Shown in pieces: positions 1 to 64,000 of a stretch of DNA of 64,000 bases. The stretch is from Candidatus Saccharimonadota bacterium. GTDB taxonomy: Bacteria > Patescibacteriota > Saccharimonadia > Saccharimonadales > Saccharimonadaceae. The notes beneath the pieces are model-generated. The model made no database searches and was not told the DNA's origin. It saw only the letters and a program-made list of their open reading frames with translations. The position numbers were made by a program, and so were the translations under genes. The stretch covers positions 186,001-250,000 of the forward strand of contig JAQBRS010000005.1 in assembly GCA_028286395.1 (NCBI GenBank). Direction: 5' to 3'. Numbering within the stretch: the first letter of the stretch is position 1; each line of letters begins with the position of its first letter.

Positions 1-276
1 CACAACAAAGAACTGTAGCAAGTACAGAAACACAGCGTTCATCGTCCCCTGTCCTAGCCCCAGATTATGTTCCCTGATCACACTCAAGGTGATCCATAAT
101 ATCGTCGTAAGAATCGGAAATGGCAACGCCAAAATAAGTCCGATAATGGATAGCGTCGTTTGCTCTTTTTGAGGCAGTCCCGTCACTGTACCGTCGTCAG
201 CAAATTGATGGTTATCACCAGAATCAGTCGACTCGGGAACGAATTCTATCTTTAGGTGTTCATCAGGATCATTCAT
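1..276 (-). CDS. Hypothetical membrane protein, C-terminus cut by window edge
   Basis: Reading frame that opens with ATG at 276, two bases after the stop of the FtsB-like gene, and runs off the left edge, so only about 92 residues are seen. Residues 1-40 are acidic and polar. A hydrophobic segment lies at about 42-67 and a second begins near 80. I recognise no family. The tight spacing suggests co-transcription with the FtsB-like gene upstream. The function is unknown. Confidence 0.6.
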   Translation of the reverse strand, partial: MNDPDEHLKIEFVPESTDSGDNHQFADDGTVTGLPQKEQTTLSIIGLILALPFPILTTILWITLSVIREHNLGLGQGTMNAVFLYLLQFFVV

Positions 277-278
277 AC

Positions 279-725
279 TTATTGCCCTGAAATACTTTTA
301 CTATAGCCACCAAAGAGGAAATTCACCCATTGCTCGAGGTTAGATGTGTTCACTAATACAGTCGGAGTTGTCGTCTTCGTCGTATCTTGCGCAATCGCTA
401 CGGCACTATTCGGTGGCAAGATCAATGCTTTCTCGCCAGGCAACACTAGCCCTAGCGCATCACGGACCGCCAGTTGCTGATACTCCGGCGTCTTATAGTA
501 GCTCTGTTGCAGTGAAAGGTTATCGCGTTGTAGTTGCGTCAGCTGCAATTGTTGCTTTTTGTAATCGATTTCTTTTTGCAGATTGTAATTACGTTGCATG
601 ACTCCAAGAGATCCCCATATCCACCCAGCGGCAATTAAAAAAGCCGCCAAAATAACCAGGTTATTCAGCGTCACATATTTGTGCCGAACGTGATAGATGA
701 TTTTTTGTATGTTTATATTACGCAT
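279..725 (-). CDS. FtsB/DivIC-like septum formation initiator
   Basis: A 148-residue single-pass protein. It has a short basic cytoplasmic N-terminus, a membrane span at about 22-44, then a leucine- and glutamine-rich coiled coil at about 45-75. The motif YYKTPEYQQLAVRDALGLV follows, matching the end of the FtsB/DivIC coiled coil (the E-x-x-AR-x-x-LG region). Family members are bitopic division proteins that bridge FtsL and FtsQ/DivIB outside the membrane. The tail after residue 100 is Thr-rich and unconserved to my eye. A TATAAT lies at 738-743 on this strand, back to back with the tRNA promoter. The family call is good; the exact paralogue is not resolved. Confidence 0.75.
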   Translation of the reverse strand: MRNINIQKIIYHVRHKYVTLNNLVILAAFLIAAGWIWGSLGVMQRNYNLQKEIDYKKQQLQLTQLQRDNLSLQQSYYKTPEYQQLAVRDALGLVLPGEKALILPPNSAVAIAQDTTKTTTPTVLVNTSNLEQWVNFLFGGYSKSISGQ

Positions 726-764
726 GACGTTTTCACTATTATAGCTCAGCCCTCTAAAGTAAGC

Positions 765-770
765 TATAAT
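765..770 (+). promoter_or_regulatory. -10 element of tRNA-Met promoter
   Basis: Perfect TATAAT ending 10 nt before the mature tRNA 5' end. No good -35 hexamer is visible. It is divergent from the TATAAT (minus strand, 738-743) of the FtsB-like gene. Confidence 0.6.
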
Positions 771-780
771 ATCCTCTATT

Positions 781-856
781 GGGGCTGTAGCTCATCGGTC
801 AGAGCAGGCGGCTCATAACCACTTGGTAGATAGTTCAACTCTATCCAGCCCCACCA
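781..856 (+). tRNA. tRNA-Met (anticodon CAT), elongator type
   Basis: A full cloverleaf can be drawn. The acceptor GGGGCTG pairs perfectly with CAGCCCC, the D stem is GCTC/GAGC, the anticodon loop is CTCATAA, and the T arm is GATAG-TTCAACT-CTATC. The discriminator is A and CCA is encoded (854-856). The anticodon stem GGCGG/CCACT contains a C-A mismatch in the middle pair and a G-U at the base. There is no C1-A72 mismatch and no GGG/CCC anticodon stem, so it is not the initiator. A CAT tRNA of this kind could also be the lysidine-modified tRNA-Ile; I favour Met from the overall sequence. Confidence 0.85.
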
Positions 857-925
857 AAAAGCCTAGAAACATAAAGGTACAAACGTTATTATTGGGATAA
901 TACATAAGCGATAGGCAAATATGAC

Positions 926-958
926 AAAAAATAACGCTTCAAAAGAAGCGTTATTTTT
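926..958. terminator. Bidirectional intrinsic terminator
   Basis: Long inverted repeat: a 14-bp arm ending ACGCTTC, loop AAAA, then GAAGCGTTATTTTT. A-tracts and T-tracts on both sides let it work for the tRNA on the plus strand and for the acidic protein gene on the minus strand. Confidence 0.85.
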
Positions 959-980
959 AGTTCAAAGTGGAAACGAGCGA

Positions 981-1280
981 TTACTCGTCGTCGTCATCTT
1001 CGATAGGATCGTTCGCCGCAGCCCTTGCCCAGTCGCCGCCATAGTTTGGACGACGGGAAGGTTTAGGCGCAACAGGTTTTTGTTCAACCGTTGCGGCAGA
1101 ACCTAGTCCTTTTGTGATGTGCCCAGAAGCTGTCGTGTCTTCTTCGTCAGGACCAGGGGCTTCAATAGAGTCAAAGTCGAATGGCTCGGGAACAAATGGT
1201 TCCGGAAGTGGAAGGACATTGCCGTCTTCATCTTCGAAGCTTCGGTTGTCAGTAGGAAGTAATCTGCCGTTTTCAATCAT
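981..1280 (-). CDS. Acidic hypothetical protein, leaderless
   Basis: About 99 residues with no membrane segment. It is rich in Asp, Glu and Pro, has a PEPFVPEPFDFD stretch, a basic PKPSRRPNYGGDWARAA segment near the end, and a terminal run of acidic residues. No family is recognised. I place the start at the second ATG (1280): TTGACT and TATCAT lie 17 nt apart, and the -10 ends 6 nt before this codon, so the transcript should begin on the AUG. The upstream ATG at 1286 would lie ahead of the transcription start. A bidirectional terminator follows. Confidence 0.6.
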   Translation of the reverse strand: MIENGRLLPTDNRSFEDEDGNVLPLPEPFVPEPFDFDSIEAPGPDEEDTTASGHITKGLGSAATVEQKPVAPKPSRRPNYGGDWARAAANDPIEDDDDE

Positions 1281-1286
1281 GGTCAT

Positions 1287-1315
1287 ATGATAGCATAAAC
1301 GGTATGAAAAGTCAA
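1287..1315 (-). promoter_or_regulatory. Promoter TTGACT-17-TATCAT (leaderless)
   Basis: The -35 TTGACT (1310-1315) and -10 TATCAT (1287-1292) are separated by 17 nt. The expected +1 falls at about 1280, exactly on an in-frame ATG. The ABC permease stop codon lies immediately upstream of it. Confidence 0.7.
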
Positions 1316-1316
1316 T

Positions 1317-2441
1317 CTACTCCCAGCGGAAGACTCGGAAAGCGATGATGTAAATAACGACCAACCATGCGCCGATTAAGCCAATTTGCGGAAGGATATC
1401 GATGAAGTTCTTGCCTTCCGTTGCAATCAAGCGAATACCGTCAATAATCGGGGTGAGCGGAAGGAATGCCGACACGTGCTGTAGCCAATCTGGCATGAGG
1501 TACCGAGGAAAGAAGGTTCCAGACAGGAACATCATTGGGAAGACGATAATGTTCGATAGTGGCGCAGCCTGCCGTTCGTTCTTTGCCCAGCCACCAAGTG
1601 CAAGACCAATACCGAGAATCGTGACCATGCCCAGCAGTAGGAATATGATTAACTCGAACCAGTTCCCCACTATATCCAGATGGAAGACGAAGATGGCGAC
1701 AACGAACAATGCAGTAAAGCTAACGATGCCGATTGCTGCCTGAGCAATCACAGTTGAAAGGAAGTACTGCCACACGCGAAGTGGCGTGGTGCTGAGGCGA
1801 CGAAGAATCCCCATCTTCTTTAGTTCTGGGAAAACGTTCACTGGACCAAAGATACCCATACCAATAAGCGAGAAGCCAAGCAATCCTGCAAAGGTGTAAT
1901 CAAAGGCACTGAGGCTGTTTTCGTTGAGCTGTGTGCCCTTAACGGTAAATGGCGTCACATTGTGAACAAGCGTGCCATTCACGGCGCTAAATTGAGCGTT
2001 AAGGACTGATGTAAGCGCTGAAGCCGATGCCTGGTTGTTCTGTGTATAGATAACCTCAGCCTGACCGCTTGGATACGCCTGTCCGGGTTGAACGTCGCCG
2101 AAGTTAGCTGGAAGGACAATCGTCGCGTCAAGCTCAGAACGACCCATCTTATCTTTGGCTGCATCGAGTGACGTGATACTATCGTCGACCTTGAGAACCT
2201 TGCTGTCCTTTGACTGTTTGACGAAGTCTGTCGCAAATGTTGAGTCAGAGTGATTGATGATTGCGACATTAAACGAAACATTCCCGCTACCGCTGTTGAG
2301 GCTTCCAAAAACGAAAAGGAAGATCAGTGGAAAAATAACCGTAAAAAACAGTGCGAGACGATCACGGAAAAAGCGCCGTGAGTTAATGCGTACAAAAACA
2401 CCGACGGTATACAATTGCTTGCGAAGTGATAGCTTGTTCAT
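1317..2441 (-). CDS. ABC-2 type transporter permease
   Basis: A 374-residue membrane subunit of an ABC-2 exporter. It has an N-terminal span at about 27-47 (FFTVIFPLIFLFVFGSL), a large external loop of about 130 residues, then five or six spans from about 183 to the C-terminus. The region RRLSTTPLRVWQYFLST matches the cytoplasmic coupling segment of the ABC2_membrane family. The ATPase gene precedes it with a one-base overlap, so the two subunits are translationally coupled. The architecture (single-core permease, Walker ATPase alongside) is typical of drug, lipid or polymer exporters. The substrate cannot be told from sequence. Confidence 0.85.
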   Translation of the reverse strand: MNKLSLRKQLYTVGVFVRINSRRFFRDRLALFFTVIFPLIFLFVFGSLNSGSGNVSFNVAIINHSDSTFATDFVKQSKDSKVLKVDDSITSLDAAKDKMGRSELDATIVLPANFGDVQPGQAYPSGQAEVIYTQNNQASASALTSVLNAQFSAVNGTLVHNVTPFTVKGTQLNENSLSAFDYTFAGLLGFSLIGMGIFGPVNVFPELKKMGILRRLSTTPLRVWQYFLSTVIAQAAIGIVSFTALFVVAIFVFHLDIVGNWFELIIFLLLGMVTILGIGLALGGWAKNERQAAPLSNIIVFPMMFLSGTFFPRYLMPDWLQHVSAFLPLTPIIDGIRLIATEGKNFIDILPQIGLIGAWLVVIYIIAFRVFRWE

Positions 2442-3202
2442 TATGCGTCTTCCCTCAACCCCTTGCCGGTCAAGTCGATGAAGACATCTTCAAGGTTTGC
2501 TTGCTGGACTTCTTGCGCTTTTTTAAAGCCACGTTTCAGTAGTTGCTTGATAAGGTTTTCGGGCGTATCAAGCGCGATAATCTCACCGTTGTCCATGACA
2601 GCAATGCGATCACACAGAATTTCCGCTTCATCCATGTAGTGGGTCGTCATAATAACGCTGATTCCCCTGTCGCGAACTTTCTCGATCAATTCCCAAAGGT
2701 TACGACGAGCCTGTGGATCAAGTCCGGTCGTTGGCTCATCAAGGAAGAATACCTTTGGACCATGCACAAGTGCAGTCGTAATGCTGAGACGTTGCTTCTG
2801 GCCACCCGAAAGGTTCTCGACGTACGATTTTGCTTTGTCTTCAAGATCAACGTCGCGAAGAAAAGCCATTGCATCAACTTTCTCACCATAGGCGGCGGCG
2901 AACATCTGGACGACTTCAATAAGTTGAGTTTTGTCCTGGAAAGCTGGAGATTGTGGTTGGACCCCAATCAAATACTTGATTGCCTGTGGGTTCTCTTTGA
3001 CGTCGATGCCATCAATAACGACGGTTCCAGAATCGATCGGACGAAGTGTTTCCATCATTTCGAGTGTTGTTGTCTTGCCGGCACCGTTAGGACCGAGAAT
3101 ACCAAAGATCTCACCCTTCTTTACCGAGAAGCTGACGCCGTTTACTGCCTGTTTGTCCCCATAACGTTTCTTGAGGTTTTTGACCTCGATCATATTCTTC
3201 AT
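2441..3202 (-). CDS. ABC transporter ATP-binding protein
   Basis: A 253-residue nucleotide-binding subunit. Visible motifs in order are Walker A GPNGAGKTTT (about 38-47), the Q-loop at VQPQSPAF, the signature LSGGQKQR, Walker B VFFLDEPTTGLDP, and the switch histidine in MTTHYMDEAEILCDR. This subgroup (CcmA/DrrA/NatA-like) pairs with ABC-2 permeases, and the permease gene follows directly. The start MKNMIEVKNL lies downstream of a TTGACA-like element at about 3240. The protein is full length for the family. Confidence 0.93.
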   Translation of the reverse strand: MKNMIEVKNLKKRYGDKQAVNGVSFSVKKGEIFGILGPNGAGKTTTLEMMETLRPIDSGTVVIDGIDVKENPQAIKYLIGVQPQSPAFQDKTQLIEVVQMFAAAYGEKVDAMAFLRDVDLEDKAKSYVENLSGGQKQRLSITTALVHGPKVFFLDEPTTGLDPQARRNLWELIEKVRDRGISVIMTTHYMDEAEILCDRIAVMDNGEIIALDTPENLIKQLLKRGFKKAQEVQQANLEDVFIDLTGKGLREDA

Positions 3203-3248
3203 TGGTTCTTATTTTACAACGGAGTTACCCTAGAAAACAATGTCAAAC

Positions 3249-3271
3249 AAAAAAGCCCCCGGGGAGGGGGC
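3249..3271 (-). terminator. Intrinsic terminator after the 68-residue protein gene
   Basis: On the minus strand, GCCCCC and GGGGGC arms (3255-3260/3266-3271) form a GC-rich hairpin followed by a run of Ts (3254-3249). It lies about 95 nt past the stop of the small-protein gene and ahead of the ABC operon. Confidence 0.8.
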
Positions 3272-3364
3272 AATTTTGAGCACCTGTTTGTTTGGCTTTA
3301 GTATATTTCCAAACCGCCCAAAGCGCAAGCGTTTTTTTATGCGTGCAATAGTTTTAAAAAACTA

Positions 3365-3571
3365 CTATTTTTTCTTTGAAACTGTAAGGAATCCGTTACG
3401 TGGGTTTTCCTTAACAACGCGGTCTTCTGGAAGATCGACTGGTTGACCTTTAGCGTTCTTCTCTACCTTCGCGAAGAAGTAGATAGTCTGTGGTTTGCCA
3501 CCACGAAGTGTAACTTCAGTGCTGTGCAAGTAATAAGTGACGCCCTTTGAGTTTGTGTGACTGTAAGCCAT
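3365..3571 (-). CDS. Small conserved-looking hypothetical protein
   Basis: 68 residues, starting MAYSHTNSKGVTYYLH and ending in a basic VSKKK tail. There is no signal peptide or membrane span. It has the look of a compact beta-rich soluble protein: alternating hydrophobics in the TYYLHSTEVTLR and TIYFFAKVEK strands, then PEDRVVKENPRNGFLTV. I recall near-identical short proteins from Saccharibacteria genomes but know no function. A good Shine-Dalgarno, AGGAGG, lies 14 nt upstream of ATG, a longish spacing. Its own terminator follows. Confidence 0.7.
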   Translation of the reverse strand: MAYSHTNSKGVTYYLHSTEVTLRGGKPQTIYFFAKVEKNAKGQPVDLPEDRVVKENPRNGFLTVSKKK

Positions 3572-3643
3572 GGTAAATCTTATAACCTCCTATTAGTGCT
3601 ATACGAGAGTAAGCGTACAGCTTGACTAGGGTGGCTGTCAACA

Positions 3644-4276
3644 CTAAACGCTTCGGTAGTGTCGTGATAGCAATAATTTAAGGACTGCGAGGCTGACCAA
3701 TCGGGCAATAATCATGAGTGTAATCACGACACAGACGACCAGTGACCAGCCCGCAAAATCAGGTGACCAAACGGGCGAAATGTAGCCGTGGACGTAACTG
3801 GCGGGCTTTGGTGCGCTCGTATCGGTGCCAGGGTCGGCCGCAGCCGGGTATTTTGCCAATTCACTAGTGGTACATTGCAAATATGCGGTCGAATAATGGC
3901 TGAATTTTGGCGCGCAAACATCCTGTGCTTTCTTGTAAATATTGCCATTCGGATTGGCGTCCCCGTAGACGGTGGTTTGCCACACTTGGTAGTCACGATT
4001 ATAAGAATCTTCGAGATAGACGCCTTTGCCGAGGTCAGTGTTCATGTGGGCCGAAACGAACTGTTGTAGATCGTACAATCTTTGAATGGTAGCCGTTTGG
4101 TCGTTTGTACTGTCAGCAGCAATAACGGCTGCTCTGCGTTGTACCATTCCAATGTTATTGAGGCGTAAGAATGTTGCCGATATAAAGCCTGCCAAGAGGA
4201 GCAATATCAAAAGTTGCCACGTTTTTATACGTTGCAGGTCTTTGACTGTTTTTCTGACTCGCCTTTTATCCGCCAC
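3644..4276 (-). CDS. Two-span hypothetical membrane protein
   Basis: 210 residues, GTG start. It has a basic N-terminus, a span at about 22-40, and an external region of about 130 residues with two cysteines (DVCAPKF and YLQCTTS) that could form a disulfide. A C-terminal span follows at about 176-200 and a basic tail. A TACAAT and an AAGGTGGG lie upstream, the latter about 13 nt from the start. I recognise no family. Confidence 0.65.
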   Translation of the reverse strand: MADKRRVRKTVKDLQRIKTWQLLILLLLAGFISATFLRLNNIGMVQRRAAVIAADSTNDQTATIQRLYDLQQFVSAHMNTDLGKGVYLEDSYNRDYQVWQTTVYGDANPNGNIYKKAQDVCAPKFSHYSTAYLQCTTSELAKYPAAADPGTDTSAPKPASYVHGYISPVWSPDFAGWSLVVCVVITLMIIARLVSLAVLKLLLSRHYRSV

Positions 4277-4325
4277 TTCTCGAGGTTCCCACCTTACTAC
4301 TTGCCCTTATTGTACCTCACGGCCA

Positions 4326-5546
4326 CTACTTTCGGTAGAGAGGGAAACGAGCGGTCATAATCAGTAGCACGATACCCGCGGCAACGAAGAAAAATACCTG
4401 AATTGCTCGGTGACCATCGCCTAAAGTACTGATGAGGAAGAACAAGACAACACCACCAAGTGCGGCACCAAAGTTAGACAGCACTTCGACGATACCTAAA
4501 TACGTGGTTCGCTTACCAGACAGGTCTGCATTGTCGAATACTCCCCTTGTGTAGGCCATTGTGTAACCCGTTGTAGCGGCTTCATTCGCAACGTTAAGTC
4601 CGGCAATCTGAATAGGGGTGGTCGTAAAAGCACGCATCACGTGAGTCAACGCATTTCCGACTGATGCAATACGGAGTAAATCTCCTCCCCTCTTACTGTC
4701 AATCAGCTTTCCGTAGGCGTACGAAGCCCCAAGAGCGGCAAAGAGGACCACAGAAAGGAGCGCGCCATTCAAGGCATACACTTCGTTCGTCGCAGCCACA
4801 CCGATGATAAAGACGGCCGTAAACAGTGTCCAAACCGTTCCTGATGTGAAGACATCAAAGCCAAGCGCGATCTGCGGAACGATATTCGGGCGAACAAGGT
4901 GCCACGGAAAGCCCTTGAAGTCGAGTTTCTGACGAGGCAATTCTTGTTCGGCAGTTTGTAATAGCGGGACGGCAGCAATCGCAAACAAGACCGCCGCAAT
5001 CGCAAGAACGACTTGAGGACCAAGCAGAAAGGCGATCACTCCCCCGATGAGCGGACTCAGTCCTGTCGTAATCTTTTCGACGATGTTCATGTAGGCGATT
5101 TCTTTGCCTGCGTGATGAATGCTTTTTACTTTCGAGAAATCGATGTTGTAAGAAATCGAATACAGCGCCGATGAAAATCCCTGGAAAAGCACGACGGGAA
5201 TAAGCAACCAAACACCGTATTCGGGTACAAATGCAAAAGCAATCATCGACGGAATGTACATCAGATTTGAGATAAGAATGCCGTGTTTTGCTCCCACTCG
5301 TGCAGCTAATGCGGCGGCTGGGATTGCAATCAGGCTCTTAAACCCAAAGAAGGTTGCCCAGAACAAAGCGATGAACGGAATACTAAAGCCGTGCTGATAC
5401 AGGAAGATCGACATGAACGATGATGCAATGTTGAGCGCCAACATACGGAGCACACGAGAAGCATACAGCTCAGCGATTTCGCTAAACGTCGCATGGCGCC
5501 AGAAATGACGCCGGATCAATACTTGATGGATGATGTTTTTTAGCAT
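4326..5546 (-). CDS. MFS transporter
   Basis: 406 residues, about 12 hydrophobic spans. A loop of the MFS type between spans 2 and 3 contains PAAALAARVGAKHG. Basic loops alternate with spans as expected for the major facilitator fold. The long cytoplasmic N-terminus (RRHFWRHATFSEIAELYASRVLR) is distinctive. It is divergent from the Mur ligase gene. The substrate is unknown; no sugar or drug signature is clear to me. Confidence 0.8.
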   Translation of the reverse strand: MLKNIIHQVLIRRHFWRHATFSEIAELYASRVLRMLALNIASSFMSIFLYQHGFSIPFIALFWATFFGFKSLIAIPAAALAARVGAKHGILISNLMYIPSMIAFAFVPEYGVWLLIPVVLFQGFSSALYSISYNIDFSKVKSIHHAGKEIAYMNIVEKITTGLSPLIGGVIAFLLGPQVVLAIAAVLFAIAAVPLLQTAEQELPRQKLDFKGFPWHLVRPNIVPQIALGFDVFTSGTVWTLFTAVFIIGVAATNEVYALNGALLSVVLFAALGASYAYGKLIDSKRGGDLLRIASVGNALTHVMRAFTTTPIQIAGLNVANEAATTGYTMAYTRGVFDNADLSGKRTTYLGIVEVLSNFGAALGGVVLFFLISTLGDGHRAIQVFFFVAAGIVLLIMTARFPLYRK

Positions 5547-5636
5547 GTTATTGTTTATGAACTTTTTATACCGTAAGCGAGCCCACTTTTTCTATCCCTA
5601 TTACACCACAGTTCCACCTGAGGGGGCAAGTTGATA

Positions 5637-5642
5637 TATACT
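5637..5642 (+). promoter_or_regulatory. -10 TATACT, leaderless Mur ligase start
   Basis: TATACT ends exactly 6 nt before ATG at 5649, so transcription should start on the AUG. The -35 is poor. Confidence 0.5.
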
Positions 5643-5648
5643 AATGCT

Positions 5649-6893
5649 ATGAATATATACTTTTCGGGTCTTGGGGGCGTTGGCATCGGACCACTCGTTG
5701 AGATCGCGCGAGATGCTGGTCACACCATCATGGGATCAGACCTCAGCGAGAGTCTCATTACCGAAGAGCTTCGTGACCAAGGAGTCATGGTCAATATAGG
5801 CCAAGACGGAAGCTTTCTACGCGAAAGTCATGGTGCAACGCCAATTGATTGGTTCGTCTATACGTCTGCGTTGCCTGATGACCACGCTGAACTCGTGCTT
5901 GCCAACGAACTAGGCATTCGCGTCAGTAAGCGCGATGAGTTTCTTGCCTACATTATTCAAGAAAAAGATCTGAAGTTGATCGCAATTGCGGGAACACACG
6001 GCAAAACAACGACGACCGGCATGATGATCTGGACAATGAAACAACTAGGAATTCCTATTAGTTACTCCGTTGGAACGACGATTTCTTTTGGACCAAGCGG
6101 CCAGTTTGATCCAAAAAGCGAATACTTCATTTACGAATGTGACGAGTATGATCGCAACTTCTTGAACTTTCATCCATATCTTTCCCTCATAACCTCAATC
6201 GATTACGATCACCCAGACACATATCCGACGGAAAACCAGTACACAACCGCTTTTAAAGAATTCATTACCCAGTCCGAACATACGATTATGTGGCGAACGG
6301 ATGCCGACTACATCGAAAATACTGATGAGAAAGCTTGGATTTTAGACGAGGTCCTCACGCTTCCTCTGGCTGGTGCGCATAACCGACGAAACGCAACATT
6401 GGTATCAAAAGCGATTGAGTACTTAGCGGTCGCCAAAGATGATGATGTCGTGACGGCACTTGGTACTTTTCCTGGAACAGACCGACGATTTGAGCGAATC
6501 GGTGATAACCTGTATTCAGATTACGGCCACCACCCAAAAGAAATCGCTGCGACGTTGCAACTTGCTCGTGAACTTTCTGACCACGTCGTGCTCGTCTATC
6601 AACCTCACCAGAACCGTCGCCAAACTCGTATCCAAAAAGATTATCTTGATCAATTTGAATTAGCTGATGAGATTTACTGGCTTCCCACGTATTTATCGCG
6701 TGAAGATCCCGATGAGCCAATCCTAACTCCCGAAGAGTTAACCCAGAATATTACTAACAAAGCTTCAATTCATGTCGCTGAGTTCGACGATACACTTTGG
6801 AACGATATTCAAAAAGCACGTAGTGAGGGAAAACTGGTTCTTTGTATGGGCGCAGGGACAATTGATAGCTGGGTGCGAGAAAGAAACGCCTGA
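5649..6893 (+). CDS. murC: UDP-N-acetylmuramate--L-alanine ligase-type Mur ligase
   Basis: 414 residues. The MurC/Mpl Rossmann start is clear (FSGLGGVGIGPLVEIARDAG, SDLSES), then the ATP P-loop AGTHGKTTTTG, the central-domain acidic/His region around ECDEYDRNFL and ITSIDYDHPDTY, and the C-terminal DYGHHPKEI signature. MurC adds L-Ala to UDP-MurNAc in peptidoglycan synthesis; Mpl re-uses tripeptide. At about 414 residues it is short for MurC, so the exact substrate is not certain. I choose the ATG at 5649 rather than an upstream TTG because a -10 element ends 6 nt before it. The DNPH1-like gene follows with TGATG overlap. Confidence 0.8.
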   Translation: MNIYFSGLGGVGIGPLVEIARDAGHTIMGSDLSESLITEELRDQGVMVNIGQDGSFLRESHGATPIDWFVYTSALPDDHAELVLANELGIRVSKRDEFLAYIIQEKDLKLIAIAGTHGKTTTTGMMIWTMKQLGIPISYSVGTTISFGPSGQFDPKSEYFIYECDEYDRNFLNFHPYLSLITSIDYDHPDTYPTENQYTTAFKEFITQSEHTIMWRTDADYIENTDEKAWILDEVLTLPLAGAHNRRNATLVSKAIEYLAVAKDDDVVTALGTFPGTDRRFERIGDNLYSDYGHHPKEIAATLQLARELSDHVVLVYQPHQNRRQTRIQKDYLDQFELADEIYWLPTYLSREDPDEPILTPEELTQNITNKASIHVAEFDDTLWNDIQKARSEGKLVLCMGAGTIDSWVRERNA

Positions 6894-7348
6894 TGTCGAA
6901 CCTGAAAGTCTATTTTGCGTGCTCAATTAGAGGCGGTGGTGATACGTCATCGTACCTTACGATTCTTGAAGTAATAAAATCGGCTGGCGCAGAAGTGCTC
7001 AGTGAAATCTTTGTCCACGATGCTATTAATTTCGGTGGTAGCCCACTCCCCGCCGAAGAGATCTACGCACGTGACATTGGTATGATCAATAACGCCGACA
7101 TTGTCATCGCAGAAGTAACAAACCCTTCACTAGGTGTTGGGTATGAACTAGCCTACGCCGAAAAGCTTGAACGGCCCATCCTCTGCCTATTTATGAAAGA
7201 TTCAGAGAAAAAGCTATCAGCAATGGTCACAGGCAATGCCTACAATCACGTTGCGTATGTCACACCCGAGACTTTAAAGGAAACTATTGAACAATTTCTT
7301 GCTCAGGCCACTCTTCCTCGAACTCTTCAAAGAAAAACGGATCGTTAA
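6893..7348 (+). CDS. DNPH1-like 2'-deoxynucleoside 5'-phosphate N-hydrolase
   Basis: 151 residues of the nucleoside 2-deoxyribosyltransferase fold. It starts VYFACSIRGGGDTSSY, matching the substrate loop SIRGG of DNPH1/RCL, and contains AEVTNPSLGVGYELAYA, which closely resembles the DNPH1 motif with the catalytic Glu of GYELA. DNPH1 cleaves the glycosidic bond of dNMPs, including damaged ones. The start overlaps the Mur ligase stop. The last 65 bp overlap the convergent Nudix gene. The basic tail LPRTLQRKTDR lies in that overlap. Confidence 0.8.
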   Translation: MSNLKVYFACSIRGGGDTSSYLTILEVIKSAGAEVLSEIFVHDAINFGGSPLPAEEIYARDIGMINNADIVIAEVTNPSLGVGYELAYAEKLERPILCLFMKDSEKKLSAMVTGNAYNHVAYVTPETLKETIEQFLAQATLPRTLQRKTDR

Positions 7349-7976
7349 AGAATCCCCGCGATACGATTGCCTGTACTGCCGGGGCAAGTCGATACTGATC
7401 TAATTTGTGCGGACGTGCCCAGATGATATCGTCAGTTGTTTTAATATCGTCGCTATTAAATTTAAAGACATGCGTCGTTGTTGTTGAGAGAATATCTTCA
7501 CCAGCCCGGACTCGAATGTAACAAACACCAGCATGACCGAGCTTCTGTCCTTTTATGCCCAATTTTTCTTCAACTTCCCGTTGCGCGGCTGCTTCAAGTG
7601 TTGCGTCATCAATGTGGATCTTTCCATATGGGAGCGTCCAGGCGTTAATATATGGCTGCTTCCGACGTCGCTGCAATAGAACATCGCCTTCACTATTTTG
7701 AATCAACAACATCGAGATAATTTTCGGCTGCATACGAACCACTCGTTTTTCAGTGCTGACGCGGTCAACATACGACAATCCGTTCGTTGTGAGCGTATAG
7801 CCTGGTTCGAGTTTTTTCACGAGGCCCAACTTAATCAGAGTATTCAAGTGATAACTAAATAGGTTCGTATCTGTCCTTGGTGGACGCAGATCTCGAAAGC
7901 GCGCAACCTCTGTATACATCAACACGTCAATAATGTGTTTTTGGATGTGGTGGTTTACGGTGATTAAGTCAATCAT
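7284..7976 (-). CDS. Winged-helix plus Nudix-domain protein
   Basis: 230 residues. Residues 1-75 read as an ArsR-like winged helix (RPPRTDTNLFSYHLNTLIKLGLVKKLEPGYTLT, a helix-turn-helix and wing). From about 85 comes a Nudix fold (MLLIQNSEGDVLLQRRR, then the Nudix helix GKIHIDDATLEAAAQREVEE). The box ends REVEEKLG, so the second Glu of the usual EE pair is Lys, and spacing before RE is one residue long. This may be a ligand-sensing regulator rather than an active hydrolase. TATAAT ends 11 nt before ATG. The C-terminus is very acidic and aromatic. Confidence 0.75.
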   Translation of the reverse strand: MIDLITVNHHIQKHIIDVLMYTEVARFRDLRPPRTDTNLFSYHLNTLIKLGLVKKLEPGYTLTTNGLSYVDRVSTEKRVVRMQPKIISMLLIQNSEGDVLLQRRRKQPYINAWTLPYGKIHIDDATLEAAAQREVEEKLGIKGQKLGHAGVCYIRVRAGEDILSTTTTHVFKFNSDDIKTTDDIIWARPHKLDQYRLAPAVQAIVSRGFFNDPFFFEEFEEEWPEQEIVQ

Positions 7977-8075
7977 ATTTGACTCAAATTATACTTTCTA
8001 TTTTTATTCTTTGCAACTTATTACAGTGAGTATGTAATCTGTTGATAATGACTGATTACAGAAAGGCGCATAGTC

Positions 8076-8762
8076 ATGAATGAAAGACTAGTCATAAAAG
8101 TTGACCAAAAAGAAATGCTTACTGAGTTCCCAGAAACACAAGCCTACCCTACCAGCGCATCAGTTATTCTTGAACTTGGTGGACTTGCGATGAGATTCGC
8201 ACGAGTCGAACGAGTTCCTCGTTATGACGAGAGAACGCGCGAATCTGATGTCGAGCACAGCTACATGCTCGGCATGGTCGCAAGTGAACTAGCCCACATG
8301 CTATATCCGGCAACATTGAATGCCAGCCTGGTGAATGATTATGCGATGGTACACGATTTAATCGAAGTAAAGACGGGTGACGTTGCGACATTTCAGCTCG
8401 ACGACGATGCGCTTTTACAAAAAGAACAGACTGAGCATGCCGCACTCGAGAGTCTGCTCGCCGAACTACCACCAAGAACAAGAGGGCTACTCTACGACTA
8501 CGAACAACAAGCTGATCTTGAATCACGATTCACTCGTGCAGTTGATAAGCTCCTACCGGTCGTTGTCGATATTCTTGGTGCCGGACGAAAGATAATGAAT
8601 GAAGACTATGATGTACACACGTCTGCCGAACTAGGCCTTGCCCACGATAGCCTCCGAAAAAGAATGGCTGAACGATTCAACGAATTCCCACAACTTGTTG
8701 CAGATTATTCCCTACTTTGTGAACTATTCGAAGTAGAGTTCGGCGTTACTGCGCAAATGTAG
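8076..8762 (+). CDS. HD-domain 5'-nucleotidase-like protein (YfbR/HDDC2 type)
   Basis: 228 residues. The HD metal ligands are visible: ESDVEHSYMLGM (first His), VHDLIEVKTGDV (HD pair followed by Glu) and FTRAVDKLLPVV (last Asp). YfbR/HDDC2 proteins dephosphorylate dNMPs. It has a leadered start: TTACAG-17-GATAAT upstream and AAAGG 10 nt before ATG. The 3' end overlaps the convergent membrane-protein gene by 17 bp. It neighbours DNPH1-like and Nudix genes, which suggests nucleotide-pool work. Confidence 0.8.
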   Translation: MNERLVIKVDQKEMLTEFPETQAYPTSASVILELGGLAMRFARVERVPRYDERTRESDVEHSYMLGMVASELAHMLYPATLNASLVNDYAMVHDLIEVKTGDVATFQLDDDALLQKEQTEHAALESLLAELPPRTRGLLYDYEQQADLESRFTRAVDKLLPVVVDILGAGRKIMNEDYDVHTSAELGLAHDSLRKRMAERFNEFPQLVADYSLLCELFEVEFGVTAQM

Positions 8763-9126
8763 TCGGGTCACCGAATTCAAGCACCTCCGGGTTCAGGGGA
8801 TCACCGTTAAACGCATCTACGCCCTTGGCCTTGTCGGCTTGTTGGTCGTAGATTGTCGTAAAGTCATTTACCGTCCCCTTGTTCACAGGACCAAATGCGC
8901 TGTAATCCGTCACGGGATCAGTTCGATCAACCTTGTTACTGACGGACTGGTAGCCTGGACGGCTAAGGTCGAGTTGTGCCGAACCACTCACGTTATAGAT
9001 CACGATACTGATCGAGACAAGAATGGTCGCAACGACAAGTGTTCCGATGATCAACAGCAAGAATCGGTGCTCAATCCAGAAACTGAGTTGCTCCCCCTGT
9101 GTCAGTACTGTCGGTTCGTCGTCCAT
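8746..9126 (-). CDS. Single-pass hypothetical membrane protein
   Basis: 126 residues: a short N-terminus, a span at about 22-46 (FLLLIIGTLVVATILVSISI), then an external polar domain of about 80 residues ending FGDPTTFAQ. The start codon overlaps the stop of the upstream secreted-protein gene by one base (TAATG), so the two are coupled and probably act together at the surface. No family recognised. Confidence 0.65.
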   Translation of the reverse strand: MDDEPTVLTQGEQLSFWIEHRFLLLIIGTLVVATILVSISIVIYNVSGSAQLDLSRPGYQSVSNKVDRTDPVTDYSAFGPVNKGTVNDFTTIYDQQADKAKGVDAFNGDPLNPEVLEFGDPTTFAQ

Positions 9127-9665
9127 TAGTTACTCCCCGTCACCCTATCGAAATTAAGCATAAAGTCGTTCACTGCCGAACGATAGTCATCAATGTACTG
9201 ATTAAGGTGCAGGATGTCGTCGTGGACAGTGGTGCGTTTTGTGCGGGCATCGAGCAACGCAGTATGGAATCCAACTTGATCTTTACTACAGTCGATTTTG
9301 ATGGTCGTCGAGAGTTGCTTTTCGTACGCTTGATAATCGTTACGGAACGTCGCCAGTGCTGTCTGGTATTCATCCGACACAACAACCAGGCCTTTATTGT
9401 CTAGTCCGTTGTTTCCAAGGCGAGCGTTGAAGTTGCCCATGAGTTTGCTTCCCATTGATTCGTAAATTTGGCCACGGTTCACGCGCAACAAGGCGTCACT
9501 CGCATGAAGTTGGTTAAGGGAACCTTTGATTGAAAGACAGTTCGCACTAATTCGACTGACCTGGTCGGCCGACAAATCTTCGGCATATGTATTTTTTAAT
9601 GCAAAGACCGACAGCAGTGAAGCGGCAATCAAGGCAAATGCAACAAGGCGGACTCGTGTGTTCAT
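9126..9665 (-). CDS. Secreted hypothetical helical protein
   Basis: 179 residues with a signal peptide (MNTRVRLVAFALIAASLLSVFA, cleavage probably near residue 28, TYAED). The mature part looks helical with two cysteines (ANCLSI and IDCSKD), one near each end. It is first gene of a two-gene unit with the membrane protein. TTACAT-16-TATAAT sits upstream and the -10 ends 8 nt before ATG. I know no function. Confidence 0.65.
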   Translation of the reverse strand: MNTRVRLVAFALIAASLLSVFALKNTYAEDLSADQVSRISANCLSIKGSLNQLHASDALLRVNRGQIYESMGSKLMGNFNARLGNNGLDNKGLVVVSDEYQTALATFRNDYQAYEKQLSTTIKIDCSKDQVGFHTALLDARTKRTTVHDDILHLNQYIDDYRSAVNDFMLNFDRVTGSN

Positions 9666-9673
9666 GTTACTTT

Positions 9674-9701
9674 ATTATACCGTTTATCTCGTTAAATGTA
9701 A
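9674..9701 (-). promoter_or_regulatory. Promoter TTACAT-16-TATAAT, near-leaderless
   Basis: The -10 TATAAT (9674-9679) ends 8 nt before the ATG at 9665. It lies between this gene and the stop of the MutY-like gene. Confidence 0.6.
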
Positions 9702-10484
9702 CCGACCGTCAGTCTGAGTTACGAAGCCTTCGTTCTTGAGGGCCGAGAGTGCTCGGTCAAACCGTTCATCATCTGGGAGTTGGTTGTGTAAATCAGGCTC
9801 GGCGTAATCCCGTGTTGCAAGTGCCTTAAGGATGAGGCCTCGAATTTCACGCAAACTTCCCTTCAAGGGGGCTTGTTTCTTATACTGGGCGCTTTTATTG
9901 ATACGTCCGACGCCCCGCTTCTTCAAAAATGAGCCATAGTCCATTAATGCCCAGTACCACTCGCGCGGGTGCTCTTTGTCGATCGTTTCGGCAACTAATA
10001 CCTTTAACTCAGCGTCCGTGACTAAGGGTTGATTTTCGAAAAAGTGGTGAAAATAGACCGTTCGGACATTCGTCTCGATAAAAACAACTGGCTGATTAAA
10101 ACTATACGCAAGAATTGCACCCGCCGTATTCGGCCCAACCCCAGGCAGACTAACGAGTCCTTCGTAGGTATCGGGGATCGTACCGTCATACTCGGCGACA
10201 ACTTTTCTTGCAGCTTCGTGCAGGAACTTAGCGCGCCGATTGTAGCCAAGACCGCTCCAGATAGTGAGCACTTTCGACAGAGGTGCTATCGCCAAATCGG
10301 CAATCGTCGGAAACGTACCCATAAATAATTCAAACTTCGGAATGACACGATCAACTTGAGTTTGCTGCAGCATTAATTCGCTGACTAATACAAAGTACGG
10401 CTCGGTAGTATCGCGCCACGGCATATCTCGGTAGAGCTCTCGCCCCTTTTCCCAGACTCGTTCATTAAATCCCAAAACATTCAC
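9684..10484 (-). CDS. MutY-like A/G-specific adenine glycosylase, no Fe-S cluster
   Basis: About 266 residues of the HhH-GPD superfamily. Visible are SELMLQQTQVDRV (MutY catalytic Glu and the QQT motif), the hairpin LPGVGPNTAGAIL, and FIETNVRTVY where MutY normally has an Asp (LDGNV), here Glu. The four cysteines of the 4Fe-4S loop are absent; a segment GRINKSAQYKKQAPLKGS takes their place. The C-terminus looks like a winged helix instead of the MutT-like 8-oxoG domain. I choose the GTG at 10484 because TATAAT ends 6 nt before it. The role is probably removal of A opposite 8-oxoG, but the changes leave this open. Confidence 0.78.
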   Translation of the reverse strand: MNVLGFNERVWEKGRELYRDMPWRDTTEPYFVLVSELMLQQTQVDRVIPKFELFMGTFPTIADLAIAPLSKVLTIWSGLGYNRRAKFLHEAARKVVAEYDGTIPDTYEGLVSLPGVGPNTAGAILAYSFNQPVVFIETNVRTVYFHHFFENQPLVTDAELKVLVAETIDKEHPREWYWALMDYGSFLKKRGVGRINKSAQYKKQAPLKGSLREIRGLILKALATRDYAEPDLHNQLPDDERFDRALSALKNEGFVTQTDGRLHLTR

Positions 10485-10490
10485 TGATCT

Positions 10491-10519
10491 ATTATACTTT
10501 AAGACCCGAAGCGTATAAT
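10491..10519. promoter_or_regulatory. Divergent leaderless promoters for the mutY-like gene and msrA
   Basis: Minus-strand TATAAT (10491-10496) ends 6 nt before GTG at 10484. Plus-strand TATAAT (10514-10519) ends 6 nt before ATG at 10526. Both predict transcripts that start on the start codon. Confidence 0.7.
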
Positions 10520-10525
10520 AAGAGT

Positions 10526-11053
10526 ATGACGACATATGTGATCGCAGGTGGATGTTTCTGGTGTCTAGACGCTGTTTATCGCCGACTTAAAGGGGTAACC
10601 GAAGTCGTCAGTGGCTACGCTGGTGGTGATACCGTTGACCCTAGTTACGAAGAAGTCTCAACTGGCGACACTGGTCACGCAGAAGTCGTGAAGATAACTT
10701 TCGATGAATCGATCATACCGGATGATGTGATTCTTGACCTGTTCTTCCTGATTCACGACCCAACAACCTTAAATCGACAAGGTGCAGATGTCGGGACACA
10801 ATACCGCTCGGCTATGTACTACACCGACGACACGCAAAAAGAAGCTTTCGAAGCGGCCGAAGAGCGTGCCAAAGCACATTGGGATGCACCCCTCACCACA
10901 GAGTTAAAGAAGCTTGATGCTTTCTATCCGGCCGAGGACTACCATCAAGACTATTTCAATAAAAATCCGGGCAATGGCTACTGCTCTATCGTCATTGCGC
11001 CAAAAATTGTAAAAGCACGATCTGTCTACACTACTTGGTTCAAAGAGGCATAG
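10526..11053 (+). CDS. msrA: Peptide methionine sulfoxide reductase A
   Basis: 175 residues, full length for MsrA. The active site GGCFWC is at about residues 8-13. Conserved GYAGG, GHAEVVKI, FFLIHDPTTLNRQGADVGTQYRSA and the C-terminal YHQDYFNKNPGNGYC follow. The enzyme reduces methionine-S-sulfoxide in proteins with thioredoxin-type recycling. It is transcribed from a leaderless promoter, divergent from the MutY-like gene, and followed by the metallo-hydrolase gene 26 nt on. Confidence 0.95.
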   Translation: MTTYVIAGGCFWCLDAVYRRLKGVTEVVSGYAGGDTVDPSYEEVSTGDTGHAEVVKITFDESIIPDDVILDLFFLIHDPTTLNRQGADVGTQYRSAMYYTDDTQKEAFEAAEERAKAHWDAPLTTELKKLDAFYPAEDYHQDYFNKNPGNGYCSIVIAPKIVKARSVYTTWFKEA

Positions 11054-11079
11054 CAAAACGTAACCAAAGAGGAGTTTAT

Positions 11080-11715
11080 ATGGAATTAACAAAGTACGAA
11101 CACGCCTGTTTTACCGTCACGAAAGATGGCAAAGTTATTGTCGTTGACCCGGGGTCATTTACGACTGACCTTATGGTTCCAGAAAATGTCGTTGCGATTA
11201 TCATTACGCACGAACATGGTGACCACCTTGATACGGATCTGATCTCCGAGATTATAGGTGAAAATCCTAAAGCGGTCATTCTCGGCCCGCAAGACGTCAC
11301 CGCTAAACTTGGCAAATTCGAAACACGAACCGTTCACGGTGGTGATAGCTTTGCACTTGAAGGATTTGATCTCGATTTTTATGGTGACGACCACGCAGTC
11401 ATCCATAAAGATATACCCACTGCCCAAAATGTCGGTGTATTGATTGAAGACCGACTGTACTACCCTGGGGATTCATTCACAATGCCAGAAAAATCAGTTG
11501 ATACCCTAGCCCTTCCAGTCGCTGCACCGTGGCTGAAAATTTCAGAGGCAATCGAATTCATGAAAGCAGTTGGGGCTCGCTTTACGTTCCCGACCCACGA
11601 TGCGATTCTGAGTACTCAAGGAAAAGCGGTAACCGACAGCGTGATTGATCGCTTTGCGGAGGCAGCTGGCACTGAATATCAACGTATCGATGGAGAAACG
11701 ATCGAGATCGAATAA
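11080..11715 (+). CDS. Metallo-beta-lactamase-fold hydrolase (UPF0173-like)
   Basis: 211 residues. Zinc motif THEHGDHLD at about 46-54, a later DDHAVIH and FPTHDA providing further ligands, and YYPGDSFT with the bridging Asp. The compact size with no extra domain fits UPF0173-type hydrolases of unknown substrate. The start at 11080 is preferred because AGAGGAG lies 7 nt upstream; in-frame codons further upstream overlap msrA. It is coupled to the AlkA-like gene by TAATG. Confidence 0.82.
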   Translation: MELTKYEHACFTVTKDGKVIVVDPGSFTTDLMVPENVVAIIITHEHGDHLDTDLISEIIGENPKAVILGPQDVTAKLGKFETRTVHGGDSFALEGFDLDFYGDDHAVIHKDIPTAQNVGVLIEDRLYYPGDSFTMPEKSVDTLALPVAAPWLKISEAIEFMKAVGARFTFPTHDAILSTQGKAVTDSVIDRFAEAAGTEYQRIDGETIEIE

Positions 11716-12365
11716 TGACCGATACATTTGTTGCTAATCCTGAAAATCTCAAAAAAGCCGCCGACTATCTTTCGCGTGTCGACGCGGGTCTTGCGGCCGT
11801 GGTTGCACGTGCTGGTATCGCAAACATTGTTCCAAATAAAAACTACTACCAGGCATTGGTAGAGAGTATTATTTCGCAACAACTCAGTGTCAAAGCAGCC
11901 GCAACGATTGAGCGACGCTTTCTTGACCTGTTTCCTGGCGACGCATTTCCGACCCCTGGCATGATTCTTGAAAAAGATATCGAGGAACTACGAGGCGTAG
12001 GATTATCACGTCAAAAAGGTACTTATATTCAAGACCTCGCCGTAAAAGTCCTGGAGGAAACCGTCCGTTTTAATCATCTCGACGCACTCTCCAACGATGA
12101 GGTTATCGCTGAATTGACCCAAATTAAAGGCGTCGGCGTTTGGACCGTTCATATGTTCCTTATCTTCTGCATGGGGCGTTTGGATGTCCTCCCTACTGGT
12201 GATCTTGGGATTAAAAATGGTATACATAGCCTTTACCGATTACACGAAAAACCATCCCCCGAAGAGATGGAAAAGTTGGCGAAAAAACATAAATGGCATC
12301 CGTACGAATCAGTCGCCAGTTGGTATATCTGGCATTCGCTCGACAATAAGCCAGCGATAAGCTAA
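11715..12365 (+). CDS. AlkA-like DNA-3-methyladenine glycosylase
   Basis: 216 residues of the HhH-GPD fold. YYQALVESIISQQLSVKAA is the usual start of the glycosylase core, IKGVGVWTVHMFL is the helix-hairpin-helix, and PTGDLGIKNG carries the catalytic Asp. The enzyme removes alkylated purines. The start overlaps the stop of the metallo-hydrolase gene. It is short, lacking the N-terminal domain of E. coli AlkA, as in many bacterial and eukaryotic Mag-type enzymes. Confidence 0.87.
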   Translation: MTDTFVANPENLKKAADYLSRVDAGLAAVVARAGIANIVPNKNYYQALVESIISQQLSVKAAATIERRFLDLFPGDAFPTPGMILEKDIEELRGVGLSRQKGTYIQDLAVKVLEETVRFNHLDALSNDEVIAELTQIKGVGVWTVHMFLIFCMGRLDVLPTGDLGIKNGIHSLYRLHEKPSPEEMEKLAKKHKWHPYESVASWYIWHSLDNKPAIS

Positions 12366-12366
12366 C

Positions 12367-12876
12367 TTATTGACCCAGCAGGCTGTTGATTTGGCTCTGT
12401 TGATTGCCGCTGGCACCTTGTATCTGATTTTGTAAATCACTAAGACCAGGGATACTTCCGTTTTGGAATGCATCAACCAGATTGAAAATCCCTAAAATAA
12501 GAAGTGCGCCGTACACGAGAACGACCACGCCAAGAATAATCGAAAACCAGAGAATAGTTCGTCCAGCGAACTTTCTATACTCTTCGGCCTGTAATGTCAG
12601 CCTGCCCTGCTTGTCGCGGAAGGTACCCGTCATAATCACAATCATGTCAGTAAGCGCCCAGAAACCAAGACCACCAAAGGTAAGCATCTTCAGAATACCG
12701 GTTCCGTAAAAGCCCATATAGATACGGTCAACGCCGAACACTCCCCACATAAAACTAAAGAAGAACAGTACCAGGAAATGTCGCTGACGCGGAATCTTCT
12801 TCGCATGTATATCGAGTGCTGTCTGAACTGGTTGGTCGGAAGTGACAGGCTCAGGCACTGTTTGTTCGGGTTGCAT
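12367..12876 (-). CDS. TM2-domain membrane protein
   Basis: 169 residues. The central region FMWGVFGVDRIYMGFYGTG, then KMLTFGGLGFWALTDM, is a clear TM2 domain (two spans with a short G-x-D-R-F/I-Y-x-G turn). A third span follows at about 110-135. The N-terminus is polar and Pro-rich and the C-terminus is Gln/Asn-rich. Function is unknown in bacteria. TATAAT ends 7 nt before ATG. Confidence 0.8.
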   Translation of the reverse strand: MQPEQTVPEPVTSDQPVQTALDIHAKKIPRQRHFLVLFFFSFMWGVFGVDRIYMGFYGTGILKMLTFGGLGFWALTDMIVIMTGTFRDKQGRLTLQAEEYRKFAGRTILWFSIILGVVVLVYGALLILGIFNLVDAFQNGSIPGLSDLQNQIQGASGNQQSQINSLLGQ

Positions 12877-12883
12877 AAGCTTT

Positions 12884-12889
12884 ATTATA
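12884..12889 (-). promoter_or_regulatory. -10 TATAAT of TM2 gene
   Basis: Ends 7 nt before ATG at 12876 and lies in the small inverted repeat AAGCT-ATAATA-AAGCTT. No clear -35. Confidence 0.5.
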
Positions 12890-12904
12890 GCTTATCGATA
12901 GTGA

Positions 12905-13315
12905 TTATTTGTTTGGCCAGTTTTCGGCAACAAGTTGTTTATATTCAATGGACATGTGTTGAATTGCTTCGACTTCATCAGTAGTCATCCATACGGCGTA
13001 CTCAAAAGCTGGATCTGGTGGATTTAAGACAATATCTGCTGGCGCAGTCGCTGTGTAAGCTAAGATAACCGAGCCTTCGTCACCATTACGAAGAAAGAAA
13101 CTCTTTTTTTCGAACACGTCTAGGGAAATACCTACCTCTTCGTTCAGCTCACGGATGAGCGCCTGATCTGGCAGTTCACCGTCTTCGAGGTGACCACCAG
13201 GAAGGCCATGCAATCCTTCACGGAGAGGATACACCATGACCAGTACTTTGTTGCCATCGTGTGAATAGAGAGCAATCTTTATAGAGACTTCGTGCTTGAC
13301 GTAGTCATCTGCCAT
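12905..13315 (-). CDS. Nudix hydrolase
   Basis: 136 residues with a complete Nudix box, GHLEDGELPDQALIRELNEE followed by VGI (G-x5-E-x7-RE-U-x-EE-x-GU). The fold and size fit MutT/ADP-ribose-type pyrophosphatases; substrate is unknown. The start overlaps the AspRS stop by one base (TAATG), so it is translated from the aspS transcript. Confidence 0.85.
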   Translation of the reverse strand: MADDYVKHEVSIKIALYSHDGNKVLVMVYPLREGLHGLPGGHLEDGELPDQALIRELNEEVGISLDVFEKKSFFLRNGDEGSVILAYTATAPADIVLNPPDPAFEYAVWMTTDEVEAIQHMSIEYKQLVAENWPNK

Positions 13316-14628
13316 TACGGTGTCAATCGATTAATGTCGCGTGGGAAGAGAGTTGCTTCCTTGATGTTGTTGAGTCCAACAATCTTCTGCGTGAGACGCT
13401 CGAGGCCCATACCGAAACCGCCATGGACCGGCAATCCGTATTTAAAGGCAGATAGATAGTACTTGAATCCATCGGATTCTGGGTCGCCACCAGCAATCGT
13501 TTTGAGTTGTTCGACGAGGACGTCGTAACGGTTTTCACGCATGCTAATGGTTGCGATCTCAACGCCACGGAAAATAAGGTCGGCACGTTCTGCAATTTCA
13601 GGATTTTCAGTGGATTTACGGTGGTAAAACTTCATTTCGCTGGCTGGCCACTGTGTGACGAATACCGCTTCACTGCCAAGGTTCTTCTTTGCGTACTCGG
13701 TAACCCACTTTTCTTCATCAGGGCGCATATCTTTTTCACCACGGCTGTCCTCGCCTGTCGCCTTGCTATACAGTTCGTGAATTTCTTCGAGTCCGAGTTG
13801 TGGGATATTTTCGGCTAGGACAATCGGTTGTGCGTTCCAACTCTTCAGTTCTGGTTCACGTTGCACCCAAACGTCAGATGCAACTGCTTTTAGAAGTCCG
13901 CCAGCAAACCCAAGCAGTTCTTGGAAGTCAACGAAGCCCACTTCGGCATCAATCGTGAGGTACTCTGTCATATGACGAGTCGTTGCAGATGGTTCCGCAC
14001 GATAGGTAGAGCCAATTTCGTATGAACGCTCAAAGACACCAACCATAATTTGCTTGTAGAACTGGCCGCTTTGCGCCAATGTCGCCTCTTTGCCAAAGTA
14101 ATCGAGTGTGAAGACTTCCGCTCCGCCTTCACTGGCTCCAGGGAGCAGTTTTGGTGAGTTGAACTCTGTAAATTCTTCACGGGCGAAATACTGACGGACT
14201 GATTCTTTAACGGCTGCCTGAATCTTAAAGATGTTTGCCTCACGAGTATTACGAAGTCCAATCACACGGTTCTCGAACAATGTGTCGAGGTTTTCAGATT
14301 TGTGGTCGAGTGGTTTGTCGATCTCGATCGGGGATTCAAAAGTCACAGGAACGAGTACTTCAACGGTGACGTCGTGAAGTTCAGCGCCACCAGGTGCACG
14401 CTCATCAGCAGTCACCACACCAGTAAAAGCAAGGATGCTCCCTGTTTGGAGCCCTCGAAGCTTCTCAATTTCTTCTTTGTTGTCGATCAGACTTTGCGCG
14501 AGACCCGTACGGTCGCGCAATGTAATAAAGTTGAGTCCGCCAAGAAGGCGCTTTTTGTGTAGCCAGCCTTGAATCGTTACTGTCTCGCCCGGTCGACTGG
14601 CAATGTCTCGTATTAATGTTCGTGTCAT
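13315..14628 (-). CDS. aspS: Aspartyl-tRNA synthetase, archaeal/type-2 form
   Basis: 437 residues, the short archaeal-type AspRS without the GAD insertion of bacterial AspRS. It has an OB-fold anticodon-binding domain at about 1-110 (VTIQGWLHKKRLLGGLNFITLRD). The class II core follows, with motif 2 at YEIGSTYRAEPSATTRHMTEY and motif 3 at GGFGMGLERLTQKI. This form is often non-discriminating and also charges tRNA-Asn when AsnRS is absent. An extended -10 (TGATAAAAT) lies about 9 nt before ATG. The Nudix gene is coupled behind it. Confidence 0.9.
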   Translation of the reverse strand: MTRTLIRDIASRPGETVTIQGWLHKKRLLGGLNFITLRDRTGLAQSLIDNKEEIEKLRGLQTGSILAFTGVVTADERAPGGAELHDVTVEVLVPVTFESPIEIDKPLDHKSENLDTLFENRVIGLRNTREANIFKIQAAVKESVRQYFAREEFTEFNSPKLLPGASEGGAEVFTLDYFGKEATLAQSGQFYKQIMVGVFERSYEIGSTYRAEPSATTRHMTEYLTIDAEVGFVDFQELLGFAGGLLKAVASDVWVQREPELKSWNAQPIVLAENIPQLGLEEIHELYSKATGEDSRGEKDMRPDEEKWVTEYAKKNLGSEAVFVTQWPASEMKFYHRKSTENPEIAERADLIFRGVEIATISMRENRYDVLVEQLKTIAGGDPESDGFKYYLSAFKYGLPVHGGFGMGLERLTQKIVGLNNIKEATLFPRDINRLTP

Positions 14629-14663
14629 ATTAGTAGTATTTTATCACCTCTTTACCCCTTAGG

Positions 14664-15680
14664 CTAGAGGTCGATATGGTTCTTGGGTGAATTGTTGTCG
14701 ACTGCTTTCTTCTCGGCAATCGAGTAAAGGCTTTCGTGATTGTCATCTTCATCAACAATTTCGCGGCCAATTAATGTCTCGATGACGTCTTCAAGCGTCA
14801 AGAGTCCAACAGTTTCACGGTACTCATTAATCACAATAAACAAATGATGACGAGTTTCGATGAATGCCGCTAGCGCGTGTTCGAGATTGTCATCGTGGCG
14901 AATATAAAATACTTTTGGCTCCATCGCCTTTTCTGCCGTGACTGAATTCTTAATATCTAGAGATAACAAATCATTGATGTGCAAGATACCGACAACGTGA
15001 TCAATATCATTTGCAATCACAGGAAGACGACTATGTCCTAGTTCGTGAATCTCACTGAGGACCAGTGGACCGAGGAACTCTGACTTCTTAATCGTCTTAA
15101 TAGCACTCTTCGGCGTCATGATACTCTCAACTATCTGATCTTTGAACGAAAGCCCGGATATGATTAATGCCTTTTCATCAGCAGACAAAATATCACCCGA
15201 TTGAGCAATCAAGCGTTGCAGTTCTTCGCGAGAATCAAATCGGTGGTAAGGCTCAACGTGTGGAACGGTGACCGCCTGCACAAACTTAAAAACTGGTTGT
15301 AATTTCTCGACAGCATCAAGGTACGGCGCCTCGTAACGACGATAGATACGTGCCGACAAACGACTCATTGGCCCCCAATGAGCAATTACTGGATAGAGTA
15401 AGGTGCCTGCGACCGCAATGACGATCCCCAGAAGCCAGCCAAACGTCACGACAGATAATACGATAAACGCGACAAGGAGTATTCCTATCTTAGCCGCAAT
15501 CGCCGCATAGACGTTCGGGAGTAATAGTTCACGACGATGTTGCGCCTTTGCCTCTTTACTGGCGTGAGATCGCCTGTGGAGCTCATATTGGCTTACTAGA
15601 TGAGGCACAGGATGAATGCCAGCGACAATCACAAGCGAAAAGAACACAAGGACGGTAACAATAACCAAGAACGTAAACAT
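14664..15680 (-). CDS. CNNM/CBS-pair membrane protein (hemolysin C-like)
   Basis: About 338 residues. An N-terminal membrane domain at about 1-110 is shorter than the usual DUF21, followed by a linker and a CBS pair: IMTPKSAIKTI ... GHSRLPVIANDIDHVVGILHINDL and MEPKVFYIRHDDNLEHAL ... HHLFIVINEYRETVGLLTLEDVIE. CBS pairs bind adenosyl ligands. Related CNNM/CorC proteins act in Mg or Co handling. I start it at ATG 15680 because the upstream extension reads across the divergent promoter region. The C-terminal CorC_HlyC domain is missing. Confidence 0.78.
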   Translation of the reverse strand: MFTFLVIVTVLVFFSLVIVAGIHPVPHLVSQYELHRRSHASKEAKAQHRRELLLPNVYAAIAAKIGILLVAFIVLSVVTFGWLLGIVIAVAGTLLYPVIAHWGPMSRLSARIYRRYEAPYLDAVEKLQPVFKFVQAVTVPHVEPYHRFDSREELQRLIAQSGDILSADEKALIISGLSFKDQIVESIMTPKSAIKTIKKSEFLGPLVLSEIHELGHSRLPVIANDIDHVVGILHINDLLSLDIKNSVTAEKAMEPKVFYIRHDDNLEHALAAFIETRHHLFIVINEYRETVGLLTLEDVIETLIGREIVDEDDNHESLYSIAEKKAVDNNSPKNHIDL

Positions 15681-15770
15681 TATGTCCCTATTGTACCTTA
15701 CCGGGGCCTCTCGGATAGCGATGATTTGTCTGCTACAATAAGTATAGTTAAATTTTGGAGGTTCATGTAC

Positions 15771-16463
15771 ATGGGTAAAGTGAGATGGATTATTTTTAGC
15801 GCAGTCATTGTGCTCGTTCTTGGAGGATTGGTCATCTATTCCCACGTTTCAAACCCGTCTATTGATGTCAGTAGCGTTGATACAAACAGTATTATCTCGG
15901 CCAGTGCGCAGAATGGCCAAATTGCAGATCACGTCTTTGGGAAAGCGGACAGCAAGGTTGTCTTCGTTGAATACGGTGACTTCCAGTGTCCAAGTTGTGG
16001 TGGCGCATACGCACAAGTAAAGGCAGCGACAGAGCAATATCAAGACAAGGTTGCCTTTATCTTCCGTAACTTCCCTCTTACAACCATTCACCCGAATGCG
16101 CGTGTTGCAGCGGCGGCAGCTGAAGCAGCCGGATTACAGGGTAAATACTGGGAAATGCACAACTTGCTCTACGAATCACAGACCGCGTGGGAGACCCTTA
16201 CGGGTGACCAACGAACCGCTGAATTCGTTGGCTATGCAGGTCAGCTCAGCCTCGATGAGGCTAAGTTCAAAACTGATCTTGCGTCAGCAGTCGTAAACAA
16301 GAAAATCTCATTCGACCAAGCCCTTGGTAAGAAGATCGGCGTTAGTGCAACCCCTACCTTCTATCTTAACGGTAAACAGCTCTCAAGCACTGACTCAGGA
16401 CAAATCGTCCAGGGTAGCACCAGTGTCCTCACGGGACTCTTCGATAAAGCACTCGCGAATTAA
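15771..16463 (+). CDS. Membrane-anchored DsbA-like thiol oxidoreductase
   Basis: 230 residues. N-terminal anchor at about 5-25 (WIIFSAVIVLVLGGLVIYS), then a thioredoxin_4/DsbA fold with active site DFQCPSCGGAY (CPSC) and the cis-Pro segment VSATPTFYLNGK. It likely makes or exchanges disulfides in secreted proteins, and many secreted proteins in this window carry cysteine pairs. GGAGG stands 9 nt before the ATG at 15771; the ATG at 15764 is too close to it. An extended -10 TGCTACAAT precedes the leader. Confidence 0.87.
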   Translation: MGKVRWIIFSAVIVLVLGGLVIYSHVSNPSIDVSSVDTNSIISASAQNGQIADHVFGKADSKVVFVEYGDFQCPSCGGAYAQVKAATEQYQDKVAFIFRNFPLTTIHPNARVAAAAAEAAGLQGKYWEMHNLLYESQTAWETLTGDQRTAEFVGYAGQLSLDEAKFKTDLASAVVNKKISFDQALGKKIGVSATPTFYLNGKQLSSTDSGQIVQGSTSVLTGLFDKALAN

Positions 16464-16466
16464 AAA

Positions 16467-16487
16467 CTAGGGGGTCAACCCCCCTAG
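16467..16487 (+). terminator. Hairpin after dsbA-like gene
   Basis: CTAGGGGG and CCCCCTAG arms directly after the stop codon. No T-run follows; a stronger terminator comes 20 nt later. Confidence 0.5.
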
Positions 16488-16507
16488 TACATGCGTCTTA
16501 ATAAGTG

Positions 16508-16542
16508 AAAACACCCCGGTGCCTTGGGGTGTTTTCTTTTTT
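16508..16542. terminator. Strong intrinsic terminator
   Basis: AAAACACCCC, loop GGTGCCTT, GGGGTGTTTT, then CTTTTTT on the plus strand. The minus strand also ends in a T-rich arm, so it could serve the small frame at 16564-16656. Confidence 0.88.
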
Positions 16543-16563
16543 GGTCAACTCAGAACGAGTTGT

Positions 16564-16656
16564 TTAGTGAGCAATAAATATTCGCCAATCGGCGGGCACC
16601 ACATCCACTGCGATCTTTTTGCGCCGTGATGGCACAAATTCGATTGCTATAGGCAT
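16564..16656 (-). CDS. Possible 30-residue small protein
   Basis: A frame of 30 codons, MPIAIEFVPSRRKKIAVDVV then PADWRIFIAH and TAA. AAGGAG lies 12 nt upstream and a terminator lies downstream. The region between 16542 and 16810 otherwise holds nothing I can name; it contains an inverted repeat CAACTC/GAGTTG at 16546-16562. Weak call: the frame is short and I cannot test conservation. Confidence 0.25.
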   Translation of the reverse strand: MPIAIEFVPSRRKKIAVDVVPADWRIFIAH

Positions 16657-16809
16657 GTGACAGTTGTACTCCTTGTACTATGTACAGCTCCACGCACTCC
16701 GACCTTTAAAATTAAGTTTGGCGTGAAACACATCATTTATATTACCAATTCGCAGGGAACTAGTCAAGAACGCGTCTGTCATTACGCTATTGTTTTTATC
16801 TTATGACAT

Positions 16810-16839
16810 CTTAAAAAAGAGCACAAGCTCTTTTTTAAG
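16810..16839. terminator. Bidirectional terminator after the DHA2 exporter gene
   Basis: CTTAAAAAAGAGC, loop ACAA, GCTCTTTTTTAAG. Lies 25 nt past the exporter stop on the minus strand. Confidence 0.85.
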
Positions 16840-16864
16840 TTTTGTCACCGAATTGTAAATAGTA

Positions 16865-18553
16865 CTACAATTCGCCAGGTGTATCAGTTGCCTTGGCGGC
16901 CTTCAATGGTCGTTCCTTTAGCAGGAAGATCAGTACGGTAGAGATCGACATAAGGATAGCTGCCACAATGAAGATGCGCTGGAGGCTTTCAGAGAACGCG
17001 TGTGTCACGATGCTCGAGAAGTCTTTCTGGTTTGTCAGGAACTGAGCCTGGACCTGCTCTGCGACGGGTGTCGGAAGCGTCTGGAAGCTCTTGGTTGCGC
17101 CATCGGTGATCTCTTTCTTCACACTTGGCATATTTAGCGTCAAGATGGTATTCGAGTCATTGATGTCACCAAGCTTCGAAACTTGAGAGCTAGAGCTGAT
17201 TGCCTGTACGTATGGAGTCGATTGGATGTTTCCAATGTGTGACAAAATGCCTGCCGTCAGTACTGCGCCAAAGATCGCTGTACCAAGGGTTGAACCAAGA
17301 CTTCGGAAGAGTTGGTTTGAGCTGGTTGCAGCACCAAGCTGTGCTTGCTCAAATTCGTTCTGAACCGCGAGGTTAAGCGTTGGCATTGCAACACCCATTC
17401 CTAGTCCCATAAAGAACATGGTGATCGCCTCTTGGATGTACAGTGAATCTTGATTCAAGAATGTTAGCGCGATCATACCAAGCGTTGCCATAATAAATCC
17501 GACTTGCATAAAGATCTTGTATCGCCCGATTCGAGAGATAACCTGTCCTGATGCAATGCTGGTGATCATCAGTCCACCGATAAGTGGAAGGAGCATCAAC
17601 CCAGACTGTGTTGGCGTTGCACCAAAGACCTGTTGGTTAAACTGCGTTAGATACAAGATTGATCCCATGAAGGCGGCACCAAAGAGCGCAGCAACGGATA
17701 CAAGGATCACGTAGTTCTTTTTCTTGAAGAACGACAATGGAAGAATCGGTTCCGCTACCTTACGTTCGACAAGGAAGAAGATAACTCCGGCAACAACCGC
17801 AAGGGTGTACATTGCAAATTGCAGTGCAAAGAGCGAAATATGCGTTGAGTTAAGGAAACCTGCAAAGATCTGTTGCGTGTTATCAACGGCAAGAATCAAT
17901 GATGCAAGCGATATAGCAAGCAGGCCGGCGCCGAGGAAGTCGATTCGTACTTTCTTTGCGTGCTTCATAACAGGTGCAAACGCGGCAATTAATGCGAAAG
18001 CAGCAATGCCGATAGGAACGTTAATGAAGAACGTCCAACGCCAGTTTGTGACAAGTCCAAGGATGTGTTGATTGTCTGTAAGGTAGCCACCAAGAAGTGG
18101 ACCAATGACAGAACTCAGACCAAAGACTGCACCAATAAGTCCCTGCCAGCGTCCCCTCTCACGTGCGGCAAACAAGTCCCCAACAATCGTAAAGGCGTTA
18201 GCAGTAATAATACCCGCGCCAATACCCTGAAAGGCGCGCCAGAGGACGAGATCAACAACGTTCGGACTCATACCACCAAAGAGTGACCCGAGGACGAAAA
18301 CGCCGACACCGACAAGGAGAACGTTACGTCGTCCAAAGATGTCAGAAAGCTTACCAGCGATTGGCACGGTAATAGTTGTCGTTAACAGATACGCAGTTAC
18401 AATCCAACTGAGTGAATCGTAGGCGTTAAACTCTTCAACAATCTTTCCGAGAGCTGTTGAGATGATTGTCTGGTCCAGTGATACTAAGAACAAGCTGGCC
18501 ATGACTGAAAGCATGATAATAATCTTGCTACGAAGCGTTAAATGATGATGCAT
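16865..18553 (-). CDS. DHA2-family MFS drug exporter (EmrB/QacA type)
   Basis: 562 residues, about 14 spans. DHA2 signatures are visible: SLDQTIISTALGKIVEEF in span 1, GRRNVLLVG after span 2, WRAFQGIGAG in motif B/C region, and LGGYLTDNQHILGLVTNWRWTF. A long external loop near the end (about 440-515) precedes the last span. It exports drugs or other amphiphiles by proton antiport. SD AAGGA lies 5 nt before ATG. The AbrB-like regulator gene ends 19 nt upstream in the same operon. Confidence 0.88.
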   Translation of the reverse strand: MHHHLTLRSKIIIMLSVMASLFLVSLDQTIISTALGKIVEEFNAYDSLSWIVTAYLLTTTITVPIAGKLSDIFGRRNVLLVGVGVFVLGSLFGGMSPNVVDLVLWRAFQGIGAGIITANAFTIVGDLFAARERGRWQGLIGAVFGLSSVIGPLLGGYLTDNQHILGLVTNWRWTFFINVPIGIAAFALIAAFAPVMKHAKKVRIDFLGAGLLAISLASLILAVDNTQQIFAGFLNSTHISLFALQFAMYTLAVVAGVIFFLVERKVAEPILPLSFFKKKNYVILVSVAALFGAAFMGSILYLTQFNQQVFGATPTQSGLMLLPLIGGLMITSIASGQVISRIGRYKIFMQVGFIMATLGMIALTFLNQDSLYIQEAITMFFMGLGMGVAMPTLNLAVQNEFEQAQLGAATSSNQLFRSLGSTLGTAIFGAVLTAGILSHIGNIQSTPYVQAISSSSQVSKLGDINDSNTILTLNMPSVKKEITDGATKSFQTLPTPVAEQVQAQFLTNQKDFSSIVTHAFSESLQRIFIVAAILMSISTVLIFLLKERPLKAAKATDTPGEL

Positions 18554-18572
18554 ACGTTTCCTTAATTACTTA

Positions 18573-18809
18573 TTATTTGTCTATGTTATCGATAACTGAA
18601 CGATATTGTTCAATATTGTCGGTCAGATGCTCCACCATTGCGCGAAGTTGGTCTTCTTTCAAAAAGCCAATCCACCCCATTTTTCCAGACCCGACCACGT
18701 ATAAACGATCTCCGGACTTAATATCAAAAGCTTCACGAGCATCAGCTGGAATAACCACCTGACCCTTCGTTCCTACTGTTGCTGTCCCGAATAGTTTTTT
18801 ATCGTGCAT
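18573..18809 (-). CDS. AbrB/SpoVT-type DNA-binding protein
   Basis: About 78 residues. Swapped-hairpin AbrB motif: FGTATVGTKGQVVIPADARE followed by AFDIKSGDRLYVVG. The tail DQLRAMVEHLTDNIEQYRSVI is helical and may oligomerise. It is the first gene of an operon with the DHA2 exporter, so it probably controls its own and the exporter's transcription. The start is the ATG at 18809: TTGACA-16-TATACT lies upstream and the -10 ends 6 nt before it. An in-frame TTG at 18815 falls upstream of the expected +1. Confidence 0.85.
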   Translation of the reverse strand: MHDKKLFGTATVGTKGQVVIPADAREAFDIKSGDRLYVVGSGKMGWIGFLKEDQLRAMVEHLTDNIEQYRSVIDNIDK

Positions 18810-18815
18810 ATACAA

Positions 18816-18843
18816 AGTATACCAAGTATGAAATGTATGTCAA
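18816..18843 (-). promoter_or_regulatory. Promoter TTGACA-16-TATACT of abrB-exporter operon
   Basis: Near-consensus and leaderless. The spacer and flanks contain related AAGTAT/AAGTAC half-sites on the plus strand (18815-18846), which could be an AbrB-type operator; that part is speculative. Confidence 0.7.
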
Positions 18844-18876
18844 GTACTACTTAGATCTTTTTAATAGTAGCGGAGA

Positions 18877-19458
18877 CTACGCTGCTTTTTTATATTCTTG
18901 GCGATCAGTACCATGTGCATAATCGTACGACATACGGTGTTTCACAACTTCTGTTCTCTGATTCAGCCAGTGTTGGCGTGCGCCGAAGATGCGACGACTA
19001 ATAAATTGTCCAATCTTCCAAACTCGTTGAGGGTCGTTCTCTTCATATTCAGCAAACTTTGTTTCTGCATCAGCCTCAGTTGGCTGGGCATCGTGCCAAT
19101 GACGGTCAAGTTCGTTAATAACATTCCAATCGCCGTTATCCACACGTGTTTGATACGCACCAACGATACCAAGGTGAGTATCTAGGTCATCCGTAAGATC
19201 ACGCGGTCGTCCATAACTTTCACCATCAAATAATACATTACCCCTTGCATCAACCATGCTCATAATAGGATTACCAGGCCAACGCTCTGTATTAGCAATA
19301 TGTCCTTCAGTTGTCAGACGAAGGCTCTCGAGATATTCATTAGATCGCTCGATTTTACGCAGTTCACGACGGGTCGGACCATACTGAGCTCTATCCTCTG
19401 CTTGGTGGCGTTCTCGGCGTGAATTGTATTGCGGTGTTTCTGTTTGTGTTGGGTTCAT
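18877..19458 (-). CDS. Charged hypothetical cytoplasmic protein
   Basis: About 193 residues starting MNPTQTETPQYNSRRERHQAED. Rich in Arg, Glu, Asp and Trp; the N-terminal third looks like a charged helix. No membrane span, no motif I know. The start at 19458 is chosen because TTGACT-17-TATGTT lies upstream with the -10 ending 10 nt before it; further upstream Met codons are inside or before the promoter. Confidence 0.55.
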   Translation of the reverse strand: MNPTQTETPQYNSRRERHQAEDRAQYGPTRRELRKIERSNEYLESLRLTTEGHIANTERWPGNPIMSMVDARGNVLFDGESYGRPRDLTDDLDTHLGIVGAYQTRVDNGDWNVINELDRHWHDAQPTEADAETKFAEYEENDPQRVWKIGQFISRRIFGARQHWLNQRTEVVKHRMSYDYAHGTDRQEYKKAA

Positions 19459-19510
19459 TGTTACATCTAACATAACATAAGCTTGATTAAAAGTCAATGT
19501 GGTGTTTGGG

Positions 19511-20125
19511 TTATAGATCGTTCGCAACGTAACGTGCGTTAAAAAGAGATGTATCGGGCTGAAATTTCTTACCATTCTTTAGTTCGCCCAGATCAACTGG
19601 ATCAAACCCAATTGCATCGATAAGTTCAGAAACGACAGTTTTTGCTTCCTTATCATCTCCTGCCAGAACCATCGCGCGTCGCTTTGGATCACCGGCTGGT
19701 AAGTTATGTTCTTCAAGTTCGTTGTAGGCAATGTGGTTCAGCGTTTTGACGACATGAGCACCTTTTAGATAGTGCTGAATATACTCACTTGAGGTGACTT
19801 CTTCATTCATAAATTCCTTGATTGCGCCCTCTGTCGGTGGCCAGTAGTTCATCGCATCGATGACGACCTTCGCCGCAAATAGTTCAGGCTTCAAGGTTTT
19901 ATATTGATTGAGTGGAATGGCCAGAACAATAATGTCGCTCTGTTCGATTACCCCGCCAACCGTACCCGCGATAACACCAGGAAGAAGCACGCTCAACATA
20001 AGACCGAGGCTTTCTGGGCCACGCGAGTTGGCAATCCGTACTTCGTAGCCTGCTTTTGAACTTTGGCGAGCGATTGCCGTGCCAAGTCTACCCGATCCGA
20101 TGATACCTAATTTAGATTTTGGCAT
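19511..20125 (-). CDS. NADP-dependent oxidoreductase, F420-NADP reductase-like
   Basis: About 204 residues. Rossmann start LGIIGSGRLGTAIARQSSKAG with the NADP-type second strand IANSRGPESL, then SDIIVLAIPL, VVIDAMNYW and VKTLNHIAYNEL, the layout of F420-dependent NADP reductases and related STEAP/ProC-like proteins. CPR bacteria are not known to make F420, so the electron partner is unclear. The start at 20125 overlaps the end of the luciferase-like gene by 14 nt, with AAGGAAGAG upstream, so both are co-translated. Confidence 0.75.
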   Translation of the reverse strand: MPKSKLGIIGSGRLGTAIARQSSKAGYEVRIANSRGPESLGLMLSVLLPGVIAGTVGGVIEQSDIIVLAIPLNQYKTLKPELFAAKVVIDAMNYWPPTEGAIKEFMNEEVTSSEYIQHYLKGAHVVKTLNHIAYNELEEHNLPAGDPKRRAMVLAGDDKEAKTVVSELIDAIGFDPVDLGELKNGKKFQPDTSLFNARYVANDL

Positions 20126-21185
20126 TTTTGACTTTCTCTTCCTTTTTCTTTTCTGCTTCCAGGGCTGCACGAACAATCGGTGCGACCTTTGTTCCCAGGA
20201 GTTCAATAGATTTTAAGAATTTGTCGTGAGGAAGTTGCCCTGTATCCATTTGGAAAATATGGCGGGTATGCCCGATCCGTTTGTGGAGTTCCAAAATGCG
20301 TTCGGCGATTTCCTCGGGGCTTCCTGCGAATAATGCACCGTCACGATTTGATTCGGCGTCGTAGTGATCACGAGTTGGCGCCGCAAAGCCACGTACTTTT
20401 CCTAAGGTTGTCATTGCCCAACCCCATGATTTCCAGAATGTATCTTTGGCGTCTTTCGCATCTTCCGCGATGAAACCAGGAGTCGCGATCGCAACTCTCA
20501 CATCAGCATTTGGCGTTTTATACTGACGAGCAGCTTCATGATACAACTCAACGAGAGGCGCAAAGCGTGATGCATGACCGCCAATAATGGCGTACGTAAT
20601 CGGAAGTCCAAGTCGGGCCGCACGAATCGATGACTCCGGGTTTCCACCAGTGGCAAGCCAGATGTTCATCTTCTCTTTTGGACGAGGGACGATCTCGACG
20701 TTATCAAGTGCAGGTCGGAACTTTCCTTCCCACTTCACCTTGCCGTCTTTGCTGGCGTTAATCTTTAATAACAAATCAAGTTTCTCGGCATATAATTCAT
20801 CATAGTCACGGAGGTCATAGCCAAATAACGGGAATGATTCCGTTGATGAACCACGTCCAGCGATAATCTCAACACGTCCGCCCGAAATAATGTCCGCAAT
20901 GGCGAATTGTTGGTAGACACGAACAGGATCATCGGTGCTTAGCACTGTCACGGCGCTTGTGAGTTTGATGTTCTTCGTCGTCGCTGCAGCGGCAGCAATA
21001 AGTGTTGATGGCGACGATGCCGGGAAATATTCGGTGTGGTGTTCGCCGATCCCAAAGACATCAAGGCCGACTTTATCCGCGAGCCGAATCGCTTCTAATA
21101 AGTTTGTGACTGATTCACTGGTTGGCCCTAGTGAGCCATCCTTTGCTCGCTGCACATCACCAAAACTAAAAACACCTAATTCCAT
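20112..21185 (-). CDS. LLM-class flavin-dependent oxidoreductase
   Basis: 357 residues, bacterial-luciferase TIM barrel. Typical features: MELGVFSFGD start, DVFGIGEHH, SAVTVLSTDDPVRVYQQFA, EIIAGRGSSTESFPLFGYDL, and WLATGGNPESSIRAARLGLP. These enzymes use FMN or F420. The C-terminus is Lys-rich. AGAGAAAG precedes ATG and TATACT lies about 30 nt upstream. It forms an operon with the F420-NADP-reductase-like gene. Confidence 0.85.
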   Translation of the reverse strand: MELGVFSFGDVQRAKDGSLGPTSESVTNLLEAIRLADKVGLDVFGIGEHHTEYFPASSPSTLIAAAAATTKNIKLTSAVTVLSTDDPVRVYQQFAIADIISGGRVEIIAGRGSSTESFPLFGYDLRDYDELYAEKLDLLLKINASKDGKVKWEGKFRPALDNVEIVPRPKEKMNIWLATGGNPESSIRAARLGLPITYAIIGGHASRFAPLVELYHEAARQYKTPNADVRVAIATPGFIAEDAKDAKDTFWKSWGWAMTTLGKVRGFAAPTRDHYDAESNRDGALFAGSPEEIAERILELHKRIGHTRHIFQMDTGQLPHDKFLKSIELLGTKVAPIVRAALEAEKKKEEKVKNAKI

Positions 21186-21247
21186 ATTATTTCTTTCTCT
21201 AAATTACTATATATAGTATAGCAAAGAATTGTCTATGGGGAAGAGTG

Positions 21248-21952
21248 TTATCGACGACTTAAGTAGACTCGTAACTTTTCCATATAAAGCACGTAGCTAT
21301 TTCGAGAATGCGCGAGTAACTTCTTGCCCTCTAGCTTTTTGAGAACAATCCCAGCCGTCTCGCGAGTCAATCCGAGCGCATTAGCAATCTCTTGCTGAGT
21401 AATCGACAAGTTGAATCTTGCCTTATCAAGCAGAAAACGACCGCCAATCCTATCTGCTATATAAAGGAGCGTAAGAGCGACCTTATCACTCGCTTTGGAC
21501 TGCTCCAATGCTTCTATTCTCGAAAGGCTCGCAAGGAGTATCTTTGTGATTCGAATATGACGTCTCAAAAGACTCGCATTGTTTTCAACCAAGTGTTTTA
21601 GATACGCATCACACGGAACAAGTCGGACAGTACACCGACCATAGGCTTCGTAAAAATATTGAGACCTTGTGATAAGTCCGGCCGTAAAACCGATAGGAAT
21701 GTCCTCACCAGCAGAGTCAATGGAAATAAGGCGCTCTTCACCGCTCGCGTTTATGGTGTATGTTTTTACGAAACCACTCACAATGATATAGACACCCTTT
21801 GGAATCTCGTCTTTCAAAAGGAGTATTTGGCCTTTCTCAAATGCTATGAGAGGATATTCCTCTAAGAATTGGTCAAAAGCGTTCATTATATGAGCGCTCC
21901 TGGGGGATGGCGTTGGGAGTGGCTTCCTCGCCCTTTTACCCACTACACTCAT
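21248..21952 (-). CDS. Crp/Fnr-family transcriptional regulator
   Basis: About 234 residues. cAMP-binding-type beta barrel at about 35-125 (KGQILLLKDEIPKGVYIIVSG), a dimer helix, and a C-terminal HTH with LSITQQEIANALGLTRETAG. No Fnr-type cysteine cluster is seen, and I do not see the full cAMP phosphate motif, so the effector is unknown. Start uncertain: ATG 21952 has TATACC ending 6 nt upstream; a GTG at 21967 has GGAGG 5 nt upstream but that GGAGG is coding sequence of the gene before; MNAFDQ at 21886 is a third option. Confidence 0.82.
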   Translation of the reverse strand: MSVVGKRARKPLPTPSPRSAHIMNAFDQFLEEYPLIAFEKGQILLLKDEIPKGVYIIVSGFVKTYTINASGEERLISIDSAGEDIPIGFTAGLITRSQYFYEAYGRCTVRLVPCDAYLKHLVENNASLLRRHIRITKILLASLSRIEALEQSKASDKVALTLLYIADRIGGRFLLDKARFNLSITQQEIANALGLTRETAGIVLKKLEGKKLLAHSRNSYVLYMEKLRVYLSRR

Positions 21953-21967
21953 ACTCTTGGTATACAC

Positions 21968-23794
21968 CTATTCCTCCGGGCTCGCAATGCCCACCGCCCC
22001 CGCCTTGCTCGAGAGCAACCTTCTCAGTGCCAAACCTGAAAGTCCCGCAATAAATATCGAGCCAATCACAATAGGAAGTCGGTAATCCGCCTTTACGCCC
22101 GCTACACTTTGTGGCGTGAGTTTCGTTCCGCCATTCGAAACATCACTATTCGTCGTCGCCCCCAATACGGCGGTGTCAACCGGTGCAGCGTCGGCCAATT
22201 GCCGACTATCGATGACGGTTACTTTATGGGTATTCGTCGCTGCCCCACTCGTGCGTGGAGTGAACGTGATAACCCCCGGCTGTGGTGGCACGTCTGCCGA
22301 GCTACTGCCCGCAGGGGGGTTGCCGTAACTTGTATCAATCCCGAAACTTCCGTACCAACTATTAAATACATTAATAAAGAGGACGCCGAACCAATCACTT
22401 ATGCCAAGCTGACTTCCTGATATGTTCGCAATGTTTGCTGATGCCGTTGCGTTTCCACTCATGGCGTTTCCAGCGAGCGTGTTCGTCTGGACAATTGCGT
22501 TCCCTGATTGTGAGGTCAAGGTAATGTTATTCGTAATCGCATTTGTTGACTGAGCAGTCACGGTGAGGTCTGGCTTGGTAGCGGCGTCAGAGACAACACC
22601 ACTCCCGATCATGGCGGAGGTTGCGCCACTCGGTGCATCGACGATAACGCCAACCCATTTACCCAGCACATTCACAAATACCAGCAAACTATCTTTTGCG
22701 ACGATTGCATGCCCCGAAAGATTAAAAATGACGACATTGCTATTGGCAGACCCAGAAGTTGCACCCCCTGCCGAAGTATTACCAAGAACAGCAGCGCTCC
22801 CACTCTGGGCGGCCAGCGCAATATTGTTCACGATTGTCTGCGTATCGGTCGTCTTTACTGTCGTCGTATCCGCTGGTGATGCTTGAAGCGTTTGATTGCT
22901 CGCAATCATTTGGGGAATAAAATCGGGTGCAATCAGAATATCGCCCTGAAGACTTCCATAAATATTAATCGTCCCAATGAATGATCGGTTCGCAGAAATC
23001 ATGGAGTTGAGAATATTCATCACATTCGCCACCGTGTTTGCCGAACCCGTTGTCGCGTCTCCTGCACTGGTATTTCCACTGACTACCGCATTACCACTCG
23101 TCGCCTGGAGGTTGACGTTATTGGTAAGTGTATTCGTTTGTGTTGCAGAAACGGTCGTACTCGCCCCACTAGCTCCAGTCGCGCCTGACTCGAGCATTGA
23201 CTTCAATAACAATGGATATAACATAATATCGCCCGTAACGTCACCCATGACATTGTACGTAAAATTAGCGACCTTCTGATTATCACCAGCCGCTATTACC
23301 GAATTCACAGTATTGATAAGCGTCGCAGTTGAAGCCGCATCACCTGTTGTTGCGCTTCCAGCCACTGTGTTATTGGCCACGGTCGCGTCACCTGTTGTTG
23401 CCCCGGCTGTTACCTGATTATTCACGTCAACGCCACTAGTTATAGAGGTTGTCACCGTTGAAGTTGGAGAAGCTGACTGATCAGCGGGTGCGCCCGAAAG
23501 ACTTGTGGGTGTTTGATCAGTAACGGTTGGAGACACGACGGGGGAAGGTACTGCCTCATAGACACCAGTTGTTGGATTATATTGCCATACATTACTGTCC
23601 CACATTCCCGTTGTTGCATTGTACGTATAGGTCGGCTTTGGCGGAGTTGGTGGAGTAGTTTGCGTATCAACACCGTCAGTCGTTGGCGTTGCAACTGGTG
23701 TGTCGGCCATCGCCATGAGGGGATAGCCAGCCGCCAGTAGTAAGGCCGCAAGGTAAAGGAGTGATGTCCGAACGATTTTGAATAATCTACGCAT
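21968..23794 (-). CDS. Large repetitive secreted protein with C-terminal anchor
   Basis: 608 residues. Signal peptide at about 8-30, a Pro/Thr segment with YNATTGMWDSN and YNPTTGVYEA, then at least four copies of a unit of about 80-90 residues whose core reads N-x-I/V-x-L-x-x-x-SGNA-x-V-x-x-NT-x-AG-x-A-x-SG-x-A, each followed by a hydrophobic FVNVLGKW-like stretch. A C-terminal span (about 575-593) and a short tail anchor it. SD AAGGAGG lies 3-4 nt before ATG. The repeats resemble the downstream 196-residue protein. Likely a cell-surface scaffold; function unknown. Confidence 0.75.
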   Translation of the reverse strand: MRRLFKIVRTSLLYLAALLLAAGYPLMAMADTPVATPTTDGVDTQTTPPTPPKPTYTYNATTGMWDSNVWQYNPTTGVYEAVPSPVVSPTVTDQTPTSLSGAPADQSASPTSTVTTSITSGVDVNNQVTAGATTGDATVANNTVAGSATTGDAASTATLINTVNSVIAAGDNQKVANFTYNVMGDVTGDIMLYPLLLKSMLESGATGASGASTTVSATQTNTLTNNVNLQATSGNAVVSGNTSAGDATTGSANTVANVMNILNSMISANRSFIGTINIYGSLQGDILIAPDFIPQMIASNQTLQASPADTTTVKTTDTQTIVNNIALAAQSGSAAVLGNTSAGGATSGSANSNVVIFNLSGHAIVAKDSLLVFVNVLGKWVGVIVDAPSGATSAMIGSGVVSDAATKPDLTVTAQSTNAITNNITLTSQSGNAIVQTNTLAGNAMSGNATASANIANISGSQLGISDWFGVLFINVFNSWYGSFGIDTSYGNPPAGSSSADVPPQPGVITFTPRTSGAATNTHKVTVIDSRQLADAAPVDTAVLGATTNSDVSNGGTKLTPQSVAGVKADYRLPIVIGSIFIAGLSGLALRRLLSSKAGAVGIASPEE

Positions 23795-23829
23795 ATTCCT
23801 CCTTATTTAATGATGTCTCTGCCCGAGGA

Positions 23830-23856
23830 GGAGAGTAGCAAGGTGTGCTACCCTCC
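23830..23856 (-). other. Intergenic hairpin
   Basis: GGAGAGTAGCA pairs with TGCTACCCTCC with one mismatch. It lies between the two repetitive secreted-protein genes. No T-run, so it may be an mRNA 3'-end or leader structure rather than a classic terminator. Confidence 0.45.
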
Positions 23857-23884
23857 CGACAACTACCTTTTCGCGTAGTATGTA

Positions 23885-24475
23885 CTAGTTAGAAAGGGTA
23901 AGAATAAAGCTTGATGAGTTAGTGTTCGTCGCATCACCAGAGGTGGCACTTCCACCGGTTGTGTTATGACTTACCTCTGCACTCCCTGTTCGTGCAGACT
24001 GCTCATTTGTATTAGAGATGTAAATATCGTTATCGTTATTTACCTCTACTTTACTACTTGTGTTAGAGGTGACCTGGTTGTTTGAGTCTGGACCTGTGTT
24101 CGTAATAGTAGCCGTACCGCTACCACCAGAACCACTACCAGAGCCACTACCACCTGCTGGCATTGAGTTTGTTACTGCAACGGTCGCGCTAAGCGAGTTG
24201 TTATTCGCTGCGTTACCACTGCCCGCATTACCAGCAGTTGTGTTATTCTCGGCCTCCGCCTTACCACTTGAGGCGTGTTGTTCATTCTTGTTCCTCAAGT
24301 TAAGGTCGTTGTCATTATTGACCTCAACCTTACTCTTGTTCTCACTGTTAATTTGGTTGTTTGAGTCTGGTCCGGTTGTTCCAATTGTTCCCGAAGTTGC
24401 ACCTGCGAAACCCGCGAGGCCGACTACTAGTCCAACTGAAAGTACCCCAGCACCAACAATTTTTTTAAATTTCAT
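23885..24475 (-). CDS. Small repetitive secreted protein
   Basis: 196 residues. Signal peptide MKFKKIVGAGVLSVGLVVGL with likely cleavage after AGATS. The mature part is an internal duplication (about 33-100 and 125-190): TGPDSNNQ, SKVEVNNDND, NEQ-x-A-x-x-G-x-AE, NTTAG-x-A-x-SG. The two halves are joined by a Gly/Ser linker. The NTTAG-SG core matches the repeat of the 608-residue protein. There is no anchor, so it is released or bound non-covalently. SD AAAGGAGG is present. Confidence 0.75.
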   Translation of the reverse strand: MKFKKIVGAGVLSVGLVVGLAGFAGATSGTIGTTGPDSNNQINSENKSKVEVNNDNDLNLRNKNEQHASSGKAEAENNTTAGNAGSGNAANNNSLSATVAVTNSMPAGGSGSGSGSGGSGTATITNTGPDSNNQVTSNTSSKVEVNNDNDIYISNTNEQSARTGSAEVSHNTTGGSATSGDATNTNSSSFILTLSN

Positions 24476-24524
24476 ATACTGTTCCTCCTTTAATTTATAG
24501 TGCTCTACCTCGGGTGTGCCCGCC

Positions 24525-24555
24525 CGACCAAGAGGAAGTGGGACACTCTTGGTCG
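24525..24555 (-). other. Intergenic hairpin
   Basis: CGACCAAGAG and CTCTTGGTCG, perfect 10-bp arms with an 11-nt loop. It lies between the membrane protein at 24585 and the small repetitive protein. No T-run. Confidence 0.5.
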
Positions 24556-24584
24556 ATCGGCCACGAGTTCCCGCTATGTATATG

Positions 24585-25061
24585 TCATTGTCCTATCTCA
24601 CGAACAGTATTTGAGGACGAGCTCACACTCACGTCTATCGATGAAGTTGACTCAGCATTTGTCGATCCACTAGACTGCATGCTCACATTTATTGATGCAT
24701 TGCCATTTTCTGTAGAAACTTCCTTATGAATCGATCCATCCTTCGGAATTGGGACACTGTTTCCGTTGATAGATACTTTCGTCTGAGAGACGGGTACTGG
24801 CGTAGCCTCAGCTTCAGTAGTTTCGAGCACGTTTGTCACTAATGGCGCCACGAAATTGTCTGGCGCAGTCACTGTATCCTTTACACTATTGCTCACCCAA
24901 GCTCCAGAAAATATATACACGTAGGATATAACGAAGAGGGCAAATACCGTCGCATAGAAAACGATGATCACAAAGATGAGAAATCGAGGCCACGTATCAT
25001 TACGGTAAAACAAAGTATAAAACATCTTACTTTGCATACTCTTGAATACATTCCCACGCAT
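24585..25061 (-). CDS. Single-pass membrane protein with Ser/Thr-rich external tail
   Basis: About 158 residues starting MRGNVFKSMQSKMFYTLF. One span at about 27-52 (RFLIFVIIVFYATVFALFVI), then an external region with KVSINGNSVPIPKDGS and a Ser/Asn-rich end. GAGG stands 5 nt before the ATG at 25061, which I prefer over upstream codons. It lies just ahead of the repetitive secreted proteins and is probably part of the same surface set. No family recognised. Confidence 0.6.
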   Translation of the reverse strand: MRGNVFKSMQSKMFYTLFYRNDTWPRFLIFVIIVFYATVFALFVISYVYIFSGAWVSNSVKDTVTAPDNFVAPLVTNVLETTEAEATPVPVSQTKVSINGNSVPIPKDGSIHKEVSTENGNASINVSMQSSGSTNAESTSSIDVSVSSSSNTVREIGQ

Positions 25062-25184
25062 ACAAACCTCGCTTTCGTATACACACGTGACCGACTCTAC
25101 GTAGAGCATACATCAGCAAAAGCTTGGTCGTATATGAGAATTCTCTCACATAACCCTATATTGATAATTACGAGAGGATTAACC

Positions 25185-26555
25185 CTATGGGAAAATGATT
25201 GACTTAAGAAGAAGGACCGCAAAGATTCCCATGACTGAGAATGCGACCCAAAGACCAAGTTTTGACCAACGTCCACTCTTGTACTCACCCATCACGTCTT
25301 CGCGACTTGAAAGCTTGGCGATGAAGTAGATCAGAGGCACTGCGGCGATACCGTTAAAGACAGCCGTGAAGATCAGTGCGCGGATTGGATCGAGACCGAT
25401 GAAGTTGAATGACAGTCCAATCAGTGTACCAATGATAATAATGAGGTAAAACTCACGAGCTTGCTTGAATTTACGGAACAGCCCTTCTTTCCAGTTAAAC
25501 GTTTCAGAGATCGCATATGAAGAAGATCCTGCAAGCACAGGCACGCTCATCAGACCGATACCGATGATACCGATGGCGAAGATCACTTTTGAGATATAGC
25601 CAGCGTTCGGAAAGCCTTGCACAAGTGGTTCGATTGCCTTTGCGGCATCAGCGGCACTGGTGATATTCGTTATTCCGTGCGCGCCAAGGACCACCGCACC
25701 AACGACGATAATGAACCAAGCAGTGACGTTCGAAAATAACATCCCGACGGCGGTGTCGATACGAAGTCGACGGATGTATCGTTTTGAAATCTTTGGAATA
25801 CCGCCCTTTTGCGCAACACGATGTTCAGCGACTTCATCTTCAACCACATTACTCGCCTGCCAAAAGAACAGATACGGAGAAATAGTTGTTCCAAAGATCG
25901 CCACAATCATATAGAGAAACTCCGTATTGAACTCAAAATGAGGAATCAGCGTCGCTTTCAATACCTCTGGCCACGGCACATGAACAAGAAAAGCAGTGAT
26001 AAAGTATGAGAACAACGCAAGCGCTAGCCACTTCAATAGACGAACATAGACACGATACGGCACGAAGATCTCGAGCAGGATCATAATCACTGCAAACGCA
26101 ACTGCCAATAAAGAGAATGGTACTCCTGGGATAAGAAGTTGCGTGCTGGCAGCCATTGCACCAATGTCAGATCCGATGTTAAACGTATTTGCCGCAACAA
26201 CCAGCAAAATAACGGGAAATAGAATCTTTTTAGAGTAATGCTCCCGAATAATCGCAGCCAGGCCTTTACCCGTGACTGCCCCTACCCTCGCACAGGCCTC
26301 CTGTACGGCAGTCATAAGCGGATACGTGAAAAGCATCGTCCACGGCAGCTGGAGGCCAAATTGAGCCCCTGCTTGCGAGTAGGTGGCAATTCCCGATGGA
26401 TCATCGTCTGCGGCGCCCGTCACAACGCCAGGACCAAGAATACGCATAAAACGACCAAAGCCTTTTTTGTTTTTCGAAGCACGTCGGAACGCCGCAGGCG
26501 GATTTAGGATCTCCTCCTCAATATCGCGGATCTGTTCGTCAGGATTTTCAATCAT
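25185..26555 (-). CDS. NRAMP-family metal transporter with altered metal site
   Basis: About 456 residues, 11 spans. The NRAMP fold is clear from ILGPGVVTGAADDDPSGIAT in span 1 and FGTTISPYLFFWQASNV in span 6. The canonical DPGN is DPSG (Asn lost) and the canonical A-x-x-MPHN of span 6 is T-x-I-SPYL (Met lost). The family normally imports Mn or Fe with protons; these changes resemble NRAMP-related carriers of other divalent ions, possibly Mg. I start at ATG 26555 because TTGACA-17-TATGCT lies upstream and ends 7 nt before it; the earlier ATG lies inside the -10. Confidence 0.85.
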   Translation of the reverse strand: MIENPDEQIRDIEEEILNPPAAFRRASKNKKGFGRFMRILGPGVVTGAADDDPSGIATYSQAGAQFGLQLPWTMLFTYPLMTAVQEACARVGAVTGKGLAAIIREHYSKKILFPVILLVVAANTFNIGSDIGAMAASTQLLIPGVPFSLLAVAFAVIMILLEIFVPYRVYVRLLKWLALALFSYFITAFLVHVPWPEVLKATLIPHFEFNTEFLYMIVAIFGTTISPYLFFWQASNVVEDEVAEHRVAQKGGIPKISKRYIRRLRIDTAVGMLFSNVTAWFIIVVGAVVLGAHGITNITSAADAAKAIEPLVQGFPNAGYISKVIFAIGIIGIGLMSVPVLAGSSSYAISETFNWKEGLFRKFKQAREFYLIIIIGTLIGLSFNFIGLDPIRALIFTAVFNGIAAVPLIYFIAKLSSREDVMGEYKSGRWSKLGLWVAFSVMGIFAVLLLKSIIFP

Positions 26556-26562
26556 TAGGACA

Positions 26563-26591
26563 AGCATAATGCGCCTAATTCAAAGTGTCAA
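26563..26591 (-). promoter_or_regulatory. Promoter TTGACA-17-TATGCT of NRAMP-like gene
   Basis: Perfect -35 and good -10 at the ideal spacing; leaderless start at 26555. Confidence 0.75.
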
Positions 26592-26618
26592 CTCGTGGTC
26601 AAATCTATAGAGTGAAGC

Positions 26619-28124
26619 CTAGTAGCCCGAGAAATGATCTTTCTTGATTCGGGTCCGTGGTACGCCGATAGAACTCAGTTGAGAACGGGTCGCGTCAACC
26701 ATGGCATTCGGGCCAGAGATATAGAAGAAGCGCTCGTTATAGTCTGGGACAAGTTGAGAAATCAGCTCAGCATTTACTTGTGAATGAACGTATCCGTCCT
26801 CAGTCGTTTTCGGAGTTGTGACAATTCGTGCCAGCTTCACACCGTACCTCTCTGCTTGCTTGAACTCTTCAAGGTAAGCAAATTCGCTAGGATCACCAAC
26901 TGCATATATCACGACAATGTCTGTGGCGAGTTGCATATCGGTCACATACTTCACCATGCTTCGAAATGGCGTCACGCCAATTCCACCAGCGATGAAGACC
27001 AGCTTCCTCCTTTCATTGCCCTTAAGCACAAAGTTACCCGCTAATTGACTGGCATAGATAGAGTCGCCTGGCTTCATGGTACTCATTGTGTACTTGAACG
27101 TACTCGAAGGGTTATAAAACTTTACGCCAAGTTGAACCGTGTCTTCGGTTGGGGACGATGCAATCGTGAACGATCGGCGATTACCCCTAAAGTCGAGGGC
27201 AACGTGATCAAGTGTCCACTCCATATACTGTCCCGCCATGAAGCCAAAGCGCTCGGTCGGAATAAACACATAGTTCATGACGCGATCAGAAATTTTTTGT
27301 ATCTCTTTAAGACGTAATTCTACCTTGAACTTCGGCGATACGATAAAGGCATAGATGTTACCTAGCAGTAATGCCACTTCCGGGTAAATGGTCAATGGGC
27401 CAATCTTCCATGCTTCGACATAGAGAACGGCAATAATCACTCCGAAAATCACTTGCTGCAATCGACGCGGCGGCATCGTCGCAGGTTCTGTCAGCATGAT
27501 AGTTGATAAGAAAATTAATGGTGACGCAATCAAAATGCTCTGAATGATCGTAGGGTTCAACGTGCCGTCGATCAGGAATGTCATCAATTGCAACATCAGT
27601 GCGGTTCCCACGAACGCGAAGAATAAGCTGAACTTTCGAATCTTTCGGACGACCAGCAGTCCGAAGATAAGCGTAATCGGCCATAACGCCGCACTACCGA
27701 CCCACCACGTGGTAATCTGTAGGTTTAAAATCCCTACCAATGCAACAGCAAAGGCGGCTGGGTTAAAAATGTGTCTGCCTTTCCAGGCGATCAGATACTT
27801 GGAACTGCTTGCAAGTCCACCGACGAGTAACGTAATGACGACCTCTAGCCCACTTTTAGGTGCAGGAAAGATCAAAAAGATAATGAATGTCGTGATTGCC
27901 CATGATTCAGTGTTTAGTGGGCGACGCCAGATTTTCGAGAATATAAACTCAGTGACAAAAGAAGATGTCGCGAGTAGCAGTAAGGAGAGCGTCATCGTCG
28001 AAGGATCCATTGATATTCGACCGGTCGCGGCGAAGATGATTCCCAGTGCGCTAATTATCCCTAACCCAAACGCAACTAGCTTATACATCGTAATCTTGTT
28101 CAAAATAGGATCAAGGATATTCAT
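26619..28124 (-). CDS. RnfD/NqrB-like membrane domain fused to ferredoxin-NADP reductase domain
   Basis: 501 residues. Residues 1-270 are polytopic and carry NqrB/RnfD features: GRHIFNPAAFAVALVG and STIMLTEPATMPPRRLQQ. I do not see the SGAT flavinylation site of full-length NqrB/RnfD. From about 275 comes an FNR-type reductase: RRSFTIASSP (FAD binding), VFIAGGIGVTPFRSMVKYV (NAD(P) site), FYISGPNAMVD and a terminal DHFSGY. Predicted to move electrons from NAD(P)H through FAD to the membrane domain and then to the FMN-binding protein encoded just upstream in the same direction. Confidence 0.85.
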   Translation of the reverse strand: MNILDPILNKITMYKLVAFGLGIISALGIIFAATGRISMDPSTMTLSLLLLATSSFVTEFIFSKIWRRPLNTESWAITTFIIFLIFPAPKSGLEVVITLLVGGLASSSKYLIAWKGRHIFNPAAFAVALVGILNLQITTWWVGSAALWPITLIFGLLVVRKIRKFSLFFAFVGTALMLQLMTFLIDGTLNPTIIQSILIASPLIFLSTIMLTEPATMPPRRLQQVIFGVIIAVLYVEAWKIGPLTIYPEVALLLGNIYAFIVSPKFKVELRLKEIQKISDRVMNYVFIPTERFGFMAGQYMEWTLDHVALDFRGNRRSFTIASSPTEDTVQLGVKFYNPSSTFKYTMSTMKPGDSIYASQLAGNFVLKGNERRKLVFIAGGIGVTPFRSMVKYVTDMQLATDIVVIYAVGDPSEFAYLEEFKQAERYGVKLARIVTTPKTTEDGYVHSQVNAELISQLVPDYNERFFYISGPNAMVDATRSQLSSIGVPRTRIKKDHFSGY

Positions 28125-28147
28125 AATATGTATTTTAATCTAATTAG

Positions 28148-28654
28148 TTAGGCTTTTGCTTGATTCTGGATATCGTTAACGGCACTGTTAAACCCATTCG
28201 TCGTATCTGATGCACCGGCAACAGACGAGAGGTTCAATCCATCAATGTTTTTACCGACAACGTAGCTTTTATAAGCTGATGCGAAGTCTTCTTGGAAGAT
28301 TTGTGATTCACGATCGTTCTCGCTATTGACGACCGTTGAGTCTGCGACGACACCAGACTTCACCGTCAGTGTCACTTTAATGTCTTCGTAGCCATGTGGG
28401 ACATAGTATTGGTTTGAGGCTGTGTAGGTGCCGTCCTTATACGTCGTGGAGCTCGCTGAAGTTGACGGAGTCGTTGTCGTAGATGTCGTTGCGCCGATTG
28501 AAGCTGACGTTGTTTGATTTGCAGTCGTTGCAGTCTGTTGCTTCTTCTCATTTGCGGATACGGCTGACGCGATCGTCACGAGGACAACAGCAATAATAAC
28601 TACGATACCTGAAGTTACTTTTAATGCCATGTTACTTGGTTTTTCGGGGTACAT
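28148..28654 (-). CDS. FMN-binding-domain protein, membrane-anchored
   Basis: 168 residues. N-terminal span at about 10-33, a Thr/Ser-rich linker of about 35 residues, then an FMN_bind domain: YKDGTYTASNQYYVPHGYED, VKSGVVADSTVV, and the expected flavinylation region SVAGASDTTNGFN (family consensus S/T-GA-S/T-x-S/T). The domain should sit outside the membrane with covalent FMN, if an ApbE transferase exists elsewhere. It is followed 23 nt later by the RnfD-FNR fusion, which fits a two-gene extracytosolic electron-transfer unit. TATAAG ends 7 nt before ATG. Confidence 0.8.
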   Translation of the reverse strand: MYPEKPSNMALKVTSGIVVIIAVVLVTIASAVSANEKKQQTATTANQTTSASIGATTSTTTTPSTSASSTTYKDGTYTASNQYYVPHGYEDIKVTLTVKSGVVADSTVVNSENDRESQIFQEDFASAYKSYVVGKNIDGLNLSSVAGASDTTNGFNSAVNDIQNQAKA

Positions 28655-28661
28655 TTGTATC

Positions 28662-28667
28662 CTTATA
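28662..28667 (-). promoter_or_regulatory. -10 TATAAG of FMN-binding protein gene
   Basis: Ends 7 nt before ATG 28654. No strong -35. Confidence 0.4.
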
Positions 28668-28745
28668 CTTATCGATTTTGCTTATTGGCCTAGTGTACTG
28701 AGCAAACCTTAAAATAAGTTGTGAACTAAGACTATCGGCTATATA

Positions 28746-29780
28746 TTAGCGTCGGCTGCGGCCAACACTCAATCCACCGCTGTGGCTACGTGGAGCGTGG
28801 CGTTGACGCTTGCGTCGAACGAACCAGATGATGAAGATAACCAAGGCAATCAGAATGAGTAAAGCGATACCTGCACCGATCATGTAGCTAACGGGGATGA
28901 CCCAGAAGGTTCGAGTGACATCAACAGTTTGATTCTTAGATCCGTAAGTAAGGGTTGCGCTAACGGTATACTTCCCAAATCCATCAATCTTTTCGAGTGG
29001 AACGTTCCAGCGACGAGCACTGTCAGGAAGGATGACGTCGCGAGGAGTTTGATCGTTAAAATCCTTTTCGTAAACGATGTTCTTTCCTTTTTGGACGGTA
29101 ATCTTTCCGAATGGACCAAGCTGAACGCTTCCCTTATTTTCAAAACGGAAGGTAATGCCTAATCCGTCAGACGTCGTGAAGAGTGCGTTAGACTTACCGT
29201 TTTGTTGAATCGCAAACTCGGTCAAGTTAAGTTGCTCAACTGCATTACCCGGTACAGTCAATAAGATCAGTGAAGCGACACTACCACTTAAGTTAACCTG
29301 CGCGCCACCTTCGGGTGACGTTGGGGCAAAGCGAATTGCGCCGAAATATCCGCCAGCCTGAGCAGTTTTTGGAACGGTGATGATGACGCTGACAAATTTA
29401 GCCTTATTGGCAGGGATTGTTACCGCTGTGAGTGGTGTCATGAAGCGCTTGAGGCTATGGGTTGACGCAAACTTGTCAGCATCGAGAATAAGCGCCGGTG
29501 TTCCATTCTCGTCGCCAGAGATAAAGTCGTTCTCGATCGGGCTCACCAGAATGTCAGCGTTCGTAAGGTTCGTTACCGTTACCTGAACTGTCTTCGTCTC
29601 ACCTGGTAAGATTTCAATATCAGAACGTACAGGTGACACCTTAAGGGTGTTAGCGGTATTGTTTGTTGATGTAACCGCAAACGAATGCGAACTCGTCAAT
29701 AAAGCCATGGCAACAGAAAGCAGCACCGCAAACGCTACCATCATTCGGACGTTCACTTGAAGACCTCGTTTTACAAACAC
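28746..29780 (-). CDS. Surface protein with WxL-interacting-protein-like (DUF916-like) domains
   Basis: About 344 residues. Signal peptide near the start, then an Ig-like domain LKVSPVRSDIEILPGETKTV, a second region with GYFGAIRFAP, a C-terminal span (about 303-325) and a strongly basic tail (RRKRQRHAPRSH). The order (PG-x-x-x-x-V-x-V-N strands, then span) resembles DUF916 proteins that partner with WxL surface proteins in firmicutes. Start GTG at 29780: AAAGGGG lies 9 nt upstream and TTGCAA-16-TATTAT upstream of that. Paralogue of the protein at 32141. Confidence 0.72.
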   Translation of the reverse strand: MFVKRGLQVNVRMMVAFAVLLSVAMALLTSSHSFAVTSTNNTANTLKVSPVRSDIEILPGETKTVQVTVTNLTNADILVSPIENDFISGDENGTPALILDADKFASTHSLKRFMTPLTAVTIPANKAKFVSVIITVPKTAQAGGYFGAIRFAPTSPEGGAQVNLSGSVASLILLTVPGNAVEQLNLTEFAIQQNGKSNALFTTSDGLGITFRFENKGSVQLGPFGKITVQKGKNIVYEKDFNDQTPRDVILPDSARRWNVPLEKIDGFGKYTVSATLTYGSKNQTVDVTRTFWVIPVSYMIGAGIALLILIALVIFIIWFVRRKRQRHAPRSHSGGLSVGRSRR

Positions 29781-29853
29781 TATTGGTTTCCCCTTTAACA
29801 ATTACTTCCCATAATAACAGATGTGGTTACGTTTGCAAGCACACACATATAAA

Positions 29854-29886
29854 ACAAATATCCCCAAGACGGGGATATTTGTTTTT
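29854..29886. terminator. Bidirectional terminator
   Basis: ACAAATATCCCC, loop AAGAC, GGGGATATTTGT followed by TTTT; the other strand also ends in Ts. Serves the minus-strand gene that stops at 29901. Confidence 0.88.
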
Positions 29887-29900
29887 AAGAGATTGGAGAA

Positions 29901-31040
29901 CTAGAATTTACCAGTTGCGATCAAGCCGATGTCAGCTGAGTAGTTACCAGCTGGAGTGCTTGGGCCTACAGTTGCACCAAAGATCAAAGGTTGGTTCAAG
30001 TTAGTTGCTGTGTTACCCCCTGTGTTTAGGAATGGGTCACCATATGCGCTTGTCACACCAGTTGTATTGTCAGTCGCAGCATTTAACGTATAGGTAGATG
30101 CGTTGTAGCCCGACCCTGACGCAGCGGTGTATGCACCAGTACCTGTTGCAGTACCAAGCTTTACGCCGAATCCTGCAGTGTGATCAATGATACCAAGTTG
30201 CTGCACAGGCAAGATATAACATCCGCTAGGCTTACTCGAGTTAATGAGTCCACCACAATTGGTTGCGCTACTCTTCAAGTTAATCACTGCACCACCTGTC
30301 GCATTCGTTGACAGCTGTGTGTAGATTGTCCCTGTACTCGTAGTTCCGTCTACGAGAGACAAAACACCAGTACCTGGATCTTCACCGAGGCGTAGCGTAG
30401 GTGCGGTTACACCCGCGGAACAACCAGCTCCCGTGATTGCTGTACCTGATACACAGAAAGTCATGCTTTCAAGGACGGCACCAGAGACACCAACTGTGCT
30501 AGCAGTCGATAGTGCAACGCCTCCGTTATCAACGCTTCCAGTTTTTGAGCCTGTTGATGTATACAATAAAGCATTTGTATTTGTGTCATATGTCACAATA
30601 CGTGCGTAGAATGTCCCCACAGCAGTTGGGTTATGTAAACCTGTTAGTTCTACAGTCACCGTGTCCCCTGCTGAAATACCGCCAGTTGACGCGACAACAA
30701 CCTGATTCGCAGGTCCTGCGGTTGTTTTCGCGACAGTATAGCCTGAGGTTGTCGTTGTTGGTGTACCGACATCGAATCCACCAGGAGCGGTACATGACGC
30801 ATTAAGAATTGGGCTGTTGCTACAAAAATCTAGAACAAACGCACCGGCAGCACCAGTCGCTTTAAAACTTACTGTGTAATTTACACTCGACGCATCCGCT
30901 GATGAGCTACTCAAAGCAATCGAGCGCTCTGTCACGTCAGCAGCATTTGCTAACGCAGGCACAAAAGCACCAAGCAGAATTGCAGCTGCCGTGATGACGT
31001 AGCCTACCTTTTGGCGACTCACTAATACAAAAGATCTCAT
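29901..31040 (-). CDS. Secreted surface protein, C-terminal PAGxYS module
   Basis: 379 residues. Signal peptide with cleavage near ANAAD (about 33). Ser/Thr/Gly-rich beta protein with cysteine pairs (DFCSNSPILNASC, FCVSGTAITGAGC, NCGG and GCYI). The C-terminus reads TPAGNYSADIGLIATGKF, a module shared with the proteins at 33262, 34462 and 36281. No anchor is visible, so retention must be by binding. The promoter has TTGACA; SD AGAGGAAAAGGG precedes ATG. Confidence 0.7.
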   Translation of the reverse strand: MRSFVLVSRQKVGYVITAAAILLGAFVPALANAADVTERSIALSSSSADASSVNYTVSFKATGAAGAFVLDFCSNSPILNASCTAPGGFDVGTPTTTTSGYTVAKTTAGPANQVVVASTGGISAGDTVTVELTGLHNPTAVGTFYARIVTYDTNTNALLYTSTGSKTGSVDNGGVALSTASTVGVSGAVLESMTFCVSGTAITGAGCSAGVTAPTLRLGEDPGTGVLSLVDGTTSTGTIYTQLSTNATGGAVINLKSSATNCGGLINSSKPSGCYILPVQQLGIIDHTAGFGVKLGTATGTGAYTAASGSGYNASTYTLNAATDNTTGVTSAYGDPFLNTGGNTATNLNQPLIFGATVGPSTPAGNYSADIGLIATGKF

Positions 31041-31099
31041 TTCCCTTTTCCTCTACCCTCTTTTTAAAATATTTGTTTTCTTCTCCAAGATACGAGTTC

Positions 31100-31130
31100 A
31101 GTGTAGCATAATACCGCTCATGCTTGTCAA
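31100..31130 (-). promoter_or_regulatory. Promoter with TTGACA and extended -10 TGCTACACT
   Basis: TTGACA (31125-31130) and TACACT (31100-31105), 19-nt spacer compensated by the TG extension. It gives a leader of about 50 nt for the surface protein at 29901. Confidence 0.5.
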
Positions 31131-31169
31131 GTAGTTTCTCAGAAAAGTTTTCCACACCCGTTGAGGGGG

Positions 31170-32090
31170 CTACTTTTCCTCGAGACTATCGCGCTCTTTC
31201 AGCATCTTATTACGGAGTGAAACGATCTGGCTTCGTCGTCCTAACCAGTATGTTGGCGCAAGGAGCACCAGGGCTACAACGGCAGGAATCCATAAGATTT
31301 TTGTTGCCGCTGCTGTGTTTGTTTTATCAGTTGGCGCAGCAGTCGAGTCAACTTGACCGCTAGATACGGCGACCACCTGCAGGAAGGCGCTGACACCGTT
31401 CACATCGGTCACCTTAATGTTCACTTGATAGATTCCTGCTTTTTTATAGGTATGTGCAATCGTAATGAGGCCTGCCAAAGATTGGCTCTTCAATTCTGAT
31501 GGAGTTCCGTCTCCCCAATCAATGCTAAACGCGTATGGACCCGCGCCACCAGATAATTGTAAAGGCCAACTCAGCTCGCTCCCAGCTGGAGCAGATCGTC
31601 GTCCGTATGAGCTTGTAAGCGTCACTAGTGCTCCGAAAGCCGTAAAGTGCGTATCAGTATAGGTAACGGTCGCAATATTTGATGTAGGGCCAGCTTGTTC
31701 CAGATCATCGTACACGATTGCACTTAACTCGTTCGTTCCTGCGAATAGACTAATTTGCATCGTGAAGCTTCCACTCGCACATATTACTGAACCAGCCATA
31801 ACCCCGTTGTCATATACTTGAACCAGTAGTCCAGTTGTACAAATACCGGTCACAGCGGTTGGCGATGTCGTAAATGACGCCCCATTGCCCGGGGTAGTAA
31901 TCGTTGCCGCATCGGTTGGTGGTGCCTGAAGCTTTGTTGCTTCAAGCCCGTATGAACCCGGTTTAGGATCAGGGATTGGTATTTGGCTAATCGCCGAAGT
32001 TGGCTTTATAAAAACGAACAGCGCCAGGAGTAACATTCCGATCATAACCGGAAATACCCACTGAGCGCTGTGACGAATTTTATTTATCAT
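31170..32090 (-). CDS. PKD-domain surface protein with C-terminal anchor
   Basis: 306 residues. Signal/anchor at about 12-32, an Ig-like bacterial domain (TPGNGASFTTSPTAVTGIC and LFAGTNELSAIVYD), then a PKD domain (FSIDWGDGTPSELKS, HTYKKAGIYQVNIKVTDVNG). A span at about 265-283 and a charged tail follow. PKD and Ig-like modules are adhesion or spacer domains. TACAAT ends 11 nt before ATG. Neighbours are all surface proteins. Confidence 0.8.
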   Translation of the reverse strand: MINKIRHSAQWVFPVMIGMLLLALFVFIKPTSAISQIPIPDPKPGSYGLEATKLQAPPTDAATITTPGNGASFTTSPTAVTGICTTGLLVQVYDNGVMAGSVICASGSFTMQISLFAGTNELSAIVYDDLEQAGPTSNIATVTYTDTHFTAFGALVTLTSSYGRRSAPAGSELSWPLQLSGGAGPYAFSIDWGDGTPSELKSQSLAGLITIAHTYKKAGIYQVNIKVTDVNGVSAFLQVVAVSSGQVDSTAAPTDKTNTAAATKILWIPAVVALVLLAPTYWLGRRSQIVSLRNKMLKERDSLEEK

Positions 32091-32140
32091 GCTTATTGTT
32101 TATTGTAGCGTGATGACGCTAGTTACGAAAGGTATTGCAG

Positions 32141-33202
32141 TTAGCGACGATGTAAACGCTTTTTGGTTTTAGGACCGTAGAGTGCAGTGCGAATCTTTGT
32201 GACTACTCGCCAGACGACGAATGCGAGAGCAAGAATAACAATGGCGAGGACGATGATAAACCAGAGCGGTAGATACCAGAATGATGCAACTCCGGTGATT
32301 TCCTGTGTGTTGTTACCGTTTTGGCCGTAGAAGAGGTCAAGTGTTGCATGGTAATAACCTGGCCATAGCCCAGGGGAAGTACAGCTATTGGCCGACGTTT
32401 TTACTCCGTTAAAGTCGACTGTTTGCGGAGCAAGTTTGATACATGTCGTATAAGTTCGAGTTTGCCCAATAAGAGCTAACGACCCACTCGGGTTCACATT
32501 ATCAATAGTCTGCTCCCTACCGAACATGTCTCGTAGCTTGATGCTTCCGACCGGACTTTCAGTTACATTACCGTTGTTTTGTAGCGTATACCCGATGCTT
32601 TGGGGTTCTTTATCGGTGACAAACATATAGCCTGAAGTGTTACCATTTGCTGCTATATCGTAAGCGCCGAACTTCTTCAAGCTAAGATCCTCTTTGACCT
32701 TACCCGGGATAGATGTAAATACAAGTGTCGCGCCGGATGCACTCAAACCGACATTACCAGCTCCTGTTCCAGAACCAGATGAGTAAATAATGGCGCTATA
32801 GTAGCTACCTGCACCTTGGTTGGCGGGGATTGCAACGGAAATATTAAGTGTCTGACTGCTACTTGGTGGAATAGATACGTTCTGTGGAACGGTTAGAAAT
32901 GGCCTAAGAGACCAGGTTGTCTGCGGTGCACTCTCATCAAGCATCAACTTTGGTGTACCGCCATCATCCGTAAACGTAAAGTCAACGACACGAAGAGATA
33001 GCTCGAGAGGCTGTACGGAATCAAGATTGCGAATAACAATCGTATCCTTAACTGATTTACCAGGCTCAATGACGTAGTTTTTTTTTGGAACAATGCTCAG
33101 TGACGCTGATGATTGCGCATTCGCAGAGAGTGCAGGCAGTAAGTATGTCGCACCAAGTAGCATTGCTACAACGACGAGGACAATGCCTTTAAAGCGTTTC
33201 AT
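32141..33202 (-). CDS. Surface protein with DUF916-like domains, paralogue of 28746
   Basis: About 353 residues starting MKRFKGIVLVVVAMLLG. Signal peptide to about 30, Ig-like domain LSIVPKKNYVIEPGKSVKDT, second domain with GAGSYYSAIIYSSG, two cysteines in TTCIKLAP and NSCTSPG, then a C-terminal span and a basic tail (KTKKRLHRR). Same order as the protein at 28746, so a duplicated component. The start is chosen for the hydrophobic signal directly after it. Confidence 0.7.
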   Translation of the reverse strand: MKRFKGIVLVVVAMLLGATYLLPALSANAQSSASLSIVPKKNYVIEPGKSVKDTIVIRNLDSVQPLELSLRVVDFTFTDDGGTPKLMLDESAPQTTWSLRPFLTVPQNVSIPPSSSQTLNISVAIPANQGAGSYYSAIIYSSGSGTGAGNVGLSASGATLVFTSIPGKVKEDLSLKKFGAYDIAANGNTSGYMFVTDKEPQSIGYTLQNNGNVTESPVGSIKLRDMFGREQTIDNVNPSGSLALIGQTRTYTTCIKLAPQTVDFNGVKTSANSCTSPGLWPGYYHATLDLFYGQNGNNTQEITGVASFWYLPLWFIIVLAIVILALAFVVWRVVTKIRTALYGPKTKKRLHRR

Positions 33203-33261
33203 GTATTCTCTATAACCTCTCACATTTACTTTGTTTTATAAGTATAAGCCGTATTGTATCA

Positions 33262-34338
33262 TCAAAATCTACCGCTGGCTATGTACGTAATCGTTGTGGT
33301 ATACACACCGGCATGCAGGCTCGGACTAGAGTTTAAAATATAGCTAACGGTAAATTTCTTCATAAGACTCACGTTCGGTGAATACGCAACGACATCACCT
33401 GATACATACTTGTATTGATTTGGGACTCCGTAATCGGGTGATGTTACTGCGTTCGCCCACGTCCCCTGGGGATTTATGCCCACACTCGGCTCGTTGTTGG
33501 CAACCAAGTTGATGCCAAACTGATCAGTCCCCGGCACGCTTGGAGTTGGTGCTGTCGGTGAATCAATTGTATGCGTTCCCGCAGCAAGGGGCGAGCCATT
33601 TGCTGTAATCGCAAACCCTCCAGTTGCGTTGGTGCCTACGGCCATCTGCGACTGGGCCGTTAGCGTCGACTTTGCACTAAGTGTTCCCATATCGGTGTAG
33701 TAAGTGTCATCCGTGCCTATGCAATCGTCTTCAACCACTCTTGCAGCACAAAATATCAACATCGGCGGTACTTGCGTCTCGATGACCGTGCCAGTCTGCA
33801 CCTGTCCCCTTACCGACCCAAAATCGATTTGCGACCCCGATCCATCTATAGAGCCGAGACTTTTCAGACGAATCGAGAAAGCTTGATTCGCTTGACTGGG
33901 GTTGACGATGTTATCAAGCTTATAGGATGACGCAGAACCTCCCATAATCATGCTTGGCAGGCGCGTCAAAATAATATGATTCGGAGACTTGTTTAAAATC
34001 GCGAAGCCAGTCTCACCCGTCTGGGCCGTTAAGGCGGCATTTGATACGTCGAGGCCAGGAGGTGTCACACACGGCATGTATGGAATCGGATCGATACAAA
34101 ACAACATATCTAATGAACCGACTGGCTGGGGTGTCATGTATTGCAACGAAACGGTGTACGAGGTCGTAGCACTTGGTTCACTACTCTGCATATATAGCCC
34201 GCGGGTCTCAAACCTTGTGTCTGCTGATACAGGTACGATAAAGATAAACAACGCCAAGAATAAAGCGAGTAGTTCCTCGGGTACAATGCTACGAAAGTTA
34301 AAGAGGTGTATATGAAATCTAAACAACCTGTGTTGCAT
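33262..34338 (-). CDS. Secreted surface protein, C-terminal AGVYTTTI module
   Basis: 358 residues. Signal segment at about 22-39 (LLALFLALFIFIVPVSA), then a beta-rich body with several cysteines and the conserved stretch SVPGTDQFGINLVANNEPSVGI ... YKYVSGDVVAYS shared with the protein at 36281. It ends AGVYTTTITYIASGRF like its neighbours. TACAAT ends 7 nt before ATG. Likely a paralogue in a family of co-encoded surface subunits. Function unknown. Confidence 0.7.
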   Translation of the reverse strand: MQHRLFRFHIHLFNFRSIVPEELLALFLALFIFIVPVSADTRFETRGLYMQSSEPSATTSYTVSLQYMTPQPVGSLDMLFCIDPIPYMPCVTPPGLDVSNAALTAQTGETGFAILNKSPNHIILTRLPSMIMGGSASSYKLDNIVNPSQANQAFSIRLKSLGSIDGSGSQIDFGSVRGQVQTGTVIETQVPPMLIFCAARVVEDDCIGTDDTYYTDMGTLSAKSTLTAQSQMAVGTNATGGFAITANGSPLAAGTHTIDSPTAPTPSVPGTDQFGINLVANNEPSVGINPQGTWANAVTSPDYGVPNQYKYVSGDVVAYSPNVSLMKKFTVSYILNSSPSLHAGVYTTTITYIASGRF

Positions 34339-34345
34339 ACCTGTT

Positions 34346-34351
34346 ATTGTA
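34346..34351 (-). promoter_or_regulatory. -10 TACAAT of surface protein gene
   Basis: Ends 7 nt before ATG 34338; weak -35. Confidence 0.45.
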
Positions 34352-34391
34352 CTAGATCGTAAGCGTTATGCGTAGCGAGTCTTAATACACA

Positions 34392-34420
34392 AAATAACCG
34401 GCCCTTTCGGACCGGTTATT
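34392..34420 (-). terminator. Hairpin terminator after the 558-residue surface protein
   Basis: AATAACCGG arms around a CCGAAAGG centre, followed on the minus strand by TTTTG. Lies 42 nt past the stop at 34462. Confidence 0.75.
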
Positions 34421-34461
34421 CGCTGATTTTCTAATCGAGTTTTCGTTCTAAACAAGGTTGT

Positions 34462-36138
34462 TTAGTACTGTGGAGCTGCGATGTAGTTAATCTTGGTTGT
34501 GTAGATACCAGCTGGTGTCGTCGCCGCGATATTCGCAATGTAACGAACCTTGGCTGTCACACAGTCGACAACACTTGCGCTTTCAGAAGCGATAGGGGTT
34601 GGGACAGTGTTCGATGTTGGGTCAAAGGCAAACTTAGCAGTTGTAGATGGGCCATAGTCGGTCGCGTTTACAACTCCTGCACCTTGATCGTACTGTGCTT
34701 CAGGAGCTAGCGGAGCTAGTTTTGGAGCGTGGTAACCAGTGAGGAGCGCTGTGTCAGTTGCGACACTTGCATCAACACCATTTGTTCCGTTGTCTGCACC
34801 ATTTTCGTAAACCTTACCTGATGTTTCCTCGGTGTTGTAGTTAACACCGTAAGTCGCAGTAGGTGTATTAGCTGCAATCGTTCCGTTTGCAAGAGCAAGA
34901 CCAAACTGTGGCGTTCCAAGTAGTGGTGATGTTGCTGTTGTGCCGATTGGAGCGATTTCGTCGCCTACAGTGTTCTTAAGAGTCACACCAGAGTAGTAAA
35001 CTGTTGCACCAGCACTAGAGTTTGAGCTCAGACGCCAGTACGAGTGAGTACTGTAGGTCTTATCTGTTCGTAGGGAGTTCTCTGCAGATTGGTCACCTAG
35101 TTGTAGGGTGTTCACAATAGCAGAGCTTGAGTCCATTGATTTGAGTATAGGGTCACACTGACCGTGGCTCAACTTACCGCTAGCAGTATAGAACTGACTT
35201 GCGGTTGTACCGTCACTTGCGAGTGTGTATGGGTCAACCGTACCAACCGAGAAGTCCATGGTTTCCAGAACCTTCGTTTGGATTTCAATTGATTGGTTCA
35301 TCACGTTTGCGACAGTCACACCACCGTCGATAAGTGTCGTATCGTCAAGTGTTGTGTCATCATTGTAGTCGTTAATCTTGACGAAGAACGCACCCGCGCC
35401 TGGGTTTGTGATGTAGTTAGTATTTGTACCAAAGAAGATAATTCTTACTGCTTGCGCTGAGGTCAATGACTCACCAGTAGTGTTTGCAAGTGTAATGAAG
35501 TTATTTGCGCCCGTTGCAGTACCGGCACCAATAGTACCGTCTTCTTTAGGAACAGCCCCCATTGTCCAGCCACCGCTGTAAGTCCATGTACCGGCAACAT
35601 CTTTCATAACAACAAAGTTACCTTGGCTGTTATCAAGTGCTGGAAGGGCTACAGGTGATCGGTTAGGGATACCTGTTGTTGAGTCAATTACGGCAGAGAA
35701 GTTACCACTGGTAACCTCTGAAGGGGTTGAAGTGACAACATTCAAGTCACTCGTTTTTCCAGAAACACTATCTGCGTTTCGTACACCTAAACTATGCCCG
35801 TTATTACCTGGTGACATACAGTTGCCAGCAGACGTTGTACAATACTGGAACGTAAACGCTTTAATTGTAGCCGTGCTACTTACATTAAATGAAAACGTAT
35901 TTCCCGTTTGTTTACCGTTCGCACCACTATTTGGTTGTGCGTACGTTGCATTTCCTGATCCGTCCTTAAAATCCCAACCCGGTGACGAGCTTGATAGCGT
36001 CAAGCTACGATTGGTGAGCGGATTCAACGCGTCTGCGAAGGTAAGCGATGCTGGCGCTATTGCTGCTGCCACGACGGCAAGCGCTGCACCAAGCATCGTC
36101 CCACGACGGACGATTGACTTGAGTTTTAGTGTACTCAT
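34462..36138 (-). CDS. Large secreted surface protein, C-terminal PAGIYTTK module
   Basis: 558 residues, signal peptide to about 35 (FADALNPL after it). Opens with RSLTLSSSSPGWDFKDGSG, related to RSIALSSSSADASS in the protein at 29901. The body is beta-rich with a few Cys pairs (QYCTTSAGNC). The tail VRYIANIAATTPAGIYTTKI then NYIAAPQY is the family module. TTGCAT-18-TAAAAT with TGG extension and AAGGAGAA before ATG suggest strong expression, so this may be the major subunit of the layer or appendage. Function is inferred only from context. Confidence 0.72.
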   Translation of the reverse strand: MSTLKLKSIVRRGTMLGAALAVVAAAIAPASLTFADALNPLTNRSLTLSSSSPGWDFKDGSGNATYAQPNSGANGKQTGNTFSFNVSSTATIKAFTFQYCTTSAGNCMSPGNNGHSLGVRNADSVSGKTSDLNVVTSTPSEVTSGNFSAVIDSTTGIPNRSPVALPALDNSQGNFVVMKDVAGTWTYSGGWTMGAVPKEDGTIGAGTATGANNFITLANTTGESLTSAQAVRIIFFGTNTNYITNPGAGAFFVKINDYNDDTTLDDTTLIDGGVTVANVMNQSIEIQTKVLETMDFSVGTVDPYTLASDGTTASQFYTASGKLSHGQCDPILKSMDSSSAIVNTLQLGDQSAENSLRTDKTYSTHSYWRLSSNSSAGATVYYSGVTLKNTVGDEIAPIGTTATSPLLGTPQFGLALANGTIAANTPTATYGVNYNTEETSGKVYENGADNGTNGVDASVATDTALLTGYHAPKLAPLAPEAQYDQGAGVVNATDYGPSTTAKFAFDPTSNTVPTPIASESASVVDCVTAKVRYIANIAATTPAGIYTTKINYIAAPQY

Positions 36139-36189
36139 ATTTCTCCTTATTTTTGTTTTTTTAGCCCTTACTACAAGGGGTACATGCGC

Positions 36190-36219
36190 ATTTTACCACT
36201 AACGGTATGGGCGATGCAA
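36190..36219 (-). promoter_or_regulatory. Promoter TTGCAT-18-TAAAAT, extended -10
   Basis: TGG directly precedes TAAAAT. Leader of about 45 nt with SD AAGGAG for the 558-residue surface protein. Confidence 0.6.
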
Positions 36220-36280
36220 TAGTGTTGTAAAAGTTATCCACAGGTTTTTATAAGCTTTGAATGATATAAGTGCGACAAAG

Positions 36281-37012
36281 CTAATACACGGGGATAACAA
36301 TGGCTGCAAAATCAGCCGAGTAATGCCCCGCCGGCGTCGCACTCGAAACGTTCACGACCATACTAATGGTGTAATCGGTCTGACCCGATTCAGTCAAACT
36401 GTGGGCAATATTATCACCACTGACATACTTAAACAGGTTTGGCGTATTGTAATCAGGATAGGCTGTTCCAAAGGCTACCTGATCAGCGGGTGTCTGAAGC
36501 GCGGCAGCACCGATAGCCGGACTCGTATTTGCGGTGGCATTTAACGCAAACTGCTCCGTGCCAGGAACTGAGAGACTAGGCGTTGCTGATGTCGCTAGAT
36601 GGTGGGTACCATACTTGGGTGAATCACCGACAATCTGCAGAATGTATCCACCACTTAAATAATTGCGAACTCGAACAGTCATCGTTTTGGAAGAGGTTTT
36701 TTCAGGGCTCAGGATACCGAGGTCCGATTGACCTGAGTCGACGATCACCTCAAGGAGGGGCTCAGTGCTTCCTGTTGCCCCGAAGGCCGCAGTACTTGCC
36801 TGGGGCGTTGTCGTATCACCCAAAGAAGCCTGGGCACAATACGTAGCCGAACAACTCTGCCCCGTTGATCCAGCACTAAACTGTGTTTCGGTTACCTGGT
36901 AATGTGTCGAGCTAGAAGTCAGCGCAAAGGCAGTCCCCGTTCCTCCGCATACAGCAACAAACACTGCTAACAGTAGTAAGTGCACGTATCTCGAAGGTCT
37001 CCATTTCCGCAT
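36281..37012 (-). CDS. Secreted surface protein, C-terminal PAGHYSAD module
   Basis: 243 residues. Signal peptide to about 30 (TAFALTSS). One close cysteine pair (SCSATYC). Contains SVPGTEQFALNATANTSPAI ... FKYVSGDNIAHS, parallel to the protein at 33262, and ends TPAGHYSADFAAIVIPVY. A TATAAT lies 14 nt before ATG. Smallest member of the module family in the window. Confidence 0.7.
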   Translation of the reverse strand: MRKWRPSRYVHLLLLAVFVAVCGGTGTAFALTSSSTHYQVTETQFSAGSTGQSCSATYCAQASLGDTTTPQASTAAFGATGSTEPLLEVIVDSGQSDLGILSPEKTSSKTMTVRVRNYLSGGYILQIVGDSPKYGTHHLATSATPSLSVPGTEQFALNATANTSPAIGAAALQTPADQVAFGTAYPDYNTPNLFKYVSGDNIAHSLTESGQTDYTISMVVNVSSATPAGHYSADFAAIVIPVY

Positions 37013-37105
37013 AAGCTTTATGTGGCATTATAGCATCTATGGACCCCTACCGTCACGCTGGTAAGCACTAGTATCACGCTGTTAAATATAGTAAGCTAAA
37101 GCGAA

Positions 37106-38116
37106 ATGGAACCTGATAAAAAATCCCCAGAGGCCCTTGAAGACCAGAAACCATCGGAAGAGCCGGTGGCTCCGTCTGATGCACTGAGCCGAACGCCGGA
37201 GGATCTTGAAGAAGAAGTAAAAGCGAGCGTTGATCCGAACGCACCGAAAGCTCCAGAGGTTAAGAAAGTTTCAGCCTTCAAGCGCATCTTCAAAAAGGTG
37301 AATATCTATTTCTTGATATTTATCCTCGTCGTTATCATTGCTGCGGTCATTGCGATCGTCAACTACCTAAATAGCCAAAAAGCGCCCGTCGTTCCATCGA
37401 CAGCAACACAGACATTATCAACTGACGCACTGAAGCAACTCGCAAATACCGACACAACCGTCGGCGACTCAACGCAAACTTTGACCATTCAAGGAAATGC
37501 CATTATTACAGGTCAAACACTGGCACGCGGAAACCTGAATGTTGCAGGTAACTTTCAAACAGGCGGAAGCATTACTGCACCAAGCCTCACCATTTCTGGA
37601 ACAACGAACTTAGGTCAAGCACAAGTCAACAGCCTGCAAGTTGCAACCAATACCGCTATTCAAGGATCAACAACACTTCGTGACTTAAGCGTTGCGGGAA
37701 CGTCGACATTCAGTGGTCCGATGACAGCTTCGCAGATTACCGTTACGAAACTTATTATTGCCGGCAACGGTGTCTTACAAGTTCCAAATCACATTAGCTT
37801 TACTGGCACGTCACCGAGTCGTACCATTAACACTAGCGTCCTAGGTAACGGTGGAACCCTCAACCTTAGCGGATCGGATACTGCAGGAACGATTAACATT
37901 ACGAGTGGTAACAATCCAACGCCTGGCTGTTTCGCGCAAATTAACTTCCAACAGGCCTACACGAGTCAACCTCGCGTCATTGTCAGTCCGGTTGGCGCAG
38001 CGGCGGGACAAACAGAATTTTACGTTACCCGTAGCACAACTAGCTTTAGTATTTGTACGGCCAACGCAGCACCAGCTAACCAAACCTTTGGCTACGACTA
38101 CTTCATCACAAACTAG
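37106..38116 (+). CDS. Membrane-anchored fibre-type surface protein
   Basis: 336 residues. Cytoplasmic N-terminus of about 65 residues rich in Glu, Pro and Lys, one span (about 68-90, IYFLIFILVVIIAAVIAIV), then a run of short repeats with the look of tail-fibre or head-fibre beta structure (TIQGNAIITGQTLARGNLNV, then TSTFSGPMTAS), and a C-terminal head with GCFAQINFQ and SFSICTAN. Type II membrane topology, fibre outside. It converges on the F1-like epsilon gene with only 3 bp between. Confidence 0.75.
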   Translation: MEPDKKSPEALEDQKPSEEPVAPSDALSRTPEDLEEEVKASVDPNAPKAPEVKKVSAFKRIFKKVNIYFLIFILVVIIAAVIAIVNYLNSQKAPVVPSTATQTLSTDALKQLANTDTTVGDSTQTLTIQGNAIITGQTLARGNLNVAGNFQTGGSITAPSLTISGTTNLGQAQVNSLQVATNTAIQGSTTLRDLSVAGTSTFSGPMTASQITVTKLIIAGNGVLQVPNHISFTGTSPSRTINTSVLGNGGTLNLSGSDTAGTINITSGNNPTPGCFAQINFQQAYTSQPRVIVSPVGAAAGQTEFYVTRSTTSFSICTANAAPANQTFGYDYFITN

Positions 38117-38119
38117 AAT

Positions 38120-38436
38120 TTAAACGTCAACGAATACAGTGACACTATCGGCTTTGACGTGCATCAGAGCGCGTGAAATCTTAATCACCTGTTCGCCATT
38201 TGGTGTTTGGATCTTTAATTCACAAGGAACCAGCATACACAAGAAGTTATGGTGATGTGGCAAGATATCAAATGGACCCGTTTCGTTAACAGCGCTAATG
38301 CTGTAGCCAGCGCCTTCGTAGTAAACCTTAAACGGCGCGTACACCTTAACTGCGATGGTGGGCTTCTTTGGATCAATGGCGGCAGCTAATGCTTGATCTT
38401 CAGTCTGGGGTGTAGCTGGAGTTTCAGCGTCAGCCA

Positions 38437-38437
<1 letters not shown>
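38120..38437 (-). CDS. F1-like ATPase epsilon subunit, N-domain only
   Basis: 105 residues. After a Pro/Ala/Glu-rich start it matches the epsilon beta sandwich: GPFDILPHHHNFLCMLVPCE corresponds to the canonical G-x-x-x-ILPGHAPLLTAL-PGE, and SVTVFVDV is the last strand. The two C-terminal helices that regulate canonical F1 are absent. Epsilon binds gamma and the c ring at the foot of the rotor. Last gene of the seven-gene operon; its start overlaps the beta stop. Confidence 0.75.
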
Positions 38438-40696
<2,259 letters not shown>

Positions 40697-40700
<4 letters not shown>

Positions 40701-42325
40701 TTCTTTGCTGCCTCCTGAATAGCATGCTCGACGCTTACGACTGCTTTGTCGGTAATTTGTACGTCCCTCGTGCCATCATCTTTGCTTGACACTGGCTTAG
40801 CAGCTGTTTCTGCGGCCGTGGCTTCATCAGTCTGACGCCTCTTCTCTTCATCGGCCTTCGCTGCTTTTTCGATAGCGGCTTTCTTGACCTCATCGATCGT
40901 CATGACCTCCGCTTTCAGTTGCGCTTCAAGCTCATCATAATTGCCCTTCATATCCTTGTCTTCTTGCAGCTTCGGTGCGTATTCATGCACCTTTTCCTTC
41001 AATAGTTCAACGTTGATAATTTCTTCAGGACTGCTTTTAAGCACGATGCCCATAAGGAATTGCTGTTCAGCAAAACTATATGTTTCACCAATACCCTGAT
41101 TCATCAATTTAAAGAGCACTTTACCCTTGTCGTAATCAGCCTGAGCTTGTGGGCTTAGTTCAGTACCGAAGTGGGCGTACTCTTCAGCCGTTCGATATCC
41201 AGCCAGGGTCAAGTTAAGTTTGTCGGCAAATCCCTTTTGTCGTTTGTTCTGGCCAACACCACCAACACGTGTCACCGACAAGGCCGTACTCACCGCTGGA
41301 CGCATGGTATCCTTGAAAATTTTCTCATCTAAAATCCACTGCCCGTCAGTAATTGACATGATGTTGGTTGGCAGATAGGCAGTAATGTCACCGCCCGGCG
41401 CATAGACAATTGGAACAAGCGTTTGGCTGGCGTGATTTGATTCTGTCTTCCCGCCACGCTCCAACAAACTAGAGTGCGTGTAGAACATGTCACCAGGGTA
41501 TGAGTCACGGCCTGGCGATACACCTGCGATCAGTGAGATTTCACGATACGCCTGGGCGTGTGCTGTCAGGTCATCGTAGATCACCAATGTGTCCATGTTG
41601 AGTTGATGCCAGAAATATTCACCATGCGCCGCACCAACGTAGGGCACGAGGTATGTAAGGATCAGCGATTCAAACGAGTTAGACACGACAACAACAGCCT
41701 TTTTGAGCGCATCATTTTTTTCCAGAGTACTGACAAGTTCCGCAACGTCGTGCTGACGTTTCGCAATCAATACATAGATGACAGTAATATCAGTGTTTTT
41801 CTGGTTGATAGCCACCGATGCGGCAAGCGCCGTCTTGCCGACCTTACTGTCACCAAGCATGGCCATACGCTGTCCACGCGCCAGTGAATATTCAAGGTCA
41901 AGAATTGTCACGCCAGTTTCAACCGGGGTATCGAGCAGTTCGCGTTCATAAAGCATCGGCGCAGAGTGAAAAACGTCCCACTCTTGGTCGGCAACGATTT
42001 CTCCCTTGCCATCAATCGGCTCGCCAAATACGTTAACGACGCGCCCGATGAAATTTTTACCAACGGGGACCATAATGTCACGTGCTTCGATAACACACAC
42101 TCCGCCGATACGGAGCGGTGAAGGATCAAGCTTCATCACCACGACGTGATCTTCAAGGACTTGGTGAACATAGCCCCGAGTTTCATCGTCAAACCGTACC
42201 GTCGCGTGAACGTTTGTCGGCTGCAGTCCTCGTACACTCACCATGAATGAATCAATACCAATAATCTCGCCGACGGGATTGCCTGCGTTAACGAGCTTTT
42301 CAAAGGCTTTAATTGCTGCTGGCAC
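40697..42325 (-). CDS. F1-like ATPase alpha subunit with C-terminal extension
   Basis: 542 residues, GTG start. P-loop GDSKVGKTA (158-166) replaces GDRQTGKTA. YDDLTAHAQAYREISLI and PGDMFYTHSSLLERGGK are alpha hallmarks, and the arginine finger is kept in LSVTRVGG. So the alpha/beta catalytic interface looks functional. A Lys/Glu/Ala-rich helical extension of roughly 70 residues follows the normal end. The start overlaps the delta-like gene by 17 nt. Confidence 0.87.
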
Positions 42326-42830
42326 GAAGTGTCTCCAGTTCCTTTACGAGTTCACCGCGTTGGCCTGCGAGGACCGCGCGCAGACTCATGTCGTGGACAT
42401 GGTTTGGTGTACGCACATAGACACCTGCAACAAGCGCTGGTTGAACGCCATCCGCAATCAGCGCTTGAGGGTGAAGTGACTCCCGCACCCATTTCGTAAG
42501 CTGTGCGAGACTTTCGTGATCCGCAGGGGAAGCAAAAGTCATGTGAATAATCGGTGCCTTATCTTTTAAGAGACGAAGCTGTTTGATAAGGTCGGCACGA
42601 TCACCGCTACCAGCTAGCGTGAGTTGGTTTTGTGATAAGAACTCTGCCAGTCCGTCAGATAATGCAGGAATAGCTGTTTCAGCTCCGCCTGCCTTAATGC
42701 GAACCTCCGCAGTCGTCATGGCATTATCGACCCACTCAATTTCAGTGACGAGACGGGATACGTCAACATGACTCACGACGCGAGATGGCAAGACAAAGTT
42801 TTCATGTGTTTTTACTTCGGTGTCGCTCAT
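42309..42830 (-). CDS. Delta-like subunit of F1-like ATPase
   Basis: 173 residues. The C-terminal half (about 90-165) matches the delta C-terminal domain: IIHMTFASPADHESLAQLTK, then PALVAGVYVRTPNHVHDMSL, close to the canonical ALIGGV-x-V-x-x-G-x-x-VIDGSV. The N-terminal part does not look like the usual six-helix delta domain that caps F1. Delta joins alpha to the peripheral stalk. It overlaps the coiled-coil gene by four bases (ATGA). Confidence 0.65.
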   Translation of the reverse strand: MSDTEVKTHENFVLPSRVVSHVDVSRLVTEIEWVDNAMTTAEVRIKAGGAETAIPALSDGLAEFLSQNQLTLAGSGDRADLIKQLRLLKDKAPIIHMTFASPADHESLAQLTKWVRESLHPQALIADGVQPALVAGVYVRTPNHVHDMSLRAVLAGQRGELVKELETLRASSN

Positions 42831-43582
42831 AGTTTCATATCGTCCAAAAGCGCTTGTTTGTTTGCTTCCATTTGCTGAATAATCGCCGGTAGCTGTGCCT
42901 TTAAGTCATACTGCTCGCTCAACGCACCAAGTAGGTAGTGTTCAATAACCTGCGCCATATTGCCTTCGAAAGCTTTCATTAATGATTCTTCTTGGGTTGC
43001 GATCTTTTTCTCGAGAGTAGCAGTCAGTTGTTCATTCTGGTCCTTCAACTCGTCAACGCTGCGATTGAGTGATTCCAGCGCAGAAGCATTGGCTTCTTTA
43101 ATTGAAGTCATGTTTTTCATGTTTTCCTGGAATGAATTTTCTAACATCAAACTTTGATTAGCAATGCTCTTTTGAAGTGTCGTACCGAGTTGTTTATGCT
43201 GTTCTTCCAAAGTCGCAGCGCTCTTCGTGAGAGATTCAAGAGCCACGTCTTGCGCCTCGTTAGCAGCTTTAGCAAATGCTGCAAACTGGCCATCGAGCTG
43301 TTTTGTGATGTGTTCTTTAAGGTCAACCGTGAGGTGAGCGATGGACGCATCAAGCTGCTCGGCTGTGCGTGTTTTGAGATCAGCACTAATCGCTTCAGAA
43401 GCATCATCAAGATCTTGTTTGAAAATAACAACATTCTCTTGAATAACCTTCTCAAAATACAAACGAGCATGATCGCGAATTTCTACGCGGAAAGCTTCAT
43501 CGAAGAAATTTTTCTCATTCTCAAAGACCTCAACCATAGGCGGCTTCTTGTCAGAGTGCTGTTTATGTTGGAATAGTCCCAC
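42827..43582 (-). CDS. Soluble coiled-coil protein in the b-subunit position
   Basis: 251 residues, GTG start. Almost entirely helical: heptad-like patterns run from about 50 to 210 (for example ALESLTKSAATLEEQHKQL, then ALESLNRSVDELKDQNEQL, an internal near-repeat). No hydrophobic segment of membrane length exists, unlike F0 b, which has an N-terminal span. Position between the c-like and delta-like genes suggests a peripheral stalk that is soluble or anchored by another protein. It begins 26 nt after the c-like stop. Confidence 0.7.
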   Translation of the reverse strand: MGLFQHKQHSDKKPPMVEVFENEKNFFDEAFRVEIRDHARLYFEKVIQENVVIFKQDLDDASEAISADLKTRTAEQLDASIAHLTVDLKEHITKQLDGQFAAFAKAANEAQDVALESLTKSAATLEEQHKQLGTTLQKSIANQSLMLENSFQENMKNMTSIKEANASALESLNRSVDELKDQNEQLTATLEKKIATQEESLMKAFEGNMAQVIEHYLLGALSEQYDLKAQLPAIIQQMEANKQALLDDMKL

Positions 43583-43608
43583 GTTCGTTTAACCCACCTT
43601 CATTTGCA

Positions 43609-44451
43609 TCATAGCTTCAGTAGTAAATATACCGCAAATAAGCCAATAATTAAAATGAGTATACTCGTTAATATTATCTGTAATAAGGCTCTGAAAATTG
43701 ACCGTTTCGACATTGGGTTACGTCCGATCGAGATCACTCCGCTACGTACCCCTGAATAAAGGATAGCGATGGCAGAGATGATGCTGATCGCCGTAATTGC
43801 CATACTGAGGTAAATCCGGATTGGGCTCACTTGCTTTTCAGCGATGGCAACTCCAATTCGTTCAAGAAACGGTGGGACATCGACCTTGGTCGTCTTTTCA
43901 TTCGGATTATGCTGAATGTTCACTGTCACGGGAATGAGTCCCAGTGCCACCGTTTTGGTCGTCTTGCCCGTTGTATCTTTTAGAGTCGTTGTGCCGACTG
44001 TCACACCCTTGCCGTCAAACGCACTAGCAGCACGACCAAAGACTGTTTTCTCATCCGTGCCAGCCTTCATGCCCACACCATTTAGTGATGAAAGGGTAAT
44101 GTAATCACCGACCACAATTGGACCAGCCTCGGTGCTGACCAGAACATTGTAAGTTCCTGATACCGCCACGAAGACTTCGTTCTTTAGTGCATCGTTTGAG
44201 GAGGAAACGAGTAATTGCGTTCGATCAACTGTGACGCCGAACATGTTATCGAGCTGCGCTTGCGTCGATACTTTAACAGTATTTCCATTCTTGCTATCCA
44301 ACTGAACAATCGTTCCGTTATCGAGCGCAGAGTCCGCAGCATACCCTTGGACATTTCCACCCCCGTAGGTCGCAGCTGAAACAGGCAAAGACGTGGTCGC
44401 GACCACACCGATGACGATCGCCAAACTAAGAATAATTCGTGATACTTTCAC
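43609..44451 (-). CDS. Secreted-domain protein ending in an F0 c-subunit-like hairpin
   Basis: 280 residues, GTG start. Signal peptide 1-26 (SLPVSA end). An extracellular beta-rich domain at about 33-146 (GYAADSALDNGTIVQLDSKN, VSTEAGPIVVGDYITLSS, GVGMKA) resembles the C-terminal head domain of CPR fibre proteins. Then two spans: about 212-234 and 253-278, joined by SGVRSGVISIGRNPMSKRS. GRNP (243-246) equals the c-subunit polar-loop motif R-Q/N-P, with c-like topology (both ends outside, loop inside). The ion-binding Asp/Glu of span 2 is absent; Ser263/Thr262 occupy that place. First gene of the operon, where atpE would be. Confidence 0.7.
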   Translation of the reverse strand: MKVSRIILSLAIVIGVVATTSLPVSAATYGGGNVQGYAADSALDNGTIVQLDSKNGNTVKVSTQAQLDNMFGVTVDRTQLLVSSSNDALKNEVFVAVSGTYNVLVSTEAGPIVVGDYITLSSLNGVGMKAGTDEKTVFGRAASAFDGKGVTVGTTTLKDTTGKTTKTVALGLIPVTVNIQHNPNEKTTKVDVPPFLERIGVAIAEKQVSPIRIYLSMAITAISIISAIAILYSGVRSGVISIGRNPMSKRSIFRALLQIILTSILILIIGLFAVYLLLKL

Positions 44452-44626
44452 TGTTTATTTATGCTCCCTACCTCTTATCATGCGTCAGGTTAATTGTACC
44501 ATAACCACTATGTGTTCTTATCGGTTATTTTAGTTGTAGTCTCATCGTGTTTATGGTAGTATATCCACAAGCTTTGATGAACCACCACACGTCGAGTGAA
44601 ATAAACATTTATCCCTAAATAAACGG

Positions 44627-44632
44627 TATAAA
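44627..44632 (+). promoter_or_regulatory. -10 TATAAA of fibre-protein gene
   Basis: Ends 8 nt before ATG 44641. The 190-bp region back to 44451 also holds the divergent operon's promoter, probably an extended TGGTACAAT (44494-44502 region, minus strand), and leader GGTAGGGAG. Confidence 0.45.
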
Positions 44633-44640
44633 ACAAACAA

Positions 44641-46245
44641 ATGACTGTGTGGTTCACCTCCCTCACTATTTTTAATCGCCGGTATGCATTGCGTGTAGCA
44701 ATGATACTTGCCCTATGTGTTGCTTTAACTACAACGCTGTTATTTGGTATTATTTCACAACCTACGCACGCGCTTGCGGGCACGAATAGTACGATCAGTT
44801 TCCAGGGGCGACTCCTTGATGCCAGTGGCTACGTTGTTCCAGACGGCAACTACAACATCCAATTTAAGATTTATCAAGATGGAACAGGCACCGCAACAGG
44901 TAATCCCGACGGAACGCTAAAATGGACCGAGAACTATGTCAACAATGGTGGCACTAGTGGTGTTCAGGTGAAGAACGGTTACCTTTCGGTCAACCTTGGT
45001 GAAAGGACACCATTCGGTACCAGCGTCGATTGGAACCAAGATACCTTGTGGCTGTCGATGAACATCGCTGGCTCATCGACCAGCTGTACGACCTTTGGTA
45101 GCTCACCCTGCGTATCCGACGGCGAAATGCTTCCAATGAAGCGACTGACTGCGTCACCGTATGCAATCAACTCTGGCATGCTTGGTGGTATTACCTCTGA
45201 CGGATTTATCCAAAACACGACTTCCGTGCAAACAGCCAGCCTCAATATCTCCGGAAGCGCTCAAGCGAATACGCTTCAAGGTAACACGAGCGTCATCTCA
45301 CCACTAATCGATAGCACGTCGTCGGGCACGTTAAACGTCGGAACGGTAACTGCTTCGACGATCAATATCGCAACGAATAATGCCGATCATACGATAAACA
45401 TCGGCACAGGAGGTGGAACGACCGCACAAACCGTCACGATTGGATCCACAACGGGCAGTGGTGGAACGACAATTCAAGGTGGTACTGGCGATGTTACGAT
45501 TACCTCCGGTGGTGCAACCAGCGCAACATTCAGTGGCACACAAGTAAAGATCGGGGATAATACAGGAACACCAACGCTACTGACACTCGATAGCGCAACA
45601 TCTGCGCCAACCGTCGACAGCTCAATGGTTGGGAGCATGTACTACGACACAACGCTTGGACAACTACAGTGTTACGAAGCTGAAGGCTGGGGTGCTTGTG
45701 CCGCAAGTCCTGACGACTTTATCACTATCAGCCCTGAATACAGCAATGCTGTTATGCACAATACCGGTACTGGTACGATGACTTCTGACCTTTGTTCTGA
45801 CGCATTGAATATCAATGACGGTAGTTCATCACAACCAACCATTTGTGGTACCGACGAAACCTACAACTACTACAACTGGACATCTTCACAAGTCACTAGC
45901 CAAGCCCGAAGCATCTACGTTACCTACCAATTGCCGACAAGCTTTAAGGGCTTCGTGTCTGGATCAACCTCACTCATGGGCCGAACTGACAGTTCTGATG
46001 CAGCCGTTTCTTACCAAGTCTACCGCAACAATTCTACGACTGGGCTCACGGCCTGTGGCTCAGTCGTTTCGGTCTCATCAGGAGCACAGACCACCTGGCA
46101 AAAAGGCACTGCAACCAGCACTTCTGACCCGGCAACCTGTAGCTTTGCCGCTGGAGACAGTATCGTCTTCAAGGTCAACCTGACGTCAGCGAACGATGCC
46201 AACGCCTACGCAAGTACACTTGGCTTCGCATTCAGCAACCACTAG
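44641..46245 (+). CDS. Secreted fibre-type surface protein
   Basis: 534 residues. N-terminal signal/anchor (about 17-38), then the CPR surface module beginning ISFQGRLLDASGYVVPDGNY and ending LTASPYAINSGMLGG. A repeat stretch follows with GTLNVGTVTASTINIATNN and TVTIGSTTGSGGTTIQGG (tail-fibre-like beta repeats), a stem ending MVGSMYYDTTLGQLQCYEAE, and a C-terminal cysteine-containing beta domain. Divergent from the F1-like operon, it is a candidate partner of the surface domain of the c-like protein. Confidence 0.75.
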   Translation: MTVWFTSLTIFNRRYALRVAMILALCVALTTTLLFGIISQPTHALAGTNSTISFQGRLLDASGYVVPDGNYNIQFKIYQDGTGTATGNPDGTLKWTENYVNNGGTSGVQVKNGYLSVNLGERTPFGTSVDWNQDTLWLSMNIAGSSTSCTTFGSSPCVSDGEMLPMKRLTASPYAINSGMLGGITSDGFIQNTTSVQTASLNISGSAQANTLQGNTSVISPLIDSTSSGTLNVGTVTASTINIATNNADHTINIGTGGGTTAQTVTIGSTTGSGGTTIQGGTGDVTITSGGATSATFSGTQVKIGDNTGTPTLLTLDSATSAPTVDSSMVGSMYYDTTLGQLQCYEAEGWGACAASPDDFITISPEYSNAVMHNTGTGTMTSDLCSDALNINDGSSSQPTICGTDETYNYYNWTSSQVTSQARSIYVTYQLPTSFKGFVSGSTSLMGRTDSSDAAVSYQVYRNNSTTGLTACGSVVSVSSGAQTTWQKGTATSTSDPATCSFAAGDSIVFKVNLTSANDANAYASTLGFAFSNH

Positions 46246-46279
46246 CACGACGACTCATCCCTGTTATACTAATTCCATA

Positions 46280-46984
46280 GTGGAGTTCAAGAAACCAAAC
46301 AGATATAGCAACGGCCGGACACGGCTCTCCGTCCCCGAGCGTGATAATACAGCGCCTGTTACTCCTGCGCCTCAACCAATTACGCCAAAGACGCAACCAA
46401 AAAGAAGAGTCAATATACGTGACCGCTTCTTTCCTCTCACAAAGAAAACCATCATTCTCGCTATTGTTGTCGTTGTTATTATCGGTGGCGGTATCACTGC
46501 TACTGCGCTTCACAGAAACAACGTCGCAAAAAAAGCAGCCAGCGACGCAAGCAACATCATCACAAACCCCGGCTACCAAACCATTCTCCCTAACGATAAG
46601 ACGATCACTCAACTTGGCGGCTGGCAACGTATCAGCCCACCAAACAGCGATCCTGTCTTTGCCTACTCCGACAAGATTGACGGCATTGCAATCAGCGTCA
46701 GCGAACAACCCCTTCCGATTTCTTTTGGGGGCGATGTTGACGCGCAAGTTGCTGAACTTGCCAAAAAGTTTAATGCGACCAATAAGGTTACGGCAGGCGA
46801 CACAACCGTCTATCTTGGAACATCAGCTAAAGGACCACAGTCAGCCATTTTTATTAAGATCAACTTGCTTATCCTGATTAAATCCCAGGACAAGATCAAT
46901 GACGACGCCTGGATAAAATATGTAAAGTCACTCAACATTACAAACAAAGTGCCGGTTCAACCCGGCAACTCAGTAAGCTATTAG
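46280..46984 (+). CDS. Single-pass hypothetical membrane protein
   Basis: About 234 residues. A basic cytoplasmic N-terminus of about 65 residues, a span (KTIILAIVVVVIIGGGITAT), and an external domain with LGGWQRISPPNSDPVFAYSD and QSAIFIKINLLILIKS. Extended -10 TGTTATACT ends 9 nt before the GTG at 46280, which I take as the start; upstream frame is inside the fibre gene. The same direction and spacing suggest a link to the fibre protein. No family. Confidence 0.6.
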   Translation: MEFKKPNRYSNGRTRLSVPERDNTAPVTPAPQPITPKTQPKRRVNIRDRFFPLTKKTIILAIVVVVIIGGGITATALHRNNVAKKAASDASNIITNPGYQTILPNDKTITQLGGWQRISPPNSDPVFAYSDKIDGIAISVSEQPLPISFGGDVDAQVAELAKKFNATNKVTAGDTTVYLGTSAKGPQSAIFIKINLLILIKSQDKINDDAWIKYVKSLNITNKVPVQPGNSVSY

Positions 46985-46991
46985 TTTTAGA

Positions 46992-47615
46992 CTACTTCGC
47001 AGATTTCTTGTAGTTGGCGATTGACTGTGCAACTTTACCGTCTGGTTTTAGATTCTCGTAGAAGAGTACTTGGTTCTTTTCGAGGATCATCGAATCTTCA
47101 GGGCCGTGGACCTCAGAACCAAGCTTGATTAGTTGAACACTGCTACTTTGATCTGTTGCAGTTTTTTGCAAGCTTGTGTTGCTTGTGTCGGCCGTCTGTG
47201 TTTGCAGGTAGAAGATATCGGTTAACTTCATAGTGTCATTATTAAATGCCTGCAGTTTACCGAAATACACCTGACCGTTCGTAAAGAAGACGGCCTGATA
47301 TTTGCTGGTATCGATGCCGGTTGGACCGGACGCATGGCTGTTTGACCATGTCGTCCATCCAATGAAACCAAGGGCTAAGATAACAACGAGTACGATAATA
47401 GAAATGATCAGCTTCTTGAGGCTTCTCTTTTCCCTTACGGTTCGTCGTGGTTCTTCAGATCGATATACAGTTTTAGGTTCCTCTTTAACTATAGGTTGTT
47501 GCGGTTCTTCTGACGGCCGGCTTGCCGCTTCAGATCTGCTTGCAACTCTTCTATTGTCTGCCGGTTGTGGCACACGAAACGGTCCCCCATCCATGTCTGT
47601 ATTTCTCCAATTCAC
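46992..47615 (-). CDS. Single-pass hypothetical membrane protein
   Basis: Up to 207 residues. Pro/Arg/Glu-rich cytoplasmic segment of about 65 residues, a span (LIISIIVLVVILALGFIGW), and an external domain with YQAVFFTNGQVYFGKLQAFN and a C-terminal KKSAK. Domain organisation mirrors the convergent gene at 46280. Start uncertain: GTG 47615, or ATG 47594 with GGAG 10 nt upstream. Function unknown. Confidence 0.65.
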   Translation of the reverse strand: MNWRNTDMDGGPFRVPQPADNRRVASRSEAASRPSEEPQQPIVKEEPKTVYRSEEPRRTVREKRSLKKLIISIIVLVVILALGFIGWTTWSNSHASGPTGIDTSKYQAVFFTNGQVYFGKLQAFNNDTMKLTDIFYLQTQTADTSNTSLQKTATDQSSSVQLIKLGSEVHGPEDSMILEKNQVLFYENLKPDGKVAQSIANYKKSAK

Positions 47616-47685
47616 CTATTCTTATTTGATCTATCATAGCATAAGGGAGATAGCACCTTCAATCACAGCAAAAAAGTAACCGTAT

Positions 47686-50676
47686 CTATTGTTGGTACTG
47701 CCGTTGCAGGTATGCATTGTAGGTTGGCGTCTGCTCACACATTGTTTGCGATTGACACACGCCACCGTCAAATGTCGCGTAAGCCAAGAATGCCTTGGTC
47801 TTATCAGCAAGATCTTTACCCGATACATTCGGCGCCCGCTCACGAATCGGATAGCCGATGTAGTGATTCAATGGTGTCGTGCTTTGGTTCACGTACCTCC
47901 CAAACGCATCGTTCACGTACCTACCAACGCTAATGTGATCTTCATGGTCATGGTACATATGTCCCATATCGCTTGAAGCCTGCGTATTGATAACGGTTGG
48001 CAGATAGTAGTCCATCAGTGTTGCGAGTGCCTGAGTGAGATCTTCAGATGAATAGTAGGACTGCTCGTCAACTGTTTGAACCTTTGAAACATTTCCCGCT
48101 CGTAACCGCGCCAGGCTTTCGAAGCCAGATACTTTATAGCCCTGACCCTGTAAGTTTCCGTCGGGTAAGTTCATAAATATCAGTGCGATTTCTTTGTGTC
48201 CCCGAGGACTCGCAATGCTTACAAATTCGTGGTCACTCAACTTGACTGTTTTTTGAACCCAGACAAGTGGCTCACTCACATGGAGCATAGAATCGTACGC
48301 AGCCTCAGAAGCCCTCTCACGCCCCAGCCAATACTGGCTTCCAAAGCCTGCATCGCCAGCGGTAATGTACACCGTTCGAATACAGTGTTTCGCATCAATG
48401 TCATGCTGAAGATCGGGATTCATAAAGAGGAGGTCATCATCTTCATGCGCAACAATATTCATAATTGCAGCACCGTCCGCACAATCAACAACCGGTGTTG
48501 CTTGTTGGGCAGTTGTTGTTGGCAAAATCGTCGCCGTTCGAGAAAGCCCCGTCAAACTATGATTTTTGTTCACGCCACCATCATAAAAGAGGAGAAGTTC
48601 TTGAGGATTTTCATTCGTTCCCGAAATGAGTGTGCTCGCGTTTGGACGACCATACGCCTGAATCACTTGATCGATCGAACACGCTGGATAGTCCGTCACA
48701 CTCTTATCGAGACTTAAGAGATACGTAAAGCTGTGTTGCTGAAAGTCCTTTTGCCACGCTTCGCTTGTCAGTGACGCGCGAGGGGTCGTACAATCACCCA
48801 GCGGCACGATATGCGTCGCCGTCTTCGGATTGATCTGGCTAATAGGAACCACTCGCCAGTAATCTCCAACCAGTACGTTTGTTTTGTGGCTTTGAATCGC
48901 ATCAGCAATCTTGACATTACGAACATTAATAGAGTGAAGTGCATCCGTCTGTTGTTGATACGTTGCAAATGCCCACACTGATCCAATCACAATCCCAACT
49001 AGCAGTACGACAGTGACTTTATTCACGGAAAACTTCGAAAGTGACTTTGTTCGCAGATATGTCATGATCGAGATTGTCAGCGCAAAGAAAACAATCGTTT
49101 CATAGCGTGAGTCGACAGGATAATAGTGGTTTGTCCCAATAAAGATTCCTACTGCAACGACCGACGTCGCGATCAATGTCAGTGAGAGCAGTGCTGCAAC
49201 ACTGAGTTCGGGCTGTTTCTTACTGCGCTTGTTTTGTTTGGCTGGGCTCAGGCTCTTAGCGAAGATAACGATAGCCGAGAACGCACCAGCGACAAAGACC
49301 AACCCATTAATGACGACAGGGATAATAATTGGCGAAACAAGACGACCAAAGAAAGTCTTCGGAATATCCTTCACAACGCCAATATCAAACGCCGGGTTCG
49401 CACCAAAGTTCGTCAGTAGCCCCGTGAATGCGAAGATAGACCCTAGCACAATTTGCTTCACTGTCAGCGCTAAGCTGTATGGAGTATTGTCACCTACTAC
49501 ATGCGTAATGCCCACAATATTCATTACCCATAGGAAAATAGTTGCAATGATAAACGAAGCAACGGTGACGACAAGCCATCGAAGTGCTACTTTCACCAAC
49601 TCCCCTCGTCGAGCAATCAGATACACAACAAACATTATTCCCGCTCCACCGAGTGAAAGCCACAAGAATAACTTATCACTACTAATAAGCAGTGTTAGAA
49701 GTGCAATCGCCCAGTAGCTCTGCCTACTCCGTAGTCTTGGGGCGCGAATAACAAGCACGAGACCAAGAATGTAAAACAGATATTCAATATTGCGAGTTGC
49801 CAGCATCGCAAAGTTAACAGGCAATAGTCCGCCGGCGTGTGGCTGAGCAGGAATAAACAACAAGATACAAGCGAGGGCCAGGAAAACTGTTCCGATAACC
49901 TTCGGACGCTTATCGATGCGGTATAAAATATACGCCAATCCTGCGATCGTCACGAGGCTTACCAACACAGTCAATACAACAAGTCCAGCGGAACTGAAGT
50001 TCATTAACCGTTCAGTAATAAACAGTGGCCACTTAATCAGGAACGTATGCGTCGCAGGAAATAAGGCCGCTTTGAACGTTTCAGTGTTTTGAAATAGGTA
50101 GCTATCAATAATCTGGTCAGCATTGGTACTCTGTGTTAGTGCGCCAAGTGTCGACCACCAAGTAGTTGTAATGAATAGTATCGCAGCCGAAAAGATAACG
50201 TACGGCGATTTAAAACTGCTAAACTGCGTTTTGATTCGACTAAGAAGTGTCGGTGGTTTTTTGGCTGGTCGTCCGCGATGCTTTGGCTGTACTACTTTAA
50301 AAATGAAGGCCCTGTATATTCCGTAATTCCACAGCGTAATAATCGCAATTGCTACCGTACGCACCACAAAGACGGATGCCGTTCCAGAAAAGAACGCGAC
50401 CAGTCCAAGACTAAAGAAATAATTCCATGCTGCCAGTAAGCCATAAATGACCAGCTGTTTCCCGACTACTTTCGCCGCTTTATCGTGATTCTTAAATGTG
50501 ATGATCTTCTGCAAAATGAAGGCGGCGACAAAGCCAATCCAGAAACTAATTGCGACCGACAATACATCAGAGAAATGAAGGAACTCTTTAAAAATGAACA
50601 ACGACGCCATTTCGATCAGGAAAGAAGTTCCGCCGACAACAAGATACGTGATGAACTGGCAATATTTTTTTAACAT
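47686..50676 (-). CDS. GtrA-like flippase, polytopic domain and PIG-L deacetylase in one chain
   Basis: About 996 residues. Residues 1-135 are a GtrA-like domain (four spans; FITYLVVGGTSFLIEMASLF and WNYGIYRAFIF). About 150-590 is a second polytopic region of 10 or more spans, possibly GT-C-like. From about 743 comes a PIG-L/LmbE domain: VAHEDDDLLFMNPDL (canonical AHPDDE) and HDHEDHISVGR (canonical HPDH-x-x-x-GR). Topology puts the deacetylase outside. ATG 50676 follows the GT2 stop after one base; an ATG at 50715 is a less likely start. A role in lipid-linked sugar flipping, transfer and deacetylation is inferred. Confidence 0.78.
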   Translation of the reverse strand: MLKKYCQFITYLVVGGTSFLIEMASLFIFKEFLHFSDVLSVAISFWIGFVAAFILQKIITFKNHDKAAKVVGKQLVIYGLLAAWNYFFSLGLVAFFSGTASVFVVRTVAIAIITLWNYGIYRAFIFKVVQPKHRGRPAKKPPTLLSRIKTQFSSFKSPYVIFSAAILFITTTWWSTLGALTQSTNADQIIDSYLFQNTETFKAALFPATHTFLIKWPLFITERLMNFSSAGLVVLTVLVSLVTIAGLAYILYRIDKRPKVIGTVFLALACILLFIPAQPHAGGLLPVNFAMLATRNIEYLFYILGLVLVIRAPRLRSRQSYWAIALLTLLISSDKLFLWLSLGGAGIMFVVYLIARRGELVKVALRWLVVTVASFIIATIFLWVMNIVGITHVVGDNTPYSLALTVKQIVLGSIFAFTGLLTNFGANPAFDIGVVKDIPKTFFGRLVSPIIIPVVINGLVFVAGAFSAIVIFAKSLSPAKQNKRSKKQPELSVAALLSLTLIATSVVAVGIFIGTNHYYPVDSRYETIVFFALTISIMTYLRTKSLSKFSVNKVTVVLLVGIVIGSVWAFATYQQQTDALHSINVRNVKIADAIQSHKTNVLVGDYWRVVPISQINPKTATHIVPLGDCTTPRASLTSEAWQKDFQQHSFTYLLSLDKSVTDYPACSIDQVIQAYGRPNASTLISGTNENPQELLLFYDGGVNKNHSLTGLSRTATILPTTTAQQATPVVDCADGAAIMNIVAHEDDDLLFMNPDLQHDIDAKHCIRTVYITAGDAGFGSQYWLGRERASEAAYDSMLHVSEPLVWVQKTVKLSDHEFVSIASPRGHKEIALIFMNLPDGNLQGQGYKVSGFESLARLRAGNVSKVQTVDEQSYYSSEDLTQALATLMDYYLPTVINTQASSDMGHMYHDHEDHISVGRYVNDAFGRYVNQSTTPLNHYIGYPIRERAPNVSGKDLADKTKAFLAYATFDGGVCQSQTMCEQTPTYNAYLQRQYQQ

Positions 50677-50677
50677 T

Positions 50678-51640
50678 CTATTCGATCCGTTTTGAGCGCG
50701 CTCGATCAATAACATACAGTGGGCGATGTTTGCTTTCGGTATGAATGTGCGAAATGTAAATTGCGAGAATACCCTGTGAAATCAAGATAATACCGACAAA
50801 GAAAAGAAGCAGAATGCCGAGCATCGCCGTTCCCGTAAACTTCCACATCAGTGGGTCGTGCAGCAACAATTGTTCGATAATCACCGTGATACCGACGACA
50901 AGTGCAAGCACCGTCAAGATAACGCCCAGGTAGCCCAAAAGGTACAGTGGCCGAGGGCTTATCGATACAATGCTATTCATCGCAAGCTGAATGAGCTTGC
51001 GTTGGCTATAGCCGGGCTTACCGACAGCTCTTTCCTTTTCGATATACCTTACATACGCACGTTTAAATCCAAGCCAATCAATCAGCGCGCGTGTCATGCG
51101 ATTCGATTCCTCAAGCTTCAGAAACTCTGCCTGGACCTGCTCATCGATTAATCGAAAATCAGTCGACTGAGGAATCAGTTTCTGAGAAGAGAGTCTGTTA
51201 AAGAAAGAATAGAATAGTTTAGATTCGATAGTTTTCAAAAGACTCGCGTTCGAAGCCCTCCTTATACCAATAACGACCTTAGCGCCGTCTTTCCAGGCAG
51301 CGACAAATTCGGGGATTAATTCAACGGGATGCTGTCCATCCCCATCGAGCGTGATGATCGCTTCACCTGTTGCATATGTAATGCCAGCAGATAAGGCACT
51401 TTCTTTGCCAAAGTTGCGCGAGAATAAGATCGTTTTAACAGTCGCGTCTTTGTCGGCAATCTCAGAAAGTACTGCTGCTGACGCATCACTACTACCGTCT
51501 TCACAGTAAATAATTTCATAGGACACTGCAGGACGAAGTGATTTCAAAACACCAACGAGGGATGCATGAAAATCAACTAATCCATCAGCTTCGTTGTAGA
51601 TCGGGACAACGAGAGATAATACGGGTTTATGCGTAGTCAT
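50678..51640 (-). CDS. GtrB-like polyprenol-phosphate glycosyltransferase (GT2)
   Basis: 320 residues. GT2 features: LSLVVPIYNEADGLVDF, YEIIYCEDGSSDAS, and the DGDGQHP (DxD) site, acceptor region STDFRLIDEQV, then two C-terminal spans. This matches GtrB/DPM1-type enzymes that load a sugar onto polyprenyl phosphate on the inner face. Its partner flippase domain (GtrA) is encoded by the next gene, one base away. TATTCT with TGT extension ends 7 nt before ATG. Confidence 0.88.
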   Translation of the reverse strand: MTTHKPVLSLVVPIYNEADGLVDFHASLVGVLKSLRPAVSYEIIYCEDGSSDASAAVLSEIADKDATVKTILFSRNFGKESALSAGITYATGEAIITLDGDGQHPVELIPEFVAAWKDGAKVVIGIRRASNASLLKTIESKLFYSFFNRLSSQKLIPQSTDFRLIDEQVQAEFLKLEESNRMTRALIDWLGFKRAYVRYIEKERAVGKPGYSQRKLIQLAMNSIVSISPRPLYLLGYLGVILTVLALVVGITVIIEQLLLHDPLMWKFTGTAMLGILLLFFVGIILISQGILAIYISHIHTESKHRPLYVIDRARSKRIE

Positions 51641-51647
51641 ACGATGA

Positions 51648-51653
51648 AGAATA
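51648..51653 (-). promoter_or_regulatory. Extended -10 TGTTATTCT of the gtrB-like operon
   Basis: Ends 7 nt before ATG 51640; no clear -35. Confidence 0.45.
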
Positions 51654-51687
51654 ACAGATTAGCACCTAGTAGTCGAGGTCTACAGAC

Positions 51688-52209
51688 CTAGAGTTTGCCT
51701 TGTGCTTTTAGCGCGGCAGATCCAAGTACTTCGCGAGGTACCCACAGCACCTGTGAGCGTGTCCATATTTGGTCAGATGCCCTGTCGAATGAAGTCGGAA
51801 GACCTTCAGGTACGATGATGCCTGTCATACCTAGCTTTTCAGCTTGCATAGCCACTCTTCCAACGTGAAACGCTTGAGCGGCCATAAGTGGACGAGACAA
51901 CTCTACTTCATCCATATACTTTTTTGCTTCTACAAGTATTCCCCAACTTCCGCCAACACTCCCTATGGTATTCGATACGGCGCCATCTACGACTACATCA
52001 AGCTGGGTTGACTTTGGAAATGCATCGGCAAGTGTACGGTCGACGACAATTGGTTGACCTTGTTCATTAGCGAGAATAAATCGAGCGATTGCAGCGTTTG
52101 GACTTTCAGGATGTATCGAAGTACCAAAAGAATTACCGACTATAATATCTGCATCGGTTGCTCGACCGACTGCTTCATAGTGTCCTAATGCTGAGCTAAG
52201 GATGTTCAT
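51688..52209 (-). CDS. YdcF/DUF218-like protein
   Basis: 173 residues, no membrane span. Contains DIIVGNSFGTSIHPESPNAA, a Gly-rich GSWGILVEAKKYMDE, then MAAQAFHVGRVAMQAEKLGM and WTRSQVLWVPREVLG, in the order of DUF218 (ElyC/SanA/YdcF) proteins. DUF218 proteins often act in envelope or vancomycin-related processes, with unknown chemistry. Promoter TTTACA-17-TATAAT, -10 ends 8 nt before ATG. Moderate family confidence. Confidence 0.55.
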   Translation of the reverse strand: MNILSSALGHYEAVGRATDADIIVGNSFGTSIHPESPNAAIARFILANEQGQPIVVDRTLADAFPKSTQLDVVVDGAVSNTIGSVGGSWGILVEAKKYMDEVELSRPLMAAQAFHVGRVAMQAEKLGMTGIIVPEGLPTSFDRASDQIWTRSQVLWVPREVLGSAALKAQGKL

Positions 52210-52217
52210 AGATGTAT

Positions 52218-52246
52218 ATTATACAATTTTAGTTTATTTCTGTAAA
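52218..52246 (-). promoter_or_regulatory. Promoter TTTACA-17-TATAAT
   Basis: TATAAT (52218-52223) is preceded by TG; near-leaderless start at 52209. Confidence 0.7.
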
Positions 52247-52333
52247 TAAACTTGTCCCTCTAGACAACGACCAACACAACTCCTACTGCACATATCAAGG
52301 TAGCTAAAAGCAAACGCTCTTCGCAACTATCTC

Positions 52334-52960
52334 TTACTTAACGTAGTCGGTAAACACAATCAGCCGTTCTGTATACGTACGCGCAGAGTTATTCCATGAG
52401 CCCTGGCAAGTAACTAAGTTAAGGTGGGCTTTCCCGTCATCTGATGTGAAAACATTCGTTGCGTCTTGATCGGGAGCATACAGCGCTGTATGATTCACCG
52501 CAAACGTTTTCACCTGTCCGTCCTCACCTACGGTAGAGATTGTATCCCCTTTCACAAGCTTATTCAGGTCGTTAAACACCGATGGAACACCATCCTTCCA
52601 ACCATAATGACCTGCGATTACCGCGCTTCCCACTTCGCCAGGTTTTGGACCTAGTTTATACCAGGCAACTTGCGTGGGATTTTCGTCAATGTCCATGTCT
52701 CCGGTTGAAGTAAGCCCTACAGGATTCACGATAGCGTTAACGTTAATGCTATCTATGTTTAACTGGACTGGGGAAGCAATCACCACAGCAGGTGCAGTGA
52801 CGCTGTTGACTACTTTAGGCGCATGGATAGGAATCGCCTGTGAATTATGCTGACCTGGCATAAGAATATATAGCAGGATCAACGTTACGCATAGTGACAT
52901 AATCGGAATAATAACAATTGGGAAAAGATTTTGTGTGACGCGTTTCTGTCGTCGACGCAT
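52334..52960 (-). CDS. Sortase (class E/F-like)
   Basis: 208 residues. N-terminal anchor at about 14-34, then a sortase barrel with catalytic His118 (VIAGHYGW), Cys185 (NLVTCQGSW) and Arg199 (ARTYTERLIV). It joins LPxTG-type proteins to the cell wall. The gene before it, 9 nt away, encodes an LPNTG protein, very probably its substrate. TQVAWYKLGPKPGEVGSAV is typical of the actinobacterial class E/F type. Confidence 0.88.
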   Translation of the reverse strand: MRRRQKRVTQNLFPIVIIPIMSLCVTLILLYILMPGQHNSQAIPIHAPKVVNSVTAPAVVIASPVQLNIDSINVNAIVNPVGLTSTGDMDIDENPTQVAWYKLGPKPGEVGSAVIAGHYGWKDGVPSVFNDLNKLVKGDTISTVGEDGQVKTFAVNHTALYAPDQDATNVFTSDDGKAHLNLVTCQGSWNNSARTYTERLIVFTDYVK

Positions 52961-52969
52961 GGATATTCT

Positions 52970-53896
52970 CTAGATAGAGCGCTTTTTATAGGCGGCATAC
53001 GCAACAAGTGAGCCCGTTGCAACGAGAAGTGTTGAGATAGCCCCCCAAAGAACGTACTGCCCACTCATCTCGCCTGTATTCGGAAGTCCCGGGACAACAT
53101 CCAGCGTATCGTTGCCGGCACATATGGATGCCGTAATCGTGTCGTTAATTAAGGTAACATTTCCGTTGCGTGCAAGGAGACGACCGTTAATCGTCGCACC
53201 ATTTGCCACAGATATTGAGTTGAGTGCAAGGACAGTTCCTACGAAGTTTGCGGTCGTATTAATTGCTGCTGTATCAACCCGCCAGAATACATTACATGCC
53301 TGGGCACCATTAATGAGAGAAATCGTACTACCCGATCCAACGTTGAGTCCCGTGCCACTAAATGGCGCTTCAAAGATAAAGACAGAAGATGAATCATTTT
53401 GGCCGTCAAGAACAAGTGCACCTGCACCTGCAGTAATGCCAAGTGTAGTCGAGTTTGAGTTATAAACGCCGGCAACCAAAGTTGTTCCGCCGAGTTCTGT
53501 TGGCACAGTTGTTAGCGGTGTCCGTCCAGCCGCATCGGTATACGCAGCTGTCAGGTTATTCTTTGCCGTGACTAAAAGTGGACCGTTCGTTACACGACAA
53601 GGCAAAGGCCCAGTCGCATCAACGGAATAAATAGTTCCTGTCACTTGCGAACAAGTTAACCCAATACCCGCACCCGTTGCCGGACTAAGTCCTACGTTTC
53701 CATGAATAACGGAGGCATTACCGGCATCTGTAATATTAGGGGTTCCAGAAAGGATTGCGAAAGGAGAGGCATTCCCAAGGTTCACCGTAGCCTGCGCCGC
53801 ATGAGCTGAATGACCAATACTCATAATTATGGTAAATATAGCGAAAATCGCGAATAGTGCGATTACTGGAAGAAATTTAATATGAGTCTTATACAT
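52970..53896 (-). CDS. LPNTG-anchored surface protein with ice-binding-like (DUF3494) domain
   Basis: 308 residues. Signal peptide (cleavage near SAHAA, about 33). The body matches DUF3494: LGNASPFAILSGTPNITDAG, TAAYTDAAGRT, LVAGVYNSNSTTLGITAGAG, and GRLLARNGNVTLINDTI. The sorting signal is LPNTG at 271-275, then a span and KKRSI. DUF3494 includes ice-binding proteins but many members are plain adhesins. SD AAGGG precedes ATG. An inverted repeat lies in its promoter spacer. Confidence 0.85.
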   Translation of the reverse strand: MYKTHIKFLPVIALFAIFAIFTIIMSIGHSAHAAQATVNLGNASPFAILSGTPNITDAGNASVIHGNVGLSPATGAGIGLTCSQVTGTIYSVDATGPLPCRVTNGPLLVTAKNNLTAAYTDAAGRTPLTTVPTELGGTTLVAGVYNSNSTTLGITAGAGALVLDGQNDSSSVFIFEAPFSGTGLNVGSGSTISLINGAQACNVFWRVDTAAINTTANFVGTVLALNSISVANGATINGRLLARNGNVTLINDTITASICAGNDTLDVVPGLPNTGEMSGQYVLWGAISTLLVATGSLVAYAAYKKRSI

Positions 53897-53928
53897 GTCA
53901 GCCCTTTTATGTTATTTAGTTTATTGTC

Positions 53929-53943
53929 TGAACATATTGTTCA
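53929..53943 (-). promoter_or_regulatory. Perfect inverted repeat in the sortase-substrate promoter
   Basis: TGAACA-ATA-TGTTCA read on the minus strand. It lies inside the spacer of TTGATG-18-TAAACT, the likely promoter of the LPNTG gene. Form resembles LexA/DinR operators (GAAC-N4-GTTC) but with N5. The rest of 53944-54061 holds a palindrome GAGATCGTGATCTC and no gene I can see. Confidence 0.5.
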
Positions 53944-54061
53944 TCAAATCCAACCTGAAACTTTGAAAGGGTTGACTGATATGTCCCCCGGAGATCGTGA
54001 TCTCAAGTGAGGTGCATCGTGTCTACGGTTATAGTAACAGTGTTATAGGCATTAAGCAAAC

Positions 54062-54090
54062 AAAAAGACCTTCAACTCGAAGATCTTTTT
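54062..54090 (-). terminator. Terminator of tRNA-Asn
   Basis: AAAAAGA-C-CTTC, loop, GAAG-A-TCTTTTT with one mismatch; T-run on the minus strand. Confidence 0.75.
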
Positions 54091-54101
54091 GGTAATCATT
54101 T

Positions 54102-54176
54102 TGGCTCCGACGGCTGGACTCGAACCAGCAACCTCGAAGTTAACAGCTTCTTGCTCCACCATTGAGCTACGTCGGA
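54102..54176 (-). tRNA. tRNA-Asn (anticodon GTT)
   Basis: TCCGACG acceptor pairs with CGTCGGA, D stem GCTC/GAGC, anticodon loop CTGTTAA, T arm GCTGG-TTCGAGT-CCAGC, discriminator G and encoded CCA. One A-G opposition at the base of the anticodon stem. Its charging may depend on the type-2 AspRS if no AsnRS is present in the genome. Confidence 0.93.
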
Positions 54177-54222
54177 ATACAAGGGCTATTATACCTTTAC
54201 CCCTGTCGTATAGTCAATAATA

Positions 54223-54648
54223 CTATCGCAGTTTGGCAAGACGAGCTTTGGTCGATTCGTGCGCACCATCAAGGCCCAGAATCTTCAATGCGCCAATCAA
54301 CACATACAGCTCATCAAGCGTCATCTGATTCGGAGATTGTTCGTACAGATTGAATCGATCATTGATCGCGTCAACCATCCACTTTTCTTTGGCGGGACTG
54401 ACCGCTTTAGATTGAGCGGCACTCGTTGCACTCGTCGTGACAACCTCAAGCGACCTGGCAGAATTATCTCGTTTTCGAAGGAAGCCCTTTTGGATCAGCC
54501 CATCAATATGAATCGCAACTGTCGAAACGGACTTATAGCCGATCGCATTCATGATCTCGCGGTAACTGGGACCGTATCCGTGCTCTTGAATAAACGCGTC
54601 GACGTAATCAAGCAGTTCTTTTTGTCTTTTTGTCGATCTTTCGGCCAT
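54223..54648 (-). CDS. LexA-like DNA-binding protein lacking the S24 protease
   Basis: About 141 residues. Residues 1-65 match the LexA N-terminal winged helix: RQKELLDYVDAFIQEHGYGP, SYREIMNAIGYKSVSTV, FLRKRDNSARSLEVV. After a linker, the C-terminal part (about 85-141) is helical with LDELYVLIGALKILGLDG. The Ala-Gly cleavage site and Ser-Lys dyad of LexA are absent, so it cannot self-cleave. ATG 54648 has AAGGAG 6 nt upstream and overlaps the ligase-like gene. Confidence 0.8.
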   Translation of the reverse strand: MAERSTKRQKELLDYVDAFIQEHGYGPSYREIMNAIGYKSVSTVAIHIDGLIQKGFLRKRDNSARSLEVVTTSATSAAQSKAVSPAKEKWMVDAINDRFNLYEQSPNQMTLDELYVLIGALKILGLDGAHESTKARLAKLR

Positions 54649-55948
54649 CTGACTCTCCTTTCGGTGCGAGGGCGATTGCGGCAAGCCCCCACCATATAAT
54701 TGCTACTGTATCATCAACCCAGACAGGGAGCAAAAGCCCGATCAGGACCATGCCGACACCACTTGCGAACACTCCTAGCGCTAGTCCATCCGTCCGTTTT
54801 CGCCAAAGACCCCGTAACACCAAGAACGTTATATATATGAATAGCGCGAGTCCGATCCAACCCACTTCATGCGCAATGAACAAGAATTGGTTTTCGACGA
54901 TCAACGGTTTCGATCCGTACAATGATGCCGATCCTGTGCTTCCGATTCCCCCACCAAAAGGTTCATGCACCATTTGATTGATACCATCCCTCAAAGATGC
55001 GACGTGACCATCATTGGAATTTACTGCCGCTCCGGTCGATGCATTTTCGTGAAGCAACACATTAGAGACAAAGTTAGTGTTACGGCCAGCAACAAGTGCC
55101 CCAGCGGCGGCAACGACAATAATCGCGAGAATAATCCAAAACTTGCGCGAGACCTTGCGACCAACCATAGCAAGCACAACAGTTGCGAGTGCGGCAAACG
55201 CAGCGAATAGGGCACTCCGTGAATAGCTTGCCCATAACGCAACCGCACTTCCGAGCGCGATAACACTAATCACCAATCCCTGGCGTTGGAACTTTTGACT
55301 GCCAGGACGTAGCCAGAAGGCAAATAGCAACGTAAGGACAATGACCGCATATGCGCCTAACGGATTCGGACCCCTCAGCGTGCTGTTAATACGAATAAAC
55401 TCAGGGTTCTGATCGACGGTCAGATACGGCACAATTGTCGACGTGTTATACCCAATGTATTTCAAGACATCGTGAGGCAAGACAAATACCTGCAGTAGCG
55501 CGAATGCTCCCACAACAAAGGCACCGACAAAAAACGTCGTGATGAAGGTTTGACGACGTGTTGGATATAGTGTCAACGCTACATATACGAGCACAAAGAA
55601 TAAAAGGTATCGAAGATCTATGAATAACCCGGCGATAGATGCGGTGAGTCCTTGCGGGAAAATAGGCAATAACAGGAGGTGTAACGCCGCATACCCCGCA
55701 ATTAAAAGAACCAGGGGTGACTTCAGCAGAGCAAACTGTTTTCTCTGATACAGAATCACCAGCATAATAAGTCCGTCCAGCAACATCAAAATCTCTTTCC
55801 ACGATTTAATCAGTACTTCCGCAGAAGGGAAAAGTGTACTGAGTCCGACGCTTAACGGCGCATGAAGGACGATTCCCCCGAAGACGACTAATAGGATACC
55901 GACAAAGATTTTGTCCAACAGGGTAAGTTTCGAAGGCTTTGCTACCAT
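54608..55948 (-). CDS. O-antigen ligase/Wzy-like membrane protein
   Basis: About 446 residues with 12 or so spans and a large external loop near about 300-360 containing GGGIGSTGSASLYGS and VENQFLFIAHEVGWIGL, the pattern of Wzy_C/WaaL proteins. Such proteins polymerise or ligate lipid-linked glycans outside the membrane. Start 55948 has AGAGG 6 nt upstream. It is divergent from the initiating sugar-transferase gene, fitting one glycan pathway. Confidence 0.82.
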   Translation of the reverse strand: MVAKPSKLTLLDKIFVGILLVVFGGIVLHAPLSVGLSTLFPSAEVLIKSWKEILMLLDGLIMLVILYQRKQFALLKSPLVLLIAGYAALHLLLLPIFPQGLTASIAGLFIDLRYLLFFVLVYVALTLYPTRRQTFITTFFVGAFVVGAFALLQVFVLPHDVLKYIGYNTSTIVPYLTVDQNPEFIRINSTLRGPNPLGAYAVIVLTLLFAFWLRPGSQKFQRQGLVISVIALGSAVALWASYSRSALFAAFAALATVVLAMVGRKVSRKFWIILAIIVVAAAGALVAGRNTNFVSNVLLHENASTGAAVNSNDGHVASLRDGINQMVHEPFGGGIGSTGSASLYGSKPLIVENQFLFIAHEVGWIGLALFIYITFLVLRGLWRKRTDGLALGVFASGVGMVLIGLLLPVWVDDTVAIIWWGLAAIALAPKGESDGRKIDKKTKRTA

Positions 55949-55994
55949 AGGGTACCTCTTAGTGTAACGAAATAATGCTATAATAACAGCACTT

Positions 55995-57431
55995 ATGTCA
56001 CGCCGAAACAGCAAGCTCTACAGCTTTACCCTGATTCTCATCGATGCACTCGTTCTGATTATCACCTTTGTGTTGGCGTACGTTGCGCGAGTTCAATATG
56101 ACCCTCGCCCACTGCTTCACAATATCTACGCCTTCGATTATCTCTTCGCCTTCCTACTAATCGTCCCTTTCTGGATCTTTATCTTTGCGATTCTCGGCCT
56201 TTATCAACCAGGAACGTACAATCGACGCTTAGCTGAATGGGCGAAAATCGCTATTGGATCATTTATCGGTATCCTTCTCGTTATTGGCTGGGAATACGTC
56301 AGTGACAAAACAATCTTCCCAGCCCGCTTGGTTGCGCTATACGCACTCATCGGGGCCTTCATTCTGATTGTTCTCGAGCGTGAAATCATGCGCCTCATCC
56401 GTACACTTATGTTCCGCTACGGCCGTGGTACAAAACGTGTTCTGCTGATTGGTTCATCTTCTGCGTCCAGCGACATCGCAAAAAGCATTTCAGACACTGC
56501 ACGTAGTGGCTACGAAGTCATCGCCTTTGCCGGTTCAAAGAAAAACCTGCCCGTGAACTTCAAAGGACACCACTACTCATATGTCGAAGAAGCTTTGAAA
56601 GATCTTGAACTAAACAAGATCACTGCCATCATCCAAACTGACCTATACGAAAATGCCGAGCGTAATCAAAAGATCCTTTCAATGGCCCAAGAAAATCACA
56701 TCGACTACAGCTTTATCCCTGGTGAAGCCGAATTCTATTCCGGTAAAAACACTGTCGACGTTTTCCTTGGCTACCCAATGATTAGCGTGTACCAAACACC
56801 TCTCGTTGGCTGGGGTGCAATTGTGAAGCGGATCTTTGATCTTATCATGAGTAGTCTTCTCATTATTGTTTCCTCACCGTTCCTCCTCATCTTTATCATC
56901 ATCAAAAAGATCGTCGACCGCGGACCAGTCTTTTACATCAGCCAGCGCCTAAGTCGTTTCTCCGAACCAATTGGGCTGATTAAATTCCGTAGCATGGGCG
57001 CCCAGTATGGCGGCAAAGATGCGGCTGAAGAGTTCCGCGAAATGGGTCGTGAAGATTTAGCGCGAGAATATGAAAAGTACCGTAAAGTCGAAAATGATCC
57101 ACGCATCACCCCATTCGGTACTTGGCTTCGTGCAACGTCGATCGATGAACTCCCTCAGGTCTTTAATGTTTTCAAGGGTGACCTGAGCCTCGTTGGACCA
57201 CGACCGATTCTTCCACAAGAAATAAAGCTTGCCCACGGACGAACCGCCCTTCTTCATAGTGTTAAATCCGGGGTCACAGGACTCTGGCAAGTTTCTGGTC
57301 GCAGCGAGCTGGACTTCGACGAACGAATTGAACTTGAACTATTCTACGCCCAAAACTGGACCTTCTGGTTAGATATTAAGATCCTGTTCAAGACTGTCCT
57401 TGTCGTCCTTCGTGGCCGCGGAGCTAAATAG
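55995..57431 (+). CDS. Polyprenyl-phosphate sugar-1-phosphate transferase (WbaP/WcaJ type)
   Basis: 478 residues. Four or so N-terminal spans, a Rossmann-like middle domain (RVLLIGSSSASSDIAKSI), then a catalytic bacterial sugar transferase domain after the span at about 280: KRIFDLIMSSLLIIVSSP, LIKFRSMG, TPFGTWLRATSIDELPQVFN, and VGPRPILPQE. It starts lipid-linked glycan assembly by moving sugar-1-P to undecaprenyl phosphate. TATAAT ends 10 nt before ATG. Followed by GT4 with a one-base overlap. Confidence 0.92.
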   Translation: MSRRNSKLYSFTLILIDALVLIITFVLAYVARVQYDPRPLLHNIYAFDYLFAFLLIVPFWIFIFAILGLYQPGTYNRRLAEWAKIAIGSFIGILLVIGWEYVSDKTIFPARLVALYALIGAFILIVLEREIMRLIRTLMFRYGRGTKRVLLIGSSSASSDIAKSISDTARSGYEVIAFAGSKKNLPVNFKGHHYSYVEEALKDLELNKITAIIQTDLYENAERNQKILSMAQENHIDYSFIPGEAEFYSGKNTVDVFLGYPMISVYQTPLVGWGAIVKRIFDLIMSSLLIIVSSPFLLIFIIIKKIVDRGPVFYISQRLSRFSEPIGLIKFRSMGAQYGGKDAAEEFREMGREDLAREYEKYRKVENDPRITPFGTWLRATSIDELPQVFNVFKGDLSLVGPRPILPQEIKLAHGRTALLHSVKSGVTGLWQVSGRSELDFDERIELELFYAQNWTFWLDIKILFKTVLVVLRGRGAK

Positions 57432-58552
57432 TGCCAGCACCAAAGATCGCAATCGTTCATGACTGGCTCACCGTTTCCGGCGGTGCAGAAGTAGTCGTAG
57501 CCGAACTCCATAAACTCTTTCCGAAAGCGCCTATCTATACATCAGTCTATAATCCCGAGGCACTGCCCGGACTTAAAGGCCTCGATATCCGTACCACTTA
57601 CCTACAGGACAAGTTACCTGCCAAGCTTCGCTATCGACACACGTTATGGCCAACCCTCCGCGCAAAAGCATTTCGCAAGTTAGACCTGTCCGAATTCGAC
57701 ATTATTATTAGTAGCTCCAGTGCTGAAGCAAAAGCTGTTCGAAAAACTCGACCAGGCCAAATTCACATCGCCTACATTCATACCCCGATCCGCTATTACT
57801 GGAGTCACTACGAAGAATTTAAAAAAGAGTTTAAGTTCGGAGTATTTACACCATTCATTCGTCCAATTATTCCGATGATGGTGAAGAAGATGCGCAAACT
57901 CGACCTGGAATCAATCAAAGATATCGACGTCATGATCGCCAATTCTGAAGTGACTCAAGCCCGCATTAAAAAGTATTACAAACGATCATCAACCGTCGTT
58001 CATCCGCCCGTTGATGTCGAACGATTCACCCCACAACCAAAAGGTGAGCGCAGTGGCTATATCCTTTGGGGCCGTCATGTCCCCTACAAACGTTTTGACC
58101 TAGCTGTCGAAGCCGCCAATCAACTAAAGGCACAGTTAACAATCATCGGATCTGGACCTGACACAGCACGTTTAAAGAAGCTTGCGGGACCAACCGTAAC
58201 ATTCGTCGGCCGTGTCAGCGATAAAGAACTTGTCCACCTTGCTCAATCAGCTAAAGGATTCTTATTCCCCAACGAAGAAGACTTCGGGATTTCAGCCGTT
58301 GAAGCTTTGGCTGCAGGCACGCCCGTCATCGCCTATGCAAAGGGTGGCGCTTTAGATATCGTTCAAGATGGCGAAACAGGGGTCCTATTTAAAGAACAGT
58401 CTGTCGAAAGTCTTGTTGCAGCGATGAAACGGTTCGAGACTTTGACTTTCTTGCCTGCGACACTGCATCGCAAGGCTAAGCGATTCGATAAAAGTTTGTT
58501 TGATACAAAGATATTAAAAATATTTGAAGATTCTATGGAGTTGAAAAAATAA
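57431..58552 (+). CDS. GT4-family glycosyltransferase
   Basis: 373 residues, GTG start overlapping the previous stop. GT-B fold: IAIVHDWLTVSGGAEVVVAE near the N-terminus, VIANSEVTQARIKKYY, VVHPPVDVERF, GRHVPYKRFDLAVEAANQL, and the donor site NEEDFGISAVEALAAGTPVI. Adds a sugar to the lipid-linked glycan; sugar unknown. The GalE gene overlaps its end by one base. Confidence 0.9.
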   Translation: MPAPKIAIVHDWLTVSGGAEVVVAELHKLFPKAPIYTSVYNPEALPGLKGLDIRTTYLQDKLPAKLRYRHTLWPTLRAKAFRKLDLSEFDIIISSSSAEAKAVRKTRPGQIHIAYIHTPIRYYWSHYEEFKKEFKFGVFTPFIRPIIPMMVKKMRKLDLESIKDIDVMIANSEVTQARIKKYYKRSSTVVHPPVDVERFTPQPKGERSGYILWGRHVPYKRFDLAVEAANQLKAQLTIIGSGPDTARLKKLAGPTVTFVGRVSDKELVHLAQSAKGFLFPNEEDFGISAVEALAAGTPVIAYAKGGALDIVQDGETGVLFKEQSVESLVAAMKRFETLTFLPATLHRKAKRFDKSLFDTKILKIFEDSMELKK

Positions 58553-59562
58553 TGAACGTTTTGGTTACTGGTGGCACGGGTTACATAGGGAGCCACACAG
58601 TGGTTGAGTTACTTGCAGGTGGACACACCGCAACAATCATCGATAATCTATCAAATAGTAGCGAGCTTGTTGTCGATAGAATCGAGCAAATCACTGGCAA
58701 ACAGCCAAACCTGCACATTTTTGATCTACAAGATAAGAATAAGCTTGCTGAAGTATTTAAAAAAGAGTCGTTTGATGCGGTTATTCACTTCGCAGGATTA
58801 AAAGCAGTTGGTGAATCAACCCAAAAACCACTTGCGTACTATAGAACAAATATAGACAGTTCATTGTCACTACTGGAGGTCATGGAAGAATACGGTATAC
58901 CGACCCTTATCTTTAGTTCATCTGCAACCGTATACGGGTCAGCCCCTATACCTTATAGCGAAACAAGCGTTGTTGGACAGGGCATTACAAACCCATATGG
59001 ACAAACGAAGTATATGATAGAGCAAATTATACGTGATGTTGGAGCTGCAAACGCGGCATTGCAATTTACTATACTTCGATACTTTAACCCCGTTGGAGCG
59101 CACCCGAGTGGCCTCATTGGTGAAGACCCCAAAGGAATTCCAAACAACCTCATGCCGTATCTGTCACAAGTCGCAAGCGGAAAAAGAAAAGTACTTTCAA
59201 TATACGGAAGTGACTACAAAACAATAGATGGTACGGCAGCTCGTGACTATATTCATGTTGTCGATCTCGCGAAAGGACATATCGCGGCACTTATGAATAA
59301 GCATACAGGCACAGAAACATATAATCTAGGATCCGGTAAAAGTACTACGGTACTCGAACTAGTGAATGCGTTTTCCGAAGGAACCGGCCAGGCCGTTTCT
59401 TACGAACTCGCTGAGCGGCGAGCAGGAGATCTCCCGGAGTACTATGCTGACGCCAAAAAAGCCGAAAAAGAGCTTGATTGGAAAACGAACAAAACGATTG
59501 CAGATATCTGTAAAGATACCTGGAACTGGCAGTCAAGGAATCCAAACGGTTATAGTAGCTGA
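58552..59562 (+). CDS. galE: UDP-glucose 4-epimerase
   Basis: 336 residues. Extended SDR: GGTGYIGSHTVVELL, HFAGLKAVGES, catalytic YGQTKYMIE (Tyr-x-x-x-Lys), ARDYIHVVDLAKGH, and YNLGSGKSTTVLEL. Interconverts UDP-Glc and UDP-Gal. The gene uses ATA (Ile) and AGA (Arg) far more than its neighbours, which may reflect later acquisition. Confidence 0.93.
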   Translation: MNVLVTGGTGYIGSHTVVELLAGGHTATIIDNLSNSSELVVDRIEQITGKQPNLHIFDLQDKNKLAEVFKKESFDAVIHFAGLKAVGESTQKPLAYYRTNIDSSLSLLEVMEEYGIPTLIFSSSATVYGSAPIPYSETSVVGQGITNPYGQTKYMIEQIIRDVGAANAALQFTILRYFNPVGAHPSGLIGEDPKGIPNNLMPYLSQVASGKRKVLSIYGSDYKTIDGTAARDYIHVVDLAKGHIAALMNKHTGTETYNLGSGKSTTVLELVNAFSEGTGQAVSYELAERRAGDLPEYYADAKKAEKELDWKTNKTIADICKDTWNWQSRNPNGYSS

Positions 59563-59580
59563 CCGCTCTACTGTGACTTG

Positions 59581-60336
59581 CTATTTTATAGCGCTAATAA
59601 TCGCTTCGAGACAGTTGGCCGTATCTTCCCAACGTGTTACTTCGATACTATCAATGCCAAATGCTTTGACGGGATAGTCATTGCCGCCTTCTTGTAGTTT
59701 GTCGCCAAAGAAAAGAATGTCTGATTTTTCAAAGCCATTTGCATCCATTAGTTTTTGCATGCCGTAAGCTTTGTCGATACCGGGCCGTGTAATATCAATC
59801 GATGTTGTTCCTGCGACACGAACCTCTAAACCCGGGAGCTTATCAAGCGCGATCTCACGGATAGCCATACGCTTTTTGCGATCTGGATCCCAGGCATACT
59901 TATCTTCTGCCGTTGCGTACTGACCCAACCCAGAATATGTCACCTGACTATCTCGGTCTTCGATCACTTCACCTGTTGGGCTCTCTGGCCAGTAGCCAGC
60001 TTGTTTAGCGGATGTTTCCATCACTTCTGCGATTTTCGTCTTCTCTTCCTGGGTCAAGTCTTCTGCGTACTGCATAGCCCAGTCACTTGTCGCCTCATCG
60101 TAGCGATAATAGCGGGTTCCCGTTGTTGGCATCAGGTGAATTCGCTTCAGCTTTTCAGTTGTCAGATCAAGTCGGTCAATAAATTGTTTGTGAAACAAAT
60201 TGTAGTTACCGCCAGAAATAATACACACGTCAAAGGTATCCAGTACATTATTAAATGCTTCGGCCATCCTATCGCTTATTGGTGATTTGGTAATTGCGAT
60301 CGTGTCATCCATATCAAATGCTAAAACTTTTTTCAT
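59581..60336 (-). CDS. HAD-IIB phosphatase/mutase, PMM2 (eukaryotic phosphomannomutase)-like
   Basis: About 251 residues starting MKKVLAFDMDDTIAITKSPI. HAD motif I DMDDT, motif II IISGGN, FFGDKLQEGGNDYPV (motif III/IV as in PMM2 FFGDKT-x-x-GGNDHEI), and a cap with RMAIREIA and VAGTTSIDITRPGIDKAYGM (PMM2 F/I-D-x-F/T-P-x-G-x-DK). PMM2 converts Man-6-P to Man-1-P. SD AGGAGA is 3 nt before ATG. Overlaps none; it follows a nucleotidyltransferase gene 7 nt away. Confidence 0.8.
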   Translation of the reverse strand: MKKVLAFDMDDTIAITKSPISDRMAEAFNNVLDTFDVCIISGGNYNLFHKQFIDRLDLTTEKLKRIHLMPTTGTRYYRYDEATSDWAMQYAEDLTQEEKTKIAEVMETSAKQAGYWPESPTGEVIEDRDSQVTYSGLGQYATAEDKYAWDPDRKKRMAIREIALDKLPGLEVRVAGTTSIDITRPGIDKAYGMQKLMDANGFEKSDILFFGDKLQEGGNDYPVKAFGIDSIEVTRWEDTANCLEAIISAIK

Positions 60337-60343
60337 ATCTCTC

Positions 60344-60781
60344 CTATTTTTGGTGACCAAGTGCTTGGTTGATTCGGGTTGAAGAATCTGCCTTTTCCGT
60401 ACCGCCAACACCAAACACTAACTTTATATTCTTTTCGCGTGCCACTTCACCTTCAGGAATTTCTTCTACCGAATTGCGATCTCCGCCATTACCAAAAATA
60501 AGTTCGTCATCAGGATATTTGTCCGCAATGGCACGGAGTGTCTGAATCTGCGTAGGATCTTCGTCAATACTTAAGACGACTTCATCAACATCCTTCAACG
60601 CCTTTATCAGACGTGACCTATTATCATGATCCAGAATAATTTTGCCTTTTTTCAATAACTGTTGCGCATCGTTGTTCACGATAACAATCAAATGATCGCC
60701 CATCTTTGCACCCTCTTCAATCATGTCGAGGTGTCCGCCGTGCAGGGGATTAAAGTAGCCGCTCAGAATTACTCTCTTCAT
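60344..60781 (-). CDS. Cytidylyltransferase-like nucleotidyltransferase
   Basis: About 145 residues. GYFNPLHGGHLDMIEEG (nucleotide-binding G-x-F-x-x-x-H-x-GH), VIVNNDAQQL, and the closing STRINQ (ISSTxI-like motif). Family members make CDP-glycerol, ADP-heptose or similar. Start ATG 60781: TATAAT ends 8 nt upstream; an earlier ATG is 2 nt from the -10. Probably co-transcribed with the PMM2-like gene. Confidence 0.83.
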   Translation of the reverse strand: MKRVILSGYFNPLHGGHLDMIEEGAKMGDHLIVIVNNDAQQLLKKGKIILDHDNRSRLIKALKDVDEVVLSIDEDPTQIQTLRAIADKYPDDELIFGNGGDRNSVEEIPEGEVAREKNIKLVFGVGGTEKADSSTRINQALGHQK

Positions 60782-60789
60782 AAGCATTC

Positions 60790-60799
60790 ATTATATACT
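60790..60799. promoter_or_regulatory. Overlapping divergent -10 elements
   Basis: Minus TATAAT (60790-60795) and plus TATACT (60794-60799) share two bases. Each ends 8 nt before its start codon (60781 and 60808), a nearly symmetric bidirectional promoter. Confidence 0.65.
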
Positions 60800-60801
60800 A
60801 A

Positions 60802-62343
<1,542 letters not shown>

Positions 62344-62344
<1 letters not shown>

Positions 62345-63768
62345 TGTCAGATTCACTATTTAGTAAGCCCCTCGAAATTCACGAGACCAATATCCCTGGC
62401 CTTGTTTGGTTAGACCTTACCGTTAATGGTGATAATCGTGGCTGGTTCCAAGAAAAATGGCAGCGCGCAAAGATGGTCGAAAAAGGACTCCCCGACTTCG
62501 GACCGATCCAAAACAACATGTCGTTCAATGACAAAGCAGGTGTGACTCGCGGTATCCACACTGAACCTTGGGACAAGTACATCTCCGTTGGTACTGGCCG
62601 AATCTTTGGCGCATGGGTCGACCTTCGTGAAGGCGAAAGTTTCGGACAAGTCTTCACGCTCGAAGTAGACCCATCAAAGGCAGTATTTGTTCCACGTGGT
62701 GTCGGTAACGCGTTCCAAGTCCTCGAGGACCAAACATTGTATTCATACCTGGTAAACGAACACTGGTCTCCTGATGGCGACTACGCTTTCCTGAACCTTG
62801 CTGATGTAGCATCTGATATTAAATGGCCAATCCCACTGAAAGACGCGATCCTATCCGATAAGGATAAAGTTCACCCGGAACTAAAAGACATTACTCCGAT
62901 TAAAGCTCGTAAGATCTTAGTCACCGGCGCAAACGGACAACTCGGCAAAGCACTGCAACTTGAATTCCCTGATGCAGAATTCGTCGATCGTTCAACATTT
63001 GATATCTCAGATACATCAACCTGGGGCGACCGTAATTGGCGACAATACAGCACTATTATTAATGCAGCCGCGTATACGAAAGTCGACATTGCCGAAACGC
63101 CCGAAGGCAAAGTTGATGCGTGGAAGGCGAATGCTACTGCGGTGAAAGATCTGGCCTTGCTTGCGAACGAGAATAATCTCACACTCGTTCATGTTTCAAG
63201 CGACTACGTCTTTGACGGAACACAGGAAGCGCACACAGAAGATGAACTATTCTCACCACTAGGTGTCTACGGACAATCGAAATCCGCCGGTGATATTGCT
63301 GCAGCAACCGTCCCAAAACACTACATTATTCGAACATCATGGGTTGTCGGTGACGGTAACAACTTTGTCAGAACGATGGAAAAGCTCGCGAAAGAGGGCG
63401 TTAATCCTGCGGTTGTAAACGATCAGTTCGGTCGCCCAAGTTTCACAGAGGATATCGCGAAGGGGATCAAATACCTGCTTGATTCTAGCGCTGAATTTGG
63501 AACCTACAACCTTTCAAACGATGGCCCAGTTGTTAGCTGGCGAGATCTCGCAGAGTCTGTATTTGAAACAACTAAAAACAATCCAGAACGAGTTGGGGTA
63601 CAAACAACCGCCGACTTCATCGCGAAGAAACTCGAAGGCAATAACCCCGTGTCACCTCGCCCCTTACAAAGCACGCTTGATCTTGCTAAAATAAAGGCTG
63701 CAGGCTTTGCGCCACGTAGGTGGGATACGGCGCTCACAGAGTATCTACAGCAACAGCAATCTGAATAG
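62344..63768 (+). CDS. Fused dTDP-4-keto-6-deoxyglucose 3,5-epimerase / dTDP-4-ketorhamnose reductase
   Basis: 474 residues, two enzymes. Residues 1-180 are RmlC ([33 protein letters not shown] with the catalytic His, [10 protein letters not shown]). From about 192 comes RmlD ([64 protein letters not shown]). Together they complete dTDP-L-rhamnose from the RmlB product. In most bacteria rmlC and rmlD are separate; the fusion is known in some lineages. Confidence 0.93.
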
Positions 63769-63778
63769 GAGACATTTT

Positions 63779-64000
63779 ATGAAGGGTATTATTCTTGCCG
63801 GTGGATCCGGCACACGGCTTTGGCCGATCACTAAAGGAATCAGCAAACAGCTCGTTCCAATCTATGACAAACCGATGGTCTACTATCCATTGACGACACT
63901 CATGTCAGCTGGTATCAAAGACATCCTGATCATTACTACTCCTGAAGATCAGTTCCAATTTCAACGACTTCTAGGTGATGGGTCTGCATGGGGAATTAAC
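63779..64000 (+). CDS. rmlA: Glucose-1-phosphate thymidylyltransferase, 5' part
   Basis: First 74 residues only; the gene runs past the right edge. [20 protein letters not shown] and [20 protein letters not shown] are diagnostic for RmlA. First step of the dTDP-rhamnose pathway. AGGAGA lies 7 nt before ATG. It sits 10 nt after rmlCD, completing an rmlB-nudix-rmlCD-rmlA operon. Confidence 0.95.

Follow-up and report, generated by a model that had tools for sequence, protein, structure and literature searches.

A two-gene unit in the window, i.e., in the whole stretch of 64,000 nucleotides that was analyzed, most likely (with a probability of roughly 0.8) forms an electron-export module of two subunits. 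The cytosolic FNR domain of its larger protein would use NAD(P)H to reduce FAD, a flavin held by the NqrB/RnfD-like domain of the same protein would carry the electrons across the membrane, and FMN covalently bound to Ser149 of an anchored outer domain would receive them and pass them to an acceptor outside the cell. The attachment of this FMN would be performed by an ApbE encoded about 101 kb away. We infer the electron transfer itself, as well as the flavins, the direction of flow, the topology and the acceptor. The unit belongs to the NQR/RNF-like systems, a kind already known from the literature, as is its occurrence in CPR. For these, a two-subunit complex whose membrane domain is devoid of the flavinylation Thr was proposed to pass electrons in one direction, from NAD(P)H to an acceptor outside (PMC8238504, PMC11334425), and they are reported mainly from Actinobacteria and CPR (Meheust 2021, PMC8238504; Huang 2024, PMC11334425). 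The path from NAD(P)H to an outer flavin suggested by an earlier, sequence-only reading of the unit is the same as the published one and thereby gains support, and its statement that flavin-based systems of this general kind are described across bacteria holds, with the correction that they bear the name NQR/RNF-like and were already known from CPR.

Both genes are encoded on the minus strand in head-to-tail order (Table 1), and their coordinates and both open reading frames had been given correctly. The source genome comprises 852 kb in five contigs and is 99% complete; on contig coordinates, the fusion is located at C5:212622-214124. Of the genomes searched, that of UBA6040 (G006) is the closest relative, with 91% identity in the fusion. 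A pattern search of public genomes confirmed 523 relatives, of which the best 80 were kept as loci. The unit is adjoined by genes for a WxL-interacting-type protein upstream and an Nramp-family transporter downstream. A run of secreted-looking proteins surrounds it (window 21968-34338, minus strand), including one WxL-interacting (peptidoglycan-binding) and one PKD domain protein, while several others in this run gave no Pfam match.

Table 1. Features of the unit, its surroundings and a related reading frame, with the basis of each assignment (window positions unless a locus is named).
Feature	Position	Strand	Basis and remarks
NqrB/RnfD-like membrane domain fused to FNR reductase, 501 aa	26619..28124	-	ORF, Pfam, profile, model
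NqrB/RnfD-like membrane domain, residues 1-262	27339..28124	-	Profile, PF03116; His118 invariant, without cysteine or flavinylation motif
FNR domain (FAD and NAD(P)H), residues 267-501	26622..27326	-	PF00175, VIA-align, motifs; without 2Fe-2S domain
FMN_bind-type protein, 168 aa: N-terminal membrane anchor, Ser/Thr linker, FMN domain	28148..28654	-	ORF, profile, model, adjacency
Predicted membrane anchor, residues 14-32	28559..28615	-	Model helix (low-confidence N-terminal part) and hydropathy of L027; orientation predicted
FMN domain, residues 70-168	28151..28447	-	pLDDT about 91-97 per block of ten
Ser149 of AGAS-DTT, predicted FMN acceptor	28208..28210	-	Conservation in aligned partners
Promoter-like TTGACA-17-TATGCT before the Nramp gene	26563..26591	-	Sequence scan
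Nramp-family transporter, downstream neighbor	25185..26567	-	PF01566, E 8e-82
Leaderless FMN_bind-like ORF	L152:6518-6844 (G000:C1:20517-20843); also L153:4472-4798	+ (L152)	Next to TerC/DUF475 gene in G000

That one protein unites an NqrB/RnfD-like membrane domain with an FNR reductase, as originally proposed, is borne out by Pfam, profile and model alike. The reductase half is matched by PF00175 (E 1.8e-13, over the cut-off), features the motifs RRSFTI and GGIGVTP, and agrees with an NADH oxidoreductase model at E 2e-28, though under that model's cut-off. The AlphaFold model of the fusion reached a mean pLDDT of 91.6, with structural matches of the FNR half to NqrF and related reductases, including a VIA-align Z of about 25 to NqrF FAD domains. 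Since the VIA-align rows mainly represent the FNR half, with no NqrB or RnfD chain among the rows shown, the assignment of the membrane fold is based on PF03116 and on the match of a membrane-half profile to RnfD (8ahx_D, E 2.2e-5). PF03116 was matched by 24 of the 33 membrane halves scanned (best 4e-14), including that of the window, for which the values were under the curated cut-off both for the whole protein (E 4.9e-5) and for the membrane half alone (E 6.8e-6); a phmmer search with the membrane half alone found no solved structure. The fusion of the window contains no cysteine, and the family alignment (68 rows) features no Cys column at >=50% and one invariant His, which makes a conserved Fe-S cluster or bis-His haem unlikely and flavins the likely carriers. 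On these residue patterns, a flavin-only electron path is favored and the unit appears to be free of iron. The flavinylation motif [ST][GA]A[ST] is absent from the membrane halves of the window and of its sister locus L027, and it occurs in that of 5/80 relatives (best 80 of 523) in differing contexts.

The adjacent gene had been read as supplying an anchored FMN-binding domain, and a profile match, the model and the adjacency confirm this assignment, albeit PF04205 itself found no match in the protein. The NCBIfam model PplA matched at E 5e-7, which is far under that model's cut-off, whereas a profile built from 47 partners matches the FMN_bind crystal structure 8p2a with E 9.5e-18 and 3o6u with E 9e-4. 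The compact domain, whose C-terminal part reads VAGASDTTNGFNSAV, was modelled at a pLDDT of about 95, and the best Foldseek matches were the FMN_bind proteins 3o6u (E 5e-3) and 8p2a (E 1.3e-2), both weak. A conserved Thr or Ser in the FMN-binding motif, on which the sequence-only reading had staked its case, is kept in all 47 aligned partners (Ser in 32, Thr in 15) and preceded by Gly two residues before in 47/47, a count which leaves out 10 of 57 rows, L053 and L072 among them. In the partner of L053, Arg replaces the motif Gly and the Thr is kept. The N-terminus carries an anchor in CPR and a lipobox in several Actinobacteria; the hydropathy of the anchor was taken from the first 70 residues of the sister partner in L027, which is 93% identical. 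Such an anchor suggests export of the partner. An FMN-type partner adjoins the fusion in 72 of the 80 public loci (best 80 of 523), 46 of them recognized by profile and 26 by the motif only, and thus the pairing is not due to chance. No such partner was found beside the fusion in 8/80 loci (best 80 of 523), L072 included. In this locus from Wildermuthbacteria, the gene before the fusion (L072:5542-5991) aligns as a cupredoxin-like sequence and not as FMN_bind, which points to a possible exchange of the carrier that takes up electrons outside.

The sequence-only reading further depended on the presence of ApbE in the genome, and one copy was indeed detected (E 2.6e-41, C5:111109-111837), outside the cluster of the fusion. 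Accordingly, the description of the system as just two proteins stands for the unit, but not for its function, as ApbE is needed as a third protein encoded elsewhere. Within the genus, the full-length fusion is present in 6 of 17 genomes, and exactly those six carry ApbE. Among 198 genomes of the family, uncorrected for kinship and with four genomes bearing contig-edge or partial fusion fragments counted as fusion-less, ApbE occurs in 39/40 genomes with the full fusion vs 20/158 without it, and the partner (profile match, E < 1e-10) in 33/40 vs 10/158. ApbE adjoins the fusion in 37 of these 40 genomes, the exceptions being G000, G006 and G028, and in G028 both ApbE and the profile-detected partner are absent. 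The gene order FMN_bind-ApbE-fusion recurs and was found in four genomes of the genus; one of them, G012, contains this operon plus a second pair which resembles that of the window and is likewise without ApbE. After its ApbE, the window genome carries the same surface-protein gene that in G012 and G013 comes after the fusion of the full operon. The simplest reading would be a loss of the old operon's partner and fusion in the window lineage, with the ApbE of that operon retained for the second pair. Besides, the family contains a second kind of ApbE (L135-L144), also leaderless, which in several genomes is encoded close to a 350-400 aa FNR-like reductase.

The sidedness of ApbE poses a real puzzle and is the part worth following. 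The ApbE reading frame (L001) begins MMESSLKHTFSFEAIGT and features no N-terminal export signal. Among 49 ApbEs adjacent to fusions, 47 possess the recognized core motif, and in 44 of these 47 the core is preceded by no more than 25 residues, even if the longest ORF is assumed. According to a 12-residue hydropathy measure, which is not a trained predictor, none of the 49 exceeded 1.97 in the stretch examined, whereas 41/46 partners exceeded 2.0; as controls, Nqr-linked ApbEs of Providencia and Leisingera, which carry lipoboxes or lipoprotein signals, reached 2.71 and 3.02 when scored in a similar way. The ten best-scoring ApbEs of the family are also leaderless, as are the PepSY-linked ApbE of Paracoccus and that of Deinococcus, and thus leaderless ApbEs, as judged from their predicted N-termini, are not unique to this system. 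Most characterized ApbEs are described as lipoproteins in a review, which also gives the example of a cytosolic ApbE modifying a soluble fumarate reductase in Klebsiella (PMC12052999). That the ApbE of the window genome is without a signal peptide weighs against the proposed module; candidate routes to flavinylation of the exported domain are cytosolic attachment before export and an unconventional export of ApbE. Because the transferase is devoid of an export signal and acts on a substrate anchored outside, it is tentatively proposed, at less than even odds, that the partner receives its FMN while still in the cytosol or in the course of export, and that the flavin-bearing chain then crosses the membrane. 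If true, no FAD exporter would be needed in these gene-poor cells, and a second route to extracytosolic flavoproteins would exist.

Export of the folded flavoprotein by Tat was considered and rejected, as 12 of the 40 fusion genomes have no TatC and the N-termini, inspected by eye, display no regular twin-arginine pattern. In the source genome, TatC and the ApbE ORF are separated by about 2.1 kb, and TatC was detected in 28/40 fusion genomes vs 43/158 others (198 of the family, uncorrected for kinship). Additionally, a leaderless FMN_bind-like ORF of 101-108 aa with an AGSSLTT motif, lacking both anchor and linker, was observed in G000 and G012, and judging from its sequence it is a possible cytosolic target of ApbE; a phmmer search with this mini protein found no solved structure. 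As an explanation of the leaderless ApbE it was discarded, since no such ORF was detected in the four remaining genomes of the genus that carry ApbE. On a cytosolic ApbE with an exported target, a literature search in titles and abstracts yielded nothing on point. The unit offers a clean case of a flavin transferase and its target apparently on opposite sides of the membrane, and a filter that would remove leaderless ApbEs may partly explain why CPR had looked poor in flavinylation.

Regarding its role, the unit had been placed in an organism with little respiration, which is doubtful because the genome encodes subunit I of a haem-copper oxidase next to a CyoA-like gene, and because the oxidase goes with the unit across the family (33/40 fusion genomes vs 33/158 others among 198, uncorrected for kinship). 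This association would fit a respiratory entry, in which the fusion passes electrons from NAD(P)H to quinone for the oxidase, either directly or through the FMN domain. In Saccharibacteria 47-87 (G003), cyoA and cyoB lie divergently beside an FMN_bind-ApbE-fusion operon (L097:1589-4530), and an electron-transport role was proposed for such a Saccharibacteria fusion (Starr 2018, PMC6031116). Yet the oxidase is missing from 7 of the 40 fusion genomes, cyo genes occur in the examined flank of only 1/80 loci (best 80 of 523), and the same article describes a separate NADH dehydrogenase while finding no complete quinone pathway, so that this role seems rather unlikely. The link to oxidase-bearing genomes would also suit an outer domain serving envelope repair or defence, in which thiols, peroxides or oxygen at the surface would receive the electrons, and one DsbA/thioredoxin and one cupredoxin were present as redox neighbors among 45 upstream genes scanned. 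A recurrent partner enzyme was found neither among these 45 nor among the 32 downstream neighbors scanned, which renders this function improbable. Of the latter, TM2 domains occurred in four and ABC, methyltransferase or similar domains in two to three each, with no recurring function beyond these among the 32.

An extracellular ferric reductase feeding the downstream Nramp transporter with ferrous iron was weighed likewise. The Nramp gene lies 51 bases downstream of the fusion on the same strand, and also directly downstream in UBA6040; moreover, VIT iron transporters are reported near six related clusters (PMC8238504), and on a Mesorhizobium plasmid, a VIT gene and the operon are 0.6 kb apart. 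However, the metal site of the window Nramp reads DPSG and TTIS and hence does not feature the Fe/Mn signature DxxN plus A/CxxM; the resulting DxxG-TxxS is close to the DxxG plus TxxA/T described for the magnesium group (PMC8806188), which leaves a role in iron uptake unsupported. A promoter-like site precedes the Nramp gene, such sites being no commoner in the region than by chance (10 vs 7.6 expected, sd 2.8), and an Nramp-related gene was present in only 3/80 examined flanks (best 80 of 523; L027, L049 and L084). On these grounds iron uptake via this neighbor was set aside, a ferric reductase of this kind is held to be a poor prospect, and the Nramp gene is probably not part of the unit.

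The unit also appears to have spread between phyla, as far as a midpoint-rooted tree of 84 fusions suggests. The window fusion groups with its UBA6040 counterpart and the second G012 copy (100/99). A single clade (100/100), attached among Saccharibacteria copies, unites seven actinobacterial fusions, the actinobacterial loci (L093-L105) belonging to Microbacteriaceae and Cellulomonadaceae. The fusion of a Mesorhizobium plasmid sits inside a group otherwise consisting of Kaiserbacteria, Parcubacteria, other CPR or unnamed bacteria (100/99). From these placements, transfers between CPR and both the Actinobacteria and the Mesorhizobium plasmid, in either direction, would be the natural reading. 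The plasmid, pB2-1-1, carries the full FMN_bind-ApbE-fusion operon (L156:3078-7509) with VIT and cytochrome b genes beside it. Together with the leaderless operon ApbEs facing an exported substrate and the association of the unit with haem-copper oxidase, the apparent inter-phylum transfers go beyond what had been noticed from the sequence alone.

Compared with known systems, the unit shares with the Na+-NQR and RNF complexes the homologous membrane and reductase domains and an FMN domain of a like general kind. It differs from them in that no other Nqr or Rnf subunit gene occurs among its immediate neighbors, and in that its reductase is without a 2Fe-2S domain and its fusion without cysteine. 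The Listeria PplA/FmnB system resembles it by an anchored outer flavoprotein made by an ApbE-type enzyme, in line with the weak PplA match; FmnB, however, acts outside the cell, where it is described to require a FAD exporter (PMC9973259), while the ApbE of the window genome is leaderless. The suggested comparison with RnfD-FNR fusions of other CPR led to related fusions in CPR and Saccharibacteria, among them the NqrB/NqrF-like fusion of Ca. Teamsevenus rhizospherense, which likewise unites both domains in one Saccharibacteria protein, but for which an FeS domain is reported and Na+ transport suggested (Starr 2018, PMC6031116). With the NQR/RNF-like systems, the unit has in common the two subunits, the fusion of an NqrB/RnfD-like to an NAD-binding domain, the FMN_bind partner, ApbE and the membrane domain without a flavinylation site, whereas its ApbE is encoded outside the cluster and its partner has diverged too far for PF04205. 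In this form, it would represent a flavin-only electron-export unit, apparently without need for iron or haem, in a very small genome.

Follow-up and report, generated by a model that had tools for sequence, protein, structure and literature searches.

A subunit c homologue lacking the ion-carrying acid heads a second F1-type operon in Patescibacteria and may serve as the rotor of a surface motor

Many Patescibacteria probably possess, beside or instead of the normal ATP synthase, a second rotary ATPase that turns or pulls surface structures and is not an ion pump. Its putative rotor is the product of a gene, here called X, found in the window (the whole 64,000-nucleotide stretch of DNA that was analysed), where it occupies positions 43609..44451 of the minus strand, reading from a GTG start at 44451 to 43609, and encodes 280 amino acids comprising a signal peptide, an outer domain resembling phage capsid-decoration proteins, and a hairpin resembling subunit c of F-type ATP synthases that is free of the ion-carrying acid. 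The best explanation of the full set of findings, to which we assign a probability of roughly 55%, is that X supplies the rotor ring of a dedicated F1-type motor that hydrolyses ATP without transporting ions.

X is the first gene of a seven-gene operon, all on the same strand and separated by at most 26 bp or overlapping slightly, whose order, c-b-delta-alpha-gamma-beta-epsilon, is canonical, with X in the position of atpE. It is followed by genes for a b-like coiled-coil stalk protein of 251 amino acids (42827..43582), a delta/OSCP-like subunit (42309..42830; weak matches to PF00213 and the NCBIfam delta model), F1 alpha-like (40697..42325), gamma-like (39834..40700) and catalytic beta-like (38437..39834) subunits, and an epsilon-like subunit of 105 amino acids (38120..38437), matched by PF02823 in its N-terminal beta-sandwich only. 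Subunit a, the 12-helix protein of certain mycoplasma clusters (see below) and export-gate genes are all absent from these seven genes. X thus heads a complete second F1 operon, a point absent from the earlier note made from the DNA letters: the same genome carries on another contig a separate canonical operon with c (PF00137, E 2e-12), a (PF00119, E 1e-38), alpha and beta. In a quick tree of beta sequences, those of X operons fall on one side and those of canonical patescibacterial operons and Escherichia coli on the other, with 100% SH-aLRT support. The catalytic residues are intact, both in beta (GGAGVGKT and GER) and in alpha (P-loop and arginine finger), and the two subunits also score with FliI/SctN models. 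The (Y/F)EP segment of gamma, which in E. coli contacts the loop of subunit c, is kept in the gamma-like protein (E209 and P210 in 50/50 sequences, Phe or Tyr at 208 in 50/50), as are G31 and H39 of epsilon (47/47). In nearly all other clades the b-like protein carries a membrane helix at its N-terminus; the clade to which the window belongs has lost this helix.

At the level of sequence profiles, the hairpin of X is a homologue of F-type subunit c. The earlier note, made from the DNA letters, had proposed c-subunit topology for residues 212-278, and the AlphaFold2 model agrees: in it the exported beta-rich domain is followed by two long helices (210-244 and 249-279), so that the hairpin spans residues 210-279 (43615..43824) and encloses a polar loop of the (A/G)R(Q/N)P type, a feature of c subunits. 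The profile comparison with c subunits proposed there also returned matches. A hidden Markov model (HMM) of 47 hairpins from the class to which the window belongs had one match in the PDB, ATP synthase subunit c 9itj (E 0.11), gapless across both helices, and its nine best non-family matches among 4382 ORFs were all canonical c subunits; in the reverse search with a c HMM, X proteins were the main next group behind true c and V-type c. When 18950 NCBIfam models were scanned, the one matched by most hairpins was F0F1 subunit C (9/47, best E 3.2e-5). A profile of 28 hairpins from other patescibacterial classes gave clearer results: all 23 non-family matches listed were canonical c subunits (best E 7e-11), and aligned with hhalign to the c profile it reached P 2.8e-9 and a probability of 96% over 69 columns, against a weak P of about 5e-4 to 6e-4 (probability 28%) for the profile of the window's class. 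The strongest evidence for c homology thus comes from profiles of relatives in other classes and not from the window's own. Pfam scans of single X proteins did not reach the ATP-synt_C cut-off, and a direct scan of the window's X protein alone gave no match. With Foldseek, the modelled hairpin matched experimental c-subunit structures to about 2 Å (TM-score by target 0.75-0.81, probability 0.9-0.97, E about 1). Because a two-helix fold alone is not diagnostic, we base the identification on the sequence profile, the loop and the operon position taken together.

The ion-carrying acid has been lost throughout the family. In an alignment of 109 X relatives from Patescibacteria, with 17 canonical c sequences for comparison, the loop (residues 243-246; 43714..43725) reads GRNP in 101/109 and its proline, Pro246, is invariant (109/109). 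Canonical c subunits carry Asp or Glu 18 residues after this proline in 17/17 sequences, in line with the spacing of about 17-18 given in the earlier note; the counterpart in X, residue 264 (43660..43662), is Ile in the window and an acid in 0/109. That note had read GRNP at 243-246 and Thr262 and Ser263 within a second span lacking Asp and Glu, all of which holds, and the orthologue alignment that it suggested yields constant acid loss together with retention of GRNP. No membrane-central acid emerged after alignment, residues 259-274 being free of acids in every one of the 109 sequences. The sole partly acidic site nearby, position 258 (Pro+12; Glu in 28/109, Gln in 39/109 including the window's X), is neither conserved nor membrane-central, and Thr262 occurs in 35/109. 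The GxGxGxG zipper by which helix 1 packs in c-rings is not kept in X, which has another small-residue pattern instead, and ring formation is therefore not assured. Two sequences with other loops were also seen: an X relative without nearby F1 genes (L108 7913-8755) has the very ARQP loop that is typical of c subunits, and a 116-residue ORF (L011 4873-5223) combines a hairpin with an ARRP loop and scores 10.5 bits with the c profile, possibly by chance.

X-type matches occur in 111/245 genomes of the window's class, a few of them consisting of the outer domain only, inside giant proteins, and full-length X is also present in many families beyond this class, where F1-like genes adjoin X in nearly all of the loci inspected. 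Among the genomes with the operon is the complete one of the Saccharibacterium TM7i (CP075337). The order X-b-delta-alpha-gamma-beta-epsilon was found in 45/87 loci, most of the remainder being partial versions of it, and about ten copies of X have no F1 genes nearby. Extra copies of this last kind (L087, L090, L091, L098, L100, L105, L107, L108) mostly lie beside a long fibre protein of 280-2700 amino acids. When the window's X protein was used to scan bacterial and archaeal genomes more widely, all matches were to Saccharibacteria or to unassigned MAG records apart from a single chance match, the rejected Lachnoclostridium locus L028, where the peptide IGRNPMSK falls within an unrelated protein. 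In 17 X-carrying genomes, all at least 92% complete, neither canonical c (PF00137) nor a (PF00119) was detected. The acid and subunit a are both needed for ion movement and both are missing from the X motor; the earlier suggestion that the membrane part moves no ions is thus strongly supported, the absence of subunit a, which extends to these 17 whole genomes, adding to the loss of the acid.

The exported part of X was described in the earlier note as an extracellular fibre-head domain. Export is borne out by the signal peptide and the beta-rich domain, but the likeness is to phage capsid-decoration proteins more than to a fibre head. With residues 34-184 (43900..44352) as Foldseek query, such proteins were the best PDB matches (E 4e-5 to 1e-3, probability 1.00), namely those of Borrelia BB1 (8pkh), Pam3 (8hdt), Sf11 (9ocb), HFTV1 (8qsy) and XM1, along with the phi29 gp12 tip, and the Pfam model of the XM1 gp53 minor capsid protein (PF23982) has weak matches among divergent X relatives. 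X and the phage proteins appear to have this predicted fold in common; X differs in being cellular, membrane-anchored and fused to a rotor-like hairpin. Similar domains are found in giant surface proteins throughout Patescibacteria. An HMM of the outer domain matched no giant fibre proteins under default filters and, with filters off, revealed a copy at residues 2812-2926, just ahead of the C-terminal head, of a 3090-residue fibre protein encoded directly after X in locus L072 (5932-15204).

Genes for surface proteins flank the operon. Convergent with epsilon on the plus strand lies Fib (37106..38116), a single-pass membrane protein with a beta-solenoid and a C-terminal beta head (..FGYDYFITN), predicted to form a solenoid fibre that is anchored in the membrane and ends in a lectin-like head, the fold of both fibre and head being of low confidence; structure searches related it, weakly, to phage tailspikes, a pyocin tail fibre and Helix lectins. 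A fibre of this type is the usual neighbour of the X operon. The Fib head domain is present in a single copy in the window's genome, beside the X operon, and across the 245 genomes of the class the Fib head accompanies X in 94, X only in 17, Fib only in 2 and neither in 132, a co-occurrence slightly inflated by shared ancestry and by the few outer-domain-only X matches in giant fibres. The link between Fib and the motor is one of genomic association only. A fibre-like single-pass protein is encoded near 63/87 motor loci against 0/13 canonical ATP synthase loci, the latter being somewhat shorter. Outside the class, some neighbours of the motor are giant fibres that carry a MerR-like helix-turn-helix on the cytoplasmic side; in four such cases (L141 1-2484, L143 9983-13714, L146 166-8619, L149 2-2641) this domain is joined through one membrane helix to a long beta-rich fibre, and the gene adjoins the X-F1 operon. 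Upstream of X in the window, a divergent gene on the plus strand (44641..46245) encodes an exported surface protein, no more than a probable partner of X, with counterparts in the form of similar single-TM proteins divergent from X in many orthologous loci. A family of small single-pass proteins with the C-terminal pattern ..VLF.ENLKPD.KV....NYKK is represented near the motor operon both in the window (46992-47615) and in L072 (15303-15806), and could possibly be a further motor component. The window also encodes a 1009-residue protein (47686-50715) in which a GtrA-type membrane domain is joined to a PIG-L deacetylase domain.

For the proposed motor we infer ring assembly, rotation, Fib binding and biological purpose as follows. 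Copies of X would form a ring in the membrane, bearing on its outer face a crown of decoration-protein-like domains, and ATP hydrolysis by alpha3-beta3 would turn gamma-epsilon and this ring against the b-delta stalk; the crown would rotate, twist or tension surface fibres (Fib in the window, giant ones elsewhere in the phylum), and this motion would probably serve attachment to host cells or movement on them. What has been kept, that is, the catalytic sites, the gamma foot, the loop on which it docks and the b/delta stalk, has to be set against points that count against the motor, among them the loss of the zipper, the copies of X without F1 genes, and the loss of the b-like membrane helix in the window's clade. 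The first two of these, with the loss of the acid and of subunit a, would also fit the rival view of X as a static anchor or as part of a decaying ATP synthase duplicate, its c subunit having become a surface protein no longer turned by F1; we consider this unlikely, given that the alpha and beta catalytic residues, the loop and the gamma foot are conserved and the operon order is kept over the whole phylum, and simple decay in particular is disfavoured by the intact catalytic residues.

Two other readings were weighed. An F1-like ATPase docked at the membrane by its c-like part might energise export or assembly of the adjoining giant surface proteins, as FliI/FliH/FliJ do in flagellar export, a scheme in keeping with the relationship of the F1 and stalk parts to export ATPases (hence the FliI/SctN scores of alpha and beta) and with the giant single-pass fibre proteins that adjoin many copies of X. 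Yet the operon contains no export-gate genes and, as for rotation, retains a full delta, the c-like parts and a gamma foot of the (Y/F)EP type, and Fib-type proteins, with a single N-terminal helix, should be inserted through Sec, so that we rate export about as improbable as a static anchor. Less probable still is an unconventional ion-moving Fo using Glu/Gln258 or Thr262 with a subunit a encoded elsewhere: Glu258 does occur in some relatives and the window's genome does encode a canonical a, but 258 is Gln in the window's X and variable in the family, Thr262 is confined to about a third of sequences, and the X genomes without detectable a already disfavour it. On this last ground, sharing of canonical subunit a by the X motor as a general rule was rejected.

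The proposed ion-free rotary motor has partial precedents. The Type 2 and Type 3 F1-like X0 ATPases of mycoplasmas are second F1 motors tied to surface machines (the gliding motor; the MIB-MIP partner); their clusters encode a 12-helix protein but no recognised homologue of b, delta or c, and one X0 protein combines a signal peptide with a large soluble part and a C-terminal pair of membrane helices (PMC3369863, PMC12994834). Common to these and the X motor are an extra F1-like ATPase beside the normal one, a seven-gene cluster, the lack of an ion-moving Fo and a link to surface proteins, but the X motor has a b-like protein, delta and a true c homologue and no 12-helix protein; the comparison of X with MMCAP2_0577/MMOB1650 is by description only. 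The two are best read as analogous motors, built differently. With the canonical F1Fo subunit c (PF00137), X has in common the hairpin topology, the (G/A)R(N/Q)P loop, the operon position and, in its partner, the gamma foot, whereas it lacks the ion carboxylate and the glycine zipper, is fused to an exported part of 200 residues and has no accompanying subunit a. N-type (alternate) F1Fo ATPases likewise amount to a second F1Fo operon per genome. They keep subunit a and an ion-binding c, both of which functions are missing from the X motor. In open-licence papers we found no description of this patescibacterial motor.

About 30% of sampled CPR bacteria lack a canonical ATP synthase complex (PMC10656485), and the X motor, if real, may explain some genomes with F1 genes but no ion-moving Fo. 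More tentatively, at somewhat under even odds, X may define a phylum-wide class of rotary ATPases in which the c-ring was turned from an ion turbine into a transmembrane drive shaft that spins a virus-coat-like crown and fibres, an engine of attachment or motility for episymbionts and, in some lineages, the sole F-type machine left. If true, this would be a natural uncoupling of a rotary motor from ion flow with the ring retained, which would allow the rotation of the ring to be examined apart from ion transport, and it would provide a candidate surface motor for Patescibacteria, a phylum in which little is known of the machines for attachment and motility.
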